Below are positions 1 to 64,000 of a stretch of 64,000 bases of DNA, piece after piece. Below the pieces are notes generated by a model. It ran no database searches. It was not told where the DNA came from and was given only the letters and a program-made list of their open reading frames with translations. Position numbers and translations under genes: made by a program. Positions within the stretch are counted from its first letter, which is position 1. Every line of letters begins with the position of its first letter. Origin of the DNA: Brasilonema angustatum HA4187-MV1 (lineage in GTDB: Bacteria > Cyanobacteriota > Cyanobacteriia > Cyanobacteriales > Nostocaceae); contig JAHHGV010000020.1 in NCBI GenBank assembly GCA_019359695.1, positions 1 through 64,000 on the forward strand, read 5' to 3'.

Positions 1-123
1 GCTACCACCACCTTGAATATTAGCAATATCCTCAGAACCGATTTCAGTTATAAAACTTTCCGGATCGTTGAAAAACAATTCAGTTCCTGCGGGTTTTAAA
101 TCCTTAACAGTAATATCAGCCAT
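1..123 (-). CDS. RiPP precursor peptide, copy 1 (cut by window edge)
   Basis: The first 41 codons read from the ATG at 123 towards the window start; the core peptide lies outside the window. The leader is identical, residue for residue and base for base, to that of the copy at 191-382. It contains LKPAGTELFF, DPESF and IANIQGGG, which is the acidic, double-glycine-terminated leader style of cyanobacterial RiPP precursors. An AGGAG ribosome-binding site sits seven bases upstream of the start. It follows the 191-382 copy on the same strand after 67 bases. The function is inferred from the neighbouring kinase and HopA1-type genes. Confidence 0.75.
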   Translation of the reverse strand, partial: MADITVKDLKPAGTELFFNDPESFITEIGSEDIANIQGGGS

Positions 124-190
124 TTGAGTTCTCCTTGAAATCAATGTTTTTTAGTATTTGGACAAACGCTTGTGTTTGATTGCTCAATCT

Positions 191-382
191 TTAGGTTCGG
201 CTGCAAGTATTACCAATGATGATCACACTGCAAGCTACGCTGCCACCTACACAAACGACGCTACCACCACCTTGAATATTAGCAATATCCTCAGAACCGA
301 TTTCAGTTATAAAACTTTCCGGATCGTTGAAAAACAATTCAGTTCCTGCGGGTTTTAAATCCTTAACAGTAATATCAGCCAT
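191..382 (-). CDS. RiPP (lanthipeptide-like) precursor peptide, copy 2
   Basis: This is a 63-residue peptide with a leader of about 40 residues (DPESF motif, ending IANIQGGG) and a short core. The core contains three Cys and several Ser/Thr, arranged as S-V-V-C, S-V-A-C and T-C-S. That spacing would allow Ser-to-Cys thioether rings of four residues. A ribosome-binding site AAGGAG precedes the ATG. It lies downstream of the HopA1-type and APH-type genes on the same strand, which are the dehydration enzymes of class V lanthipeptides and thioamitides. That the peptide is the substrate is an inference from position and composition. The Gly-Gly junction would suit a C39-type peptidase, but none is visible in the window. 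Confidence 0.8.
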   Translation of the reverse strand: MADITVKDLKPAGTELFFNDPESFITEIGSEDIANIQGGGSVVCVGGSVACSVIIIGNTCSRT

Positions 383-827
383 TTGATTTCTCCTTTCACA
401 TTTGAATGGTTTTTAGTATTTGTTAATCAAATACTTTTGTTTGCTTCATGATTAAATACTAAAAAATCTCCTTACGTAATTCAAGCATTTTTGCTCTATT
501 TTAGGAAATAAAATCTACATTTTGAGGTGACAAGAGAGTTGTTTCTACCTTTAATTTAAAAAAAATAATTATATAAAAGTTATATAAATAGAGCTTTTTT
601 GTAAAAACTACTTGTAGGGGTAGATGAAGTTGATAAGTGTATCAACTGAAAGTAGTAGAACTAAATAAAGCAATAAGAAATGTCTCTATCCTAAGTAAGA
701 GAAATAACTGCAATAATTATTTCTCCAGAAGTTTGAAATGTTAGCAAAACCAATAAAAAAGCCCAAGAGGATTCTTGGGCTGAACTAGAAAAGTTTGAAT
801 GTGCAATTTTTTTAGAGATTTGAAGTA
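383..827. other. AT-rich intergenic region between precursor and HopA1-type gene
   Basis: No supported gene is seen in these 445 bases. The stretch is AT-rich and must hold the promoter of the precursor genes, because a strong terminator at 760-781 ends the biosynthetic operon before it. No clear -35/-10 pair could be assigned. Confidence 0.5.
760..781 (-). terminator. Rho-independent terminator of the biosynthetic operon
   Basis: A perfect nine-base stem AGCCCAAGA/TCTTGGGCT with a four-base loop is followed, on the minus strand, by TTTTTTATT. It lies 47 bases beyond the HopA1-type stop codon and would separate the enzyme operon from the precursor genes. Confidence 0.9.
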
Positions 828-1964
828 TCAATCACATAGCTTGACTGGTGCATAGATGTCTTCAGAGTTGGCATTGAGGTAGGCCCGCTGCCAGTCAATT
901 CCCAATCGGGAGAATTGCTCAAAAATAAAGGTCAACCTCGCCTCTGGTGAGTCATCCCCTTTGTCGCAAGCTTCCAGCAATCCATTAGCGACTATCTGAC
1001 ACCGATTCATCCCAAAGCTTTCTCGGTCAGTAAACTTGTGGTCTGGTTCTTCTGCTAACCCCAACCCTGGTGCAAGCAGCTTGGTGAATAAGGGAACTTC
1101 TGGCTGAAAATGCGATCGCAATTGGTAAACTGTCGAAATAACAGAGGCGATCGCTTCATAGTCGCTCTTGTCAAAGTACAAAACTCCTGAGTCGTAGCGC
1201 TTGTAATCAGCTGGGTTGTACAAAACCTTGAAGTTAAAAGGAATAGCCATTTCGTTCAGATGCTGCGTGAGAGCACTCATAACCGCAACTGCACCTTCTG
1301 AAGTCAAATTGAAGTAGATTCGCACAGTCTGCTGATGACCCTCTAAATTGAGACGAATTGGTCCTGCATTGCCCACCGCCACATAAAAACCGCTTTGGAG
1401 CAGATTTTTCGGCATGCGGATAGCCACCTGTTCACCCACCACAACAGTAGCTTGTGCTGATTGCAGATGCCGATCGCGCTCAATATGTAACCTTAGACCA
1501 TTCTTAGTCACGGCTACGCTGCCATCACTTTCTTCCCAGAGAACATACCAACAAGAGTCAAAGTAGCCAGTGCCGCTATTACTTTCGTGCAAGCGATTGT
1601 AAAAACCCAAGTCTACTCCCAAAAAAGTATTGTTCTCTAAGTCCAGTGGCAGAGGATTGGAATCTGTTAGGCGTGCGTGGGTAGTTCGCATACCACCGTT
1701 GTAATAGATGCCGTAGAGAAAAGAGCGCAGTTGCAGGCTCACATATTTGCACTGAATCTCTACAGGGATTTGCTGAAAGCGGGCGATCGCCTCTGCTGGC
1801 AGTTCAAAGGGTTTGTAATCTGGATGACGAATGCTGAAGTCAGACTCGATCTGAACCTTGCTCGCAATTTCTTGCAGAGCATCCAGCACTCGCTTAGTTG
1901 CTACATCTGGCTGTTGAATTAGAGAATCTAGTAATTGTGTCATGGTTGAGTTGCGACTAAACAT
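828..1964 (-). CDS. HopA1-family (LxmY/TvaD-like) RiPP dehydration protein
   Basis: This 378-residue protein resembles the cyanobacterial T3SS effector HopA1 family. The N-terminal part carries the LRSFLYGIYYNGG stretch and the C-terminal part includes GLGLAEEPD and ESFGMNRCQIVANGLL. In class V lanthipeptides (LxmY) and thioamitides (TvaD), HopA1 homologues work with an APH-like kinase and eliminate phosphate from phospho-Ser/Thr. It starts one base after the kinase stop codon, so the two are probably co-translated. An internal ATG at 1943 is an alternative start. The assignment rests on family resemblance plus the kinase and precursor context; catalytic residues were not mapped. Confidence 0.8.
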   Translation of the reverse strand: MFSRNSTMTQLLDSLIQQPDVATKRVLDALQEIASKVQIESDFSIRHPDYKPFELPAEAIARFQQIPVEIQCKYVSLQLRSFLYGIYYNGGMRTTHARLTDSNPLPLDLENNTFLGVDLGFYNRLHESNSGTGYFDSCWYVLWEESDGSVAVTKNGLRLHIERDRHLQSAQATVVVGEQVAIRMPKNLLQSGFYVAVGNAGPIRLNLEGHQQTVRIYFNLTSEGAVAVMSALTQHLNEMAIPFNFKVLYNPADYKRYDSGVLYFDKSDYEAIASVISTVYQLRSHFQPEVPLFTKLLAPGLGLAEEPDHKFTDRESFGMNRCQIVANGLLEACDKGDDSPEARLTFIFEQFSRLGIDWQRAYLNANSEDIYAPVKLCD

Positions 1965-1965
1965 C

Positions 1966-3126
1966 TTAAGCAGCAGTACAGCTCAAACGTCCAGATTCAG
2001 CAGCAGCAGTGCCAAAAGTCGTTGACATGGATTGTTCTGGACGGCATAACAATGTCTTAGCTACCTGAAGCATGATTATTGCGATATTGCCGAAGGTTTT
2101 CTGAAACTGAATCATCGCCAAAATCTGTTGAATCAATACAAGACCGGCAAATTGCACCACACGCCGCAAGAAATCAGGGCGCTGTTGTAAGATTTCTGGG
2201 AAGGTGTCGAAATAAGCCAAGGTCAGAACAGCGATCGAAGGCTGAAGCACCTCAAGGGGAGTCGCCGCTAGGCGTAGAGATTCTTCAATACTGAGTGCAT
2301 TGCTGATCACCAAGCTACTTAACCAAATTTCCAGATAGCTGGCGATAAGTGTTCCCAAATCAAAAGCAGGGTCTCCCCAATTACAGCGCTCCCAGTCAAT
2401 GAAGCGCACAATGCTGTCACCGGATTGCTGCCAATTGGTGTGCAGGAGAATATTGTTCAACTTCAGGTCATGATGCGTCAGGCAACAAGGAGCGAAAGCG
2501 CTGCCCAGTTCTCTTATCGCTTGCCCCAAGCTGTCGTAGCGCTGATAGAGCGAAAAGAATTTTAGCGCATCTGCGGGTACTCCTCCAAAAATTTCCGGTC
2601 CAATCCGTTCCAGCCCCCGAATCAAGTTAAGCACTTGACCAGTGAGGGCGTCCTTTTGATTTTGATGGAAGAATTCCCGATAGTTCTGACGATTGAAGCT
2701 GGCACGATGGATAGTAGCTAAAACAGTGCCAATTGCAGAGGCGATTTGGCTTGGGAAGTTCTTTTCCTGAGCGTAGAAATCAGTCAAATCTTGATAGTCA
2801 TCCAGATACCTGAAGACAAGAATCGAATTCTCTGGGTCAAAATTGAGCACCACCGGCAGCAATGGGCGAAGGTGATCCAGTTCTGGAAATTGGTTTAAGA
2901 ACTCTTGAACACGCCATTCGCCTAAAAACTCACCAAATGTTTTCCCATCCTGATAGTACCGCTCTTGCTTGACAAGGAGTTTAGAACCATCTGGTAAACT
3001 CACTCTCAAGTTAAAATTCTTGGCAGCTACTAATTCAATCTGGAGCTGGGTTTGTTGTTCGGTGGTACAAAGACCCTGACTAAATAAATAATTGCCTACG
3101 TTTTGGGAGCTTAACAGTAGTGTCAT
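1966..3126 (-). CDS. APH-fold kinase (LxmK/TvaC-like) of the RiPP operon
   Basis: A 386-residue phosphotransferase of the aminoglycoside/choline kinase fold. The Brenner-type catalytic motif LTHHDLKLNNILL (H-x-D with the downstream Asn) is followed by the metal-binding FIDWERCNWGDPAFDLG, and an N-terminal Lys lies in LLVKQERY. The context argues for Ser/Thr phosphorylation of the precursor rather than antibiotic resistance: the start codon overlaps the stop of the HTH gene (TAATG) and the stop is one base from the HopA1-type start. The C-terminal tail is longer than a plain APH and ends with a low-complexity Ser/Thr/Ala stretch. Confidence 0.85.
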   Translation of the reverse strand: MTLLLSSQNVGNYLFSQGLCTTEQQTQLQIELVAAKNFNLRVSLPDGSKLLVKQERYYQDGKTFGEFLGEWRVQEFLNQFPELDHLRPLLPVVLNFDPENSILVFRYLDDYQDLTDFYAQEKNFPSQIASAIGTVLATIHRASFNRQNYREFFHQNQKDALTGQVLNLIRGLERIGPEIFGGVPADALKFFSLYQRYDSLGQAIRELGSAFAPCCLTHHDLKLNNILLHTNWQQSGDSIVRFIDWERCNWGDPAFDLGTLIASYLEIWLSSLVISNALSIEESLRLAATPLEVLQPSIAVLTLAYFDTFPEILQQRPDFLRRVVQFAGLVLIQQILAMIQFQKTFGNIAIIMLQVAKTLLCRPEQSMSTTFGTAAAESGRLSCTAA

Positions 3127-3734
3127 TATACTTTTAAATCGCTATATTTATTGATGTTGATGTTGAGAGAACATGGGAGATTAGGCTCAGAGGAAGATTG
3201 TAGGTCGCCAATTGTGATGTGGGTGCTTTCCTTGGACGTTACTTTCTCTACTGTCTGGGTTCCTCGAGTCGAAAGCCCCATTTTTTTCAGCAAAAGGTTA
3301 ATGTTGCGATCACTGACCGAAATCCCCAACTCTTTCTCCAAGTGCTTGCTCAACCAATGGGCTGTCCAAGTCTGAAACGAATATCCATAATCACGGGGAC
3401 TATGGGTAACCAGTTCTTTCAAACGCTGCAAATATTCTTCATTAACTGCCTTCGGACGACCAATTGGAGACTCTTGCCATTGGTGCGCCATTCCAGTACG
3501 TGCTATGTGCATCCAATGCCGTGCTGTTGCTGGACAACACCCCAAGGTTTGACAAATTTCGGTTTGAGATTTCCCCGAATCTGCGAGCAACATAATTTCA
3601 ATGCGTTGGCGATAAGACTCAGGTAAATCCTTATGCAAACTTTTTTGCAGCATTTTGCGCTGAAACGGTGTTAAAAATTTACCTGTTGCATTGTCTATTG
3701 CTTGAGTGTCAGGTTTTGTTCGGTCATGAGACAT
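3126..3734 (-). CDS. Transposase-like double helix-turn-helix protein heading the RiPP operon
   Basis: A 202-residue protein with an N-terminal HTH (IEIMLLADSGKSQTEICQTLGC) and a second winged-helix region (GYSFQTWTAHWLSKHLEKELGISVS). This is the arrangement seen in the DNA-binding half of IS630-type transposases. No DDE catalytic domain follows; the tail is Ser/Asn-rich and its TAA stop overlaps the kinase start by one base. It therefore looks like a domesticated DNA-binding module acting as the operon regulator. Another reading is a truncated transposase ORF co-opted by position. Confidence is high for the HTH content and moderate for the regulatory role. Confidence 0.75.
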   Translation of the reverse strand: MSHDRTKPDTQAIDNATGKFLTPFQRKMLQKSLHKDLPESYRQRIEIMLLADSGKSQTEICQTLGCCPATARHWMHIARTGMAHQWQESPIGRPKAVNEEYLQRLKELVTHSPRDYGYSFQTWTAHWLSKHLEKELGISVSDRNINLLLKKMGLSTRGTQTVEKVTSKESTHITIGDLQSSSEPNLPCSLNININKYSDLKV

Positions 3735-4040
3735 AGTAAGTAAAATTAGACTGCTTGAAATATCCCTAAAAAATTAATGATTTTTTTTTAAGATTAATGC
3801 ATTTCAAATATGCTATGCTCTTACTTCAAACTCATTAAATAATTTGCAATAAAGCTCTGCTTGGCTTTAAATTGTTCTTAATCTTTTTTTATACTTTCGT
3901 TAATTATGTTAAAAATCAAGCTTTTTCAGTTGATTTTTCCGACACAATAAAAGGAGATATGTCTCCAAATAGGAATTGGCCAACCGACGTTAACAATACT
4001 AATTGCTAATACGAGTAAAGCGATCACAAGGTGCGCCCTA
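3735..4040. other. Intergenic region upstream of the RiPP operon
   Basis: This AT-rich stretch includes a run of T at about 3780-3790. It presumably holds the promoter of the HTH-kinase-HopA1 operon. No operator palindrome or convincing -35/-10 pair was identified, and no sigma-54-type site was seen. Confidence 0.4.
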
Positions 4041-4045
4041 TGCCT

Positions 4046-4100
4046 GACTCACTTCGTGAGTCCCCTGAACGGAGTTCAGGGCAACAAGCGGAGCTTGTTG
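4046..4100. repeat. Three back-to-back perfect mini-hairpins
   Basis: GACTCAC-TTC-GTGAGTC (4046-4062), CCCTGAAC-GGA-GTTCAGGG (4063-4081) and CAACAAGC-GGA-GCTTGTTG (4082-4100) abut without a spare base. Each is a perfect stem with a three-base loop. They lie at the edge of the decayed transposase. Confidence 0.9.
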
Positions 4101-4109
4101 AGGTATAAA

Positions 4110-4479
4110 CGGGCGATCGCTCATGCGTTGATGCATCTGCTGCCAGTGCCAAACGCTTTTCGTTCTCCGGCCTTTGGCTTAAAATCCAGCATAGCAGTGG
4201 ACTAAAACAGGATGTGATATCAAGTGTTGCCCGTCCGGTTTTTGTTTTATCTTCCCCGTCTCGATACCATTCCCGTAGTTGCTGACGCACAGTATTTTCC
4301 TTTTTACCCAGTAGTTCTGCTAAAAAGACTGAAACTGTTGTCAACCCGCGCTTATTGCATCATTACCATTCCAAAGCTCCACATTGCCAGTACGACAGCT
4401 TGAGGCTTTAGTTGTTTCGCATTTTTTCAATTACTTTTCTCGTCCATTCTCTTAATTCCTTACTTTTTCCTACCTGCAT
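4110..4479 (-). pseudogene. IS4-family-like transposase remnant
   Basis: Read on the minus strand from the ATG at 4479, three frames together give KELREWTRKVIEKMR, then KQLKPQAVVLAMWSFGMVM, then RGLTTVSVFLAELLGKKENT and RQQLREWYRDGEDK, ending at RLALAADAST. This is the N-terminal part of a DDE transposase of the type common in cyanobacteria. At least two frameshifts separate the blocks and the catalytic C-terminal half is absent. The open frame 4024-4344 therefore covers only one segment. The family name is by resemblance. Confidence 0.7.
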
Positions 4480-4990
4480 TCACTTTATTACACCCTGGAT
4501 TATCCTCTGCTTTTGCCTTAAATATTTCTGCGGACTTCCATCAGATAAGTATTTTACCTGCTTCTCTATGCCTTTCTTAAATACTTACCCTTGAAAGGTG
4601 TAAGGAACCCCATCAATAAATTGAGGGGCTTGATACAAGGACGCCGTATTTCTCGCACCATGTGTCTCGAAATACATCTTTTTTCTTTTCCATGTTTAAA
4701 AACAGGAGCCAGTGCCGTGGGCGAGTCTCTCGACTTGAGGCATCTGGCGTGGGCTTGTTCCTTTTCGGGGCTAATTATCCCTTACACCCCTACACCCCTA
4801 TACCCGCCCCGAAGGGGCTTGGTCAACAATTACGTTGGGGAGCAAGCAAAATGTATTTTATTATACTTTAAAACTTCTGCCTTCTCCTTCAAAGACGCTG
4901 CGCGAACGTACTTCTGCCTTTCTTTTTGACAGACATTAATAAAGGAGTTTTGTCTTTTTCAGTTAATTCGTCGCTCTCCCCTGCTTCCCT
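4480..4990. other. Repeat-rich region without a gene
   Basis: This region contains a copy of the dispersed palindrome at 4705-4754 and a stretch (about 4600-4690) resembling, in the opposite orientation, the sequence near 45850-45960. It also has pyrimidine-rich TACACCCC runs. Open frames here have no recognisable protein content. Confidence 0.5.
4705..4754 (+). repeat. Dispersed palindromic repeat, copy A
   Basis: It begins GGAGCCAGTGCCGTGGGCG and ends CATCTGGCGTGGGC, with an internal CGAGTCTCTCG arm. Near copies lie at about 35890-35945 (same strand) and 34620-34680 (opposite strand), and a diverged relative at 58545-58680. Confidence 0.8.
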
Positions 4991-5012
4991 TGAATAGTCA
5001 CATCTATCGGCA

Positions 5013-5149
5013 TCACTTAGCAAGCTAGCTGCGTGTAATAGCGGATTAATATTACTTTGATTACCCACCACCAGAGTCACCATATTTTCAGGCTTCAAGT
5101 ATTGCTGCGCCACTCGTTACACATCAGCTGCTGTGATAGCGGCGATCGC
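5013..5149 (-). pseudogene. M16 (insulinase-family) peptidase C-terminal remnant
   Basis: The minus strand reads AIAAITAADV, a TAA stop (5117-5119), RVAQQYLKPENMVTLVVGNQ, then a short unrelated tail. This matches the C-terminal end of cyanobacterial M16 zinc peptidases, where a Gln codon would be expected at the stop. Everything upstream, including the HxxEH active site, is missing and is replaced by an IS630-type fragment. Confidence 0.65.
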
Positions 5150-5164
5150 ACAGCGCGCATACCC

Positions 5165-5371
5165 CTTGTTGATTGTAACGTCGTGCCAAACGGCGAATCC
5201 ATTCCCGGCTGTAGCCTCTTACTTCCGCTACTTCTGCTGTTGTTTTCTCTTTGGCGCGAGCAGCCAAATTATTTGATAGTGACGGCTTTCAACTAGGTCA
5301 GAGCACTGACGATAACGTTGTTCGAGTTCTTCAACCCCCAAGTGCGGTTGAATCGTTACAAGTTTCGGCAT
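5165..5371 (-). pseudogene. IS630-type transposase N-terminal remnant
   Basis: From the ATG at 5371 the sequence reads MPKLVTIQPHLGVEELEQRY and then ESRHYQIIWLLA. After a frameshift it continues KEKTTAEVAEVRGYSREWIRRLARRYNQQG. This is the HTH region of an IS630-type ORFA. It is frameshifted and truncated, and its 3' end runs into the M16 peptidase remnant. Confidence 0.65.
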
Positions 5372-5413
5372 TGGCGATCGCTATTGGTATATGCACACAT
5401 ATTTTATTAAACA

Positions 5414-5923
5414 CTATTCATCCGGACTTGATATCACAGGTCCTGCTGTGAAGCGGTTGCGATCGACGACCACATGACCTCCTACTACTGGAATCGCGCC
5501 AAAGGGAGCAAGTGCCTCGATTGCCTGAAAATTTGTTGTTGCCCGGTAACCAGTCAATAAGCCCGCAGCAGCCAACGTCAGGCTACCAGCGCAGATGCCG
5601 ATGATATACTTGGCGCGATCGCCTCGGTCAGCGAGAAATGCCAACGTTTCTTCATCAGACAAAAGATTGGTTGTAGAGGCTCCAACACACAGAACATCGA
5701 GGTTTTGGGGACAATCGGCAAAGGTGGTCGTAGCGTGCATCCCTTCCCGATGCACCATGCCAGAGGATTCAGTATTTTTCTGAGGGTTGGTGTGCTTCCA
5801 GAGGAAGTGAATGTCGCAATTTGGAGCATCACAGAACGCTGTGTAGACACCGATAATGTCGGGAACAAAGCAGTTCGGGTCTGCAAGAATACCAATTTGT
5901 AGGCGATCTAGAGCTTGGGTCAC
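5414..5923 (-). pseudogene. DJ-1/PfpI-family protein, C-terminally truncated
   Basis: The 169 residues include the nucleophile-elbow region YIIGICAGSLTLAAAGLL and the FQAIEALAPFGAIPVVGGHVVVDRNRFTAGPV strand typical of PfpI/isonitrile-hydratase-like proteins. These proteins usually run another 40-60 residues. Here the frame ends with an unrelated ISSPDE where the neighbouring IS remnant begins. The Cys nucleophile and its Gly-rich surround are intact, so residual activity cannot be excluded, but loss of the final helix makes a broken gene more likely. Confidence 0.7.
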
Positions 5924-6066
5924 TTTGTTTCTCCTGGATGTGAATTCTTTTCGGTATTAGGCATAGCATCTATGCTAGAAATACGACTGGGTTATGCCTA
6001 GACCTCAATCGAGTACACTTTCTGCCATTGCCATAGTGGCAATTCCTTTGCAGCTTCTGTTTGAAG

Positions 6067-6303
6067 CTATCGACCAAGCTGAGAGTGAACAAGATCTGCG
6101 AGTGGACATTGTGGGTTGTGCCCTAAGGAAGTGTAGATAGGTAATAAGTTGTAGCGCTTCATATCGCCAAAATTGCGGGCACCAATTTCAGCACTCATAT
6201 ACCAACCGTTAAAGGTTCTGGTGCAAAAATACCAGGACGACTCGTTTTCCAACAAAAACGCTTGCCGCTGAGCTGACCAAACCGATGAATTAGACCACGA
6301 CAC
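6067..6303 (-). pseudogene. Nitric oxide synthase oxygenase-domain fragment
   Basis: The segment encoded by about 6213-6136 reads FNGWYMSAEIGARNF followed by GDMKRYNLLPI. This is the substrate-arginine pocket of NOS oxygenase domains (W-Y-M-x-x-E-I-G, whose Glu binds the guanidinium). A one-base shift just upstream gives IFAPEP joined to FNGWYM, as expected for the family, so a frameshift is likely. The heme-thiolate Cys region and the reductase domain are not visible. Only a fragment of a few tens of residues remains; the open frame on either side is not NOS-like. Confidence 0.55.
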
Positions 6304-6315
6304 CTAAGTGCTTCC

Positions 6316-7443
6316 CTATAGCTCAGCTAGTAGCGGACTGTAGTTTGCGCGATAGACGGAGTTCGCTAGGTAGCGCGTCATGAAATTTCGGATGATCGGC
6401 GGGAGATTTCGTATCTGGTCCCGACGGTGGGTCTGTTCATGTACCCAGCGAATCCGAGTGATCCGTTGGGTTGTATATTCATCCAGTACTTGCGCGACGT
6501 CTCGCTCCGACACGATCAACTTGGACAGCACGAGTGCGTCCTCAAAAGCCATTGCTGCACCCGACGCCATATTGGGTGATGTTGCATGGGCAGCATCGCC
6601 GATGAGTAAGACCCTACCCGAACCCCACGGCTCCTGCAGGATGTCCTCGATGACACCAAAGTGGATCTGTTCTGAAGACTGGAGTTCTGCCAGCGCTTCA
6701 GGCACTGGACTGGCGTAAGATCCGAAGCGCGATCGCAGCCGCTCCAGTCGTCCTTCTAGAGGATCATCAAGAGGCTGAGCGATTGCAGCGTCAGCGTAGC
6801 AATATACTTGACCGCCACCGACTGGGATGAACAGAAAGACTCCACGGTGCCCGGCAAAGACGGTCCATCCCGTTATCGATGGCGGACACGACACCAGGAA
6901 CCGCCAGCCCACCTGACCACAATAGCGGGGCTGCGAGTCCCCGAAGATCAGCTTGCGAATCGATGAACGCACACCATCGGCACCCACCACGAGATCGTAG
7001 AGACTCTCGGTTCCATTGCTGAATTGAACTGCAACGAGGTTCTCACGCTGCTCAAGTGCAACCACGGTTGTCGAGAAGTGAAGCTGTGCAGTTCCCAAGG
7101 CCTCGACCATGATGCTCTGGAGCGCAGTTCGGCGAATACCCACACAGGGACCGCAGCTTGCCCATACGCTTTCAGTATCGATCGTGGCTAGCTTTCGACC
7201 CCGATCATCTAGCAGTGTCTGAGTCCGTATCAACGAACCTTGGCGAAGGACCTGGTCGAACAGATTCAACGACCGAAGCGCACGCATCGCATTTCCAACA
7301 AGGTAAATACCCGCACCATGAACAGACCATGCCGCCTGGCGCTCCACGATATCGGGATTCAGTCCCTGACGCTTGAGGGCAATAGCAAGACTAAGCCCAG
7401 CCATGCCGGCTCCAACGATGAGAACACGCTCAATTTTAGGCAT
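6316..7443 (-). CDS. FAD-dependent monooxygenase (salicylate-hydroxylase-like)
   Basis: A 375-residue class A flavoprotein monooxygenase. Visible motifs are the N-terminal dinucleotide fold GAGMAGL, the central DG motif GADGVRSSIR and the C-terminal GD motif GDAAHATSPNMASGAA. Length and motif order match intact single-component aromatic hydroxylases that use NAD(P)H and FAD. AGGA lies about nine bases before the ATG. It is the only intact gene in a region of remnants, and base composition is somewhat richer in GC than the flanks. The substrate is unknown. Confidence 0.85.
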   Translation of the reverse strand: MPKIERVLIVGAGMAGLSLAIALKRQGLNPDIVERQAAWSVHGAGIYLVGNAMRALRSLNLFDQVLRQGSLIRTQTLLDDRGRKLATIDTESVWASCGPCVGIRRTALQSIMVEALGTAQLHFSTTVVALEQRENLVAVQFSNGTESLYDLVVGADGVRSSIRKLIFGDSQPRYCGQVGWRFLVSCPPSITGWTVFAGHRGVFLFIPVGGGQVYCYADAAIAQPLDDPLEGRLERLRSRFGSYASPVPEALAELQSSEQIHFGVIEDILQEPWGSGRVLLIGDAAHATSPNMASGAAMAFEDALVLSKLIVSERDVAQVLDEYTTQRITRIRWVHEQTHRRDQIRNLPPIIRNFMTRYLANSVYRANYSPLLAEL

Positions 7444-7789
7444 TTTGGTAATCCTTCCGACTTGATCTGTATTGGAAGCTGAAAGAGACCGAAGCGAGGT
7501 GGGAGATCAGTTCATGAAGTTTGTGCAACCTAACGCTAGACTTCAGCGGCTCTTTGCCCGCCGCGCATGCGGTTCAACCGACAGCAACTCAACTGCTGAT
7601 TGGACTGAACTGATTCTATCTAACACCCAAAACGGGATTGTAGACAGAAAGATTTCTGTACAACATACCCCTATATGCAATCAAAAGAGTACCCGATCGA
7701 GGTCTGGGCAGAGTGGGTTGCCATCCCTAGTATACCGAACTGCTGCTGCCCGATTAAACGCTGTGCAACCAATGCACTCCCTATTGTCT

Positions 7790-7981
7790 GACTTGCGATC
7801 GGCGACTGCAATCGGACCAGAAGCTTACTATCAATTCGTAGCTGAAGGTCGAATACAACCCCATCACGCAGAAGCGTTTGGTTTTTCTCAGGACACGCTC
7901 AAGCTAGAGCAGGGAGAGGAAATTCAGTGTGATGTTGTTGTATTCTCTTTAGGTTCGCTGACTTCCGTATTTCCCTATTAA
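7790..7981 (+). pseudogene. Flavin-containing monooxygenase-like C-terminal fragment
   Basis: The end of the open frame 7472-7981 reads AIGPEAYYQFVAEGRIQ, LKLEQGEEIQCDVVVFSLGS and then a stop. This resembles the region of FAD/NAD(P)-binding monooxygenases that follows the second nucleotide fold (G-E-x-I-x-C-D-x-V-V-F-x-T-G). The preceding part of the frame shows nothing recognisable. The usual C-terminal domain is missing, so it is treated as a remnant. Confidence 0.4.
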
Positions 7982-8117
7982 TAGATAGGAGTTGAAATGG
8001 AGATAAGCGAATTCATTGTTTGGAAACAAGTTGATTTATTGTGCTTATCATTTTAACCATTTTTACAGTTATCTATGTCATTTTGAAATCTTCTTTAGTT
8101 TTTATTAGGAAATAAGA

Positions 8118-8306
8118 TGCGTTTCCCCTGCACCCGAGGCAGTTTTCATTTTTGCTCCCGATGGGACGCTTCTGGGGAGTATTGAAACGGGTGTACGAAC
8201 AAGCAATTTAGCCTGGGGAGAAGATGGTCACAGCCTCTTTATTACAGGCAACACAGCCATCTATTGCATTCGCTTGACTGCCACAGGCGAGGGATACAGG
8301 ACTTAA
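8118..8306 (+). pseudogene. Gluconolactonase/SMP-30-like C-terminal fragment
   Basis: The frame before the TAA at 8304 reads PEAVFIFAPDGTLLGSIETG, RTSNLAWGEDGHSLFITGN and AIYCIRLTATGEG. These are the last two blades of an SMP-30/gluconolactonase beta-propeller. There is no start codon or upstream part of the gene, and the six-bladed catalytic domain is otherwise absent. Confidence 0.65.
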
Positions 8307-8392
8307 GCAACTGGCACAAAAGGGGGGGCGTGGTACAACCCTGCCCCACGGTAATTTAAATCAGACCAAACACATATAAACGTCTGGACGTT

Positions 8393-10090
8393 TTAGTTGT
8401 TAATCTTAAACACAGATTCAACTGTTGATTTAATCGAATCCCCTGCGTCCTTTAGCCTTTGTACTATGGGCTGCTTATTCTGCAAAAAGACTCGCGCACA
8501 GTTGCGTCCTGGCATTCCTGAAATTGAACCACCAGGATGAGTGCCTGCACCTGTCAAATACAAACCCGAAATGGGTGTTTGGTAGTTGGCAATCTCTGGC
8601 AAGGGACGGAAAAATACCATCTGATCTAAAGTCATATCAATATGATAGTAATTTCCTTTATACGCGCCTAATCTTTCTCCTAGTTCAGCCGGACTTTCCA
8701 CGCCACGGGCGATAATTGCGTCCTTCACATTTGGTGCGTAGTCTGCTAGCTTATCAATCACCTTGTCTGCGACTTTGTTTTTTAATTCATCCGTCCACCC
8801 TGTACCATTTAAACCAGTACCTTCTGCACCTGCGACTTGATACGGACAGAAAAACTCAATCCATGCGGTATGCTTACCAGGAGGTGCCATTGATGGATCT
8901 AGCACTGTTGGCACAACGACATACATTGAGGGATCAGAATCTGGAATTTCTCCTAAACTACATTTGCTATGAGCCTGTTCTACATGAGCAACAGAATCTG
9001 CAATTAAAACAGAGCCAATCAAGTATTCGTCTTTGTGTTCGTGGTGCTCAAAGCGCAGTGGTTCGTTTAAAGCCAAGTCTATCTTGAGGATAGTTTCGTT
9101 GTTGTTGACAATGCGGCGTTCTAATCTTTCGCGTAAATCTGGATCAGCAGCATTTACATCGCTGGTATCCATTAATTGTAAAAACACACGCTTGGCATCA
9201 ATGTTTGAAATCACTGCGTGCTTAGCACGGTATTCTACGCCATTAGCCACCCGCACACCAACAGCACGATTATCATCAATCAAAATTTTCTTAACGTGCT
9301 GGTCTGTCAGGATAACACCACCTTTACTTGTAACCAAATTTACTAAGGCTTGCGTTAATGCACCAGTACCGCCACGCGGTCTAGTCATCCCTGGATTATG
9401 ACGCATTGCCATCATAATTGCACCAATACCAAGGGTTTTTTGGGAGGGAGGCGCACCAAGTTCTGATGCAAGTCTTGCCAAAGGTGCTTTGAGAAATTCT
9501 GAATCAAACCACTCGTTGACAATATCCTCACCGCTGGTTAGCATATTGCGAATAAAGTCCAGCGTCTTATTGGTAGAACCAATTACCGAAAATAAATCTT
9601 TTAGCTTTGCAATGTCGTAGTTGCCAAGAATATCTAAGACAGATTTCGGTGGTGCATTAAACATGGGAATCATCGCACCAATCGCCTGCTGCCAGTATTT
9701 TGTAAATTCTAGATATTTTTTGGCATCGCGTTCACTGTAACGCGCAATTCCGGCACTCGTTTTTTCTACTGATTTATGAGCTAAGAAATATTTGCCATCC
9801 GGATGCGGACAGAAAACAACTGGATCGCACTCCAGATATTGCAAACCATATTTTTCCAGTTCTAATTCTTGTACAACTGGTCCTAGATGAATAAACTCGT
9901 GGTCAATAGCACACAAATTAAACTTAAATCCAGGAGCTTCTTGTGGTAAATATTCTTCTGTTGTTGCCCCACCACCAGGAATAGGACGTTTTTCCAATAG
10001 TAGCACACTATAGCCAGCCTTGAGTAAATAAGCAGCACAAACTAAACCGTTGTGTCCTGCTCCGATAATGACAACATCATACTCTTGCAT
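8393..10090 (-). CDS. crtO: Beta-carotene ketolase CrtO
   Basis: This 565-residue phytoene-desaturase-family flavoprotein closely resembles the CrtO proteins of Nostoc/Anabaena. Its N-terminus YDVVIIGAGHNGLVCAAYL is the FAD fold, the GGTGAL region lies mid-protein, and the end has GLYLTGAGTHPGGSISGMPG. CrtO adds 4-keto groups to beta-carotene to make echinenone and canthaxanthin, pigments used for photoprotection. The protein is full length. It stands alone on the minus strand upstream of an unrelated MFS gene, with about 200 bases before its start for its own promoter. Confidence 0.9.
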   Translation of the reverse strand: MQEYDVVIIGAGHNGLVCAAYLLKAGYSVLLLEKRPIPGGGATTEEYLPQEAPGFKFNLCAIDHEFIHLGPVVQELELEKYGLQYLECDPVVFCPHPDGKYFLAHKSVEKTSAGIARYSERDAKKYLEFTKYWQQAIGAMIPMFNAPPKSVLDILGNYDIAKLKDLFSVIGSTNKTLDFIRNMLTSGEDIVNEWFDSEFLKAPLARLASELGAPPSQKTLGIGAIMMAMRHNPGMTRPRGGTGALTQALVNLVTSKGGVILTDQHVKKILIDDNRAVGVRVANGVEYRAKHAVISNIDAKRVFLQLMDTSDVNAADPDLRERLERRIVNNNETILKIDLALNEPLRFEHHEHKDEYLIGSVLIADSVAHVEQAHSKCSLGEIPDSDPSMYVVVPTVLDPSMAPPGKHTAWIEFFCPYQVAGAEGTGLNGTGWTDELKNKVADKVIDKLADYAPNVKDAIIARGVESPAELGERLGAYKGNYYHIDMTLDQMVFFRPLPEIANYQTPISGLYLTGAGTHPGGSISGMPGRNCARVFLQNKQPIVQRLKDAGDSIKSTVESVFKINN

Positions 10091-10291
10091 AAATGAAAAT
10101 TCGTGCCTATACGTTCCTTTACGAGGTTACAAATTATGACTTCTAATTCCATCATTCGCCAGTTATAGAAATGAGAGAATACAAACAAATTAGCTAACCA
10201 CTAATTGTAAGAAACAGCAGACAATTAGTAATTAGCGGTTGTATAATGTGCCCTACACTTTTACAATAGGTCGTTATTCATAGAGTTTTTC

Positions 10292-11551
10292 TCAAGACTC
10301 GCTTGAAACTAAAGATTGTGCTTTGTATGAACCTTTGGTTTCTGGTACCAACATCCAGAAAATAACAGTAGCAACAGCGGCGATCGCAGCCAAGCCAAGA
10401 AAAGCAATATTGTAGCCAGCCTTTTGTACAACAAACCCAGCTAGCAGATTACTCAGACCAGCACCTATACCAATAGCAGTATTTAGTGCCCCTTGTGTGA
10501 TATTAAACCGACCTGTACCTTTAGTTAAATCAGCGACCATGAGTACTGAAAGTACACCAAAAATACCGCCAGCAACTCCATCTAAAATCTGTACAGAAAC
10601 CAAGAAATAAGGATTATCTGTTAGAGTGTAAAGTACACCACGAATTGGCAAGACAGCAAAGCCAAGTAAAAAGACTGGTTTTCTGGCAGCATGTGCAAAA
10701 CGACCAGCCAAGCTAGCAGAAGGAATCATCACTAACTGGGCTACGATGATGCAAGCTGACATATAAAGTGTAGCTCCTGTAGCTTTGCCTTCTGCAAGTC
10801 TCTGACCGACGAGTGGTAACATCGCTGCATTGGCAAAGTGAAACAGAATTACTGCAAGACAAAATAAAAGTATGCGGCGATCGCTGAATAATTGCATAAA
10901 CCCAGAGACTTGATGCCCCTCTTTTTCTGCACTATCCTCATCCTCTTCTTTTGCACCACGCGCTAATTTGTGGTCAATTTCCTTTTCGCGAATCCTCGAG
11001 ACGGCAACTGCGCTAGCCGCCGCCATCGCTGCTACCAGAAAAAAGATACCTTGGCGAGTAATAAAAAAACCTATTAAACCAGCCAAAGTCGCTGCAAGTA
11101 CATTGCCTGCATGATTAAACGCCTCATTGCGACCAACTCGACGATCGAAATTATCATGTCCTACCAGTCCCAAGCTAATAGCAGCGATCGCAGCTGGAAA
11201 CACCGCTGCTGCCAAACCAATTAAAATTTGACCACCAATGACTATCGGAAAAATCGGGAAAAGGGCTATTACGATGCAACCAATAGATACAAGGGTTGCA
11301 GCCACTATAATCAATTCTCGTTTTTGACGCAGTCGGTCTACCAACCCACCTATTGGTGTTTGGGCAATAACTGTTGCAACAGTTGAAGCGGACATTGCAA
11401 TCCCAATATCTACTGGATTCCAATGTTCTGAAGCTTTTAAAAAAATAGCTAGATATGGTCCTACACCATCACGCACATCAGCTAGAAAAAGGTTTAAAAA
11501 ATCGAGTGCTCTTAAACTTTTTTGGCTTGGTTTTCTACTTTTTTCTTGCAT
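10292..11551 (-). CDS. MFS transporter
   Basis: About 419 residues, using the ATG at 11551, which has GGAG eight bases upstream; the longer frame from 11578 has no ribosome-binding site. Twelve hydrophobic segments are visible, split by a charged acidic cytoplasmic loop (AKEEDEDSAEKE) after the sixth. A conserved loop-2 type motif is seen as GGLVDRLRQKR. The family exports or imports small molecules by proton exchange; the substrate cannot be read from the sequence. A DUF2993 gene follows upstream on the same strand after about 170 bases. Confidence 0.85.
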   Translation of the reverse strand: MQEKSRKPSQKSLRALDFLNLFLADVRDGVGPYLAIFLKASEHWNPVDIGIAMSASTVATVIAQTPIGGLVDRLRQKRELIIVAATLVSIGCIVIALFPIFPIVIGGQILIGLAAAVFPAAIAAISLGLVGHDNFDRRVGRNEAFNHAGNVLAATLAGLIGFFITRQGIFFLVAAMAAASAVAVSRIREKEIDHKLARGAKEEDEDSAEKEGHQVSGFMQLFSDRRILLFCLAVILFHFANAAMLPLVGQRLAEGKATGATLYMSACIIVAQLVMIPSASLAGRFAHAARKPVFLLGFAVLPIRGVLYTLTDNPYFLVSVQILDGVAGGIFGVLSVLMVADLTKGTGRFNITQGALNTAIGIGAGLSNLLAGFVVQKAGYNIAFLGLAAIAAVATVIFWMLVPETKGSYKAQSLVSSES

Positions 11552-11722
11552 GAAAATAACTCCGATTACCAAAATCATTTAATCATTGAAAATTAGACCA
11601 GTCTATATCTCTAAAAGTATAGTTTTAGGTTTATTTTTCCTGTATAGCAGTTAAGCTGATACAATCTTTTACTGTTCAAATTTAGTTAAAATACCTCCTT
11701 TTATTACTAAAATTCATAACAA

Positions 11723-12460
11723 TCAGAAGGAAGGAAATTGTTTAAGACGAGCATCTACCAAAAGGAGCATCATCTCTTTTTGTATTTCCATCTTTCTGAT
11801 TTGCAACACGATATCTTCATATTTAAAATATGGTAAGTTTACCAATTCTTTTATTTTTTGCATTAAGGCAACAACCACTTCAAGTGAAACTCCTTCTCCT
11901 TGAGTACAGTTAAAATATTCTAGAATGATAGGTTTATCGTCAGTACGTGGAGAATATTGTGCTGTAAAACTTAATGGACGAGTATTTCCATCCTCTGTTA
12001 ATTTCACTTTTAACGCCACTGTCATTTTGTTATCCTCTAGTAGCTTCATTTGTATCTCCTCTGGATATAAAGAGACAGTTTTACCATCGGCATTAAACTC
12101 AAAGCTTGGCATTTTGCTACGGATAAACTCGGAAGTCATAGCACGGTTAATATCTTTTTCTGTCATGACAACACGAATAGTGATATTAACTGGTTCATTC
12201 AGTTCAACTTGACCAAAGAGAACACTGAATGGATTAACTGCGACATTATCTATTTGCAGCTTGATTTCCTGTATGCGAATATCTTGTTTGACCAATCCCT
12301 GACCTTCAACTGAAACTCCATCTACTAGCCCCTGCAATAACTTCAGAAAATTAGTTTGTATATCTACGTCTATTTTGTCTGCTGTATCTAGCTGTTTAGA
12401 AAGTTGCTTCTCAGCTTCGCGGGAAAGCATTTGTTCTTCTATACGTTGATATTCTGACAT
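11723..12460 (-). CDS. DUF2993 (LmeA-like) lipid-binding domain protein
   Basis: About 245 residues from the ATG at 12460 (the open frame can be extended to a TTG at 12511). The sequence REAEKQLSKQLDTADKIDVDIQTNFLKLLQG followed by VSVEGQGLV is the usual N-terminal part of cyanobacterial DUF2993 proteins. Relatives include the mycobacterial phospholipid-binding LmeA. There is no signal peptide or membrane segment in the frame chosen, so it may be cytoplasmic or membrane-peripheral. The exact role is unknown. Confidence 0.8.
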   Translation of the reverse strand: MSEYQRIEEQMLSREAEKQLSKQLDTADKIDVDIQTNFLKLLQGLVDGVSVEGQGLVKQDIRIQEIKLQIDNVAVNPFSVLFGQVELNEPVNITIRVVMTEKDINRAMTSEFIRSKMPSFEFNADGKTVSLYPEEIQMKLLEDNKMTVALKVKLTEDGNTRPLSFTAQYSPRTDDKPIILEYFNCTQGEGVSLEVVVALMQKIKELVNLPYFKYEDIVLQIRKMEIQKEMMLLLVDARLKQFPSF

Positions 12461-13186
12461 GAGTGAATGATTTCCTAGTATGGTGTCACTGCTTAATTTT
12501 GACGCCAACAACTGAGGAGTGTATCTACATCAGGATATAGAAGATATAAAAAAGCTGAATTTGTTGACTTTCGCCTAGAAAATGTGTTTATTATCTGACA
12601 TCAAATTGAGAAATCATCTTTGCTGTCTCAAGACCTTTTCACAAAAAATGAGGTCATGTAGGACTCATATTTAATTTGTGACTAAGCTAGGTACACTTTC
12701 TGTAAAACTTAAGCGTTATGCGTTCCCTACTTCCACGAGTAAATTCACACTCATCAAACCGGATTCCTATACTTATTTTGCTTTAGTTTATAGCAAAATA
12801 AATTATAATAGGATAAATTCGATTTTCAATCACCTTACTGGTGGTACTTCATTATTAAAGTAGTCTTCTAAATGAGAAATAGGCTTTAAACCGACAGCAT
12901 CTTCAGAGAGTTCTGTTACTAATTATTCATCAAAAGAAACATACATGATTTCCTCATGTACTGTAATATTAGGTGACAAAGAGAACTATAGCAATCCGTG
13001 CAGGAGTTGTAAAATTATTCGTTGAGGTGGGGAACAGAGAACAGGGAAGAAGAATATGCAAATGTACTTTGTTTTTTCACAAATGAAATAGGACTGCTAT
13101 AGTCTATAGTCATGCGTTGAGGGGTCATGAACTTATTCGTTGAGGCGACGCAATTTGCTCTTGTCTTTAAGATTGATTTCCTTTGT
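12461..13186. other. Intergenic region with one MITE
   Basis: No supported gene in about 725 bases. It holds the short inverted-repeat element 12985-13103 and otherwise AT-rich sequence. The small open frames here show no family resemblance. Confidence 0.5.
12985..13103. mobile_element. MITE-like element with ACTATAGCAATCC ends
   Basis: The left end ACTATAGCAATCC and the right end GGACTGCTATAGT are inverted copies with one mismatch, enclosing about 93 bases with no coding capacity. A single similar end (TATAGCAATCCTAT) occurs near 45654, suggesting a family of short non-autonomous elements. Confidence 0.65.
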
Positions 13187-14155
13187 TTAAGGAGCGATTG
13201 CCACATTGCGTTCATTCACCTTTAACGTAGTAGCTTTAATCACCTCACCGTATTTATTGCGAGTACCAAAGCCTTGTACCTGAACTTTGTCACCTACTTG
13301 AGCCGTATTAACAAGTTGATTACCAGCATGAGGTGGAAACTTCACTTGTACTCCCGAAGAAAGAATCACGCCATTAATTTCTCCTCGCTGTCCTACCAAC
13401 CATTGTTGGGCTGTTCCTTCGGCTGATAAATTGCTGTAATCATTGGGGGTAGGTGGAGGTGGGGGTGGTGCATCGGGAGTTGGTTTGTTTGCGATTGTCT
13501 GCTGGGTTTGACGATTGGTGATTTCGTTTGCTTTAATTTCTTGTCCAAAGGGCGTGGATACACCCGTTTTTCCTGTTACGCTGATATCAGTTCCTAAACT
13601 GATTTGTGCAACTAAATTTCTGTTCAGATGTGGTGGAATTTTCACTTGCACTTTATTGTTGAGCAATAACCCATCTACTCTACCTTCAGGGTTGAGCAGG
13701 TATTGCTGAATTTTACCTGTCAATGTAGTAGCATCATTGTCTGGAGGAACTGGTAGTGAATCTGGAGGAGCTGGTAGTGAAGTACTTGCACGACTCTGGT
13801 CGAAATTGCTAGGATTTGGTCGTACCGAACTGATTTCGGACGAACTTGCACTCCAAGCTGGATTTCTGGTCATGGCACTGTAAGCCCATATACTACTGAG
13901 GGCGATCACCACCCCCACAGCTCCACTGCCGAGCATCAGCCGCAGGTTACGCCGCTGTGTTTGATCTTGCATCTGTTTTGCTTGCATCAGTTTTAACGCT
14001 TCCTGAAGAGCCTCTGGTGAAATATTTGCTTCTGCTGCTGCCTGCATCAATTCTGCCGTTGAGTAATCTTGATGTCGCTGCGCGTGTAACTTAGCAGCAA
14101 GGCCAAACACATCAGCAGCCGTTTGACTAGATATACGATCATTAAGGTGATTCAT
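13187..14155 (-). CDS. Membrane-anchored protein with two OB-like repeats; predicted sigma-54 target
   Basis: About 322 residues from the ATG at 14155 (a GTG at 14194 would add 13). An N-terminal cytoplasmic part is rich in Ala/Gln and predicted helical (SPEALQEALKLMQAKQMQDQ). One transmembrane segment follows (MLGSGAVGVVIALSSIWAY), then a Pro/Ser-rich linker and two related beta-rich repeats, VDGLLLNNKVQVKIPPHLN and INGVILSSGVQVKFPPHAG, separated by a polyproline stretch. The repeats resemble small OB-fold nucleic-acid- or ligand-binding domains. It is transcribed divergently from the sigma-54 operon and has a consensus -24/-12 promoter. Function is unknown; an envelope role is inferred. Confidence 0.8.
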   Translation of the reverse strand: MNHLNDRISSQTAADVFGLAAKLHAQRHQDYSTAELMQAAAEANISPEALQEALKLMQAKQMQDQTQRRNLRLMLGSGAVGVVIALSSIWAYSAMTRNPAWSASSSEISSVRPNPSNFDQSRASTSLPAPPDSLPVPPDNDATTLTGKIQQYLLNPEGRVDGLLLNNKVQVKIPPHLNRNLVAQISLGTDISVTGKTGVSTPFGQEIKANEITNRQTQQTIANKPTPDAPPPPPPTPNDYSNLSAEGTAQQWLVGQRGEINGVILSSGVQVKFPPHAGNQLVNTAQVGDKVQVQGFGTRNKYGEVIKATTLKVNERNVAIAP

Positions 14156-14220
14156 GATGGGGTCTTTGTGAATGGATGAGAAGTGATTCGTCACACAACG
14201 CCTGATTCATAATTATGTTG

Positions 14221-14237
14221 TGCAAAAATCGTGCCAA
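14221..14237 (-). promoter_or_regulatory. Sigma-54 (-24/-12) promoter
   Basis: On the minus strand the bases read TTGGCACGATTTTTGCA, matching the sigma-54 consensus YTGGCACG-N4-TTGCW at every conserved position, with GG and GC correctly 12 bases apart. The predicted transcription start is near 14210, some 55 bases before the ATG at 14155. It lies beside an rpoN-containing operon. Confidence 0.85.
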
Positions 14238-14313
14238 AGATACAGGTTAGATACATTTGAGTAAGGCAAGATAAGAATTGAAACAGATCACTGTTCAATG
14301 AACCCAATTTTTG

Positions 14314-15777
14314 ATGAAACTTCGACGCTGGACACTGCGGCAGCAGCTCACCATCCTGACTATCCTATTTCTAGGTTTGAGCGCGGTAGCATTATTGCTG
14401 TTAGTGCAACTGTTTGAAAGTTTTGAAGGCGCGGTGGTGGCTCATAATCAGCAAGAACTTGCTAAAGCCAACACGCGTTTAATCAAGCTGTTCTGGGAAT
14501 CGAATCTTTTTAAGGGGGGAGTCTCGAAAGGGAACATCAATAGACCTTTAACAGAGCTTTCCACTGAAGTATTGGCGAACTTTGGGCGAGTTGAAGGTGG
14601 CTTTTACCTGTTACAGGGAGATCAGCTTCTGGGCTATGCTTATCCCACACACGGTGGACCTGTGCCCAAAAGCGATATTCCACCAGCTGAACGAGATACA
14701 ATTCTCCAACTGGCACGACGGGCAACGAGTCAAGGATTGCCTCAAGAATTCGTCCTGCGTCCTAAGCTGGACGTTGTGGTGGTGCGCGCAGATCCTCTGC
14801 CACTTTGGGGAGCGGTATGGACAATGAAGCGGATACCTCGCACAGAGGACAGCCAGCAAAAAATTCTTAGCGTACCAGTTGTCTTGGGAATGTTGGTGGT
14901 TGGTTTTTGGACTTTTGCCATTGCGCTCCAGCTACAGTGGGGTGTGCAACGGCTCCAGCAGAGCATTAAGGCAATGGAAGCAAATCAGGCAAATCAAATT
15001 CCACCCCTACCTGCCGAGATGGGAATGTTGGGAGACGCCATCAATACAATGCAGTCCCGTCGTCAAGAGTTAGAGCAGCGTCTGCATCGCGTGGAACGAC
15101 TGGCTTCACTAGGACAGTTAGTAGCGGGTGTTGCTCACGAAATCCGCAATCCCCTGGCTAGTATGCGTTTGAATTTGCAGTACACTGATCGGCAACTGCG
15201 AAAGCAAGGCTTAACTACATTGCCTATTGATAGTCTCTTAGAACAAGTAAACCGTCTGGAGCATCTTGTACAAAGACTTTTATATTTTGACAAAAATCAG
15301 CAGCAGGAGGCTTTAGCTCTGACATCGCTAGAGAACATTGTCTTGGAATCTGTCTCGCTGTTGCGTCTCAAAGCTGAAGAACAGGGGGTAGACCTAGTTT
15401 ACCAAGCTCCCGCCCACCCAATGCCAGAAATTTCTCTGCGTCGTCGCGAACTGGGACAAGTGATGGTCAATTTAATTCTCAACGCCATTCAAGCCAGTCC
15501 TGAAGGAGAACAGGTGACGGTAGGAGTGGAAGAGGAGTTAGGCGCTCAAAGTCAGCAAAAAGAGCGTTACTTTGTGGCTTGGGTAAAAGATAAAGGACCT
15601 GGTTTACCGCCAGAAGAGCAAGAACGCATTTTTGACCCGTTCTACTCCACCAAACCAGAAGGAACAGGACTGGGACTCTCAATCAGTCATGAGATTGTAA
15701 CTCGACATGGAGGATATATCCAGGTGGAATCATCTCTAGGAAAGACACGATTTAGTGTTTTCTTACCTTACGACTAA
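14314..15777 (+). CDS. NtrB/AtoS-type sensor histidine kinase of the sigma-54 module
   Basis: About 487 residues from the ATG at 14314. A first membrane segment (residues about 10-32) and a second around 190 (VPVVLGMLVVGFWTFAIAL) enclose an extracytoplasmic sensor domain of about 150 residues. The kinase core has the H-box VAGVAHEIRNPLASMR, the N-box LILNAIQAS and the G-boxes DKGPGLPPEEQERIFDPFYS and GTGLGLSIS. The type and the position directly before an NtrC-like gene indicate the cognate partner. About 216 bases filled with palindromic repeats separate it from the regulator gene. Confidence 0.9.
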   Translation: MKLRRWTLRQQLTILTILFLGLSAVALLLLVQLFESFEGAVVAHNQQELAKANTRLIKLFWESNLFKGGVSKGNINRPLTELSTEVLANFGRVEGGFYLLQGDQLLGYAYPTHGGPVPKSDIPPAERDTILQLARRATSQGLPQEFVLRPKLDVVVVRADPLPLWGAVWTMKRIPRTEDSQQKILSVPVVLGMLVVGFWTFAIALQLQWGVQRLQQSIKAMEANQANQIPPLPAEMGMLGDAINTMQSRRQELEQRLHRVERLASLGQLVAGVAHEIRNPLASMRLNLQYTDRQLRKQGLTTLPIDSLLEQVNRLEHLVQRLLYFDKNQQQEALALTSLENIVLESVSLLRLKAEEQGVDLVYQAPAHPMPEISLRRRELGQVMVNLILNAIQASPEGEQVTVGVEEELGAQSQQKERYFVAWVKDKGPGLPPEEQERIFDPFYSTKPEGTGLGLSISHEIVTRHGGYIQVESSLGKTRFSVFLPYD

Positions 15778-15815
15778 CGCAAAAACTCTCTCAAACTTTT
15801 ATTTCTTTGTGTCCT

Positions 15816-15930
15816 ACCCTGCGGGAAGCCACTAGCCCCTAAGGGGCAAAGCAACCTTCGGTTCGCTAGCCCCGGAGGGGGCGCTGCGCAAACGCTAACG
15901 CCGGGGGGATACTCCCCCCGGCAGACTTTG
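15816..15930. repeat. Cluster of palindromic repeats between kinase and regulator
   Basis: Consecutive stems can be read in this stretch, including TAGCCCCTAAGGGGC, CAACCTTCGGTTCG, AGCCCCGGAGGGGGC and CCGGGGGGATACTCCCCCCGG, interspersed with GCGCAAACG. The same vocabulary occurs in the insertion at 18993-19045 and near 34810-34850. They would form strong RNA hairpins inside the operon transcript. Confidence 0.8.
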
Positions 15931-15993
15931 GAGCTGCGCAAACGTGTCTATGCGGTTCATTTTCTCTTCCAAATTTCTCATGCAAAATTAAAA

Positions 15994-17175
15994 ATGGCTA
16001 AAATCCTAATTATTGATGATGAAAGAGCACTGCGGCAGGCGATCGCCCAAATTCTTCAAGATGAAGGATATGAGGTGCTGCAAGCGGCAGATGGAGAGCA
16101 GGGTTTGAAGATCCTGTTGGACAACACAACTCATCCTGATCTCGTCTTTCTGGATTTGAAGATGCCCAAAACCCAAGGAATCGCAGTCCTAAAAACTCTC
16201 GAACAAAGACTGTTTGAGTTACCTGTGATTGTCATGACTGCTTATGGTACCAGTCGCACAGCAATTGAAGCCATGCAGTTGGGTGCTTACGATTACCTGA
16301 CCAAACCTTTTGATTTAGAAGACTTAGTTAATATCACCCAAAAGGCACTTGCGCATCACCAAGAACCTGTGTATCAAATGGGGGAGTCGGACTTGCAGAG
16401 TTTGGAGCAGTCAGACGAGTTATTGGGGCGATCGCTCGCTATGCAAGAAGTCTTCAAACTCATCGGGCGGGTTGCTCCAGGAAACACCACTGTTCTAATC
16501 ACAGGAGAGTCGGGCACTGGTAAAGAATTAGTTGCTTCCACACTCCATACTACCAGTCCTCGTCGTAAAGGACCGTTGGTGAAGGTTAACTGTGCCGCCC
16601 TCCCAGAACATTTGCTAGAAGCTGAATTATTCGGACACGAAAAAGGTGCTTTCACCGGAGCGAATCACCTGCGAATTGGTCGATTTGAACAAGCAAACGC
16701 TGGTACAATTTTTCTCGATGAAGTTGGGGAACTCAGCCCTGTTATTCAGGGTAAGCTGTTGCGTGTCTTACAAGACCACTCATTTGAACGGCTGGGAAGT
16801 AACCAAACTCGTACCGTAGATGTACGGATTCTCGCTGCTACGAATCGGAATTTAGAGCAAATGGTTAAGCATAACCAGTTTCGGGAAGATCTATATTACC
16901 GCTTCAACGTAGTCCGGATTGATATGCCACCATTGCGCGATCGCCCGGAAGATCTTCAACAGCTAACCCAGTACTTTTTGAGTACGATCGCTTTGCGCCG
17001 AGGACTCAAGCGCTTGGCACTCACAATGGCAGCAATGGAAAAACTCACAAGCTACCATTTTCCTGGAAATGTGCGCGAGTTGCAAAACACACTCGAACGT
17101 GCTGCCGTGCTTTCTGGTGGACGTGCTATTTTACCAGAGCATCTGATATTGAGTCAACAATCACAACCAGAGTAG
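15994..17175 (+). CDS. NtrC-family sigma-54 activator lacking a DNA-binding domain
   Basis: About 393 residues from the ATG at 15994, where the receiver domain begins (KILIIDDERALRQAI). The receiver's phosphoacceptor Asp lies in LVFLDLKMP and its Lys in YLTKPF. The AAA+ domain has Walker A GESGTGKE, the sigma-54-contacting loop GAFTGA, Walker B GTIFLDEVGEL and the arginine-finger region. The protein stops soon after FPGNVRELQNTLERAAVLSGG, where NtrC proteins (about 470 residues) continue into a Fis-type HTH. It therefore belongs with HTH-less activators such as FlgR of Helicobacter and the chlamydial CtcC, which act from solution where only one activator exists. The rpoN gene starts 12 bases downstream. 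Confidence 0.92.
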   Translation: MAKILIIDDERALRQAIAQILQDEGYEVLQAADGEQGLKILLDNTTHPDLVFLDLKMPKTQGIAVLKTLEQRLFELPVIVMTAYGTSRTAIEAMQLGAYDYLTKPFDLEDLVNITQKALAHHQEPVYQMGESDLQSLEQSDELLGRSLAMQEVFKLIGRVAPGNTTVLITGESGTGKELVASTLHTTSPRRKGPLVKVNCAALPEHLLEAELFGHEKGAFTGANHLRIGRFEQANAGTIFLDEVGELSPVIQGKLLRVLQDHSFERLGSNQTRTVDVRILAATNRNLEQMVKHNQFREDLYYRFNVVRIDMPPLRDRPEDLQQLTQYFLSTIALRRGLKRLALTMAAMEKLTSYHFPGNVRELQNTLERAAVLSGGRAILPEHLILSQQSQPE

Positions 17176-17187
17176 GAGCAGAAAATC

Positions 17188-18564
17188 ATGTCTGCACTTA
17201 TATCCACACCTTCGGTAGAAACCCATTTAGAGACTCAAGCAGTCCTTTATCCAAGCTTGCGCTATCTCGTGCAACTGCTGCCCTTGGATCATCGACGGGT
17301 TATTAAGCATCTGAGAAATGAAGTTGAACAAAATCCCTTTTTGCGTCGCACGACGAGTTCTGGCAATGGAGAAACTCTGGTGTCAGATGTTTTACCAGAT
17401 TGGTATACTCCAACAGCAGCAGAACTTAGTCTTCAAGAACATCTGCAAGGACAAATTTCAGCCCTCAACCTATCCTCTCGGCAGCAAAAAGCTTTACTTT
17501 ACTTGATTCAATGGTTGTCTCCATCTGGCTACTTGGAAGAATCACCGCAAGTTTGGGCGGCGGGTAGTGGGTTTTCTGTCAGTGAACTAGAAGCTGTGAT
17601 TCCTGATTTGCAACGTCTGGATCCACCGGGAATTGGTGCGCGATCGCTTCAAGAATGTTTGTTGTTGCAACTTCCGGATCAACCCGAAAATTTAGCTAGA
17701 CTATTAGTCCAGGATTATTTAGAGGAGATCGCAGCTTGTGTCGGCAATTCCACTGATGCAAAATTTTACCGAGAAACCCTACTGCAAAAGCTACGGCAGA
17801 CTAGATCTAGTCTTGATTCAGAAACACTCGGTAGTACTATTCGCCAGATTCAAACGCTAGAACCTCGACCAGCCAGGAACTTTAGTCACACTCCTGCACC
17901 AATTGTCACCCCCGATTTAAAAGCGGAACCTTATGCAGGCGGTTGGCAAGTTATGTTGGCTTACGAGATGAGTCGAGATTTGTGCCTTGATGAGGAAGCT
18001 GTTGCTGTTCTCAACCGTTCACATCGTAAAACCAAAGAAACTCAACGGCTGGAAGTTCTGTTGCAAAAAGCTCGTTCTTTGCTTACCGCATTGAACCAAT
18101 GGCAAGATAATCTCCTCAAAGTGGGAGAGTTTTTGGTTGATCGTCAACAAGCTTTTCTTTCAAGTCGAGACGCATTGGATCTCGTTCCTACACCACAACA
18201 AATGGTTGCTCAAGCGGTGGGACTCTCAAATGCAACTATCAGTCGAATTGTGCGCGAGCGATATCTGTTAATTAGTGGACAACCAAGCCAGATTGTACCA
18301 TTACAAAAGCTTTGCACACCTGCTCGTGTTGGTGGACACACACCACAACAAATACAGCAGTTCATCCAGCAACTGATTCAAGAAGAATCTCCTGTAAAGC
18401 CTTATAGTGATGAGCAATTAGCACAGCTGATTAAGCTGCGATTTGGTTTACCCATCGCTCGTAGAACTGTGACCAAGTACCGCAAAATGGCAGGTGTTGA
18501 TTCATCTAGTCGTCGTAAGATGCCCTTCGGGCAGGGTGTAATATCAAATCCGGTATGCATCTGA
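17188..18564 (+). CDS. rpoN: RNA polymerase sigma-54 factor RpoN
   Basis: A 458-residue protein with all three sigma-54 parts. The N-terminal activator-interaction region has LRNEVEQNPFL near residue 45. The core-binding region includes LSLQEHLQGQISALNL and the signature LDPPGIGARSLQECLLLQL. The C-terminal HTH (TPQQMVAQAVGLSNATISRIV) is followed by the RpoN box ARRTVTKYRKMAGV. These contact polymerase and the -12/-24 promoter elements. GGAG precedes the ATG. Length matches typical RpoN (about 430-500). Cyanobacteria are classically described as lacking sigma-54, so its presence beside a cognate activator and kinase is remarkable and suggests acquisition of a complete module. Confidence 0.93.
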   Translation: MSALISTPSVETHLETQAVLYPSLRYLVQLLPLDHRRVIKHLRNEVEQNPFLRRTTSSGNGETLVSDVLPDWYTPTAAELSLQEHLQGQISALNLSSRQQKALLYLIQWLSPSGYLEESPQVWAAGSGFSVSELEAVIPDLQRLDPPGIGARSLQECLLLQLPDQPENLARLLVQDYLEEIAACVGNSTDAKFYRETLLQKLRQTRSSLDSETLGSTIRQIQTLEPRPARNFSHTPAPIVTPDLKAEPYAGGWQVMLAYEMSRDLCLDEEAVAVLNRSHRKTKETQRLEVLLQKARSLLTALNQWQDNLLKVGEFLVDRQQAFLSSRDALDLVPTPQQMVAQAVGLSNATISRIVRERYLLISGQPSQIVPLQKLCTPARVGGHTPQQIQQFIQQLIQEESPVKPYSDEQLAQLIKLRFGLPIARRTVTKYRKMAGVDSSSRRKMPFGQGVISNPVCI

Positions 18565-18812
18565 GTGATAAAAAAACCGCAGAGGCGCAGAGGACACAGA
18601 GACAGAGGAAGAAGGTTTAACTTATGGCTACGCTTTTCGCAATCAGTCGGTCACGTCAGTGCTACTGTTGCCTCAACCTCAACCAATGTTTCTTAGGAGA
18701 GGGTTAGGCTCAATATCATGGGTTGTAAATAGATCCCCACACTTACAGCGGTTTTCAATTGAGTAGACTACAAATTGGGTAAACTAGAGGAGTAGTAAAA
18801 ATACTCACGGTA

Positions 18813-19811
18813 ATGCCTGCTCCCTACTCAAATGATCTACGCCAACGCGTAATTGATGCTTATACAGCGTATGATGGGTCACTTCGACAACTTGCAGACC
18901 GCTTTAAAGTGAGCTTATCGTTTGTCCAACGGTTGATTCGTCGCTATCGAAACATAGGACAAGTGATTCCAAAACCTCATGCAGGTGGAGCGATTCCTAG
19001 CCCCTAAGAGGGGCGCTACGCAAACGGAGAGCTTCGCTTAACGCTAAAATTACAGTCGAGAAATTATCAACAGTGCAGCAGCTAGTAGATGAACAACCGG
19101 ATGCCTTACTAGAAGAATTGTGCGAGCGTTTGGCGAAACGGAATGGGATTACTGTCAGCATCTCAACCATGCATCGTGCAGTTCAACGCTTAGGGTTGAC
19201 CACTAAAAAAAACACTGTATGCCAGTGAGCAAGACAGCCCACGAGTCTCTAAGATGCGCTTTGAGTATAGGGATTGGGTATTGAACGTTGACCCGCACAA
19301 TTTGGTATTTGTAGACGAGTCAGGTCTAAACTTAGGAATGACACGACTCTATGGACGTGCAGAACGTGGTGAGCGGTTGTACGATTCTTGCCCCCGGAAT
19401 CGAGGAAAAAACATATCGTTAATTGGGGCGTTGAGTTTGGACGGACTCATTGCCACCATGAGTATTCCAGGCAGTGTTAACACCGACGTTTTTATAACTT
19501 ACATTCAAGAGATTTTAGCGCCACAGCTGTGGAAGGGAGCAGTCGTAGTAATGGATAATCTGTCGGTGCATCAAGCCCAGGCAATTCGAGATGTCATTGA
19601 GGCTGTCGGTGCACGGGTTGTCTTTCTACCCCCTTATTCACCGGATTTGTCCCCCATTGAATTGTGTTGGTCAAAACTCAAACAGTGTTTGCGTGCTGCA
19701 AAAGCTCGAACTTACGAGTCATTTAACCAAGTTTTAACGCAAATTGTTACTGAGCAAATTTCGTCCGATGATGCTTGGGGCTGGTTCGCTCACTGTGGTC
19801 TATTCATTTGA
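18813..19811 (+). pseudogene. IS630-type transposase, interrupted and frameshifted
   Basis: The N-terminal HTH part (PYSNDLRQRVIDAYTAYDG and RFKVSLSFVQRLIRRYRN) ends at a stop brought in by a palindromic insertion at 18993-19045. The frame resumes as KITVEKLSTVQQLVDEQPDA to RLGLTTKK. A shift at eight A bases (about 19205-19212) is then needed to reach the DDE domain from LYASEQDSPRVSK, with VFVDESGLNL, VVVMDNLSVH and LPPYSPDLSPIELCWSKLK. A slip at the A-run may be the family's programmed frameshift. The insertion should inactivate the gene. Confidence 0.85.
18993..19045. repeat. Palindromic repeat inserted in the transposase
   Basis: A 53-base stretch containing TAGCCCCTAAGAGGGGCGC, ACGCAAACG and GAGAGCTTCGC separates codons that are contiguous in the family. 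It introduces an in-frame TAA. The same motifs occur at 15816-15930. Confidence 0.75.
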
Positions 19812-19970
19812 AAACCGCTGTAATCATTTGATTTACCACCTTAAAACTGTAGAGTTGAGCATCAATTCAAGTAGTGGGCATCGCCCACCATTTGTAAAAC
19901 CTTTCTTTGTAAAACCTTTCACGGTAAAACTTTGTGGGCAGTGCTAGCCCTACGGGATCTATTCCAAAAC

Positions 19971-20783
19971 TTAAGCCAACCTTACCAGTAAACCGCTAAG
20001 AACAAAGGTAAAAGCATGAAAGCTGATATGGGCTAACATTGCAGCCTCTAGCGAATATTGCCAAAAGAGCCAGCCAAACGTAATCCCCACAATCCCATTC
20101 AGTAACAACGCCCGAATAATCACAACTGGAGTGAGGGGAACGATCACGGCAGTCGCTGGCAGGTGTAGTAGTCCAAATACCAACGCGGCTAGAACGATCG
20201 CACCCTGGTAAATCCCTTGACTTGGCAACGTAACGCCTTGTTTTAGTCCTTTCCACGCGATCCAAACAAGCAGCGACATTAAACCCCAGCGCATCAAAAT
20301 TTCCTCAGTGATGCCGCCATAGAACATTGCTGTGAGCAAATTCAACCAACTTGGCTCTGTATTATTGGCTGCCCGTAGCGCTTCAGGTAGGACAGGTTGC
20401 ATCAACTGATCGAGCAACAAGAGAACGATCGTCGCCGCTGCACCCACACCCAAGCTCCACTTCATCTCAACGGCAAAAGATGGAGACTTAGCGGTGTGAA
20501 ACACCCAATGATCAATCAAATGGGAGCTTAATCCAACACGATAGGCACAACCAATTCCGATCAGAATGCTGATTGCCAGTAGAACTGAATACTGTAGTCC
20601 TTGCAGAAGCATTAAAATCCACAATGGAGGCACTTTTTCCAGTGTTTCTGGAGATAGTTTCGCTAACTGTTGCTCGACTACAGAAATAGACGTGATCGTG
20701 TACATCACAATTCCCACACTGCCCAATACAAATAAAATCCCAAATTGTTTCAGAATTGCCATTGGTTTAATCTCTAGAGACAT
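19971..20783 (-). CDS. CPBP-family intramembrane metalloprotease
   Basis: About 270 residues from the ATG at 20783 (a TTG at 20825 is the longest frame). At least six hydrophobic segments. The signature residues are present: the EExxxR motif in YGGITEEILMRWGL, then the later His motifs GLLHLP and HISFH. These bind zinc in CAAX-protease and bacteriocin-processing/immunity (CPBP) enzymes. It faces away from the IS element and shares the minus strand with an SDR gene and a second CPBP gene, but spacing does not require an operon. The substrate is unknown. Confidence 0.85.
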   Translation of the reverse strand: MSLEIKPMAILKQFGILFVLGSVGIVMYTITSISVVEQQLAKLSPETLEKVPPLWILMLLQGLQYSVLLAISILIGIGCAYRVGLSSHLIDHWVFHTAKSPSFAVEMKWSLGVGAAATIVLLLLDQLMQPVLPEALRAANNTEPSWLNLLTAMFYGGITEEILMRWGLMSLLVWIAWKGLKQGVTLPSQGIYQGAIVLAALVFGLLHLPATAVIVPLTPVVIIRALLLNGIVGITFGWLFWQYSLEAAMLAHISFHAFTFVLSGLLVRLA

Positions 20784-20935
20784 CAGAATACTGGGTAGAC
20801 ACAATGCCAAGATAGAGAATGACAACTGGTGACTAACGTCACCTTATCCTGAAGTATCATTCTATTTCTCCTAAAATTAAACTCGATTGTGCGCTCTTGA
20901 AATGGATCGATTCACTGTGAGTTCACCCTCAACAA

Positions 20936-21691
20936 TCAACCTACTGTATATCCGCCATCGATCGCTAAGGGTTGTCCCGTAATATAGCTGGCAGCATCAG
21001 AGCAGAGAAACACAACCGCTTGAGCAATTTCCGTTGCCTGACCGATACGACCCATCGGAACCATAGACCCGAGATCATCGAACGTGATGTTCATCTGGTC
21101 AGCGCTACGAGCCATGAGGTCAGTCGCAATGGGACCAGGATTGACGGCATTAATCCGAATGCCCTGTTTGGCATAATCGAGGGCAGCCGAGCGCGTCAGC
21201 CCCATCACCGCATGTTTGCTGGCAACGTAGGGAGAGATCCCCGGAAGCGCAACGAGACCATTCGTTGATGAATTGTTCACAATCACCCCTGAGCCTTGGG
21301 TCAGCATCTGTTGAATTTCATATTTCATACATAGAAATAGCCCTCGCGCATTGACCGACATGATCTTGTCAAAATCCTCTACCGATTGTTCATGCAACGG
21401 TTTAACAGCCAGATCGATTCCAGCATTGTTAAAGGCACAATCGAGTTTGCCGTAGGTTGCGATTGCTTTCTGCACCAATTCCCGAACATCCGCTTCACTC
21501 GATACATCGGATTTCACGAACAAGCATTGCGCTCCAGTATCACGAATCAGAGCCGCAGTTTTCTCACCTTCTACATTGAGTCTGTCGCAGAAGACGACTT
21601 TTGCGCCAGCCGCACCAAAGGCGATCGCTGTTGCTCTACCAATTCCCGATGCGCCTCCAGTAACTAAAGCCACTTTATCTTGCAATATCAT
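20936..21691 (-). CDS. SDR-family NAD(P)-dependent oxidoreductase
   Basis: A 251-residue classical short-chain dehydrogenase. The cofactor motif TGGASGIG is at residues 11-18, NNAG near 90, the catalytic Ser in VNNSSTNG and the Tyr/Lys pair in SPYVASK. It ends with ASYITGQPLAIDGG. This is the pattern of glucose-1-dehydrogenase/3-oxoacyl-reductase-like SDRs; the substrate cannot be assigned. It lies between two CPBP protease genes. Confidence 0.9.
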   Translation of the reverse strand: MILQDKVALVTGGASGIGRATAIAFGAAGAKVVFCDRLNVEGEKTAALIRDTGAQCLFVKSDVSSEADVRELVQKAIATYGKLDCAFNNAGIDLAVKPLHEQSVEDFDKIMSVNARGLFLCMKYEIQQMLTQGSGVIVNNSSTNGLVALPGISPYVASKHAVMGLTRSAALDYAKQGIRINAVNPGPIATDLMARSADQMNITFDDLGSMVPMGRIGQATEIAQAVVFLCSDAASYITGQPLAIDGGYTVG

Positions 21692-21754
21692 CGTGTTTCT
21701 CTTGTTTCAATCAATATTGACCTTCAGCACAAAATCAAACTCCAATCTGTCATA

Positions 21755-22498
21755 TTAGCCCGCGCCGATAAGCAGCATCGCCGGGATTGTGGGCAGGTTG
21801 AAAACGACGTGAATGACGACGGCGGGCCAGACCGATCCGCTGCGGCGGAAGACCTCGGCAGTGGCGAGACCAGCCACCACGGCTGTGGGAAAGATGATGT
21901 TGATGCCGTGAACGAGAGCAAAGATTAGGGTGCTACCCACGACCCCAATCAACGAACCGTAGCGCAGCAGCGCGTTGGCGACGACTCCCCGGAAGAGCAG
22001 TTCCTCGCCGAGGGGCGTGACGATTCCGAGGAACAACGTGGCCAAAACCAGAGATAGTACCCCGCCGCTGCCACCCTCGGCGTACACACCCTGGACATTG
22101 TTGGTGTTCCCGGTGATCTGGATCCAGCCCAGAACCGCCAGTCCCTTGAGCACGTAGGCGACTAGTCCAGCTCCGACCCCGATGAGCAGCCAGCGCCTTG
22201 AGACCCGGCGCACGCCGAAGGCGTTCAGGGAACGAATCCGCAGTAGCACTGCCGCTGCGAACCCAGCAATTCCGGCGATACCGGAGAGCGAGGTGAAGAC
22301 CAGTCTGTAGACCACGGGGTCAAGACCGAGCCGCTTGAGTTGCGGGCCAACCCCGAACCCGACGGCTGCGAAGACGACGAGACCGACGACGATCTCGAGC
22401 CAGCCCGGACGGGAGACCTTGTTTGGTGCGGACAGCTCAGAGGAAGCGGCGGGGGTCTTTCTCGATCCCCGTGCATGGTGAGAAAACATTTTAGACAT
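21755..22498 (-). CDS. GC-rich CPBP-family intramembrane metalloprotease
   Basis: A 247-residue protein with the CPBP motif GEELLFRGVVANALL and following His motifs ALVHGINI and AVVIHVVFNLP. It has about six to eight membrane segments and a basic N-terminus. The DNA is visibly much richer in G and C than every neighbour (third positions mostly G/C, frequent GCG, GGC and CGG), and codon choice resembles actinobacteria. Recent horizontal transfer is the simplest reading. It lies 63 bases upstream of the SDR gene on the same strand. Confidence 0.85.
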   Translation of the reverse strand: MSKMFSHHARGSRKTPAASSELSAPNKVSRPGWLEIVVGLVVFAAVGFGVGPQLKRLGLDPVVYRLVFTSLSGIAGIAGFAAAVLLRIRSLNAFGVRRVSRRWLLIGVGAGLVAYVLKGLAVLGWIQITGNTNNVQGVYAEGGSGGVLSLVLATLFLGIVTPLGEELLFRGVVANALLRYGSLIGVVGSTLIFALVHGINIIFPTAVVAGLATAEVFRRSGSVWPAVVIHVVFNLPTIPAMLLIGAG

Positions 22499-22606
22499 GG
22501 TAATGAACTTCTAAATTTTCTTTGGCTTAGCTAACTTGAGTTGTAGTGAGTTCCAACACTCAACTTCTTCCAGATTCTTACAACGGTTTCTCAGAGTCTT
22601 ATAGAG

Positions 22607-22963
22607 TCAGCGAACTTGTTTTGGGGTCATTCCAGTGAGGCGCTTAAGCTGTTGGGTCAGATGGCTTTGACTGGAGAAACCTACTTGTAAAGCAATGTCC
22701 GCGATCGTCCAATCCGTTTTCAACAGCATCATTTCGGCCCGTTCCACTCGCTGTCGAATCACATACTGATGCGGTGAAATTCCCATTGCTTGTTTGAATA
22801 AACTGGCAAAGTAAGTCGGGCTAATATTGATAATTTCTGCAAGTTCAGTCACTGACAAATTTCGGTCAAGGTTAGTATGAATATAGTCGAGTACTTGCTG
22901 CAATTGGGTATGCGTTAAGCCTCTGTTCTTGAATTCAATTGTTGGTGTTGTAATTGTTAGCAT
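22607..22963 (-). CDS. AraC-type DNA-binding domain protein (short)
   Basis: The 118 residues consist almost entirely of the AraC/XylS double HTH: LQQVLDYIHTNLDRNLSVTELAEI, PTYFASLFKQAMGISPHQYVI and then IADIALQVGFSSQSHLTQQLKRLTG. The ligand-binding N-terminal domain that makes most members about 300 residues long is absent, and a stop lies directly upstream of the ATG. It may be a stand-alone regulator (as SoxS/MarA are) or the surviving 3' end of a longer gene. It could control the adjacent CPBP/SDR genes. Confidence 0.8.
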   Translation of the reverse strand: MLTITTPTIEFKNRGLTHTQLQQVLDYIHTNLDRNLSVTELAEIINISPTYFASLFKQAMGISPHQYVIRQRVERAEMMLLKTDWTIADIALQVGFSSQSHLTQQLKRLTGMTPKQVR

Positions 22964-23081
22964 GGTTCAAAAATTAGCAATCTTGTTCTACAAAACAGGC
23001 AAAAGATAGCTATCTAATTTCGATAGCTTACCAGCACTAATAAAGAAGTCAGATATAAATTGGGAGCAAAGATCGGGGAAC

Positions 23082-23639
23082 TTAATGACTTGCAGCAATA
23101 ATGGCTGCCATCAACTCCGTCGTGTTCCAGTGCCCGCTATACCGAGTTCCATTGATAAACAGGGCTGGGGCAGACGTTACTCCAGTATGTATTCCGCCTT
23201 CGATATCTTCATTGATGCGAGCGACATGCACTTGTTTAAACAACTCTTTCAGAAACTGAGGAATGTCAAGCCCTAAATCATTCGCGTACTCGACAAGATA
23301 ACCGTTCTCCAACTTTTGTTGATGGGCAAATAAAGTGTCATGCATTGACCAAAACTGTCCCTGGGCGGTGGCGGCTTGGGCGGCTTGGGCTACCCGGTGA
23401 GCATGGGGATGAATCTGTGTTTGCGGAAAATGGCGGAAGATGAAGCATAAATAATCCTCTCCAAAAGAAGCACTAAGCTCTCGTTTGATAACTTTAATCA
23501 TCTTGTAAACGCCTGCACTTCTAGAGCATTGATAGTCTCCATACATCACCAGCACTACCTTGGCACTCAGCACACCTTGAATACGATCTTGGGTTGAAGG
23601 TGGTACAAGTAAGGAACTGTGGTTACGGTCGTCGCTCAT
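23082..23639 (-). CDS. DsbA-family thioredoxin-fold protein with a single active-site Cys
   Basis: 185 residues. The thioredoxin fold is seen in VVLVMYGDYQC, then FIFRHFPQTQIHPHAHRVA, QFWSMHDTLFAHQ, and the cis-Pro region TSAPALFINGTRYSG. In DsbA-like proteins the strand YGDY(E/Q)C leads into C-P-x-C; here it reads C-S-R-S, so the second Cys is replaced by Ser. No signal peptide is evident. The change suggests a monothiol or non-disulfide role, perhaps glutathione-linked. Confidence 0.8.
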   Translation of the reverse strand: MSDDRNHSSLLVPPSTQDRIQGVLSAKVVLVMYGDYQCSRSAGVYKMIKVIKRELSASFGEDYLCFIFRHFPQTQIHPHAHRVAQAAQAATAQGQFWSMHDTLFAHQQKLENGYLVEYANDLGLDIPQFLKELFKQVHVARINEDIEGGIHTGVTSAPALFINGTRYSGHWNTTELMAAIIAASH

Positions 23640-23808
23640 CTGACTGCATGACTATTTACATAAATTCAATATATGCTATTGCCTTCAAGTCGTCGTCTAT
23701 AATGAGTTAAAATTTTTACAGTATAAATTGATAGAGCAACCATTCTATCGTAGAGTGGAAGCTTAGCTCTAACTCAAGTTAGAATCCAAATTCAATAGAA
23801 AGTACACC

Positions 23809-24438
23809 CTATAAACTGACAATGCCGCGTTTGACGGCAACAATCACAGCTTGGGTGCGATCGCTCACATCTAACTTATTCAAGATCCGATTTACATGAG
23901 ATTTAACAGTACCTTCACCGATACTCAAAGCAGCCGCAATTTCGGCATTACTCATCCCCTGTGCCATTGAACGGAGTACTGTCAGTTCTCTTTCACTTAG
24001 TTCTGGATTGCTGAGGCGCTGTACCAACTTTGCTCCCACATCAGGCGGAATATACTGCTGACCTCGATGAACAGTACGAATGGCATTCAGCAGCTCGTCG
24101 GGTTCAGTTTCTTTCAACAGGTATCCTTTTGCTCCTGCCTGCAATCCCCGATAAATATCTTCGTCACTATCATATGTTGTCAGTACAATAATCCGAGCAG
24201 ATTTAGCGGTAGCACGAATTGCACCGATGGCGGCAACTCCTTCAACTTCAGGCATTCGGAGATCCATTAGCGTTACATCCGGTTGGTGTTCCCGAAATAA
24301 GGCGATCGCCTGTTCCCCATTTTCTGCTTGCGCAATCACCTTCATATCTGGATCACGGTTAATAATCGTGGCTAATCCTTGCCGAAAAATGGAATGATCG
24401 TCCGCAATCAGAACCCGAATCGTCGTGGCTTGGCTCAT
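23809..24438 (-). CDS. NarL/LuxR-family response regulator
   Basis: About 209 residues from the ATG at 24438, which has GGGAG just upstream. The receiver domain begins RVLIADDHSIFRQGL, with phosphoacceptor Asp in VTLMDLRMP and Lys in YLLKETEP. The C-terminal LuxR HTH reads LSERELTVLRSMAQGMSNAEIA and VKSHVNRILNKLDV. The start lies seven bases beyond the stop of the large kinase at 24446-30745, so the two form a two-component pair expressed as one unit. Confidence 0.92.
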   Translation of the reverse strand: MSQATTIRVLIADDHSIFRQGLATIINRDPDMKVIAQAENGEQAIALFREHQPDVTLMDLRMPEVEGVAAIGAIRATAKSARIIVLTTYDSDEDIYRGLQAGAKGYLLKETEPDELLNAIRTVHRGQQYIPPDVGAKLVQRLSNPELSERELTVLRSMAQGMSNAEIAAALSIGEGTVKSHVNRILNKLDVSDRTQAVIVAVKRGIVSL

Positions 24439-24445
24439 CGTGATG

Positions 24446-27400
24446 CTACTCCCGATTGACGGTGACAATAATCTCTGTTCCTTGCCCAGGTTGACTCCTA
24501 ATCGTCAGTTGTGCGCCGATGCGCTCTGCCCGTTCGCTCATGCCTAATAAGCCAAAACCATTAGAGGATGGAACACTCCCAACTCCAAAGCCCTGCCCAT
24601 TGTCTTTCACGCGCAAGCAAAACCGATCACGATCATATACTAGCTCCACTCGAATTTCGTCAGCATTGGCGTGTCTGATAACATTGGTCAATGCTTCCTG
24701 CCCAATTCGCAGTAGGTTACTCTCTAGTTCAGTGGGTAGAGAATACACTGCACCCTTGATTTCATAATATAAAGTGGTATCAGTTGCGGCAGATCTGATT
24801 TGAGTCACCAGACGATGTAGAGCACTCTGTAAACTGCCCTCCTCCAAAAGCTGAGGACGGAGCGCTACCACCGATCGCCGCGCTTCAATCAGTCCAGTTC
24901 GCGCCAATTCTTTGATCAGGTCTAGATGTGCCTGAGTTGCTTCTAAATCATCCGTTAGTACCTGATTTGCAGCTCCCACCTGAGCCAGAATGCCTGTAAA
25001 CGCCTGAGCGAGTGTGTCGTGAATTTCGCGTGCCATGCGGTTGCGTTCTTCCAAAATTGAGGCGGCTTCTGCTTGCTTAAGAGCCGTAATATCTCGCGAC
25101 AGCCAAATCACCTGCTCGTGCCGAATCGGTGCAATGCGCGCCGAAAGCCAGGTTTCTCGTCCACCCGTCCACTGACTGTATTCAACTGTAAGTACTTGTT
25201 GGGTTCTCAGCACCTGCTGAATGTAATTTAGGAATTCATCGGCTTGTGCTTTTTCAAAAATCTGGTGCAGTGTTTTACCAATACATGTGTCTTCCTCAAT
25301 GGGTCTATGCAACTTTCCTTCGACCATTTCGATTATTTGCCCTTCAGCAGTGAGGACACACAGCAGATCGGGAATGGCTGAAACGAGTGCCCGCAGTTCT
25401 GCCTCTGAGGCTTGCAACGCTATTTCTGCTTGCTTGCGATCAGTAATATCTGCAATCACTCCTTCTATGCATTCATCGGCTGCATTCAGACGAGAGGAGT
25501 AAAGTCCCCAAAACGGTGTGCAATCTCGTTTTCGCATCTGTGCGGCAAAGCTTCGCACTTCCCCATCACGCTTCAGCAACTCAATGGCTTGTTGGCGATC
25601 GCACTGATTTACATAGTAGCCTGTGGTGTGTTCAAGCCCAATGATCTGCTCTGGTGAATCAAAGCCAAACAGATTTGCAAAGCGTTGATTGGCATCGAGA
25701 ATTAATCCATCACAGATGCGGGTTCGGTAGATGCCGACCTGCGAGTTTTCAAAGATAGTTCGGAACTTGGCTTCACTGCGTTGTAAGGCCTCTTCTGCTT
25801 GTTTACGCTGGGTGGTGTCATTTCCAACCGATAAGATTTCAACTAAGTCTCCCTGTTCATTTAAGATTGCTTGATTCGACCAGGCAAGCCAAACTCGCCT
25901 ACCGTCTCGACACAGGTTTTCACCCTCGCCTTGCGGGTACGATTTAGGATTGCGAAGTAAATCGTGGATAAATGGTCTGACATCGCGTCCAGAGGTTTCG
26001 ATTTCTGGAACGATCGTTTCGAGTAAGGTCCGCCCTAAAATCTGATGTTCTTCATAGCCAAGGAATTTCACCCCATAATCGTTGATGTATCGAATCCGTC
26101 CTTGCGGATCATAGCGAATGATGACTGAATTCGCGGTTTGTAACAGGTTGCGATAATTCGCTTCACTTTGTCTCAATGCGGCTTCGGTTTGTTGACGTTC
26201 AGAGATTTCCTGCTGTAAGGCTTGAGTTCGCTCTTCTACCTTCCTTTCCAGTGTTTCGGCATAGTCTGCTAAGCGTTCATACAACCGAGCATTTTCTAGT
26301 GAAATCGCTGCCTGAGCAATCAACAGTTTGAGGACTTGTAAGCGATCGCTGGAAAACACTCCAGTACTGAGATTGTTTTCCAAATAAAGAACGCCGATAA
26401 GCTGACTTTGCTTGAGAATTGGCATACAGAGGAGCGATCGCGTCTGTTTGTGTTGAATATAAGGATCATTCAAAAAAGACGGTTCGTTGACTGCATCATC
26501 AAGCACCAGAGTGTCTTGAGTGCGTTCTACCGAGTGAATGACGGAGACAGAAATTGTTGAACAGTCAGCAATAGTAACCTTTTCTAGGTGGTACTGTCTA
26601 CTCCCACTGCACTGAGCCACCACAGTAAGCTGATCGTCTTCTGAGAGAATTAGAGCGCCTGTTTCGGCTCCGGCATTTTCTATCACCACCTGCATCAACG
26701 TAGCCATTAATTGATCGAGATGGATCATTTCTGAGAGGGCTTGAGCCGCTTTCATCACCGCAGCCAAATCGATCGCCGCAGTCGGACGACGGATCGTTTC
26801 ATCGGTCAAGATTGAATTCGATTGCCGAATCAAGTTGGAATTGAGTAGTTGTGGATAGCGTTTTTCTAAGTCTTTAACTTTAGCTATTGCGCCCCAGCGA
26901 CCATAGCAGCAGTGCGCCTCTTTCATGTAGGTTTGGGCAATTTTTTCCCGACCTCGCCCCAGATAATGTTTAGCCGCTAATTCATACGCTAATGCTTCTT
27001 CCTGGATAAACTCATTTTCAGAAGCGCCTGCGATCGCTCGTTCATAAAACTCTTCAGCCTCAAAGAACTGCCCTAAGACTCGCGCTTTCTCTGCCTCAAC
27101 CAGATGATATTTATGCAAATAATTCATCGGAGCGTGTTCTGCCCATTTTCGCATCTTCGCTTGGTTGGCGTTAACACGGCTCATCCAAGCTACTTTTTCA
27201 GAGCTTGAAGCATCAAATAACAGGCTCAAAAGCACCAGAGAATCATAAAAAAGAAACAGCATTTCTATTACATCTTCTGAAGCCTGCTTTGCAAAGTCAG
27301 CAGTTTGTGCAGCTTGATGATACTCTCCAAATAGATAACATAGTATCAGTTTGTTTAAGCAAAAGTAGTGGATTTCAGTGCTGTTCTTAATTGCAGTAGC

Positions 27401-30400
27401 ATGCAATAGCGCTTGCTCTTCATCATATACACTTCCCACTAAGCAACTGGGATTCTCAGATCTACCTAACAAATTGAGGATTGTCTGCCAAAGTACTGCA
27501 ATCCAATTCAAGGAAGTTTTCCGTCTGATTTGCCTGATTGCTTTGCTGTAGCTTGCCGTTTTATTTTCCAGTTGGGTGAGTTCATCCCCGGCAAAAAATC
27601 TGTAACAACAAATATTACAGGCAGCATAGCTTGCAAATTCAAAGTCTCCAGTTTCCACGCCGTTTTGATAAGCATCAACTAGAATTGGTATTGTTTTCCT
27701 AAAATGCACCTTTGAGGGCATGATATTGGCACTAAATATCGTTAATGTTTTACTTCTCCCTTCTTGGATATTTGATCGTTCTGTCAGACTTAGAGCCAAT
27801 TGGCCAAATTTATAGCCAAGTTCGATGTCTTGAACCACTGCACCTAGAACAACTCCGTAGCTAGCATAACTCAAGGGTGACCAGGTAGCGTTGCCATAAT
27901 TGAGTGATAAATCTACCATTTTGCACACAATCAGTATCATCACTGCTGGTGACACCATAGAAGCAGTAACCGCAATATTAGTCAGAATATTCATTGCCGC
28001 GAGCGGCTCTAGTGCGGTCATTCTCGGTAGATTAATTAAGTCTTCAATTTCTCGTCCAGCGAGTAGTGCAGCCGTTTCCTCCAATCTGCTTTGAACATCT
28101 AACTGACTTGGAGTTTCTATCAAGGGCACTACCAAGAGCTTTAATACTGCCAAGCCAAGTTCAAGGGCTTCTTCTGAGTTGCCCTGTGACAAATATCCTT
28201 GAATTCTGGTATCATAAACCTGCACTTTGTCAACTACTGTCTTCGCATGATCGAGTACCACTTCTACGAAGTGTTCCATTTCACTAAAGCGACCGTGAAG
28301 ATATGCCGCTCCTGCAGCTTCTGAGTACAGCGCTAAGGTGAGGTCATACTCACTCTGCCAACTCTCTGGATTGAGGAGTTTCAGTCCTGTAGTGAAATAT
28401 TTAAAAGCTGCTTCATAAGCCGTTGCTGCCTTTGCTTTCTGTCCTGCCATTAAATTCAATCTGGCAATTTCAGTTCGTTCTGGTTGAGCAGTGACTAGTT
28501 CAACCCCATGATTAAAATGATCGACAATGGCAAATAGTCGATCAGATCGTTGCTCTTGTGAAGTTTTTTCGAGTAAATTGTGACCGATTTGGAGATGAAC
28601 AGCTTGTTTCTGCAACTCATCAATCAAAGCATAAGCAGCTTGCTGGACGCGATCATGCAAAAACTTATACTCTTGAACTAACAAGTTTTCATCTAATTCT
28701 GACACAGGTTGAATCAATCCAGCTTGGATGGCTGCTACTAAATCTTGGAAAATCGCTTTAGGTGATTTTTCGCAAACGATCGCCAACGTCTCTAAATCAA
28801 ATTCAGCTCCAACACAAGCCGCTAGGCAAAAAATTTGCTGTGTTGCTTCTGGTAATTTCTGCAACTGACGCAGCAGCAACTCCACCACATTATCCGTGAT
28901 CTCTTGAGCTTCAATCTCAGCCAAGTTCCATTGCCAGCTCAACTGTTGTGCATTAAAGGTCAACAGATTTTCGCCATACAGCAGCTTCAAAAATTCACCG
29001 ACAAAGAAAGGGTTGCCCTCGGTTTTACGTGACACAGCTTGGGCTAGGGAACGAACTGTATCAGGATTGTGATGTAATGTCTCAGCTATCAGTTGGCTTA
29101 ACGGTTCCAGTGTTAAGGGAGTCAGAATGATTTGCTGAAGCATTGCTCCCTGGTTCCGTAGTTTCTTTAGCGTCAAAACCAATGAATGCGTTGGAGTCAC
29201 TTCGTTGTCTCGGTAGGCTCCGATCAAAAATAGATATTGGGTTTGCTCGTCGAGCAAGATGAGTTCAATTAACTTCAGCGTCGCAAAATCGATCCACTGT
29301 AGATCGTCTAAGAAGATCACCAGGGGATGCTCTTTTGCACAAAACGCCCGCACAAATCGTTGAAACGTTAGGTTGAAGCGATTCTGGGCTTCCGTTGCTC
29401 CAACTTCTGGTGCGGGCAACTGCTTGCCAATGATTAACTCAACTTCCGGAATGACATCAATGATGATTTGTCCATTGCTGCCCAAAGCGGTAAGCAGGCG
29501 CGATCGCCACTGTTGCACTTGCTCGTCCGGTTCCCCCAGAAGTTGCTGCACCAACTTTTGCAGGGCATCCACAATGGCGCTGTAGGGAATATTGCGCCTG
29601 AATTGGTCAAATTTACCCGATATGAAATAGCCGTGCTTTGCTGTGATGGGTTTATAGAGTTCTTGCACCAATGCTGTTTTGCCAACGCCAGCGTAACCAG
29701 CAACGAGCATGAGTTCGACATTGAATTGAGCATTTTCTATGCCTTCCTCTAGTTGACAAATTTCCCCAAACGTCTCTTTTCTAGCCACTCTGTCAAACGC
29801 CGCCAATAATGCTTTAGTCTCCGCTTCTCGTCCATACAGTTTTTGAGGAATGCAAAACTGTTCTGAAACATCTTGCAGTCCCAACGACATGGCGTTAATC
29901 TGACCCATTTCTGTCAGTTGTTGAGCGCAGCGTTCTAGATCAGCTTTGATGCCCCAGGCACTTTGATAGCGATCCTCCGCATTTTTCGCCATCAGTTTCA
30001 AAATCAGGTCTGAAACGGGTTGGGGAATCGTCGCGTTCAATTCGTGCGGGGGAATCGGTGGTCTGGCAATGTGACAGTGAACTAGCTCCAGGAGATCTAT
30101 AGTGGGAAACGGCAATTGTCCCGTCAACAGTTCGTAGAAGGTTACGCCCAGCGAGTAGAAATCGGTGCGATAGTCGAGCATCCGGTTCATCCGCCCAGTT
30201 TGCTCTGGCGACAAATAGGCGGGGGTTCCTTCCAGAAGATGGAGACTTTTGAACGTGGGATTGGTGCGGCTGAAGCGAGTCGCAATTCCAAAATCAATGA
30301 TTTTAACAACGCCAGTCCTTGGATTAAAGACAATGTTGCCGGGATTGATATCTTTATGAATGACATGAGCAGCATGGATTCTACCCAGAATCTCTGTAAT

Positions 30401-30745
30401 GGCGATCGCCATATCCAAAAAAATCGACAAGGGCATGGGACAGAAATCTGATTGCTGCCGCATCGAAGATTCCAAAGACTCTCCGCCAAAGTCTTCTAGA
30501 AGGATGAAGAGCGTGCGCTGATAGTTCTGCTGGCTGTATGCCTTAACTACGCCTTCGATGTTAAGGGAACGGGTAATTTCATATTCCTGCCGATAACGAG
30601 TTAATTCCTGAGAAGAAGGATAATCCTGCTTCAGAACTTTAGCGATGACTGCACAATTCTGCCGCTCTCTTATGCCCCGATACACTAGAGAAACCGAACT
30701 TTCATAGATTTTGCTGTGGATGGTAACTCCGGGTAAGGCAATCAT
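24446..30745 (-). CDS. Ser/Thr kinase-AAA-GAF-PAS-histidine kinase
   Basis: A 2099-residue signalling protein. Residues about 10-275 are a Ser/Thr kinase with HKDINPGN and the DFG motif (IIDFGIATRF). An AAA-16 ATPase follows (VAGYAGVGKTALVQ near 350, LVIFLDDLQWID), then a long TPR-like helical region. A GAF domain lies at about 1390-1540 and a coiled segment leads into three PAS repeats, with YLEN and RKQAEEAL markers. The C-terminus is a HisKA_3 kinase: ERNRMAREIHDTLAQAFTGIL carries the His, and DNGQGFG and GLLGMSERA belong to the ATPase. Cyanobacteria often carry such trifunctional kinases. The cognate NarL-type regulator is directly downstream. Confidence 0.93.
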   Translation of the reverse strand: MIALPGVTIHSKIYESSVSLVYRGIRERQNCAVIAKVLKQDYPSSQELTRYRQEYEITRSLNIEGVVKAYSQQNYQRTLFILLEDFGGESLESSMRQQSDFCPMPLSIFLDMAIAITEILGRIHAAHVIHKDINPGNIVFNPRTGVVKIIDFGIATRFSRTNPTFKSLHLLEGTPAYLSPEQTGRMNRMLDYRTDFYSLGVTFYELLTGQLPFPTIDLLELVHCHIARPPIPPHELNATIPQPVSDLILKLMAKNAEDRYQSAWGIKADLERCAQQLTEMGQINAMSLGLQDVSEQFCIPQKLYGREAETKALLAAFDRVARKETFGEICQLEEGIENAQFNVELMLVAGYAGVGKTALVQELYKPITAKHGYFISGKFDQFRRNIPYSAIVDALQKLVQQLLGEPDEQVQQWRSRLLTALGSNGQIIIDVIPEVELIIGKQLPAPEVGATEAQNRFNLTFQRFVRAFCAKEHPLVIFLDDLQWIDFATLKLIELILLDEQTQYLFLIGAYRDNEVTPTHSLVLTLKKLRNQGAMLQQIILTPLTLEPLSQLIAETLHHNPDTVRSLAQAVSRKTEGNPFFVGEFLKLLYGENLLTFNAQQLSWQWNLAEIEAQEITDNVVELLLRQLQKLPEATQQIFCLAACVGAEFDLETLAIVCEKSPKAIFQDLVAAIQAGLIQPVSELDENLLVQEYKFLHDRVQQAAYALIDELQKQAVHLQIGHNLLEKTSQEQRSDRLFAIVDHFNHGVELVTAQPERTEIARLNLMAGQKAKAATAYEAAFKYFTTGLKLLNPESWQSEYDLTLALYSEAAGAAYLHGRFSEMEHFVEVVLDHAKTVVDKVQVYDTRIQGYLSQGNSEEALELGLAVLKLLVVPLIETPSQLDVQSRLEETAALLAGREIEDLINLPRMTALEPLAAMNILTNIAVTASMVSPAVMILIVCKMVDLSLNYGNATWSPLSYASYGVVLGAVVQDIELGYKFGQLALSLTERSNIQEGRSKTLTIFSANIMPSKVHFRKTIPILVDAYQNGVETGDFEFASYAACNICCYRFFAGDELTQLENKTASYSKAIRQIRRKTSLNWIAVLWQTILNLLGRSENPSCLVGSVYDEEQALLHATAIKNSTEIHYFCLNKLILCYLFGEYHQAAQTADFAKQASEDVIEMLFLFYDSLVLLSLLFDASSSEKVAWMSRVNANQAKMRKWAEHAPMNYLHKYHLVEAEKARVLGQFFEAEEFYERAIAGASENEFIQEEALAYELAAKHYLGRGREKIAQTYMKEAHCCYGRWGAIAKVKDLEKRYPQLLNSNLIRQSNSILTDETIRRPTAAIDLAAVMKAAQALSEMIHLDQLMATLMQVVIENAGAETGALILSEDDQLTVVAQCSGSRQYHLEKVTIADCSTISVSVIHSVERTQDTLVLDDAVNEPSFLNDPYIQHKQTRSLLCMPILKQSQLIGVLYLENNLSTGVFSSDRLQVLKLLIAQAAISLENARLYERLADYAETLERKVEERTQALQQEISERQQTEAALRQSEANYRNLLQTANSVIIRYDPQGRIRYINDYGVKFLGYEEHQILGRTLLETIVPEIETSGRDVRPFIHDLLRNPKSYPQGEGENLCRDGRRVWLAWSNQAILNEQGDLVEILSVGNDTTQRKQAEEALQRSEAKFRTIFENSQVGIYRTRICDGLILDANQRFANLFGFDSPEQIIGLEHTTGYYVNQCDRQQAIELLKRDGEVRSFAAQMRKRDCTPFWGLYSSRLNAADECIEGVIADITDRKQAEIALQASEAELRALVSAIPDLLCVLTAEGQIIEMVEGKLHRPIEEDTCIGKTLHQIFEKAQADEFLNYIQQVLRTQQVLTVEYSQWTGGRETWLSARIAPIRHEQVIWLSRDITALKQAEAASILEERNRMAREIHDTLAQAFTGILAQVGAANQVLTDDLEATQAHLDLIKELARTGLIEARRSVVALRPQLLEEGSLQSALHRLVTQIRSAATDTTLYYEIKGAVYSLPTELESNLLRIGQEALTNVIRHANADEIRVELVYDRDRFCLRVKDNGQGFGVGSVPSSNGFGLLGMSERAERIGAQLTIRSQPGQGTEIIVTVNRE

Positions 30746-30966
30746 TGGATTCTTTTCCAGTGAGTGTCATCAGCCATATCACAAAGTATATCGTTTACCA
30801 AACTCCAAAAAATAATCTCTTCAGCACATTTGCCGAAGAGGAGGTCTGAAGCAGTTGCAGAGTAATGGTTTGAGATCTTGTGGTAACAGAAGTAGTGTAT
30901 AGCGATCCGTTTCTGAATTAAAGGGGGCGGGATGTCCTGTCACCAAAACAAAACACTAAACCTATC

Positions 30967-31371
30967 GTGACATACTCCTACACTTACTGCAAGCAGTACA
31001 GTCTAGGCTTCTCAGCCAATCCAGCTATTGCTTCGGAGGCGCTGAGCTTTGCTTTAAATCCACGGAATGCCCTACCGCAGATTAGATTTCTTACCTTGAA
31101 CCCCACAAATTTTACTGTCCTGGATGAAGTGCTGGCTTATTTGCGCTATCGGACAAACCAATTGGTAATTTGTATTAATCAAGATGTGCCTACTTACTTT
31201 TCTGCTGTGCAACGGAGTCGCTTACCAATAATCACAATGCTACTGGACAGAGGCTTATCAGACACAATACGGGTGAAGCAAACGATATACATTGTAGCAA
31301 ACAAACACAGAGATTGGGAATTCCGCGCTAAACGCGCCGCTTCGCTAACAAGCACTCCACTTCCTCGTTAA
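30967..31371 (+). CDS. Hypothetical protein, possibly a remnant
   Basis: A 134-residue frame with no recognised family. It contains a fairly hydrophobic middle part (LAYLRYRTNQLVICINQDVPTYF, split here by context) and a basic C-terminus (HRDWEFRAKRAA). The last codons run into a palindromic repeat (ACTCCACTT/AAGTGGAGT around 31349-31373), so the end is probably not native. No good ribosome-binding site is visible. It is reported at low confidence because the composition looks protein-like. Confidence 0.3.
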   Translation: MTYSYTYCKQYSLGFSANPAIASEALSFALNPRNALPQIRFLTLNPTNFTVLDEVLAYLRYRTNQLVICINQDVPTYFSAVQRSRLPIITMLLDRGLSDTIRVKQTIYIVANKHRDWEFRAKRAASLTSTPLPR

Positions 31372-31474
31372 GTGGAGTCAACATCCGTCGGGAGTGCTTT
31401 CGTCATTCCCCGCCTTATATCCCGGCACCAAGTTTTCAACTATGGTGCGGGGCTTACGGCGAAAAAGCTAAAAC

Positions 31475-31517
31475 GTTACTTCTGGTTTCCAGGCCCAGCT
31501 TGGGAACCAGAGGTAAC
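31475..31517 (-). terminator. Long-stem terminator of the proline-rich gene
   Basis: GTTACTTCTGGTTTCCA and TGGGAACCAGAGGTAAC form a 17-base stem with two mismatches and a nine-base loop. On the minus strand it is followed by GTTTTAGCTTTTT. It lies 14 bases after the stop codon at 31531. Confidence 0.75.
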
Positions 31518-31530
31518 ACTTCATCAATTA

Positions 31531-31974
31531 CTATTGTGGTGCAGGAGGTGGAGGAGCTACTTCATTTCTTCCACGTGCAGGAGGTGGGGGCGGAGCATTC
31601 CGTCCATCTGGTCTGGGAGCCATTGCTGGCCCTTGATCTGGGCGAGGACCCTTCTTTCCTAGTCGTTCTCCTCGCTTATGTGGAGGACGTGGCGCTTGAG
31701 CTTCGTAAGAACCGTTATAAGGAGGTTCTGTAAATATACCTGGTCGAGGATTTTGTACTCTCGGATTAACATCTGGTCGGGGCACTAGTCGTGCTCCTGG
31801 CGCTCCTGGTGATGCTGGTGGTGGGGAAGAGTTATCTGGTGAAGTAAAAGTTTGTACATCTTGAGGCTGTGGTTGAGCAAATGCGGGAGTTTCCACGGCG
31901 ATCGCCAAACTACTCACAGCCAGAACTAAGAATACACCTAAACGACCTGACTGATATTTTGCTGGTTGAAACAT
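31531..31974 (-). CDS. Secreted proline-rich protein; predicted sigma-54 target
   Basis: 147 residues. The N-terminus has a clear signal peptide (GRLGVFLVLAVSSLAIA, cleavage likely after AFA). The mature part is low-complexity, dominated by Pro, Arg, Gly and Ala (PRPPHKRGERLGKKGPRPDQ and PAPPPPP-like runs), with no Cys. It is probably an exported, disordered cell-envelope or surface protein. A sigma-54 promoter lies at 32011-32027, about 26 bases from the expected transcription start to the ATG. No database family is recognised; the function is unknown. Confidence 0.75.
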   Translation of the reverse strand: MFQPAKYQSGRLGVFLVLAVSSLAIAVETPAFAQPQPQDVQTFTSPDNSSPPPASPGAPGARLVPRPDVNPRVQNPRPGIFTEPPYNGSYEAQAPRPPHKRGERLGKKGPRPDQGPAMAPRPDGRNAPPPPPARGRNEVAPPPPAPQ

Positions 31975-32010
31975 TATATATTTTCCAACGTGTCTGATAA
32001 TAATGTTTTA

Positions 32011-32027
32011 TGCAAAAATCATGCCAA
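32011..32027 (-). promoter_or_regulatory. Second sigma-54 (-24/-12) promoter
   Basis: The minus strand reads TTGGCATGATTTTTGCA, identical to the promoter at 14221-14237 except for one base, including the four non-conserved spacer bases. GG and GC are correctly spaced, and the predicted start is near 32000. No other site of this quality was found by eye in the window. Confidence 0.82.
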
Positions 32028-32175
32028 TTCGATTTTTCTAAGTCGTTAGGGTTGGCTAAAACCATGACTTAACAGGACTTGCTTCTAAAAAACTTACGAG
32101 TCAGACTAGTAAATTCTGCCCCAGTTTAAATGTGTGCATCAGGCAGATGGGCGAACCCCGTCAGTCAAACAAAAA

Positions 32176-32195
32176 CCCTCCGAGAAACCGGAGGG
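32176..32195 (-). terminator. Terminator of the small gene at 32239-32451
   Basis: CCCTCCG/CGGAGGG is a seven-base stem with a six-base loop, followed on the minus strand by TTTTTGTTTG. Confidence 0.85.
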
Positions 32196-32238
32196 GTGGG
32201 AAATAAGGAGGTATTTTGAAATTAAAATAGGCTCCTTG

Positions 32239-32451
32239 CTAGAGTAGATCTAGCTCCTGAAGAATCTTAAGCAAAGTAACAACTAGCGAAGCAATAGAAC
32301 CTACATCCTTGGTAATTTTGAGTAGTTTTCGCCAGTTGTGTAGAGATCGTTTCTTTTTAACCTGTTTAGACTGACTTGAATCATCAGCGTTTTCTTCTAC
32401 AATAGAAGTGTGGACGCTTTTGCCAAAAGCGTCAGCTTTTTGTTTTCTCAT
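32239..32451 (-). CDS. Small basic hypothetical protein with hydrophobic C-terminus
   Basis: About 70 residues from the ATG at 32451, which has GGGGA a few bases upstream; an upstream in-frame start at 32508 is less likely. The N-terminal half is charged (MRKQKADAFGKS, then KQVKKKRSLHNWRKLLK). The C-terminus is a short amphipathic or membrane-seeking helix (VGSIASLVVTLLKILQELDLL, slightly over one turn of membrane). A dedicated terminator follows. It may be a small membrane-associated protein or toxin-like peptide; no family is recognised. Confidence 0.55.
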   Translation of the reverse strand: MRKQKADAFGKSVHTSIVEENADDSSQSKQVKKKRSLHNWRKLLKITKDVGSIASLVVTLLKILQELDLL

Positions 32452-32564
32452 AATTTCCCCTGATAAGTGGTTTGAGTTTTTGGTTGATCGCCAGTTAGCC
32501 AAAGACAATTAAGCAACTTTTCGTGACAGCCTTTGGTTGATTGCCAGTCAGCCAAAGGCTATTT

Positions 32565-32606
32565 AAATGACATTCAAAAAAAGTCATATTTTTTGAATGT
32601 CATTTT
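32565..32606. repeat. Perfect 17-base inverted repeat
   Basis: AAATGACATTCAAAAAA (32565-32581) and TTTTTTGAATGTCATTT (32590-32606) form a perfect stem with an eight-base loop, with A/T runs in the stem. It could serve as a bidirectional terminator or as the inner end of a small mobile element. Two near-identical direct repeats (TTTGGTTGAT-GCCAGT-AGCCAAAG type) lie just before it. Confidence 0.8.
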
Positions 32607-33178
32607 CCTGTCTGAATACTGATTGCATCTCCTATTGTATGATTAAGTACTTTCCCTTAACTCTTCACCTTTAGGCATAAATGCGAAATCAATTATTCAG
32701 TGTTTTCCCTTAACCTCTATTTTATTCAGAATACAAAAATCCGCTACTAAAACTGGTAGCAGATTAGATCGAATATTTTCATGTTTCTATTCACTGAAAT
32801 TTTTACTACTAACAAAAGAAAGTATTTTCAGCAAAAATACTGATATTCGCTGTGCCACTTTATTTTCTGTCCAATTTTATATCCACTGGAGTTTCGACTA
32901 AAAGTCAGCGATACGCCTTTGACGTCTGCTATCCGCGCAATCGCCAGTCAAAGAGTACAAATATACTAAACAGGGGGGACATTTATTTTTTGGATTTCCG
33001 TTAAGACAAGGATTAATGAAGCGGAGGCTGCAGTCAGCTAAAACGGTCAGAATTGATCTCTAGGATTTGGTGAATGCCGATCGCTCTACTGTTTCCAAAT
33101 TTAGTATGCAAATATACACATAATATTTTTATATTGCAAGACTATTTAATCAATATTCAAATTTGATATCAACTTTTT
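32607..33178. other. Intergenic region before the aminotransferase
   Basis: No gene is seen in these 570 AT-rich bases. It presumably contains the promoter of the aminotransferase. A TTTGACGTCTGCTATCCGCGC-like stretch near 32915 resembles other small repeats but was not matched to a second copy here. Confidence 0.4.
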
Positions 33179-34537
33179 ATGGTGGATCTTTCACAATCCA
33201 ATATCATAAGTCTCAAATCCAGAGTTGCTCTACCTCGTGTACCGCACTTGGTAACATCTTTACCTGGTTCTCGTGCGAAAGAGATAGTGGAACGCGATCG
33301 CGCTGTCACTTCTTGTTCCTACACCCGCGACTACCCCTTGGTTGTTAATCGAGGTGAGGGGTGTATGGTGGAAGATGTAGACGGCAATGTGTTTTTGGAT
33401 ATGACTGCAGGAATTGCTGTCACAGCCACTGGACACGCATACCCGGAAGTTGTGCAAGCGATCCAACAGCAAGCAGCAAAGCTGGTGCATATGTCGGGGA
33501 CTGATTTTTACTACGAACCAATGGTGGAACTAGCGGAGAAATTAGCCGACTGTGCCCCTTTCCCCAATAGTGCAAGGGTGTTTTTCACCAATTCTGGAGC
33601 TGAGTCTAACGAAGGAGCGATCAAACTAGCAAGATATTATACTGGGCGTTCTCTGATAGTTGCCTTTTTGGGAGGATTCCACGGACGCACCTATGGCGCG
33701 ATGTCTCTGACTGGTTCCAAAGTCGTGCAGCGAGCAAACTTTGGTCCTCTGGTTCCAGGCGTGACGCATATCCCCTACGGAAGTCACGCAAGCTTGGATT
33801 ACTTAGAAAAACAATTATTTCCCACAATGCTACCGCCAAAAGAGATCGCGGCAATTGTTGTGGAGGCGATACAGGGAGAAGGGGGTTATATTGTGCCAGA
33901 GGATGGATTTTTGCAGCGTATTCGCCAAATATGCGATCATCATGGCATTCTGATGGTCGTTGATGAAGTGCAATCTGGGATGGGACGCACAGGTCGTTTA
34001 TTTGCCATTGAACATTGGGATGTTATGCCTGATATCATAACCACAGCAAAAGGTATCGCCAGTGGTTTACCTTTGGGAGCTATTCTCTCTCGCCCGGAAA
34101 TCATGACTTGGCAACCAGGTTCCCATGCTACCACCTTCGGTGGTAATCCTGTTGCCTGCGCGGCTGCGATCGTTACCTTGCGACTGTTGTCAAGTGGTTT
34201 GATGGCAAACGCTACTAATATGGGAGCATTACTACAAAAGGGTTTGCGTCGTCTATCACAGCAGTTTCCGCAAGTTTCGCCGCCACGAGGAAAAGGCTTG
34301 ATGGTCGCAGTCGATTTGTTAGATAATCAAGGTCAGTTTGATTCTCAACTACGCGATTTTATTCTTCAAGAAGCTTTTTTACGTGGTTTGTTATTGCTTG
34401 GTTGTGGAAAAGCAGCCATTCGCTTTTGTCCGCCTTTGGTTATTGATAGTGACCAAATTCAAACAGCTCTCGAAATTCTTTCTGAGGTTTTAACAACTCG
34501 TCGTAATTCTTCATCCGTGCATACAATGGGGATCTAA
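33179..34537 (+). CDS. Class III PLP-dependent aminotransferase (acetylornithine/GABA type)
   Basis: 452 residues. The PLP Lys sits in TTAKGIASGLPLGA, the cofactor Asp in MVVDEVQSGMGRTG, and the phosphate-binding turn in FFTNSGAESNEGAIKLAR. HGRTYGAMSLTGSK and HATTFGGNPVACAAA complete the class III pattern. Length and sequence are close to prokaryotic 4-aminobutyrate/acetylornithine-like aminotransferases, which move an omega-amino group to 2-oxoglutarate. Which amine is used cannot be read. It is monocistronic, with a repeat cluster directly downstream. Confidence 0.9.
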   Translation: MVDLSQSNIISLKSRVALPRVPHLVTSLPGSRAKEIVERDRAVTSCSYTRDYPLVVNRGEGCMVEDVDGNVFLDMTAGIAVTATGHAYPEVVQAIQQQAAKLVHMSGTDFYYEPMVELAEKLADCAPFPNSARVFFTNSGAESNEGAIKLARYYTGRSLIVAFLGGFHGRTYGAMSLTGSKVVQRANFGPLVPGVTHIPYGSHASLDYLEKQLFPTMLPPKEIAAIVVEAIQGEGGYIVPEDGFLQRIRQICDHHGILMVVDEVQSGMGRTGRLFAIEHWDVMPDIITTAKGIASGLPLGAILSRPEIMTWQPGSHATTFGGNPVACAAAIVTLRLLSSGLMANATNMGALLQKGLRRLSQQFPQVSPPRGKGLMVAVDLLDNQGQFDSQLRDFILQEAFLRGLLLLGCGKAAIRFCPPLVIDSDQIQTALEILSEVLTTRRNSSSVHTMGI

Positions 34538-34547
34538 TATAAGACTT

Positions 34548-34860
34548 ACGCAAAAGAGATCCCCCAACCACGCCAGGTGCTACAACGGGGGCAACCCTCC
34601 GCAGTCGCCACAACGAGGCCAACCCCAACGCCAGACGCCTTAAGTCAGGAAACCCGCCCACGGCGCTGGCTCCGCAAGGCGCTGCTCTCCGCAACACACT
34701 GGCTCCCCTAAAAAAGGGGGCTTTTAAGATTCTCCCTTTTTTAGGGTATAGATAAATGCGTCCCCAATTGTTAATTTCAAAATTATTTCTTTCTTTGTTG
34801 GTTTTTGTTAGCACAGCGGGGCGTTTGCGTAGCGCCCCCTTAGGGGCTAGCCCTCCTTTG
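34548..34860. repeat. Mosaic of repeats downstream of the aminotransferase
   Basis: It starts with AGACTTACGCA, the end sequence of the MITE family at 48200, 55599 and 60457. It includes an inverted copy of the dispersed palindrome (about 34620-34680) and a GGGGGC/CCCTTTTT-type stem at 34700-34745, and ends with the CGTTTGCGTAGCGCCCC motif. The longer frame on the minus strand here is not protein-like. Confidence 0.7.
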
Positions 34861-35025
34861 AATTTTGAATTTTGAATTGTTTGGTCGCATTCTTTTTTCA
34901 AATTGGTCTAAGTAAGTCGGTGCAAAAAAATCAAACTGTGTAAAGAAAAGTAAATAAGGCTGAAACTCTTTTTCTCCCTGCTCCCTGCTCCCTGCTTTAT
35001 TCCAACAAGAATTATTTACGCCGAC

Positions 35026-35796
35026 CTACTTACCCGTAACAAAAGATAGAGGATGACTCATATCAGCAGCAAAACCAAGGATGGCGCGATCGCGATGCTC
35101 GTAAAGCAATTCGCCTTGAGCATTAAACAGGAAAGTTGCTCCTCGTTGGGTAAGATAGGCAGAATTAGGAACATATGTCTTCCAGTTACTTAGCACTTCT
35201 GCCATATTTCGCAATCGTAAAGTGGCTAACTCAAACGGGCGCTGAAAACCTTTGCCACCCGCCCATTTAAAGAATGAACCTTTGAGTGGAGGCAAAGGGC
35301 GAGCATGAACAATTTCTTCATCGCCAATTAACTGAGGTGCTTTTGTGTCGCCCCTATATCCGCGAAACACTTCTCCTAGAGTACCAGGGCTACCAATTCC
35401 AGCACACATCAACATCAGGTTGAGCCAAGCATTGACTCCGGGCGATAAACCAGGTAGTTTGAGGGATAGACCTTCATACAGGTTGAGCGTTTGATGTAAT
35501 TGGGCAGTGGGATCTACAAACAAACAATCTGCCGGAAATCCAGTATAACTACAGAATCGCTCACCAGAAGTGCGATCGCCAATTCCCACGGCTCGGATTG
35601 CGATTCCTTGCGCTTGAAGCCGTTCGGCATCTTGTCGCAACCACCAAGCATATTCAAGGCTGTCGAAATCTCCTAATTGTGGCAATATTAGCACCAGCTG
35701 CTTTGGTGAGGAAAAGCAACCGCTCAAGATAGATACAACTGCTCCATCACTCACGCGTTGACGTTCAGTTTGGTCCAAAATGCTATATGTACTCAT
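35026..35796 (-). CDS. Peroxiredoxin-like (AhpC/TSA_2) protein
   Basis: 256 residues. The first half resembles the thioredoxin-fold peroxiredoxin-like 2 family (QLVLILPQLGDFDSLEYAWWL, then AIRAVGIGDR). The second half carries FNAQGELLYEHRDRAILGFA, typical of the AhpC/TSA_2 C-terminal part. Cyanobacterial homologues of this length are common and are annotated only as peroxiredoxin-like. A classical TxxC peroxidatic motif is not evident, so catalytic peroxidase activity is uncertain. Confidence 0.75.
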   Translation of the reverse strand: MSTYSILDQTERQRVSDGAVVSILSGCFSSPKQLVLILPQLGDFDSLEYAWWLRQDAERLQAQGIAIRAVGIGDRTSGERFCSYTGFPADCLFVDPTAQLHQTLNLYEGLSLKLPGLSPGVNAWLNLMLMCAGIGSPGTLGEVFRGYRGDTKAPQLIGDEEIVHARPLPPLKGSFFKWAGGKGFQRPFELATLRLRNMAEVLSNWKTYVPNSAYLTQRGATFLFNAQGELLYEHRDRAILGFAADMSHPLSFVTGK

Positions 35797-35858
35797 CCGC
35801 TGCTAAGAGGTTAACTCTACATTTATCGTAAATCTTTGTAAAGGCGATAAGTAACTTA

Positions 35859-36018
35859 CAGTAGTTTTCATATGAATAGACCACAAATCGTAGGGGAGCC
35901 AGTGCGTTGGACGGGTTTCCCGGCTTGAAGCATCTGGCGTTGGGCATTGCTTAGAAAAGCCGATGTGATAGACATTTGAGATATTAATGAGCAATGCCCA
36001 CCTTACAGAAAACCGCTG
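35859..36018. mobile_element. MITE derived from the IS630-type element
   Basis: The left end CAGTAGTTTTCATATGAATAG and the inverted right end CAGCGGTTTTCTG match the ends of the IS at 18746-19820, and TA flanks both sides. The 160-base interior has no transposase but carries a copy of the dispersed palindrome (GGAGCCAGTGCGTTGGACG). Confidence 0.75.
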
Positions 36019-36095
36019 TATAGTGGTTTCCAATTTCAGTAAGCAGAACTTTTCGATCTACTGATATTTGTAAATCTCTTTAGCAGGACAAGAAA

Positions 36096-36710
36096 GTGCA
36101 AATTAGCCGACTCACTCAACAAATACAATTCATCATCGAAATCGATAAACTAAAACAAATCCTCCGCCAAACTCTGTTGACTGATGGTTCACGTCAGGAA
36201 AATAGTGCAGAACATTCCTGGCATTTAGCAATAATGGCTGTAATATTAGCAGAATATGCTCCAGAAGGAGTTGACTTATCGCGTGCTATCAAGATGTTGC
36301 TCATTCACGATTTGGTGGAAATTGATGCAGGTGATACCTTCTGTTATGATGTGCAGGCTAACGAAAGCAAGCAAGAGCGAGAAGCTCAAGCAGCGTTGCG
36401 TCTATTTGGACTTTTACCAGCAGATCAAGCAAGTGAGTTGCGTTCTGTTTGGGAAGAGTTTGAAACACTGCAAACACCTACTGCGAGATTTGCAGCAGCC
36501 TTGGATCGCATACAACCCTTGCTGCACAACCAGCAAACTCAAGGGGGTACTTGGCGGATTCATAATGTTACACGCGATCAGGTGATGAAACGCGTAGCGC
36601 CTGTGGAGACGGGATCACCAGAACTGTGGTCTTTTGTGCAGCAACTGATAGAGGATTGTATAGCAGCTGGTTATCTTAAAGATGCTCCTGCAAGTACTCC
36701 AGCAAAGTAA
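36096..36710 (+). CDS. HD-domain phosphohydrolase (YfbR/HDDC2-like)
   Basis: 204 residues with the metal-binding HD signature: the first His in ENSAEHSWHLAIMA, the HD pair in KMLLIHDLVEIDAGD, and a later Asp in FAAALDRIQPLL. This pattern fits the 5'-deoxynucleotidase/HDDC2 branch, which removes phosphate from deoxynucleoside monophosphates; the substrate is an inference from family. It directly follows the MITE at 35859-36018. Confidence 0.85.
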   Translation: MQISRLTQQIQFIIEIDKLKQILRQTLLTDGSRQENSAEHSWHLAIMAVILAEYAPEGVDLSRAIKMLLIHDLVEIDAGDTFCYDVQANESKQEREAQAALRLFGLLPADQASELRSVWEEFETLQTPTARFAAALDRIQPLLHNQQTQGGTWRIHNVTRDQVMKRVAPVETGSPELWSFVQQLIEDCIAAGYLKDAPASTPAK

Positions 36711-36852
36711 TACATCTCAAAAAGATAACGGGGCGGTATAATGCCCCTTCAAGAATTACACTGTGGCACATTTGGTAGGAAAGTGGCGCATTCCTTGGAG
36801 TTTTCCTGAAGCTTGCCCCTGCCCAACAGGTATTTGAGCCAATAGCGCCTAA

Positions 36853-37575
36853 CTAGCTCAAAATTGCTTCCCACTCAGACTCACAGAGTGGTTGCACTTT
36901 TAACTCCATACCAAAACAATCTTCAGCAGCAGCAATTAAAGCGGCAATAATCTTCTCAATATCTAAGTTCTGGGGAAGGTGCACAGGGGAAAAAGATTCT
37001 GTACCAAATACTTGAGTAAATAACTCAGCACAGGGGTGCAAACGGATGGAACCATGTTGTAAAATAGCTGCACCTCGTCGCAGTTGGGCGCTACCAATGA
37101 GTTTAGTACCATCTGGCAAAATTAAATCTGCACCAGTCGCAGTGCCAAAACAGTTGGGATTGTGGATGTAACCGCGTCCAGCTGTACCGTATTGTAATTC
37201 TATGCCGAGCGATCGCCACCCTTGAATCAAAAACTCACAAATTTTTTGATACACCTGAACGCGACTCCCGACAAATCCAGATATTACATCAGATGTCACA
37301 ACAGCGTAGGTTAAATCACCTTGATGTAACACTGCACGTCCCCCTGTAGGACGCCGCACTAAATCTAGTTTCTCACCTTGCCAAACCAGATGCTGCCAAT
37401 GTTCAGGATATTTCTGTTGATGGTAGCCTAAAGAAATGGCAGGTGGCGACCAAGTGTAAAATCGCAAAGCAGGAGGATGTCCCGACTGATGCTGTTTTAA
37501 CAACCAGCTGTCAATCGCCATCTGCACATCACCAGAGGCTTCTAGCAAGGGAATAAGTCGCCACACTACAGTCAA
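36853..37575 (-). CDS. Lipoate--protein ligase/octanoyltransferase-family protein
   Basis: 240 residues of the biotin/lipoate A/B ligase fold. RRPTGGRAVLHQGDLTYAV is the nucleotide/lipoate-binding loop, and the catalytic Lys region reads KLIGSAQLRRGAAILQHGSI. Such proteins attach lipoyl or octanoyl groups to E2 and H proteins. The start is a TTG that overlaps the stop of the YbjN-like gene (TTGA), so translation is coupled. Confidence 0.85.
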   Translation of the reverse strand: MTVVWRLIPLLEASGDVQMAIDSWLLKQHQSGHPPALRFYTWSPPAISLGYHQQKYPEHWQHLVWQGEKLDLVRRPTGGRAVLHQGDLTYAVVTSDVISGFVGSRVQVYQKICEFLIQGWRSLGIELQYGTAGRGYIHNPNCFGTATGADLILPDGTKLIGSAQLRRGAAILQHGSIRLHPCAELFTQVFGTESFSPVHLPQNLDIEKIIAALIAAAEDCFGMELKVQPLCESEWEAILS

Positions 37576-38075
37576 GCTGCACCAAACTCAGATTGTAATA
37601 TTTCGTCGTTGTTATCGGCGATCGTTGCCACGATAGTAATTAAGCGAGAAGCTTCGCCAGCAGACAAATCTGCGAGAGTGCGTGTTGCAAGTACGACAAC
37701 TTGGTTTTCAATGAAGGCGAAACGCGATTCAAAGGTGCTAGATGCATTCATCTCTAACAACTGTCGCATTAACTTAGGTTCATCTTTGGCGGGTAATTTC
37801 AGCACTGCAGACCAAACTGTTAAAGTATCTTCATCTGTTGTGCCGGTGAGTTGGACATACACTTCCACTGTGCCGTACTTGAACTTCCAACGGTAACCAC
37901 CTTCTGAAGGATGACTCACCATTGCGCTGTCATCTTGTTCTAGGGTGTCGATAACGTTTTCGATTATCTCCACGTAGTTGATGTCATTTGTTTCTTCGAT
38001 AATCTCATCGATGAGTTCATCAGTGGATGTGGATTCAGTCTCAACCGTTTCTGGATTGGATTGGTAGCTTGTCAT
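37572..38075 (-). CDS. YbjN-domain protein
   Basis: 167 residues, acidic N-terminus (TSTDELIDEIIEETND), then the YbjN fold seen in WKFKYGTVEVYVQLTG and LMRQLLEMNASSTFESRFAF. YbjN proteins are small type III secretion chaperone-like folds, widespread in cyanobacteria, with no agreed function. The stop overlaps the start of the lipoate-ligase gene by three bases, so they form an operon. Confidence 0.85.
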   Translation of the reverse strand: MTSYQSNPETVETESTSTDELIDEIIEETNDINYVEIIENVIDTLEQDDSAMVSHPSEGGYRWKFKYGTVEVYVQLTGTTDEDTLTVWSAVLKLPAKDEPKLMRQLLEMNASSTFESRFAFIENQVVVLATRTLADLSAGEASRLITIVATIADNNDEILQSEFGAA

Positions 38076-38183
38076 ACAGATTTTTGTCTCAACAGCATAA
38101 TTGTTCCATCTAGACTACTTTATAGCTTTTGAACCCCACAATCTCAGTAACAACAGGTTTCTGAGATTGTGGTAGTTTTGGCT

Positions 38184-39716
38184 TTAAACCAAAGTACTGT
38201 AGTCTAAAGTGCTATCTGCAAAGATAAAATTTTCAAAGTTAGTAGTGGAGAGTGTAATCACATCTCCATTGTTATTGAAGCTGATGTTCGCTGGTTTGAG
38301 AGCATTATCTGAAGTCACACCAGAAATGGTGAGTTCAGAGCGATTGAATTGACTTAGATCAAGCGTATCCCAACCAGACCCGCCATCAACAGTCCCGGTA
38401 CCAAACCCTTTGAAGTAGTCATTTCCTTTGCCTAGTTCAATTTTGATACCACCACCAATAGTTACTTTCTGTTGAACTTCACCGATAGTACTGATGGCTG
38501 TAATTTTGTCATCGCCATCGCCAGTTTTGATGCTTCCCTGTCCATAAATGCCATAGGCTGCACCACCAATAGGTGCTGTGGCTTCTCCGGTAATAATATC
38601 TTGACCAATACCTGTATCAATCAGCCCATCGTTGAATATGCCATAGGCAGTACCTTTTGCTCCTAAGATATTGCCAGAACCAGTAATTGTGTCGTTACCC
38701 CTTCCTGTAGTGATGTTACCGTCTTTAGTATTTTGGATGCCTGTTCCATCGGCATTCTTTTTATAGACGATGTCACCAGTACCTGTGCCTGTGCCTGTGA
38801 TTGTGTCGTCTCCGTCCCCAGTATCAAGTGTATTACTGTTAGTGATGCCTATTCCAACACTATCACCGTAAGTGAAAAAGCTATTAACTGGAGGAGCGAT
38901 ACTACCAGTACCAATTATTTTATCATTTCCGTTCCCCATATGCAGACTGCCACTGTTAACGATGCCAATTCCATCACCATTTCTAAAAAAGGGTACGACT
39001 CCAGAGCTGCCTACACCGCCGATACCAATACCAGTAAGTATGTCTTCTCCATCTCCAGTATCTAATTTGCCAGTGTTCCTGATACCTGTTCCAGATCCGC
39101 CGGCACCACCATAGCGAGAGCCATTATCACCCGTGGCTCCCTGACCAGTACCAGTAATAATATCATTCCCCCCCCCTGCATTTAGAGTACCTGTGTTTTC
39201 GATGCCAGTCCCTGCACCGCTAAGACCGCCGGCAGAGAATGCACTCGCGCCTGGACCACCGTTACCACCTGTACCATTGCCGATGATTGTGTCATTGCCT
39301 AACCCAGCATTAAAATAGCCAATATTCTGGATGCCGATACCATCCCCTGCATTACCGCCAAAAATCGTGTTTAGAAAAACAGACTGCGAAGGCTCCAATA
39401 CACCTTGACCTCCACGACCCCCAATACCATTGCCGATGATTGTGTCATCGTCTAACCCAGCTTTTAGAGTGCCATTATTGTGGATGCCGATTCCATCACC
39501 ACCTTTGCCTCCATTAGGGTTTTCACCGATAATACCTTTGCTGCCTTCCCCACCAGTGCCAGTGCCAGTAACAGAGTCATTTCCTGAGCCTGTATAAATG
39601 AAACCTCCAGTTAAAATATCAATCCCAATTGCTGGAGATGTATTTGATTCTTCACCAACTAAAGTATCGGAACCAGCCGTGCCTGTGAAATTTGGTGGAA
39701 CAGTCAATCTAGGCAT
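38184..39716 (-). CDS. RTX-like calcium-binding repeat protein
   Basis: 510 residues built from about ten repeats of roughly 30-40 residues, each with a GNDTI-GNGTGG type loop followed by GTGIENTGTL. They resemble hemolysin-type calcium-binding (RTX) nonapeptides with G-x-G-x-D variants. There is no N-terminal signal peptide, as expected for type I secretion, and the C-terminus (FIFADSTLDYSTLV) suits the same route. Probably a secreted adhesin- or S-layer-like protein. The G-rich DNA repeats could recombine. Confidence 0.8.
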   Translation of the reverse strand: MPRLTVPPNFTGTAGSDTLVGEESNTSPAIGIDILTGGFIYTGSGNDSVTGTGTGGEGSKGIIGENPNGGKGGDGIGIHNNGTLKAGLDDDTIIGNGIGGRGGQGVLEPSQSVFLNTIFGGNAGDGIGIQNIGYFNAGLGNDTIIGNGTGGNGGPGASAFSAGGLSGAGTGIENTGTLNAGGGNDIITGTGQGATGDNGSRYGGAGGSGTGIRNTGKLDTGDGEDILTGIGIGGVGSSGVVPFFRNGDGIGIVNSGSLHMGNGNDKIIGTGSIAPPVNSFFTYGDSVGIGITNSNTLDTGDGDDTITGTGTGTGDIVYKKNADGTGIQNTKDGNITTGRGNDTITGSGNILGAKGTAYGIFNDGLIDTGIGQDIITGEATAPIGGAAYGIYGQGSIKTGDGDDKITAISTIGEVQQKVTIGGGIKIELGKGNDYFKGFGTGTVDGGSGWDTLDLSQFNRSELTISGVTSDNALKPANISFNNNGDVITLSTTNFENFIFADSTLDYSTLV

Positions 39717-39807
39717 AATTACAATCCTCTAGAGATTCATTTTCTTTTACTTAACACTCTGTGAAAAGAAAGGATTTTACGCAATACCCGCTATTACTTT
39801 ATAAAAA

Positions 39808-39858
39808 TTGGAAAATAATGTAGAGACTGTACTGTACAGTCTCTACATTATTTTCCAA
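39808..39858 (-). terminator. Perfect 25-base inverted repeat (strong terminator)
   Basis: Two exactly complementary 25-base arms (39808-39832 and 39834-39858) are separated by one base. The stem contains GTAGAGACTGTAC and AAAATAAT runs. It lies 31 bases beyond the acyl-CoA dehydrogenase stop and upstream of the RTX-like gene, so it is well placed as the terminator of the former. Confidence 0.85.
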
Positions 39859-39889
39859 CAGACGTTTATTAGTGAAATACTATACCAAG

Positions 39890-41086
39890 CTACAAACAGT
39901 TAACAAGTCCAAGACGCAGAACTTCCCTTGTGAAGTCACATGAATATCCAATAGAGGCATCGGCAAGAAACTTACCTGTTTGAGCCTGCTTAGTAACTCC
40001 ATAGCCACCAAGAATTTCAAGTGCTGTTTGCGCGTTTTTAATTGCCACATCCACAGCAAAAGTCTTAGCTGCTGGTGCCTTCACCATTGCAGCGAGTTGG
40101 GGGTTAGTGTCTGCAGTATTTGCTGCCTCCCATACCGTTAATCGCGCAGCCTGGGTATTTATCATCATATCAGCAAGTTTCAAGGCGACTGACTGATGCT
40201 GGATAATTGGACGCCCCCAGCTAACCCGCTTTTTGGCATAATCTAAAGCATACTCATATGCAGCGCGAGCCAAACCAACGTAGCAAGCCGCAAGTCCAAT
40301 AGCCACCTCAGGAAGCAACATGAGAAGTTTTGCCGCCTCCCCCTCTTTGCCAAGAAGATTCTGTGCAGGTACTCGCACGTTGTCAAGATGAATTTCTGCA
40401 TGATGAGAAGGTTTCCAACCAATCATCTCGGTTCTCTTACCAAATTTCAGACCGGGGGTATTTGCTGGAATGTAGAATATAGACATACTCTCGCCCAAAG
40501 GCTTATCGAGAGCGGTGCGTGCAATGATGAAATATGCATCTGCAATCCCAGCATTTGTGACTAACGATGACTTTTTCCCGTTCAGGATGTATGCATCACC
40601 ATCGCGTTGTGCAAAAGTCTTAAGTCCGATATTAGGATCAGGTATTGGACAAAACAAATCTGAGGTGGCGACGTTTGGCTCACTCTCTGCAGCACTATAC
40701 AAGTGAGGTTCCCCGGAACGAACATGCGACAATATTCGCTTTTGCTGTTCACTTGTTCCAGCCCTAGTCACGAAAAGCGACATTGCAGCAGTCAGATTAA
40801 AGTAACTAGACGCAATACTGACATCAACCGCACCTAGTTCTTCCAGAACCAAAACGAGATCTACGCACTTTCCACCCAAACCACCGTACTCTTTTGGGAG
40901 TAATAATGACGTGAATCCTAGTTCAGTTCCTTTGCGGAACAGACTTTGACAGAAATCCCAAGGTTCTATTTCTGGATTATCAGATTCCTCAATGATTTGA
41001 ACAATAGGTTGAATCTCTGTTTGGGCAAACTCAAGCGCTTTAGACTGCAACATCCGCTGTTCAAGAGTGAGGCTGAAGTCAATCAT
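39890..41086 (-). CDS. Acyl-CoA dehydrogenase-family flavoprotein
   Basis: 398 residues. The two signature regions are present: LTAAMSLFVTRAGT to SAAESEPNVATS, and QTALEILGGYGVTKQAQTGKFL. At the C-terminus the catalytic base, usually Glu in E-G-T-S-E-I-Q-R, aligns with Asp in CDFTREVLR. Cyanobacteria lack a conventional beta-oxidation set, and none of its partners is nearby. It may serve specialised or amino-acid metabolism, or oxidise an acyl carrier-bound intermediate. The strand and spacing give no operon partner. Confidence 0.85.
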   Translation of the reverse strand: MIDFSLTLEQRMLQSKALEFAQTEIQPIVQIIEESDNPEIEPWDFCQSLFRKGTELGFTSLLLPKEYGGLGGKCVDLVLVLEELGAVDVSIASSYFNLTAAMSLFVTRAGTSEQQKRILSHVRSGEPHLYSAAESEPNVATSDLFCPIPDPNIGLKTFAQRDGDAYILNGKKSSLVTNAGIADAYFIIARTALDKPLGESMSIFYIPANTPGLKFGKRTEMIGWKPSHHAEIHLDNVRVPAQNLLGKEGEAAKLLMLLPEVAIGLAACYVGLARAAYEYALDYAKKRVSWGRPIIQHQSVALKLADMMINTQAARLTVWEAANTADTNPQLAAMVKAPAAKTFAVDVAIKNAQTALEILGGYGVTKQAQTGKFLADASIGYSCDFTREVLRLGLVNCL

Positions 41087-41456
41087 GATTTGTTTTTTCC
41101 TTCATCATTGGATGTTCTTGACGCCATAGGTTAGTAGTCTGCCAAACCAAAACTTGGGTGTGGGTTGGGGGAAAGGGTAAAAAATAAGACATCTTTATCC
41201 TTTCCCCTGGCAAGTTTCCTGAGCAAAACACTAGGAGCAATTTGGGATTTGCTTTCCATATGGCTCTCGCTAACTATCATATAGCCCTTGAGATGGTAGG
41301 AAAATCTTACCTATAACTCGATAATTTTCGTTTCATATGTTATTTTTAAGTCTTGTAACTCTTACTAGATAAAGTTTTCAGTCTTTGTGGCCTAACTTCA
41401 AGACATGGCAATTTAGATAAAAAGATGTCAAAATTACATATAAAAAAATCAACTCC
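41087..41456. other. Intergenic region
   Basis: 370 bases with no gene; it holds a run of short poly-T and poly-A stretches and the promoter region of the acyl-CoA dehydrogenase. No repeat or terminator was recognised with confidence. Confidence 0.4.
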
Positions 41457-44222
41457 TCATCTCCACTCGCCCTGCAAAGTAAACGCTGCCCAATATGAAG
41501 GTTTATTCCATCTTGAGTCTTGCCACAGTTTCAGTTGTGCAGCACGTAAACCAGCAGCAGGTGACTTTCCTTGCTGTAAGATTTGCTTATAAAATTCCTG
41601 CATCAATTGTGATGTCCCCTCGTCATCCACCCGCCACAGAGACACAGCCACTCTTTCTGCGCCCGCATACATCAAGCCTCTTGTCAACCCTACTAAACCT
41701 TCACCATTGACATCCTTGCCTAATCCGGTTTCGCAAGCACTCAGGACGACTAAATCAGCGGTAAAATCGAGGTTGAAGATGTCACCCAACTGCAGATAAC
41801 CTTGAATCGGTTTACCAGCTTTGTCTACAAGCGAGAGAACAATTCCTGATAATTCTGGGTTGTTGGGATCTGCAAAGCCGTGGGTAGCAAAATGCAGGAA
41901 CCGATATTGCGAGAGTTGTTTGTTAGTTGCCCAATTGTAGTTAGCGTCAAAATCAAAAGCTTGCAGGTAATTTGATGATGGTACAAGTTTCAATATTGCC
42001 TTTGCTTCTTCACCTGTACCAGGAAGTCGCCCCCACCCGTTGCGGTTGAAACTTCTTGCTACTTGCTTAAGGGCAGACTGTTGTAGTTGACTCCTCAAAT
42101 CCAGTTCAGAAGCAAGTGTCTTTGATTTGCCACTCAGGCGATCGTCATCTGCATCGAATACAGGATCTGCTAAGATAGCGAGGGTTTTGGGTGCGGTTTT
42201 GCGTCCTTTGAGTTCTTGTCTTTGAAAGGCAATAGTTGATGCTGAAGGTAGATTGACTATTTCATGGTTGACAATTAATGGCTGATAATTGGAAGAAGCG
42301 GCTGATTTTCCTGGTTGAATTAATGCGGCAAAAGGAATCGATTGCAAAGCACCATCAGCAACAATGACTAAGCGCTTTTGTCCTAACTTGTCAGCCACAG
42401 GTGCGAGGATGAGTTGACTGAGTTCTGTTGCAGTTTTGGCTGCTAAGTTCCCTGTTGTTGGTTGTTGCAAGTCGTCTCTGAAATTCCTGGCTGGTGTTTC
42501 TATCTGTTTACGTCCAGGGAGTTCATAGCTATTGAGAGAATTGGGAGTGACAACCCAAAGATAACTGCGTTCTTCACCCAAGGAATATTCCAACAAGAGG
42601 GTATCTTTATCAAGTTGTTGCTGAATTTGGGGTAACTTCAAAGGTTGGGGATACTGTAGTGCTGCATATTTAGGGCTACTGGTGCGGATTTGAGTTTGTA
42701 CTTCTTTTTGTTGAGTCAGGAGGTTATCAATTTCTTTTCTCAGGGCTGCTGCTTGTTCTTCTTTATTACCAGGTAACTCTTGCAGACTTTTGGCTTTGAC
42801 ATCAACAAGCACTTGCAAGCGCTGTTCTTCTGCCAAGAGTTTGGGATCAATGCCTTTGCGGATACCAGCACGAGCTTCGGTTAATAGTTCAATTAAACCA
42901 CGGGCGCGAGAGCGTTCGCTGATGTGCAGTGCAAGAGCATCATACCCTTTTGATAGGTTCTTTTTGTGCAACTGCATCAACAAGTCGATGTAGAATTTGT
43001 AATAACCTTGCTTTGAGGCAAAGTAGGAAGTTCGTAAGTCTTGGTTGACAACTTTCGTGCGTAAATCTTCGATAATTTTGATAGAGGCTTCGATTTGTTT
43101 GAGGGATTCTTCTAAGTTGCCTCGATTGCGTTCTAGGTAAGCTATGTTACCAAGGGTAGTAGCTTCTCCACCCTTGTCGCCCACCGCACGGCGCAGTGGA
43201 AGTGCTTGGTTATAATATTCAAGTGCTTTTTGTTTTTCTCCTAAATCAGAGTAATCAGAGTAAACTGCGCCGATACCATTGAGTACTCCAGCTTCTCCAC
43301 CCCTGTCGCCTACCGCACGATATAGTGAAAGTGCTTGGTTGAGGAATTCAAGTGCTTTGTGTTTTTCTCCTAAAGCGGAGTAAACTTTCGCGATATTATT
43401 GAGTGTTCTAGCTTCTCCACCCCTGTCGCCCACCGCACGATGTAGTGAAAGTGCTTGGTTGTAAAATTCAAGTGCTTTGTGTTTTTCTCCTAAAGTGTCG
43501 TAAACTCCCCCGATATTATTGAGTATTGTAGCTTCTTTAAACCTGTTGCCCATCGCACGAACCAGTGGTAGTGCTTGGTTGTAAAATTCAAGTACTTTGT
43601 GTTTTTCTCCTAAAGTGTGGTAAGTTAGCCCAATATTATTGAGTACTGTAGCTTCTCCATCCCTGTCGCCCACCGCACGATATAACGGAAGTGCTTGGCT
43701 GTAGAATTCAAGTGCTTTTTGTTCTTCTCCTAAATCGGAGTAAACTCTCCCCATACCAAGGAGGGTAAGAGCTTGCTTTCCTTTATCCCCCACTTTCTGC
43801 CATAATTGCAAAACTACTTCAAATTTTCTAATCGCCTGTCTCAATGATTCTGCGCTACCTTCTTTGAAAAATGCAAACCCTTCATCAAAAGCTTTTTGTG
43901 CTGCATCATAAGTTTCTTGTTGAGAATTAGTTTCTGGTTGCTGCGCTATAAAGCGTGTATTTCTCTTCTCACTCCAAAAACTCAAATCGTCGGTTTCACA
44001 AACAAAGCCTGTTTCCACTAACTTATTTGAGTCAGTGCAGGTGTTTTTTATTCGTGTACTAGCACCTTTCAAACGATTAGTTACCGTCAAGCGAGAGTTA
44101 TGAGATATTGCCCCCACTGAATCTGATAACAAAACTGCACCAAGCAGCAAAGTTAAACTGTAACGAGCACAATTCAGTAAAATCCAGCAGATATCCTGCC
44201 GAGACTCGTCTTTTTTGTTCAT
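41457..44222 (-). CDS. TPR-CHAT caspase-like protease
   Basis: 921 residues. A signal/anchor-like hydrophobic stretch (LTLLLGAVLLSDSVGAI) is followed by five or six TPR units of 40 residues (GEKHKALEFYNQALSL-type). The C-terminal CHAT domain has the catalytic His in FLHFATHGFAD and Cys in VVLSACETGLG. CHAT proteases are caspase relatives; TPR-fused members with intact His/Cys are activated in bacterial signalling or defence. The TPR units repeat almost exactly at DNA level, one unit per 120 bases, between about 43250 and 43720. Confidence 0.9.
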   Translation of the reverse strand: MNKKDESRQDICWILLNCARYSLTLLLGAVLLSDSVGAISHNSRLTVTNRLKGASTRIKNTCTDSNKLVETGFVCETDDLSFWSEKRNTRFIAQQPETNSQQETYDAAQKAFDEGFAFFKEGSAESLRQAIRKFEVVLQLWQKVGDKGKQALTLLGMGRVYSDLGEEQKALEFYSQALPLYRAVGDRDGEATVLNNIGLTYHTLGEKHKVLEFYNQALPLVRAMGNRFKEATILNNIGGVYDTLGEKHKALEFYNQALSLHRAVGDRGGEARTLNNIAKVYSALGEKHKALEFLNQALSLYRAVGDRGGEAGVLNGIGAVYSDYSDLGEKQKALEYYNQALPLRRAVGDKGGEATTLGNIAYLERNRGNLEESLKQIEASIKIIEDLRTKVVNQDLRTSYFASKQGYYKFYIDLLMQLHKKNLSKGYDALALHISERSRARGLIELLTEARAGIRKGIDPKLLAEEQRLQVLVDVKAKSLQELPGNKEEQAAALRKEIDNLLTQQKEVQTQIRTSSPKYAALQYPQPLKLPQIQQQLDKDTLLLEYSLGEERSYLWVVTPNSLNSYELPGRKQIETPARNFRDDLQQPTTGNLAAKTATELSQLILAPVADKLGQKRLVIVADGALQSIPFAALIQPGKSAASSNYQPLIVNHEIVNLPSASTIAFQRQELKGRKTAPKTLAILADPVFDADDDRLSGKSKTLASELDLRSQLQQSALKQVARSFNRNGWGRLPGTGEEAKAILKLVPSSNYLQAFDFDANYNWATNKQLSQYRFLHFATHGFADPNNPELSGIVLSLVDKAGKPIQGYLQLGDIFNLDFTADLVVLSACETGLGKDVNGEGLVGLTRGLMYAGAERVAVSLWRVDDEGTSQLMQEFYKQILQQGKSPAAGLRAAQLKLWQDSRWNKPSYWAAFTLQGEWR

Positions 44223-44704
44223 ACTGAAGTCTCAACTTATGAATAGTTACAGTCAGAATTCTGCCGGCACAAGAACCCTGTTATTTATACATTATTTAGT
44301 TATCTTCCAATAAATTGTGGGAATTTTATTGTTATTTTATGGGTAATGTTTACTTCAGTTTGTTTTGGTTTCGTTTTTTGCAACCAATGGAGAGAGTAGG
44401 GGATTTTCTGGAAGGTTGATTAAAGCTATTTTCAGTTAATTGAACCACAGATGTTCGTAGGGGCTGTTCTTTGCCCATTGGTGTCAACTTAAGCTATAAG
44501 TCATTATTGGCAAGCATTTGAGCATTTTTGATGTACCATCTAGATTTTTGATCCCCCCTTAATCCCCCCTTAAAAAGGGGGGAAATAAAATCTTAGCCCC
44601 CTTTTTAAGGGGGTTGGGGGATCTACAACGACGCTCAATTGGGTGTTTGAACGTGATTGTTGACACGTATGGGCTAGACAAAGCCCCTGCAAGAAACTTC
44701 AAAT
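44223..44704. other. Intergenic region with a long GC-run inverted repeat
   Basis: No gene. From 44550 to 44623 the sequence is an inverted repeat beginning GATCCCCCCTT and ending AAGGGGGTTGGGGGATC. The same vocabulary recurs near 34700 and 48230, as parts of small elements. Confidence 0.65.
44550..44623. repeat. GATCCCCCCTT inverted repeat
   Basis: Inner and outer arms of C-runs and G-runs (CCCCCCTTAAAAAGGGGGG inside; GATCCCCC/GGGGGATC outside) give two nested stems. Similar sequences at 34700-34745 and 48240-48275 suggest a repeat family. Confidence 0.7.
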
Positions 44705-45523
44705 TCAAACTTTAGCAGCCGTAACGCTTGGAATATTAACCTTCAACCGCTTAAACATCGCTTCTCGCGCTTGCAAGGCTAAGGTATTATCAATCTGTGG
44801 CAAAGTGATAGGCTGTTGATACTTCAACCGCAACGCTGTTTGAATCAGCCAGTCAGCGACAAAGGGATTCTTTGGTAACAGGGGACCGTGAGAATATGTC
44901 GCGATCGCATTCTGATAAAATGCTCCTTCTGTCCCATCCTCGCCATTGTTACCTAAACCGTGCACCACGCGTCCGAGTGCTTCCACTTTTCCTAGCTTGG
45001 TGCGTCCGCCATGATTTTCAAAACCAATCAAATAAGCTTTGCTACCTGTCATCTCTTCCAAGTCCCGCGCTAGACGAGTTGCTGTCACTTCAATGACCAA
45101 ATTCCCAATACAGCGGCGGACATTTTCGCCAGGATGCACTGACACCAGATCTAATATGCCTAAACCTTGAATACGCTGTCCAAAACCTGGTTCATAATAA
45201 TGTCCCAACAACTGGGGTGAACCACAGGTAAACACACCTGGAGTCCCATTTTCAATTTTTTCGCGCATTGCTTCTGCTTTAGCACCTTGCAAATCGCGCA
45301 TGACGATTTCTTGCTGACGATCTTGTGCACCACCACCAACAATCACATCTACTGAACGAATATCAGCATCTGTCGCGCTTTGATCTAATGGTAAAACTTT
45401 GACACTGTATCCCCGCCATTGACTTCGCCGTTCTATACAGATGACATTACCCCTGTCACCGTACGTACTCATCAGCTTTGGATACAGCCAACCAATTGTT
45501 AACTCATACTGTTGATAACTCAT
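44705..45523 (-). CDS. GatD-like type 1 glutamine amidotransferase
   Basis: 272 residues of the CobB/CobQ-type glutaminase fold. The nucleophile Cys is in VFTCGSPQLLGHYY, the His in TYSHGPLLPKNP, and the upstream conserved block GGGAQDRQQEIVMRDL is present. It is closest to GatD, which in the MurT-GatD complex amidates lipid II D-Glu. No MurT partner lies next to it here, although they are commonly adjacent. Function is therefore probable but not proven. Confidence 0.85.
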   Translation of the reverse strand: MSYQQYELTIGWLYPKLMSTYGDRGNVICIERRSQWRGYSVKVLPLDQSATDADIRSVDVIVGGGAQDRQQEIVMRDLQGAKAEAMREKIENGTPGVFTCGSPQLLGHYYEPGFGQRIQGLGILDLVSVHPGENVRRCIGNLVIEVTATRLARDLEEMTGSKAYLIGFENHGGRTKLGKVEALGRVVHGLGNNGEDGTEGAFYQNAIATYSHGPLLPKNPFVADWLIQTALRLKYQQPITLPQIDNTLALQAREAMFKRLKVNIPSVTAAKV

Positions 45524-46380
45524 AATTTATAACTATTTGCAGCGTCTCTACAATTCATAACTTTTCCCTAGTACAGTCGGAGAATCCGGTGCATATAAAA
45601 ATCTGGTTTAGTGAGATAGGGAACAGGGAACAGGGAACGGGGAACAGTAAATATAGCAATCCTATTTGATTTGTGACAATTGCGCATCATCAGATTCCCG
45701 ACTTCGCAAAAGTTGTCGGGAATCTTGTTGTTCACCGAGTCCCTATGCCTAACGGCACGCTACGCTATCGGGACGGGTGTAAGGGTGTAAGGGTGTAGGG
45801 GTGTAAGGGAAACCCGTCTGTGAATATAGGTTAGAAGCCTCTCCTTTAAAGGGGAAAAGAAAAAAAGATGTGTTTTCAGACGCCCTTAGCGCAAAAAAAC
45901 ACGGTGTCCTTGTTTAAAACTCCATCCCTTCAGGGTGGAGTCCCCTACACCCTTATACCCCTATCCCCCTACACCCCTAGTTATGAATGATTTATAACTC
46001 CTAAAACATTAAGTAAGTTGACAAATGCCGGAAAAATCCAATACATTATACTCCCCTGGCGGACATCACTGTTACCGACAAATCATAAAGTCATGATTTC
46101 AGAATCTTAAGCAAGCAGTTGACCTTCGCCCTTGGCGCGAAAAAACACGGTGTCCTTGTTTAAAACTCCATCCCTTCAGGGTGGAGTCCCCTACACCCTT
46201 ATACCCCTATCCCCCTACACCCCTAGTTATGAATGATTTATGACTCCTAAAACATTAAGTAAGTTGACAAATGCCGGAAAAATCCAATACATTATAATCC
46301 CCTGGCGGACATCACTGTTACCGACAAATCATAAAGTCATGATTTCAGAATCTTAAGCAAGCAGTTGACCTTGGGAACAT
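45524..46380. other. Repeat-rich region upstream of the structured RNA and ftrV
   Basis: Apart from the tandem duplication 45881-46372, this stretch has several pyrimidine runs and a possible small-element end TATAGCAATCC near 45653. No gene is supported. Confidence 0.5.
45881..46372. repeat. 246-bp tandem direct duplication
   Basis: The unit at 45881-46126 recurs at 46127-46372 with only a few changes (for example near the ends of the GCGCAAAAA stretch). Each unit contains GGGTGGAGTCCCCTACACCC and the promoter-like TTGACAAATGCC stretch, so the second copy may still drive transcription. The duplication is recent. Confidence 0.92.
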
Positions 46381-46393
46381 CCAAGAGTAAAGA
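46365..46393 (+). promoter_or_regulatory. Putative promoter of the structured RNA
   Basis: TTGACC (46365-46370), a 17-base spacer, then TAAAGA (46388-46393) give a sigma-70 type -35/-10 pair. A transcript would start near 46400 and end at the terminator 46514-46535. Confidence 0.5.
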
Positions 46394-46399
46394 TAATAA

Positions 46400-46545
46400 G
46401 GATTAGACCTCTTGCCGAAGTCCGAGGCGACTTTGATGTTGCCATAGCCCTGTTTGTCTCTTTCTTGATTGGGAGGACAAGCAGGCAAGGACTATAGCTA
46501 ATCATTGAATAATAAAGCCTGCAAGGGCAGGCTTTGTTTGTCTAG
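46400..46545 (+). ncRNA. Putative structured small RNA upstream of ftrV
   Basis: An outer stem can be formed between CTTGCC (46411-46416) and GGCAAG (46484-46489). Inside it AAGTC/GACTT (about 46418-46433) makes one hairpin, and CCTGTTTGTCTC (46449-46460) pairs with GAGGACAAGCAGG (46473-46485) for another. A canonical terminator follows at 46514-46535. No coding frame covers it. It may be a free small RNA or a leader of ftrV; neither was recognised as a known family. Confidence 0.4.
46514..46535 (+). terminator. Rho-independent terminator
   Basis: A perfect nine-base stem AAAGCCTGC/GCAGGCTTT with loop AAGG is followed by GTTTGTC. It separates the putative RNA from ftrV. Confidence 0.9.
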
Positions 46546-46666
46546 TAGCTACAGAGGCGTAAATGTGGCGTGTCTGGTGCAAACTAACTACCAACAGCAA
46601 TAAAATGTGCAAGCAGTCTATTTTTCAAAAAAGCAAGTTCAGTGAGGGATGGCTGTGGAGACACTT

Positions 46667-46918
46667 ATGGAACAAAAACTAAGTGTAAATACTAATATGA
46701 AAATTGGCGATCGCGTCCGCGTTAAAGAATCCGTCATAGTCTACCATCATCCTGAGCATCGCGGTCAAGCTTTTGACATCAAAGGCACAGAAGGTGAAGT
46801 GATAAGTATTGTTAATCAATGGCAAGGTAGACCTGTTAGTGCTAATTTGCCGATTTATGTCCAATTTAGTAAAAAATTTAAGGCTCACTTGCGTGAAGGA
46901 GAGTTAGAAGTTATTTAG
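46667..46918 (+). CDS. ftrV: Ferredoxin-thioredoxin reductase, variable chain
   Basis: About 83 residues from the ATG at 46667 (GGAG nine bases upstream; a second ATG at 46649 has a poorly spaced site). The body KIGDRVRVKESVIVYHHPEHRGQ and the end KFKAHLREGELEVI are the complete SH3-like variable subunit. It pairs with the catalytic FtrC chain, with the 4Fe-4S cluster, to pass electrons from ferredoxin to thioredoxin. FtrC is encoded elsewhere. Confidence 0.93.
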   Translation: MEQKLSVNTNMKIGDRVRVKESVIVYHHPEHRGQAFDIKGTEGEVISIVNQWQGRPVSANLPIYVQFSKKFKAHLREGELEVI

Positions 46919-47061
46919 CTTCTTTGTGGTCAACGACTGCATTTAGTGAGTATCATTTTTGAAAATAAGTAGCCTCCTTTTAGCAGGAGGCCATACTTTA
47001 CTATATCTAATGACTCTTACATTATTCCCAAAGGAAGAACTTGTGAAACGTCAGAATATGC

Positions 47062-47286
47062 CTACCGACTTTTACGAAACCACTGCATGATATTTAGCTC
47101 GCCCCGCATTTTTTCTAAATCTTGACGATTGCGCTCTGCTGTCATATAATAATTTTCACAATATTGCTTGAACTCTGAGCGCGTCTTAACTTCTGTGTAA
47201 AACTGATGAGTAGTTTGGTATGCAGAAAATGTATCCTCAACTTCTGATTGAGGAGAAGGTATAATGTGCGATAACTCTTGAGACAT
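47062..47286 (-). CDS. Conserved small hypothetical protein
   Basis: About 74 residues from an ATG at 47286 (a GTG precedes it). Mostly helical and charged: FSAYQTTHQFYTEVKTRSE and NRQDLEKMRGELNIMQWFRK. No membrane segment or known domain. It lies between ftrV and a YdcF-like gene, on the opposite strand from ftrV. It looks like a real cyanobacterial small protein, but no function is assigned. Confidence 0.55.
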   Translation of the reverse strand: MSQELSHIIPSPQSEVEDTFSAYQTTHQFYTEVKTRSEFKQYCENYYMTAERNRQDLEKMRGELNIMQWFRKSR

Positions 47287-47364
47287 ATTCACAAATTAAG
47301 TTAGAAGTTAAAAGTTGAAAGGTTGTAAGTCGAACTTATTTTACAAATCTCTATTTATTATGAC

Positions 47365-48156
47365 TTACAGCCATCCGCGCAAGCGATAAGCGAGAATACC
47401 AACGTATTCCTTCAAAGCAGACGTAAACAGGTGTAAATTATCAACATCAGGTAACACATTTAGTAACGCTGCTTTTGGAGTGCTAGTCAGTTCTTGCAAA
47501 TCACCGCGAGTGACGAGAAAGTCAGTAGGCGTTGGAATAACATCAATACCTTGATGTTGGAAGATAAGAAGCGATCGCGGCATATGAATTGCGGAAGTCA
47601 CCAGCAAAACACGGCGAATTCCACGAGATTTGAGAATTTCCTTGACATTCACCGCATTTTGATAAGTATTGAGGGAATTGGGTTCCTGTACAATAGCTTC
47701 TTTTGGGATACCAATAGCGGTGAGAATAGTAGCCATATCCGCTGACTCTGATGAACCGCCTCCCTTCCATTCAATGCGACCACCACTCAAAATGATTATA
47801 GGGGCTTTTTTCTGGCGGTAGAGTTGAGCAGCATAAATGACGCGATCGCCTGCTTCATTTAAATCTACCGATGGTCGTGGTGGCAAAGCTGATTTAGTCG
47901 CACCGCCCAAAACTACGATAGCTTCTGCCGTTGGTATTTCAGTCAGTGGAAGATGTTGCCATTCTAAAGACTGGACAAGTAACCGAGAAACCCAGCCATT
48001 ACTAGTAATTAGCAATAGCATCAACGCTAATGCAATTGCAAGCGCTGCTGTGCGTGGTCGTTTCCATAACATAAAAAATGCTACCAATAAGCATAAGCAA
48101 GCGAGTCCCAGAGGATAGAAAAATAATGGTAGCAACTTAGAGAGATATAAAAACAT
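47365..48156 (-). CDS. YdcF/ElyC-family protein
   Basis: 263 residues with two N-terminal membrane segments (FYPLGLACLCLLVAFFML and LALALMLLLITSNGW), then the DUF218 domain: EAIVVLGGATK, IILSGGR and LVTSAIHMPRSLL. E. coli ElyC and SanA of this family affect envelope polysaccharide synthesis under stress. The role here is inferred from family only. It is followed on the minus strand by a class A serine hydrolase. Confidence 0.85.
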   Translation of the reverse strand: MFLYLSKLLPLFFYPLGLACLCLLVAFFMLWKRPRTAALAIALALMLLLITSNGWVSRLLVQSLEWQHLPLTEIPTAEAIVVLGGATKSALPPRPSVDLNEAGDRVIYAAQLYRQKKAPIIILSGGRIEWKGGGSSESADMATILTAIGIPKEAIVQEPNSLNTYQNAVNVKEILKSRGIRRVLLVTSAIHMPRSLLIFQHQGIDVIPTPTDFLVTRGDLQELTSTPKAALLNVLPDVDNLHLFTSALKEYVGILAYRLRGWL

Positions 48157-48199
48157 TTGCCAAATTTCTCAATAGAACTATGAGTTTTTAATTAATTCA

Positions 48200-48305
48200 G
48201 CACTTACGCACTCAAAACCCGAAACCTTGATCGCCCCTTGAAAAGGGGGGAATCTTAAAAGCCCCCTTTTTAACTCTGTTGGTGGATCTCTTCTGCGTAA
48301 GTCCT
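48200..48305. mobile_element. MITE of the ACTTACGC family
   Basis: GCACTTACGCA at the left end and TGCGTAAGTCCT at the right end form inverted ends around 83 bases of C-run/T-run sequence. The right end abuts the stop codon of the serine hydrolase gene. Related elements are at 55599-55709 and 60457-60548. Confidence 0.75.
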
Positions 48306-48306
48306 A

Positions 48307-49251
48307 CTAACCCAAACCCTCAACTGCTTCCCTCACCAGCTTCGAGACGAAAGGCAAAATTTCGCGGTTCTTAGCATTTGTTTTGCCTTCAGTAAACACA
48401 ACAAGCAGATAAGGGCGTTTTTCGTTTAACTCTATATAAGCAGCATCATGCCGGACTTGACTCGTCCAACCTGCTTTTGACCAAATTTTTGCTTCTTGAG
48501 GAAGTCCACCGCCCAAAAAACCTGTCACTTGGTCTTCTTCAACATCTTTTGGCAAGTCATTCGGGTTAAGACTGCGTTTGATCAAACTCATCATGGCTTG
48601 CGATCGCCCACTAGACACCGCCACACCACCAATAATACTGTGTAGCAACCTGGCGGTAGCATTTGTTGTCACCATATTCCGATTCTCTAGCAACTCTCCT
48701 ACAAAAGCCCGTTCGCGTCCGTAAGGTCCATCACACCAGGGTTTTTGGCAAACATTAATCGTTTCCATATCTGACCACTTAAGAGATTGGAAATAGCGGT
48801 TGACAATATTACGCTGCTGCTTCCAAGTTTCAAATGGTCCGGGTGATAATTCTGGTCCAGAAGTCGTTCCACTTAAAATATCTACAACTAAACTCGTCGC
48901 ATCATTGCTAGAATCAACAATCATATCGCGTATAGCTCTTTCCAATTCTTTAGAAGTGGAAACCATATTTTTCTGCAGCCATTCGTTGACTGCAACCAAG
49001 TAAAACAACTTCACCACACTTGCAGGGTAAATTCGTTCTACTCCGCGATAAGTGAAACCACGAATTGGGTAGTTCCAAAAATCATCTGGAGTTAATGCAC
49101 CACCAGTGTTCACGAGTACTGGCGGATCGTAGACAATCCAAGTCAAAGCAATTTGGTTGCGGGCTAAAGTTGGAAATGCAGCCCAAGTTGCTTCTAAAAT
49201 GCCTAACCCAAGTTTTTCCAGTTGATCGTCTTTATTAAAGAAGAAATTCAT
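48307..49251 (-). CDS. Class A beta-lactamase-like serine hydrolase
   Basis: 314 residues. The catalytic S-x-x-K is in YPASVVKLFYLVAV, and S-x-N is DSSNDATSLVV. A KTG-type motif is represented by KAGWTSQVRHDAA. There is no N-terminal signal peptide. Members in cyanobacteria are thought to process peptidoglycan or act as esterases rather than as resistance enzymes. The start lies only 13 bases from the divergent NlpC/P60 gene. Confidence 0.85.
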   Translation of the reverse strand: MNFFFNKDDQLEKLGLGILEATWAAFPTLARNQIALTWIVYDPPVLVNTGGALTPDDFWNYPIRGFTYRGVERIYPASVVKLFYLVAVNEWLQKNMVSTSKELERAIRDMIVDSSNDATSLVVDILSGTTSGPELSPGPFETWKQQRNIVNRYFQSLKWSDMETINVCQKPWCDGPYGRERAFVGELLENRNMVTTNATARLLHSIIGGVAVSSGRSQAMMSLIKRSLNPNDLPKDVEEDQVTGFLGGGLPQEAKIWSKAGWTSQVRHDAAYIELNEKRPYLLVVFTEGKTNAKNREILPFVSKLVREAVEGLG

Positions 49252-49264
49252 TGTTGTTTCACCA

Positions 49265-49969
49265 ATGTCCTTTAATCTAGAATCTCAAATCCAAACTCTC
49301 AAATCAGGTGAGTACCAGTGCCTAGCTGACCTGAACATATATGATTCTCCCAGTTGTCAACGACTGGCAACTCAAGCTGCAACTGGGCGATATTTGTGGG
49401 TAGGATCAAACTATCAAGATTGTGCAGTTGAGGTGTGTTTGTGCGAAGATGACTATCCAGGATGGCTGTCACTATCCGATTTAGGTTTGTTACAATCATG
49501 CACTGTACCTTATAAAGCGAAAAGATTTTCGGAATCACAGATAAAAAAACACCTGCCAGAGGTGATTGGGTTTACCCAACAAGCTATGCAACAACCAAAT
49601 TATTACCTCTGGGGTGGTACGGTAGGACCAAATTACGACTGTTCGGGATTGATGCAAGCGGCGTTCGCCTCGGTAGGTATTCGTATACCCAGAGATGCCT
49701 ATCAGCAGGAAGGTTTCACCCAAGCCATTTCTATCGCAAAATTACAACCAGGTGACCTTGTTTTCTTCGGAACTTCCCAAAAAGCGACTCATGTGGCACT
49801 CTATTTGAAAGATGGCTGCTATATCCACAGTTCCGGCAAAGAAATAGGACGTAATGGAATTGGCATTGACCGTCTTTCGGAACAAGGAGAGAAGGTTAGT
49901 CAGTCATATTATCAGCAACTGCGCGGTGCAGGAAGAGTGGTCAGAAGTTACGAACCACAAAGACGCTGA
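49265..49969 (+). CDS. NlpC/P60 cell-wall endopeptidase
   Basis: 234 residues. Two N-terminal SH3-like regions (GEYQCLADLNIYDSP and YPGWLSLSDL) precede the C40 peptidase domain, with catalytic Cys in NYDCSGLMQAAF and His in KATHVALYL, followed by IHSSGKE. This organisation matches the structurally characterised Anabaena and Nostoc gamma-D-glutamyl-L-diamino-acid endopeptidases (AvPCP/NpPCP). It probably recycles cell-wall peptides in the cytoplasm, since no signal peptide is evident. Confidence 0.92.
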   Translation: MSFNLESQIQTLKSGEYQCLADLNIYDSPSCQRLATQAATGRYLWVGSNYQDCAVEVCLCEDDYPGWLSLSDLGLLQSCTVPYKAKRFSESQIKKHLPEVIGFTQQAMQQPNYYLWGGTVGPNYDCSGLMQAAFASVGIRIPRDAYQQEGFTQAISIAKLQPGDLVFFGTSQKATHVALYLKDGCYIHSSGKEIGRNGIGIDRLSEQGEKVSQSYYQQLRGAGRVVRSYEPQRR

Positions 49970-49982
49970 GGGAAAGAGGAAT

Positions 49983-50990
49983 ATGAGGAGTGGACTGGTT
50001 TCTGATAGACTTGCTGGACAAAATGAGGCGATATACTCAGTTGTTCCAGATGTTTCGGTTGTGGTGCCTGTGCATGATGAAGTGGAAAGTTTGCCTCATT
50101 TGCTTGAGGCGATCGCCTTCACTTTATCCGCAACTGAGTTGAGTTATGAAATCATCTGCGTAGATGATGGTTCTACAGATGGTTCTGCAGAGTTTCTTAG
50201 AGAACAAGCGCAAATCCGCAACGATTTGAAAGCCGTAATTTTGCGTCGCAATTATGGTCAAACTGCGGCGATGGCTGCTGGGTTTAACTACGCACTGGGT
50301 AAAGCAATTGTCACTTTAGATGCTGACCTTCAAAATGACCCTGCTGATATCCCTATGCTATTAGCAAAGTTGGAGGAAGGCTACGATTTGGTCAGCGGTT
50401 GGCGGAAAAATCGCCAAGATGGTGCTGTGAATCGATTACTTCCTTCCAAAATTGCCAACTGGTTAATTAGGCGAACCACGAGTGTGTATATTCATGACTA
50501 TGGTTGTTCGCTCAAAGCCTACCGCGCCGAACTCGTGGCAGATATGAACCTTTATGGAGAACTGCACCGCTTTCTTCCGGCTTTAGCGTATATTGAAGGA
50601 GCTAGAATTACAGAAATGCCCGTGCGTCATCATGCCCGTCGCTTTGGTCGCAGCAAATATGGGATATGGCGGACGTTCCGAGTGTTGATGGATTTGTTAA
50701 CAATTTTATTTATGAAAAAGTTCCTTACACGCCCAATGCACGTTTTTGGGTTGTGGGGATTGGTTTCAATGGCTTCAGGTGGGGCGATTGGAATTTACTT
50801 GACCTTTGTCAAATTTGCTTTTCATCAAAATATTGGCGATCGCCCTTTACTAATTCTGGCAGTTCTTTTGCTAGTAACCGGGGTACAGTTGTTTTGCTTC
50901 GGTTTGTTGGCAGAATTACTGATGCGTACTTACCATGAATCCCAAGGACGCCCCATCTATCGCGTGCGTGAAGTAGTCACAAAAGTCTAG
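49983..50990 (+). CDS. Family 2 glycosyltransferase with two C-terminal membrane helices
   Basis: 335 residues from the ATG at 49983 (AGAGGA before it), 14 bases after the NlpC/P60 stop. The GT2 fold shows SVVVPVHDEVESLPHLLEAI, then ICVDDGSTDGS and TLDADLQNDPADIP. Two membrane segments near the C-terminus (LVSMASGGAIGIYLTFV and LLILAVLLLVTGVQLF) place it with GtrB/DPM1-like enzymes that charge polyprenyl phosphate with a sugar. It probably forms an operon with the upstream peptidase. Confidence 0.9.
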   Translation: MRSGLVSDRLAGQNEAIYSVVPDVSVVVPVHDEVESLPHLLEAIAFTLSATELSYEIICVDDGSTDGSAEFLREQAQIRNDLKAVILRRNYGQTAAMAAGFNYALGKAIVTLDADLQNDPADIPMLLAKLEEGYDLVSGWRKNRQDGAVNRLLPSKIANWLIRRTTSVYIHDYGCSLKAYRAELVADMNLYGELHRFLPALAYIEGARITEMPVRHHARRFGRSKYGIWRTFRVLMDLLTILFMKKFLTRPMHVFGLWGLVSMASGGAIGIYLTFVKFAFHQNIGDRPLLILAVLLLVTGVQLFCFGLLAELLMRTYHESQGRPIYRVREVVTKV

Positions 50991-51518
50991 CCCCAAAGGC
51001 TTGACTTATTTGGAAGTCCACAAAATTTATTTTTCTGGCGATCAGCTGTGACTGCATAACCCGCAATTTGGGTTATGAAATTTCGGCTGCTTTTTTACTC
51101 GTCGATTTATACGATAGGCGTCCTTGGGCGTACCCATGCAGCTCCTCAGCATCAAGCTTACATAAATAAGAGAAAAAACTTCCCAAATTTTCAGTATAAT
51201 CACTAGTTTCTATCACTATCACGCCCACTGAATAAAACAAATTAATCACTTAAATGAATAACTAGTAACTTAGGTTACATAGTTATTTTTACTTATCCAA
51301 ACCAGACCACTCTTGCGTTAGGATATTGTCACACTTCCCTTTTTCACCATGCCGCCGGGAAGTAGCCCAAGTCGGTAGTCCGATTTGGTGGTGGGTACTT
51401 CATAAAGTGTGTTTAAATAGATTAATAGTACATTGGTACTCCTAAAGCTTCCAAACCCCACTTCTAAATCCATAAACAAATCCACAAATATATAGATAGA
51501 GATACATAGAGGGATCGA
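50991..51518. other. Intergenic region upstream of recA
   Basis: 528 bases without a gene; it contains the recA promoter region. The open frame 51318-51581 on the minus strand is likely a shadow. Confidence 0.4.
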
Positions 51519-52604
51519 ATGGCTGTTAACACCACAGATAATGCCGGCAAGCAAAAAGCGCTCAACATGGTACTCAATCAAATTGAGCGTACTTTTGGCA
51601 AAGGAACAATCATGCGCTTGGGTGACGCTACCCGGATGCGGGTAGAGACAATTTCTAGTGGGGCACTCACCCTGGATTTGGCGCTAGGTGGCGGTTTACC
51701 CAAAGGACGGGTGATTGAGATTTATGGTCCAGAAAGTTCTGGTAAGACCACACTAGCACTGCACGCAGTTGCGGAAATACAAAAAAATGGTGGTATAGCT
51801 GCCTACGTTGATGCTGAACACGCCCTTGATCCCGCCTACGCTGCAGCGTTGGGTGTTGACACTGAAAATCTGTTCATTTCGCAACCTGACACTGGGGAAG
51901 CGGCTTTAGAAATTGTTGATCAACTTGTCCGTTCTGCTGCAGTAGACATTGTCGTTATTGACTCAGTGGCGGCGCTCGTCCCCCGTGCTGAAATTGAAGG
52001 TGAGATGGGAGATGCTCACGTTGGTCTTCAAGCGAGATTGATGAGTCAAGCTTTACGTAAAATTACTGGTAATATTGGTAAATCTGGTTGCTCAGTTATT
52101 TTTCTAAACCAACTGCGTCAAAAAATTGGTGTCAGCTACGGAAACCCAGAAACAACAACTGGTGGTAACGCTCTCAAATATTATGCTTCAGTACGCTTAG
52201 ACATTCGCCGGATTCAAACCTTGAAAAAAGGTACAGAGGAATTTGGTAACCGTGTGAAAGTCAAAGTTGCAAAGAATAAAGTAGCACCACCTTTTAGAGT
52301 CGCGGAATTTGACATTATCTTTGGTAAAGGTATTTCTACTTTGGGTTGTCTTGTCGATTTGGCAGAAGAAACTGGTATCCTCCTTCGCAAGGGAGCTTGG
52401 TACAGCTACAACGGTGAGAACATCTCTCAAGGACGAGACAATGCCATTAAGTACCTAGAAGACAAGCCTGAATTTACTGAAAAAATTAAGCAGCAGGTGC
52501 GTGAAAAACTAGACATGGGAGCTGTTGTTTCTGCTAACTCTGTGAGCAAGACAAGTGAAGATGAAGAAGATGAAGAAGACTTAGAGTTACTCGAAGAAGA
52601 CTAA
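51519..52604 (+). CDS. recA: Recombinase RecA
   Basis: 361 residues. Walker [13 protein letters not shown], the loop around [21 protein letters not shown], and [32 protein letters not shown] are the RecA core. The C-terminus is acidic ([15 protein letters not shown]), as is typical. RecA forms the nucleoprotein filament for homologous recombination and LexA cleavage. A strong terminator lies 47 bases after the stop. Confidence 0.97.
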
Positions 52605-52650
52605 CACTAGTCTTGGTGTTAGCTGAGTCGAGCAATATGGCGTTTGGTGC

Positions 52651-52685
52651 GGCGATCTGCACTCCGTGTGATCGCCTTTTTTTTT
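52651..52685 (+). terminator. recA terminator
   Basis: GGCGATC/GATCGCC stem around a short loop, followed by nine T residues. The stem includes a HIP1-like core. Confidence 0.88.
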
Positions 52686-52747
52686 GGGGGTTTTCTGCTT
52701 CCATCGATACAACACACCAACTGTCAAACTAATTAATTTAGTATATA

Positions 52748-52761
52748 TGAATATATGTTCA
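52748..52761. promoter_or_regulatory. SmtB/ArsR-type operator upstream of the metallothionein
   Basis: TGAATATATGTTCA is a TGAA-N6-TTCA inverted repeat, the spacing used by cyanobacterial SmtB operators, 40 bases before the metallothionein ATG. Zinc or related metals would release the repressor; the SmtB gene itself is not in the window. Confidence 0.6.
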
Positions 52762-52801
52762 GATGTGCTAAATTAATTTAAGGACAAGTTAGGAGAAAAT
52801 T

Positions 52802-52963
52802 ATGACCACCGTAACCCAGATGAAATGTGCTTGTGAACCTTGCCTGTGTATTGTTTCACTAGAGAATGCCGTTAAAAAAGATGATCAATACTACTGCTCA
52901 GAAGCCTGTGCAGAAGGGCATAAGACTATGAAAGGCTGCGGTCATGGCGGCTGCGGTTGTTAA
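52802..52963 (+). CDS. BmtA/SmtA-type metallothionein
   Basis: 53 residues. The Cys pattern MKCACEPCLC, YYCSEACAEGH and GCGHGGCGC with two His is that of the cyanobacterial zinc-cluster metallothionein. Nine Cys and two His would bind a Zn4 cluster. It is preceded by AGGAG at about minus 8 and by the operator at 52748-52761. It was missed by length-limited gene calls because it is short. Confidence 0.92.
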   Translation: MTTVTQMKCACEPCLCIVSLENAVKKDDQYYCSEACAEGHKTMKGCGHGGCGC

Positions 52964-53047
52964 AAAAGTACTAAGAATTAAGGACTGGGGACTAGGAATT
53001 TTCTTTCCTAGTCCCCAATTTTTTCTCCTCAGTGCTGAGTATTCAAT

Positions 53048-54346
53048 TTACAGGTTTGACATCACATCTCGTGCGACTTTTAGAGTCTGCTCAATATCTT
53101 CTTCGGTATGGGCAATAGAAGTAAACCCTGCCTCAAATTGAGATGGTGCCAGATAAATCCCTCGTTCTAACATTCCACGGTGGAAGCGTCCGAATTTACC
53201 TGTATCAGACTTTTTGGCGTCCTCGTAATTATGGACAGGTCCATTGGTGAAGAATAGACCAAACATCCCACTGATTTGACCTCCACAAGCTGGGTGACCT
53301 GTTTCTTTGGCAACTTGCAGCAAGCCATCGGCTAACTTTTTCGTAATACTGTCCAAATACTCGTATGTACCTGGTTTTTGCAGCAATTCGAGTGTTTTAA
53401 TTCCAGCAGTCATTGCTAAGGGGTTACCAGAAAGAGTCCCAGCTTGATACACAGGACCATTCGGAGCAATCATTGACATAATATCGCGACGACCGCCGTA
53501 AGCTCCTACTGGCAAACCACCACCGATAACTTTGCCTAAAGTTGTTAAATCAGGGGTGACGCCAAACTTCTCCTGTACGCCGCCGTAAGCAATTCGGAAA
53601 CCCGTCATAACCTCATCAAACACTAACAATGCCCCATGTTCTTGGGTCAGTTCTCGTAGACCTTCTAGGAAACCCGCATCAGGGGGAATAAACCCAGCAT
53701 TGCCAACGATTGGCTCTAGAATCACACCAGCAATTTGGTCACGGTTTTCCTCAAACAGGGCTTTGACAGCTTCCAGGTCATTGAAAGGAGCAGTTAGGGT
53801 ATTGCTGGTAGCCGATTTGGGTACGCCAGGAGAATCTGGTAAACCAAGTGTGGCGACACCAGAGCCAGCCTTTACTAAGAACATATCGGCGTGACCGTGG
53901 TAACAGCCCTCGAACTTAATGAGTTTATCGCGTCCAGTGAAAGCCCGCATTAAACGCAGCACTGCCATACAAGCTTCTGTGCCGGAGTTAACAAATCTTA
54001 CCATTTCGATACTAGGAACGGCATCGATGACCATTTCTGCCAGTATATTTTCTAGGACGCTGGGCGCACCAAAGCTCGTTCCTTTTTCCAAGGCTTCATG
54101 CAGTGCTGCAATCACTTCAGGATGGGCATGACCACAAATAGCTGGTCCCCAGGTTCCCACATAGTCAATGTACTGGTTACCATCCACATCCCAAATGTAT
54201 GCGCCATTAACTCGGTCAAAAACAATCGGTTGTCCGCCCACGGATTTGAAAGCTCGGACAGGAGAACTGACTCCCCCTGGCATAAGATTTTGGGCAGCAG
54301 CAAAGATTTCTTGTGATTTTGTTGTTTTAATAGTTGTATTTACCAA
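53048..54346 (-). CDS. hemL: Glutamate-1-semialdehyde 2,1-aminomutase
   Basis: 432 residues. The start [20 protein letters not shown] and the PLP-Lys region [15 protein letters not shown] are diagnostic. The enzyme makes 5-aminolevulinate, the first committed precursor of heme and chlorophyll, from glutamate 1-semialdehyde. The gene stands alone on the minus strand, as often in cyanobacteria. Confidence 0.96.
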
Positions 54347-54463
54347 AATAATCTCCTAGAGTGGTTAATAAAAAGCTCTATCCTAGGATAGGAGTAAATG
54401 TCGTCTAAAATTCATATCCTAGTAAAATACCTAGTTGAATAGCTGAACCTAGAAAGTAAAAAT

Positions 54464-54649
54464 ATGTTATACAAGTCCAACCAAGACTTGCCTTTAGATA
54501 TCCGCACTCGTTTCTCTGAACCATACCAAGATTTGTACCGAGCTGCTTTTAACTCGGCGGTTCATTGGTACGGTGAGGCACCAAAGGCTCACCAAGTCGC
54601 ATTGAGCGCAATTAAAATGCAATCGGCAATGTATAAAAACTTTGTTTAA
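54464..54649 (+). CDS. ChaB-family protein
   Basis: 61 residues. The small helical ChaB fold is seen in LYKSNQDLPLDIRTRFSEPY and YRAAFNSAVHWYGEAPKAH. ChaB was named in E. coli next to the cation antiporter ChaA. In cyanobacteria it appears widely as a free small protein of unclear role. hisIE follows after about 100 bases on the same strand. Confidence 0.85.
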   Translation: MLYKSNQDLPLDIRTRFSEPYQDLYRAAFNSAVHWYGEAPKAHQVALSAIKMQSAMYKNFV

Positions 54650-54752
54650 AAGGTGGAAGTTCGGTAATGAGTGAGAAAATACATACCAGATGCAATATTT
54701 AGAATGGTATCGTGAACCCATGAACTATTTCTGAAAAAACAAAGCGACTGGT

Positions 54753-55403
54753 ATGTTTTCTTCCGATTTGCATTTAACACACGACGCCATCCCGGTTGAA
54801 AGAATTCGCTACGATGAAAAGGGTTTAGTGCCAGCAATTATCCAAGATTATTTGGATGGCACTATTTTAATGATGGCCTGGATGAATCAACAGTCGCTAC
54901 AAAAGACTTTGGAAACAGGAGAGACTTGGTTTTGGAGTCGTTCCCGGCAGGAGTTATGGCACAAGGGAGCAACTTCAGGGCATATCCAGAAAGTGAAAAC
55001 TATTCGTTACGACTGCGATAGTGATGCAATTTTGGTGGGGGTAGACCAGATAGGAGATATAGCCTGCCACACTGGTGAGCGCAGTTGTTTTCACAAAGTG
55101 GATGGAAGTATTGTGCCGCCACCCGGAGATACACTATCGCAACTGTTTGCTGTAATTTGCGATCGCCGCGATCATCCGCAAGAAGACTCTTACACCTGTA
55201 AGTTGTTCGCAGGGGGCGATAACAAGATTTTGAAGAAGATTGGTGAGGAATCTGCTGAGGTGGTGATGGCGTGTAAGGATGATGATGCGGATGGTATTGC
55301 TTCAGAAGTTGCTGATTTACTATACCACACTCTTGTGGCATTAGCTCATCATAAAGTTGATTTGAAGGCGGTTTATCAGAAGTTGCAACAGCGCCGGAAA
55401 TGA
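54753..55403 (+). CDS. hisIE: Bifunctional phosphoribosyl-AMP cyclohydrolase/phosphoribosyl-ATP diphosphatase
   Basis: 216 residues. The HisI part contains [33 protein letters not shown] and the metal site DCDSDAILV. The HisE part ends with [18 protein letters not shown] and [11 protein letters not shown]. It catalyses the second and third steps of histidine synthesis. It is preceded by ChaB and followed by a non-coding region with a MITE and DnaA boxes. Confidence 0.96.
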
Positions 55404-55598
55404 TTCGTACAACACTTATAAAGCCCTTAACTTTAAGTTTGAGACAAATAGGTCGCAACAGGGCAGGGGGTTCGTTCTAGGGGCAAAAAGTAGATATAAC
55501 TCCTAGGCGCACTCTCCAGTACAGTTGGCTGTTCATAAAATACATCGTGGTTAACTACCAAAAACCTTGAAACAAAAGAAAGCTTTTTGAATTTTGTT

Positions 55599-55709
55599 AG
55601 GACTTACGCACTAACGAAAAATAAGGCTTTGCGATTGCTTCCCTATGCCTAACGGCACGCTGCGCTAACGATCGCAATGACAGAATTACATTATTTTTGC
55701 GTAAGTCCT
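55599..55709. mobile_element. MITE of the ACTTACGC family
   Basis: AGGACTTACGCA and its exact inverse TGCGTAAGTCCT bound 111 bases with no coding capacity. The best-preserved copy in the window. Confidence 0.85.
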
Positions 55710-55908
55710 GTTTGTAAAGTGCGTGTCTGTAGAGTCTATTTTGAACTCCGAACAGCACAAAGCCTGTTGAACCGCTACAAAAAGTACATGTGTACTAAAA
55801 AAGAGTTTTGAAATTAATTTTGTCGTTTCATCCCCCTGTACTACAGTTCATTACAGTTCAAATTCAGATTTTTTGTAATTCTTATCATTGAGTGGAATTT
55901 TCCTCACT

Positions 55909-55995
55909 GATTCCACAGACTTTCCACAGCCACTTGCGGAGTTTTCCACAGTTGATTGGTTATGTGACAAGCTTTTACTTTTTTACTGTGGATTT
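55909..55995. promoter_or_regulatory. Cluster of DnaA-box-like sites
   Basis: GATTCCACA (55909-55917), CTTTCCACA (55920-55928) and TTTTCCACA (55942-55950), plus the inverse TGTGGATTT (55987-55995), are variants of the cyanobacterial DnaA box TTTTCCACA, four within 90 bases in a long AT-rich non-coding stretch. This is origin-like, but dnaA and dnaN are not in the window. Confidence 0.55.
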
Positions 55996-56220
55996 CTTTG
56001 TGTTGCGAGTGAGCATCTAATACTACCGAGTTACTATTAAGTTATGTAAACAAAAATAGTGGGAAACCTGCTTTTTTCGTAAAGATTTATTTCTTAAAAA
56101 TTTCTGCGTAACGTTTCGCAGCATTGACAAACCCACCCCCTTTTAACGCAAAATGATGCGACTTGCTTTTTTAGTCCGTTAAACTGCTGTGTAAATCTAC
56201 CTAAACTTTTGCTACATATT

Positions 56221-56433
56221 ATGGGACAGGATCAGGGTTGGGCAAAGTCTCGACAAAACTGGACAACCATTAAAAAATCTACTTGTCTAACGAGTAAACT
56301 TTGCCCAGTTTGGCGATTGATTGAGAATAATCGCAATAATCCTCGTATTAGAACCCGCCAAACTGTCAAGGAAGTCCCGCGTTTTGTCAAGAAAATGCAC
56401 TATGGCTTACTAGAAGCAAGTTACCCCTATTAG
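56221..56433 (+). CDS. Possible small hypothetical protein
   Basis: 70 residues, basic, with KLCPVWRLIENNRNNPRIRTR and VPRFVKKMHYG. There is no known domain and no clear ribosome-binding site before the ATG. It lies directly before the DUF2811 gene on the same strand, so it could be translated from a shared transcript. Support is weak. Confidence 0.25.
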   Translation: MGQDQGWAKSRQNWTTIKKSTCLTSKLCPVWRLIENNRNNPRIRTRQTVKEVPRFVKKMHYGLLEASYPY

Positions 56434-56457
56434 AGAACTTTAAAGGAGACGAATCTT

Positions 56458-56655
56458 ATGAATCCAAGAGTTAGCATCTTTACAGAAATCCCTGAAACAC
56501 TTGATGAATCGCTGAAAAACTACTTGGAAACACATCCAGACTGGGATCAAAACCGTGTCTTGACAGCAGCATTGTCCTTGTTTTTACTTCAAAATGGAGA
56601 TAGCGATCGCCGTGCTGCACGGGTTTATCTGGAAACTTTGTTTCATCACTGCTAA
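56458..56655 (+). CDS. DUF2811 protein
   Basis: 65 residues. ISIFTEIPETLDESLKNYLE-like and VLTAALSLFLLQNGDSDRRAARVYLETLF are the whole DUF2811 domain, found almost only in cyanobacteria. A strong site AAAGGAG precedes the ATG. Small helical protein of unknown role. Confidence 0.88.
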   Translation: MNPRVSIFTEIPETLDESLKNYLETHPDWDQNRVLTAALSLFLLQNGDSDRRAARVYLETLFHHC

Positions 56656-56873
56656 GTAGAAATCTATTCTCTGCATCAGGGCTTTCAGTTAGACTTGCAA
56701 TTGATGAACCATAAATTGTTTTGTGATATCTGGCACACTGTTTATAAGGAAACAACGCCTTTTTTTGAGTCCGACAAGTGCTAATAAAGGCTTAGTTTGC
56801 AGTAGAAAACCAAAGCTTTAACCTTTTGCCGTAATTCCCCATCCTTCCACAGGCTGGGGATGTAAGGCAGGTA

Positions 56874-58382
56874 CTACCTGACGTCGTAACCAAACAAATT
56901 CGGATCGACTTCTCCCAACTGCAAATCACCTAAACCATACTCCGCCCAACGCCTCTCAACCATCGCTGCTACTTCTGGATCTGACTCCAAAGGCGCACCC
57001 CATTCATGGTCGATTTCCGGGGGAATCTTGGTTGTTGCATCAATTCCCATTCTTCCTCCTAAACCAATCTTCTCGCTGGCAAAATCCAAACTATCAAACG
57101 GCGTATTGGGCAAAATAAACACATCTCGTGTGGGATCCACTTTGGAACTAATTGCCCATACCACCTGACGCGGATCTCGGATATTAATATCTTTATCTAC
57201 GACAATCACAAATTTGGTGTAGGTGAACTGTGGCAAAGCACTCCAAAAAGCAAGAGCTGCCCGTCGCGCTTGTCCTGGATATGATTTATCTATAGATATA
57301 ATCGCCGCTTTGTAACTCAAAGCTTCCATTGGCAAGAAGAAATCGACAATTTCTGAAACTTGTTGTCGCAAAATCGGGGTGTAGATGCGGTTGAGTGCGA
57401 TCGCCATCATCGCTTCTTCTTTCGGTGGACGTCCGCTAAATGTGGTTAAATAAATCGGGTCTTTGCGGTGCGTCATACATTGGAAGCGAATCAGGGGCGA
57501 ATCTTCCACGCCGCCATAATAACCCATGTGGTCACCAAACGGACCATCTGGCAAAATTTCGCCTGGTGTAATTGTCCCTTCTAAAACAAATTCTGAATCT
57601 GCTGGGACTTGCAAATCTACCGTTTTACATTTTGCCAACTGTACGCCTGAACCGCCGTAAAGTCCGGCAAACAACCATTCTGATAAGTCTACAGGTATCG
57701 GTGTGGCAGCTGCCATGATTATGAGGGGATCTACGCCCAGGGCGATCGCCACTTCTAATTTTTTCCCACGTTCTGCTGCTTTGCGTAAATGCCTTGCCCC
57801 ACCCCGCACCGATAACCAGTGAACAGTCATCGTATTTTTTGATTGTAATTGCAGGCGATACACACCCACATTCGGTGTGCCTGTTTCACAGTCCTTAGTA
57901 ATAACGAGTCCCAGCGTAATAATCTTGCCTGCATCACCAGGATAAGGGCGTATCAAAGGCAACTTTTCAAAATCCAACTCATCACCTTGAATCACCACTT
58001 GCTGACAAGCAGGGAAAAAATCTCGTCCTGGTTTCGCCTTCAGCACATCGAACAGCACTTTACCAAACTCCACCGCCTGAGAAATCTTCTTGGGTGGTTT
58101 TGGTTGTTGCAGCATTGCCAACTTTTTCCCTAATTCTTCCAACTGCTGTGGATGCTGCATATTCATTGCCCAGCATATCCGTTCCACTGTACCCAGCAAA
58201 TTTACCGCCACAGGGAAAGAAGCGTCTTTGACATTTTCAAATAGGAGTCCAGGACCACCTTTTTGCAGCATCCGGTTAGAAATTTCAGCAATTTCTAAAT
58301 CTGAGTCAACCAGGGCGCAAATTCGCCGTAATTGTCCTCTTTCTTCCAGAAGTTTGATAAATCCCCGTAAATCTCTTGCCAT
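56874..58382 (-). CDS. ubiD: UbiD-family decarboxylase
   Basis: 502 residues from the ATG at 58382 (the frame extends to 58481, but the family start is MARDLRGFIKLLEERGQL). The prenyl-FMN-dependent UbiD fold is shown by GPGLLFENVKDASFPVAVN, then NVGVYRLQ and GPFGDHMGYYGG, where the Glu-Arg-Glu catalytic residues are expected. In cyanobacteria this enzyme decarboxylates the 4-hydroxybenzoate-derived intermediate in plastoquinone synthesis. Full length for the family. Confidence 0.9.
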   Translation of the reverse strand: MARDLRGFIKLLEERGQLRRICALVDSDLEIAEISNRMLQKGGPGLLFENVKDASFPVAVNLLGTVERICWAMNMQHPQQLEELGKKLAMLQQPKPPKKISQAVEFGKVLFDVLKAKPGRDFFPACQQVVIQGDELDFEKLPLIRPYPGDAGKIITLGLVITKDCETGTPNVGVYRLQLQSKNTMTVHWLSVRGGARHLRKAAERGKKLEVAIALGVDPLIIMAAATPIPVDLSEWLFAGLYGGSGVQLAKCKTVDLQVPADSEFVLEGTITPGEILPDGPFGDHMGYYGGVEDSPLIRFQCMTHRKDPIYLTTFSGRPPKEEAMMAIALNRIYTPILRQQVSEIVDFFLPMEALSYKAAIISIDKSYPGQARRAALAFWSALPQFTYTKFVIVVDKDINIRDPRQVVWAISSKVDPTRDVFILPNTPFDSLDFASEKIGLGGRMGIDATTKIPPEIDHEWGAPLESDPEVAAMVERRWAEYGLGDLQLGEVDPNLFGYDVR

Positions 58383-58539
58383 TGTTCCAAAAAATAAATA
58401 TTTAAGAAGTGTGAAGCGTTCTCTTATATTATTTATGACAGCCAGGGCAAGTTGGAGTATTGACTGGCATAACTGCTTCAAAATACTTACCTAAACTTGG
58501 TTAAACCTCATTTAGCGATTTTTTCGTGCTTCACTCAAG

Positions 58540-58690
58540 GGAGTCGGCTCCACGCCAGTCGCCTCAACGGGGGGAACCCCCGCACGGTGAGACAGCGCTG
58601 CAGGAGGGTCTCCCTCCGTAGGCGACTGCGTTAGCGCAGCGGAACCGGAGGTTCTCCCCGAAGGGCGCTGGCTCTTCTTGTCCACAGGCG
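58540..58690. repeat. Cluster of palindromic repeats
   Basis: Successive stems including CGGGGGGAACCCCCG, GAGGGTCTCCCTC and CGGAACCGGAGGTTC-like pairs, with GGCGCTGGCTC at the end that matches the inverse of the dispersed palindrome's GGAGCCAG start. Similar to the cluster at 15816-15930. Confidence 0.7.
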
Positions 58691-58701
58691 TTAAGTTCTG
58701 G

Positions 58702-58895
58702 CTAAGCCAGCCGTACTTTGTCATCAGGGGCGAATTCAAGATTTGCTGCTGCGTTCTCGTCACGGTCTTGAATGTGCCCACATTGAGGATTTTGGCATTG
58801 AAATACTCGTTCTGAAAGCTTCATTGGCTGGATGTGACTGCATCTAGAGCACTTTTTAGAACTTATATTATAGTCAGTCGGAGCAACATCGCTAT
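58702..58895 (-). pseudogene. TnpB (IS200/IS605) C-terminal remnant
   Basis: The segment SSKKCSRCSHIQPMKLSE, then FQCQNPQCGHIQDRDENAA is the C-terminal zinc ribbon and final catalytic Asp region (DRDxNAA) of TnpB. The RuvC domain upstream is replaced by hairpin-repeat sequence. TnpB is the RNA-guided nuclease ancestor of Cas12; only its end survives here. Confidence 0.75.
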
Positions 58896-59195
58896 TACAG
58901 CCTGGACATCCCAAGACATTGGTGCTACGTTCGAGATGCTGTTGGTGAACGCAACCGTTAATGCGATCTGCCTTTGGCAGCAAGCTAGCGCCGATAGGCG
59001 TAGCCGTGCCGCAGGCATAGGGCGCGCTACGCAAACGCTTATCGCCGAAGGCGGGTGCTCCGCACCATCGCGACTTATTATTTTTATACAAAATATACAA
59101 TTAAAATTCAGTATTATTATTGAATTTTCACTTCCTTCCTGCTAATAACAAATTAGCAAGTATCCCAAAAATTTAATTTTTTGGTGTTTTATAGT

Positions 59196-59334
59196 GCGGG
59201 CTAGAACACCGATTCAGTATTCATAATTGTGACTAAAAAACCCGGTTTCTTCTTGTTGAGTAAACGAAATTTCGGTCTTTCCAGTAACATAAACCGGGTT
59301 TTTGGGATTAGTGAATCGGTGTTCTAGAAGCCCG
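59196..59334. mobile_element. Nested palindromic MITE-like element
   Basis: GCGGGCTAGAACACCGATTCA (59196-59216) faces its imperfect inverse ending AGCCCGC (59334). Inside it AAAAAACCCGGTTT and AAACCGGGTTTTT form a second stem. The two nested stems enclose no gene. Confidence 0.75.
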
Positions 59335-59406
59335 CTTTTGTTCAAATTTGGCAGTGAGATACTCCCACTACTTGTCTTGTTTCATCGATTGGGATGCTTT
59401 CTCGAA

Positions 59407-60369
59407 TTACGTTGGCATTAATTGCTGAAGGCGCTGTGGTTCCTGCCCAAGCCAATCTGGATTCTGAGCAGTGCTATCGAAAATTGATGAGGTTTTGAAT
59501 GGCTCAAACTCGCCGCGTGATGCTGCCTCTGCCGTTTTTGCTAATAAAGATTGTACCTGCTGATCATTCATTGGCTGGAATGTCCGCACAGCTTCAAACG
59601 CTTGATCGAGAATCTCCATACTGTCGATTCCGGTAATCACAACCGATGTGGGCAGATTCAAAGCATAGTGTAGACACTCAATTGGCGTTACAGTTTTTGA
59701 GCGTAAAAGAATACCGTTTGCCATAGTTTTCATACCCAGAACGCCAATGTTTTGTTTGACTAGTTCTGGTACAACCAGTTTCGCAAAGCTTCGATAGTGA
59801 GCATCCATCACATTCAGGGGCATCTGAACCGCATCAAATTTAAATCCCTGAGCAGCTGCAACTTCCAGCATGTGCAAATGAATCTGAGGGTCTTTGTGCC
59901 CGGTAAAGCCAATGTATTTAAGTTTACCAGCTTTCTGCGCCTCAATAAAGGCGGCATTCGCCCCTTGTTCATCAAAAACTCGATGCGGATCTTCGTACCT
60001 GATGATTTCGTGGTGCTGAACAAGATCAATGCAATCAACTTGCAGACGTTGAAGGGATTCGTCTATCTGTTTTGCTGCTTCTTTTTTGGATCGACCGTCG
60101 ATTTTTGTCATCAAGAAGACTTTGTCTCGGTAGCCATCGCGCAGCGCTTTCCCCATGCGAATTTCGCTGACTCCCTCATTGTAATCCCAACTATTATCCA
60201 TAAAGGTGATTCCACGGTCAATCGCTGTGCGAACAATCCGGATGCCCAGTTGCTCGTCAACGTACTTCAAGCCGATGTGCCAACCACCCAGCCCAATCGC
60301 GGAAACCCTTTCTTCTGTACTGCCGAGAACTCGGTATAGCATTTCTGAATTTGACATACTTGCTGACAT
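59407..60369 (-). CDS. Aldo/keto reductase
   Basis: 320 residues. The fold begins VSAIGLGGWHIG; the catalytic Asp and Tyr are in TFMDNSWDYNEGVSE and the Lys in KVFLMTKIDGRSKKE. The His in the region LVQHHEII completes the tetrad, and the NADP site is near the C-terminus. Substrate unknown. The ATG at 60369 is used; a second ATG at 60357 is possible. Confidence 0.88.
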   Translation of the reverse strand: MSASMSNSEMLYRVLGSTEERVSAIGLGGWHIGLKYVDEQLGIRIVRTAIDRGITFMDNSWDYNEGVSEIRMGKALRDGYRDKVFLMTKIDGRSKKEAAKQIDESLQRLQVDCIDLVQHHEIIRYEDPHRVFDEQGANAAFIEAQKAGKLKYIGFTGHKDPQIHLHMLEVAAAQGFKFDAVQMPLNVMDAHYRSFAKLVVPELVKQNIGVLGMKTMANGILLRSKTVTPIECLHYALNLPTSVVITGIDSMEILDQAFEAVRTFQPMNDQQVQSLLAKTAEAASRGEFEPFKTSSIFDSTAQNPDWLGQEPQRLQQLMPT

Positions 60370-60456
60370 TTATCTCTAGTCTCCAATTCAAACACAGGGA
60401 AAAGTTTCCAAAATCCTCTTGTTGATATACAGCCAAGGGACAAAAGTATTGTTATC

Positions 60457-60548
60457 GGCACTTACGCAAGGCAAAGGTATTTGCACCCGTTACGACGTCA
60501 GGAAGCAATCTCACAGTCTTGTTCTTTCTTAACTCGTGCGTAAGTCCT
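60457..60548. mobile_element. MITE of the ACTTACGC family
   Basis: GCACTTACGCA and TGCGTAAGTCCT bound 92 bases without coding content, between the aldo/keto reductase and the YbhB gene. Confidence 0.78.
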
Positions 60549-60582
60549 AGTTATATGAGGTTTTCCACTTTTGACTTAATGC

Positions 60583-61047
60583 TCAGCGTTCATAAATCCC
60601 AACCAGCCGTGCCTGCTCAATGATATGATCGGCGATCGCCTCAAGCAGTTGCTCACGCTTCAAACCCGGTTTGAGGTCGAGTTCCTTGTCCAAGGCGTAC
60701 AGCCAGAAATAATAATGGTGAGGTCCATGCCCTGCTGGTGGAGCAGGACCAGTGTATCCTGGCTGATTAGAACTATTTATGCCTTCTGTAAATTTGCTAC
60801 CGCCTGCTTCAGCAATTTCATGGACGTTTGGCGCAATACCGTAGATTGTCCAATGAGTGAAACCATCAGGTAGCGGCGCATCTGGATCATGACAAATCAA
60901 TACCAGTTGCTGGGTTCCCGACGGCAGTCCACTCCACTCTATTGGAGGTGAGATATTTTCGCCTTCACTGGTGTAGCGCTTAGGGATATGTTCGAGGGGG
61001 GAAAATGCAGGACTGACAATCCGCAGATCCTTAATGTTCAGACCCAT
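60583..61047 (-). CDS. YbhB/YbcL-family (PEBP) protein
   Basis: 154 residues from the ATG at 61047 (AAGGA ten bases upstream). The PEBP fold contains SPPIEWSGLPSGTQQLVLICHDPDAP and GYTGPAPPAGHGPHHYYFWLYAL, with the ligand-site Asp-Pro-Asp and His. Bacterial members are cytosolic proteins of uncertain ligand; the eukaryotic relatives are Raf-kinase inhibitors. Confidence 0.9.
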   Translation of the reverse strand: MGLNIKDLRIVSPAFSPLEHIPKRYTSEGENISPPIEWSGLPSGTQQLVLICHDPDAPLPDGFTHWTIYGIAPNVHEIAEAGGSKFTEGINSSNQPGYTGPAPPAGHGPHHYYFWLYALDKELDLKPGLKREQLLEAIADHIIEQARLVGIYER

Positions 61048-61065
61048 TGGGAATTTCCTTCTCAT

Positions 61066-61438
61066 ACAACAATATTAAATTGGCACCAACAGCAGAGCGT
61101 CTAGGTGTCCATATTAATGGTGGATTTCATCTGTTGTTCAGAACATCATCCAATAGAGGGGTTTGAAGCAGTTAGACCAAATCCGCTTTTATAACCCCCT
61201 TTTAACCCAGGCGATTAGAAATCGCGATTACACAAACCTGGCACACGACTGATAAATCAGTCGTGCCGGCATTCTACCCCGATATAAATAACGCAGAGTT
61301 TCAATTCATTTTATTTCTTGAAACTCTGCTTCGGGGCTATCTGCTTCCGGCGTGACTTTAGGATGATAATAAATGAGGTTATGCCAATTAAATCGTGCAA
61401 AAAACCGTAAGCTTGGTTAAAAACTTGAAGTAAGAAAA
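61066..61438. other. Intergenic region with two strong hairpins
   Basis: No gene. It holds the stems at 61240-61267 and 61277-61336. Confidence 0.5.
61240..61336. repeat. Two adjacent inverted repeats
   Basis: GCACACGACTGAT/ATCAGTCGTGC is followed by CCCCG and GCAGAGTTTCAA against TTGAAACTCTGC and CGGGG. Each would fold as a hairpin and could terminate transcription of either neighbour. Confidence 0.75.
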
Positions 61439-62134
61439 ATGGCAAAACTGATTTTGGTTCGTCACGGTCAAAGTACCTGGAATGCAAGTAACCGATTCAG
61501 TGGTTGGGTGGATATACCACTAAATCATGTTGGTCGCCAAGAGGCGATGCAGGGAGCAAAGAAAATCAGTCCCTATCAGATCGATCTGTGTTTTACGAGC
61601 TTGCTAGTTCGTGCGCTCGAAACAGCTGCCATCTGCCTAACTGAGTGTGATGGGGCTTGCGGTGGTAAAAGTCCGGTTTTCAAACATGATCCCAATGATC
61701 CAAACTGGCATGGTTGGGATAACTACTCTGGTGACAAGAGTGAAGAAATTCCAATTTTCATGAGTCCGGCTCTTGATGAGCGCCACTACGGCGACTTGCA
61801 GGGATTTAACAAAGCTGAGATGGTACAGAAAGTAGGTAAAGACATCGTATATCAGTGGCGGCGATCTTTTTCCGTTCGACCACCCGGGGGAGAGAGCTTG
61901 GAGGACACTGCTACTAGAACGATTCCATTTTTCCAAAATCCGATTTTGCCCTACCTCAAGCAAGGGGATAGTGTCCTAGTTTGTGCTCATGGCAACTCAT
62001 TGCGATCAATCATTATGTATCTCGATCACCTTAGCCAACAGGAGGTTGAAAACCTCGAACTGGCGACTGGTGTCCCGATTGTTTATGACATTGACGAGGA
62101 TGGGAAAGTCACTGAGAAGATAGTCCTGAATTGA
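61439..62134 (+). CDS. gpmA: 2,3-bisphosphoglycerate-dependent phosphoglycerate mutase
   Basis: 231 residues. The phosphohistidine motif LVRHGQSTWNASNRFSGW and the ERHYGDLQGFNKAE region are diagnostic for dPGM, with the second His in VCAHGNSLRS. It interconverts 3- and 2-phosphoglycerate in glycolysis. Full length. Confidence 0.95.
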   Translation: MAKLILVRHGQSTWNASNRFSGWVDIPLNHVGRQEAMQGAKKISPYQIDLCFTSLLVRALETAAICLTECDGACGGKSPVFKHDPNDPNWHGWDNYSGDKSEEIPIFMSPALDERHYGDLQGFNKAEMVQKVGKDIVYQWRRSFSVRPPGGESLEDTATRTIPFFQNPILPYLKQGDSVLVCAHGNSLRSIIMYLDHLSQQEVENLELATGVPIVYDIDEDGKVTEKIVLN

Positions 62135-62192
62135 AGAAGGCAGGGGGATGTTATTTTACTCTGCAACTGCTCAAATGTGAATAAACATCCCG

Positions 62193-62810
62193 TCAAACCT
62201 TTGGTGTTGCCATCTCAAACCGTTCCCCAATCTTCGTATACTCAACTGGTCCGCCTAAGCGCGTAATCGGCTGCATCCGCACAGTATCCACTAACCCTAC
62301 ATCTTGGCGGTACAAATCTTCACGCACATGAAATCGCAACACTCGACCTAGTACCATCACATTATTCGTTCCTTCGACTCGAACAGTTTGTGTCACTTTA
62401 CACTCCATTGCCACAGGTGAGCCTTCAATCCCCAATGGTCGGACATCAACAGAAGGAATGGCTTTTAAATTTGCCATTTCAAACTCACTGACTCCATAGG
62501 GAAATTCCGATCCTGTTTGAGCCATTGCTTGAGCCAGTGTTTCATCCACTACATGACAGACAAATTGATCAATTTCTTGAATATTGCGTAGCGTGTCTTT
62601 TTCTTTTGGCTCATGTCTACGGTATGCTACGGAGAACATAATAGTTGGTGGAAAGCCTGCTACGGCATTGAAAAACGAATACGGAGCCAGATTGGAGATT
62701 CCAGAGGCACTGATCGTCGATACCCAGGCAATTGGGCGAGGAGCAACGATACTCGTCAACAGATGGTAAGGAGCAGGGTCTTTCATCTCCTGCGGCACAA
62801 ATGACAACAT
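62193..62810 (-). CDS. Flavin reductase-family protein
   Basis: 205 residues of the FMN-binding split barrel: PYHLLTSIVAPRPIAWVSTIS, then NLAPYSFFNAVAGFPPTIMFSV and KDTLRNIQEIDQFVCHVVDE. This branch reduces or binds FMN and often partners with monooxygenases. No partner gene adjoins it. Confidence 0.88.
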   Translation of the reverse strand: MLSFVPQEMKDPAPYHLLTSIVAPRPIAWVSTISASGISNLAPYSFFNAVAGFPPTIMFSVAYRRHEPKEKDTLRNIQEIDQFVCHVVDETLAQAMAQTGSEFPYGVSEFEMANLKAIPSVDVRPLGIEGSPVAMECKVTQTVRVEGTNNVMVLGRVLRFHVREDLYRQDVGLVDTVRMQPITRLGGPVEYTKIGERFEMATPKV

Positions 62811-63031
62811 AGGTGATCGCTCTTCTCTAAAATTCCATCTTAAATTAGTTTGCTTCAGTTTCTTTATCGCCTAGACTCGACGATATCGTTCTCGGTTTAT
62901 GTCTAGAGGTGCAAGAAAAGCGCTTGTAAACATGGTTTAAAAAGTAATAGCACGCGCTCACTTCCGATGTAAAAGTTGAACCATTGGCGGTACTCTTTTA
63001 GCTAGAAATCAACTCCAACTAAAGTAATCAG

Positions 63032-63304
63032 ATGATGGCGATATGTGAGGCGAGCGTCGGTATATTAATCATTGTCATTGTGTCGCTTGATGTGTTCCAG
63101 GTGGTTATCGTTCCTCGTCAATCGCCCCGCACGCTAAGGATTGCAGCGCTGATCATCAGATTGTTCTGGTTGCCGTGGCGACAATTAAGTTTGCATGCAG
63201 GCATGCGGCACGAATATTTCTTAGCTAAATTGCACTTGTTTTCTGGCAAGTTGTTACAGCTTGACCGAGTATTCGAGTCCATTACTGAACGCAAGCTCAA
63301 CTGA
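63032..63304 (+). pseudogene. N-terminal fragment of a membrane channel-like protein
   Basis: 90 residues with one clear membrane segment (GILIIVIVSLDVFQVVIVP) and a second weak one. The start resembles cyanobacterial two-TM ion-channel-like proteins (DVFQ-VIVPR), but the frame then overlaps the convergent O-methyltransferase gene and the pore region is missing. A truncated remnant is more likely than a working gene. Confidence 0.45.
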
Positions 63305-63934
63305 AACAAACCCATTAGCGGGATTACGGACATAATCTAAGTAAGGCGTGACTCCCGCTTGAACCATCTCTATATTGTCTGCTAGCACGACAGAACCGGG
63401 GTGAAGTTTATCCAATAAAAGCTGCAAAACATCTAGATACAGATCTTTCCAACCATCAAGAAAAAGTAAGTCAATCGCGCCGCCAGGATCACGCAGTGTT
63501 TGAAGTGCATCGCCCACACGAATTTCAACATACTGTGATAAGCCAGCTTCTTTGAGATGCTCCGTTGCTTTAGCAACTTTGCTGCGCTCAAGTTCAGAAC
63601 CGATAATTAACCCACCACCAAGATCGCAAAGAGCTGCCGCAAAGTAGATAGTAGAGACACCATAAGATGTACCAAATTCCACAATTCGTTGAGCCGAGAT
63701 GGAACGGGCTACTCCGTAAAAGAATCTGCCAACATCTCTTGAAATTGGCATCAACACTTCTTGGAGCATCGTCGCTTTCTCTTCTGAACTTGTGGATTTC
63801 AAATCAGCCCCACTCGCTAACATTTGCTGGCGGATAACCTTATCACGTGTATCAGCCAGCTCATGTAATCGTTCGAGTACAGATTGTACGTTTGGAAGCA
63901 GCAAAGTTGAGTTTGTCGTTTTTGTAGTTGCCAT
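63254..63934 (-). CDS. Class I SAM-dependent O-methyltransferase
   Basis: 226 residues of the caffeoyl-CoA/catechol O-methyltransferase type. The SAM site is RIVEFGTSYGVSTIYFAAAL, with the acidic residue in GSELERSKV and the catalytic-metal region LLFLDGWKDLY and LADNIEM. The ATG at 63934 is followed by a Thr/Asn-rich leader. The substrate is unknown. Confidence 0.88.
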   Translation of the reverse strand: MATTKTTNSTLLLPNVQSVLERLHELADTRDKVIRQQMLASGADLKSTSSEEKATMLQEVLMPISRDVGRFFYGVARSISAQRIVEFGTSYGVSTIYFAAALCDLGGGLIIGSELERSKVAKATEHLKEAGLSQYVEIRVGDALQTLRDPGGAIDLLFLDGWKDLYLDVLQLLLDKLHPGSVVLADNIEMVQAGVTPYLDYVRNPANGFVSVELAFSNGLEYSVKL

Positions 63935-64000
63935 TTTATTTATTTAATGCATGATTACTTTGACTATAAAAAGTTAGAAGACTAAATGTCGCCTAGATTC

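What the first reader, a model, noticed from the sequence alone, without database searches (positions are those of the whole stretch)
14314..18564. Complete sigma-54 control module (sensor kinase, activator, RpoN) in a cyanobacterial genome
The sequence shows a full RpoN (core-binding LDPPGIGARSLQECL, HTH, RpoN box ARRTVTKYRK) 12 bases downstream of a GAFTGA activator and a kinase, all on one strand. Cyanobacteria are classically described as using only sigma-70 family factors. The neighbouring genes and the HIP1 octamers are cyanobacterial, so this is either a transferred module or an overlooked lineage-specific system. The inference that it is functional rests on intact motifs and on two matching promoters.
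Basis: partly seen in the sequence, partly recalled or inferred. Interest (0 to 1): 0.92.

Follow-up and report, generated by a model that had tools for sequence, protein, structure and literature searches.

The report
Travelling sigma-54 gene-switch cassette in cyanobacteria
Some filamentous cyanobacteria carry a compact genetic switch (a sensor, an activator that has lost its DNA-gripping part, and a sigma-54 factor) next to the few envelope genes it probably turns on, in a group of bacteria long said to lack sigma-54 altogether.

Summary
The window (a Brasilonema relative) encodes a sensor kinase, a GAFTGA activator and a full-length RpoN in a row. Contamination is unlikely: this rpoN lies in 21 of 217 genomes of its family (19 intact, 2 broken), in 5 genomes of two other families, and as a remnant in G125. 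The 24 intact copies form one clade, 26-31% identical to the plasmid-borne RpoNs listed. New here: (1) the Brasilonema activator ends after its AAA+ lid, without a DNA-binding domain; 12 of 23 relatives read keep a Fis-like tail. (2) A near-invariant -24/-12 element, TGGCACGATTTTTGCA, precedes the divergent OB-fold gene in 19 of 19 loci and an MFS gene in 14 of 20, against 5 of 236 other genes, four of them candidate targets. (3) In 30 relatives without usable rpoN the OB-fold and MFS genes are mostly absent. (4) Flanking genes differ between genera. Best reading: a small, self-contained, enhancer-independent sigma-54 regulon for envelope and transport genes that travels as a block. Nothing was tested at the bench. 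A 2025 paper already names two cyanobacterial rpoN genes.

The parts
14314..15777 (+). membrane sensor histidine kinase; N-terminal helix, sensor region about residues 35-180, HisKA, HATPase_c
   Evidence: Pfam, AlphaFold model, mean pLDDT 69.5, aligned with 22 relatives
15994..17175 (+). sigma-54 activator: receiver + AAA+ (GAFTGA) + lid, no DNA-binding domain
   Evidence: Pfam, alignments, C-termini
17188..18564 (+). RpoN (sigma-54), 458 aa
   Evidence: Pfam/NCBIfam, PDB alignment, tree
14221..14236 (-). -24/-12 promoter element TGGCACGATTTTTGCA of the divergent OB-fold gene
   Evidence: element upstream of the OB-fold gene in 19 of 19 loci that hold it
13187..14155 (-). predicted target: membrane-anchored (inferred) protein with two OB folds (ORF extends to 14194 with a GTG start)
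   Evidence: mostly absent from 30 relatives without usable rpoN
11723..12511 (-). LmeA-like lipid-binding protein, possibly downstream in the same unit (about 675-base gap, uncertain)
   Evidence: same order in L044 and L045
10292..11578 (-). MFS transporter; in most relatives its gene has its own -24/-12 element, not in Brasilonema
32011..32026 (-). second -24/-12 element TGGCATGATTTTTGCA
   Evidence: element of the same kind before the same gene in L044 and L045
31531..31974 (-). predicted target: small secreted (signal peptide by eye) proline-rich protein, 147 aa
   Evidence: 36 bases after the element; proline-rich counterparts after such elements in L044, L045, L047, L168-L170, and 155 bases after one in a reading frame of L166

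Best explanation
It is a self-contained sigma-54 two-component cassette. Steps shown by sequence: a membrane kinase, a receiver-AAA+ activator with intact GAFTGA, Walker and phospho-acceptor motifs, and a full-length RpoN are co-oriented and conserved; near-identical -24/-12 elements sit in front of a few genes. Steps inferred: the kinase senses something outside the cytoplasm and phosphorylates the activator; the activator forms a ring and remodels the RpoN-polymerase closed complex from solution, without an enhancer; this turns on a handful of envelope/transport genes (OB-fold membrane protein, MFS transporter with a CitMHS/ArsB-like permease, small secreted proline-rich protein) and, in some relatives, the kinase-activator-RpoN operon itself. 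The DNA-binding domain seems to have decayed because one activator serves all sigma-54 promoters of the genome. The cassette is inherited, exchanged among cyanobacteria and lost as a block.
For: Domains and motifs. In the window's genome one RpoN and one strong activator. Gene order shared among 27 compared neighbourhoods, with little shared flanking content between genera. Promoter element within 200 bases of the start: OB-fold 19/19, MFS 14/20, kinase 9/23, activator 0/24, RpoN 0/27, permease 0/15, other genes 5/236, four of the five being secreted proline-rich genes or an OB-fold paralogue. Pattern TGGCAYRNNTTTTGCW: 85 matches in 21 genomes with this rpoN (reversed-pattern control 8) and 20 in 18 family members without it (control 4). 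Of the 85, 48 lie in front of an OB-fold, MFS, kinase or proline-rich gene, 6 before a YdcZ gene, 27 inside ORFs, 4 elsewhere between genes; of the 19 rpoN-minus matches fetched, 16 are inside ORFs and none precedes such a gene (sorted by hand). In 30 family members without usable rpoN, the OB-fold gene is full-length in 1 (no element) and partial in 1, the MFS gene in 2 (one broken, neither with the element). dN/dS 0.05-0.21 for kinase, activator and RpoN between Brasilonema genomes. No shared upstream sequence between two promoters of one genome beyond shuffles in 12 of 15 pairs.
Against: No expression or binding data. Region I of RpoN is weak and TIGR02395 scores 253.4 against a cut-off of 277.35. 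The general consensus TGGCACN5TTGCA is not clearly enriched in rpoN+ Brasilonema (13, 10, 12) over rpoN-minus ones (9, 6, 10, 8). In Brasilonema neither the kinase operon nor the MFS gene beside it has the element. Twelve of 23 activators keep a Fis-like tail of about 45 residues, which may still bind DNA. Three of 15 promoter pairs share upstream sequence above the shuffles, two of them A/G-rich runs. Some family members split the block: in G485 kinase and OB-fold genes lie about 130 kb from rpoN. The element weights were set by hand.
Confidence: 0.8

Rival explanations
1. The activator still uses an enhancer: it binds DNA through a partner protein, or the Fis-like tail of relatives is a working DNA-binding domain and Brasilonema uses another route.
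For: 12 of the 23 activators read end in a conserved tail of about 45 residues resembling a Fis domain by eye; a tail this conserved is probably used.
Against: The tail gives no HTH_8/Fis hit in Pfam at E 0.1 in the two proteins tested; no common upstream sequence beyond shuffles in 12 of 15 promoter pairs; in the tail-less group the only long block conserved across the divergent intergenic region is the core promoter with a few bases upstream.
Confidence: 0.2
2. A recent transfer from proteobacteria, or contaminant DNA, with no working role.
For: Patchy distribution; one further hit in the family (G451) is 67% identical to Xanthomonas RpoN and looks like contamination.
Against: RpoN 26-31% identical to the plasmid-borne RpoNs listed, a single 24-row cyanobacterial clade with 100/100 support and a stem of 2.31 changes per site, low dN/dS, conserved gene order and promoters.
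Confidence: 0.04
3. The conserved element is not a sigma-54 promoter but another site (for example an operator) that travels with the same genes.
For: Only sequence evidence links element and RpoN; the T run in the middle is conserved beyond the sigma-54 consensus.
Against: It has GG and GC at the right spacing, lies mostly 26-85 bases before the chosen start codon (range 8-125, one 190), stays with MFS genes that lie away from the cassette (L096, L107, L111 on other contigs, L124 about 0.7 Mb off), and was not found before the OB-fold or MFS copies of rpoN-lacking G391, G386 and G389.
Confidence: 0.08

Closest known systems
Group 5 bacterial enhancer-binding proteins (FlgR of Helicobacter, CtcC of Chlamydia)
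   Same: receiver + AAA+ activator without a DNA-binding domain (PMC7175178 table and PMC7482065, passages); Chlamydia has one activator (PMC3162934 passage); that FlgR is the only one in its host is recalled
   Different: found in cyanobacteria with large genomes; encoded in one row with rpoN and beside its likely targets; relatives keep a Fis-like tail, so the loss looks separate (inferred; no CtcC or FlgR sequence was compared)
AtoSC / ZraSR / NtrBC-type sigma-54 two-component systems
   Same: best NCBIfam matches: kinase AtoS 241.7 bits, activator NtrC 451.8 and AtoC 440.7 bits
   Different: all below the curated cut-offs; 47% identity in the best listed plasmid-borne relatives (a capped list); no Fis domain in Brasilonema; rpoN is part of the row
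Cyanobacterial rpoN genes noted in Gloeocapsa PCC 7428 and Leptolyngbya O-77 (PMC12316311)
   Same: sigma-54 in cyanobacteria; one passage seen

Membership tests
sigma-54 (RpoN) | core-binding domain PF04963 | tested here: met
   132.5 bits, cut-off 22.9
sigma-54 (RpoN) | DNA-binding domain PF04552 with RpoN box | tested here: met
   106.6 bits, cut-off 22.8; ARRTVTKYRK; R425 R426 T427 K430 Y431 R432 invariant in 19 rows
sigma-54 (RpoN) | N-terminal activator-interacting region I | tested here: inconclusive
   19.7 bits against 23.8; the family profile aligns there to a solved RpoN at 11 bits
sigma-54 (RpoN) | NCBIfam TIGR02395 naming cut-off (a curation threshold, not a biochemical feature) | tested here: not met
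   253.4 against 277.35 bits, residues 15-444
sigma-54 (RpoN) | binding to core polymerase and -24/-12 DNA | not testable with these tools
   needs biochemistry; conserved -24/-12 elements are indirect support
group 5 bEBP (receiver-AAA+, no DNA-binding domain) | receiver, AAA+ with GAFTGA, no D domain | tested here: met
   Brasilonema activator ends at residue 393 after the lid
group 1 bEBP (NtrC, ZraR) | C-terminal HTH/Fis domain | tested here: not met
   absent in 11 of 23 activators including the window's; a Fis-like tail in the other 12, no Pfam hit in the 2 tested

The most novel reading that the evidence does not exclude
A sigma factor, its enhancer-free activator, its sensor and its target genes form one transmissible regulatory unit that gives some cyanobacteria a second, private transcription system; the activator lost its DNA-binding tail once, in the clade that includes Brasilonema, after its regulon shrank to a few promoters.
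Probability: 0.55. Interest if true: 0.8.

Novelty: new variant of a known kind. Interest (0 to 1): 0.72.

Why it matters
Papers on cyanobacterial or sigma-54 transcription say that sigma-54 is missing from the phylum (PMC2758279, PMC3162934, PMC11119718; passages seen). Here it is present in a whole clade, under selection and coupled to a testable, tiny regulon. It offers a natural case of a bEBP losing its enhancer-binding part, with tail-bearing and tail-less versions in related organisms, and a sigma-54 switch native to cyanobacteria that could be useful for engineering them.

Tried and rejected
Contamination of the window: rejected. A wide sigma-54 regulon from the general consensus: rejected, the counts are about background in Brasilonema. 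DMT_YdcZ gene as a target: element 118-119 bases upstream in 6 genomes of two genera, but the gene is 94% identical between them and was found in only 4 of 18 genomes searched, all rpoN+ (other rpoN+ ones lack it), so the site may be mere recent descent; left as weak. Shared enhancer: searched, not found beyond shuffles in 12 of 15 pairs (8 plain shuffles per pair). Kinase sensor fold: AlphaFold gives an alpha/beta domain that looks Cache/PAS-like to me; none of the 50 listed Foldseek rows is a Cache sensor by title. Donor phylum: not resolvable, because the six outgroups were plasmid-borne, from Pseudomonadota and Bacillota. Function of the secreted proline-rich protein: no family for the window copy. 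Ten further genomes with weak, partial PF04552 matches were not counted; one of them (G224) passes the cut-off at 23.1 bits.

Full report
What is there. The kinase (14314-15777), activator (15994-17175) and RpoN (17188-18564) lie on one strand; activator and RpoN are 12 bases apart. RpoN is colinear with solved RpoNs (E 3.8e-48 to chain 8f1i_M with the family profile). Region I is weak but alignable. The genome holds one PF04552 match and one strong sigma-54 activator.

Distribution. PF04552 matches in 12 of 386 sampled cyanobacteria, but only two are of this kind, one of them a remnant (G125). In the genus 3 of 7 have it. In the family 22 of 217 match PF04963: 19 intact, two broken (G495, G501), and G451, whose protein is 67% identical to Xanthomonas RpoN and is best read as contamination. 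G125 keeps only a C-terminal piece and is not among the 22. In an order sample 10 of 388 match the family profile, adding four genomes of family f3 and one of f6; these five carry the same kinase-activator-RpoN row. For G792 (L166) the profile match counts one TGA, but an open frame of 468 aa covers nearly the whole protein. A class sample of 388 gave only G000 and G125. The samples overlap.

Origin. The 24 intact cyanobacterial RpoNs form one clade (100/100) on a stem of 2.31 changes per site; the six outgroups are plasmid-borne, from Pseudomonadota and Bacillota, and the tree program warns of long branches. The plasmid-borne relatives listed are 26-31% identical. Inside the clade, genus g7 and family f3 each fall in more than one place, and genes outside the cassette are little shared between genera. 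I infer transfer among cyanobacteria plus many losses; no test against a species tree was made. The block is not always whole: in G485 the kinase and OB-fold genes lie about 130 kb from rpoN, and in G531 they lie on another contig.

Activator. REC and AAA+ motifs are invariant in 19 aligned rows. In 11 of 23 activators read, the window's among them, the protein ends after the AAA+ lid (L054 with 17 unrelated residues more); in the other 12 a tail of about 45 residues follows that looks like a shortened Fis domain to me. Pfam finds no HTH_8 in it in the two proteins tested. The 11 tail-less activators all belong to the 12-row RpoN group with Brasilonema (support 88/97, not starred), which suggests one loss; the activator of the twelfth member, G485, was not read. 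FlgR and CtcC are the known activators of this architecture (PMC7175178, PMC7482065; passages).

Promoters and regulon. Upstream of the divergent OB-fold gene the element TGGCACGATTTTTGCA is nearly invariant while most of the intergenic DNA is not. Scoring 200 bases before and 30 after each start with a hand-weighted consensus: OB-fold 19 of 19, MFS 14 of 20, kinase 9 of 23, activator 0 of 24, RpoN 0 of 27, permease 0 of 15, other genes 5 of 236. Of those five, four are secreted proline-rich genes or an OB-fold paralogue, that is, candidate targets. The six MFS misses are three Brasilonema genes behind the OB-fold gene, L054 (element 190 bases off, outside the stretch scored), the decayed G125 and L166. 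Broken loci (L056, L058, L065) are in these counts. The element also precedes MFS genes away from the cassette (L096, L107, L111, L124). A CitMHS/ArsB-like permease lies near MFS or the OB-fold gene. In three f3 genomes the element precedes a secreted PPPPKG-repeat protein at the head of a row with a methyltransferase, a TonB-type receptor barrel and the kinase-activator-RpoN genes on the same strand, so positive feedback is likely there.

Genome-wide. The pattern TGGCAYRNNTTTTGCW gives 85 matches in 21 genomes with this rpoN, two of them with broken copies (reversed control 8), and 20 in 18 family members without it (control 4). I fetched all 85 and 19 of the 20. Of the 85, 48 lie in front of an OB-fold, MFS, kinase or proline-rich gene, 6 before a YdcZ gene, 27 inside ORFs, 4 elsewhere; of the 19, 16 lie inside ORFs and none precedes such a gene (sorted by hand). 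In the window's genome four of nine are in plausible promoter places: OB-fold, proline-rich protein, an MFS-permease pair on C24, and the YdcZ gene; five are inside ORFs.

Tests against. The broader consensus TGGCACN5TTGCA is about as common in rpoN-minus as in rpoN+ Brasilonema, so the regulon is small and the motif alone proves nothing. In 30 family members without usable rpoN (G495 and G501 left out of the 32 searched), the OB-fold gene is full-length in one (G391, no element) and partial in one (G400), the MFS gene in two (G386, no element; G389, broken). G501, with a broken rpoN, still has an MFS gene with a perfect element, as expected for a fresh loss.

Selection. Between Brasilonema genomes dN/dS is 0.10-0.14 for the kinase, 0.05-0.10 for the activator, 0.19-0.21 for RpoN, 0.21-0.28 for the OB-fold protein, and 0.54 for the proline-rich protein (one pair).

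Structure. The OB-fold protein is predicted with two OB-like domains, most blocks near pLDDT 90 (whole model 66.6); Foldseek's best rows are single-strand DNA-binding proteins (best E 1.2e-4, TM-score on the query 0.20 at most). The kinase sensor region is predicted at pLDDT mostly near 80; its ligand is unknown.

Literature. Earlier papers state absence (PMC2758279, PMC3162934, PMC11119718; passages). PMC12316311 (passages) names two exceptions, without operon or regulon in the passages seen. My searches listed no paper whose title or abstract start describes this cassette; the library holds open-licence papers only.

Noticed in passing
18820-19811 (+): Transposase remains (IS630-like, recalled) just after rpoN: a DDE_3 open frame at 19254-19811 and a separate upstream part, with a short repeat element between (for DDE_3; the rest read by eye).
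   Followed up: no
15820-15940 and 19000-19045: A short dispersed repeat (CTAGCCCCTAAGGGGC-like) sits between kinase and activator genes and again inside the transposase remains (read by eye).
   Followed up: no
828-1964 (-): Protein with a HopA1-family domain (PF17914, 2.3e-59), with a chance-like TGGCACTGCTGCTGCT upstream.
   Followed up: no
24446-30745 (-) and 23809-24468 (-): A 2099-residue protein with an N-terminal kinase-like part and a C-terminal histidine-kinase-like part, next to a response-regulator-like gene; by eye only.
   Followed up: no
L049 (G451:C25): An assembly of the window's family contains a Xanthomonas-like rpoN on a 20-kb contig, probably contamination.
   Followed up: partly
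L054:16062-16817 (-): A paralogue of the OB-fold protein with its own -24/-12-like element 33 bases upstream.
   Followed up: no
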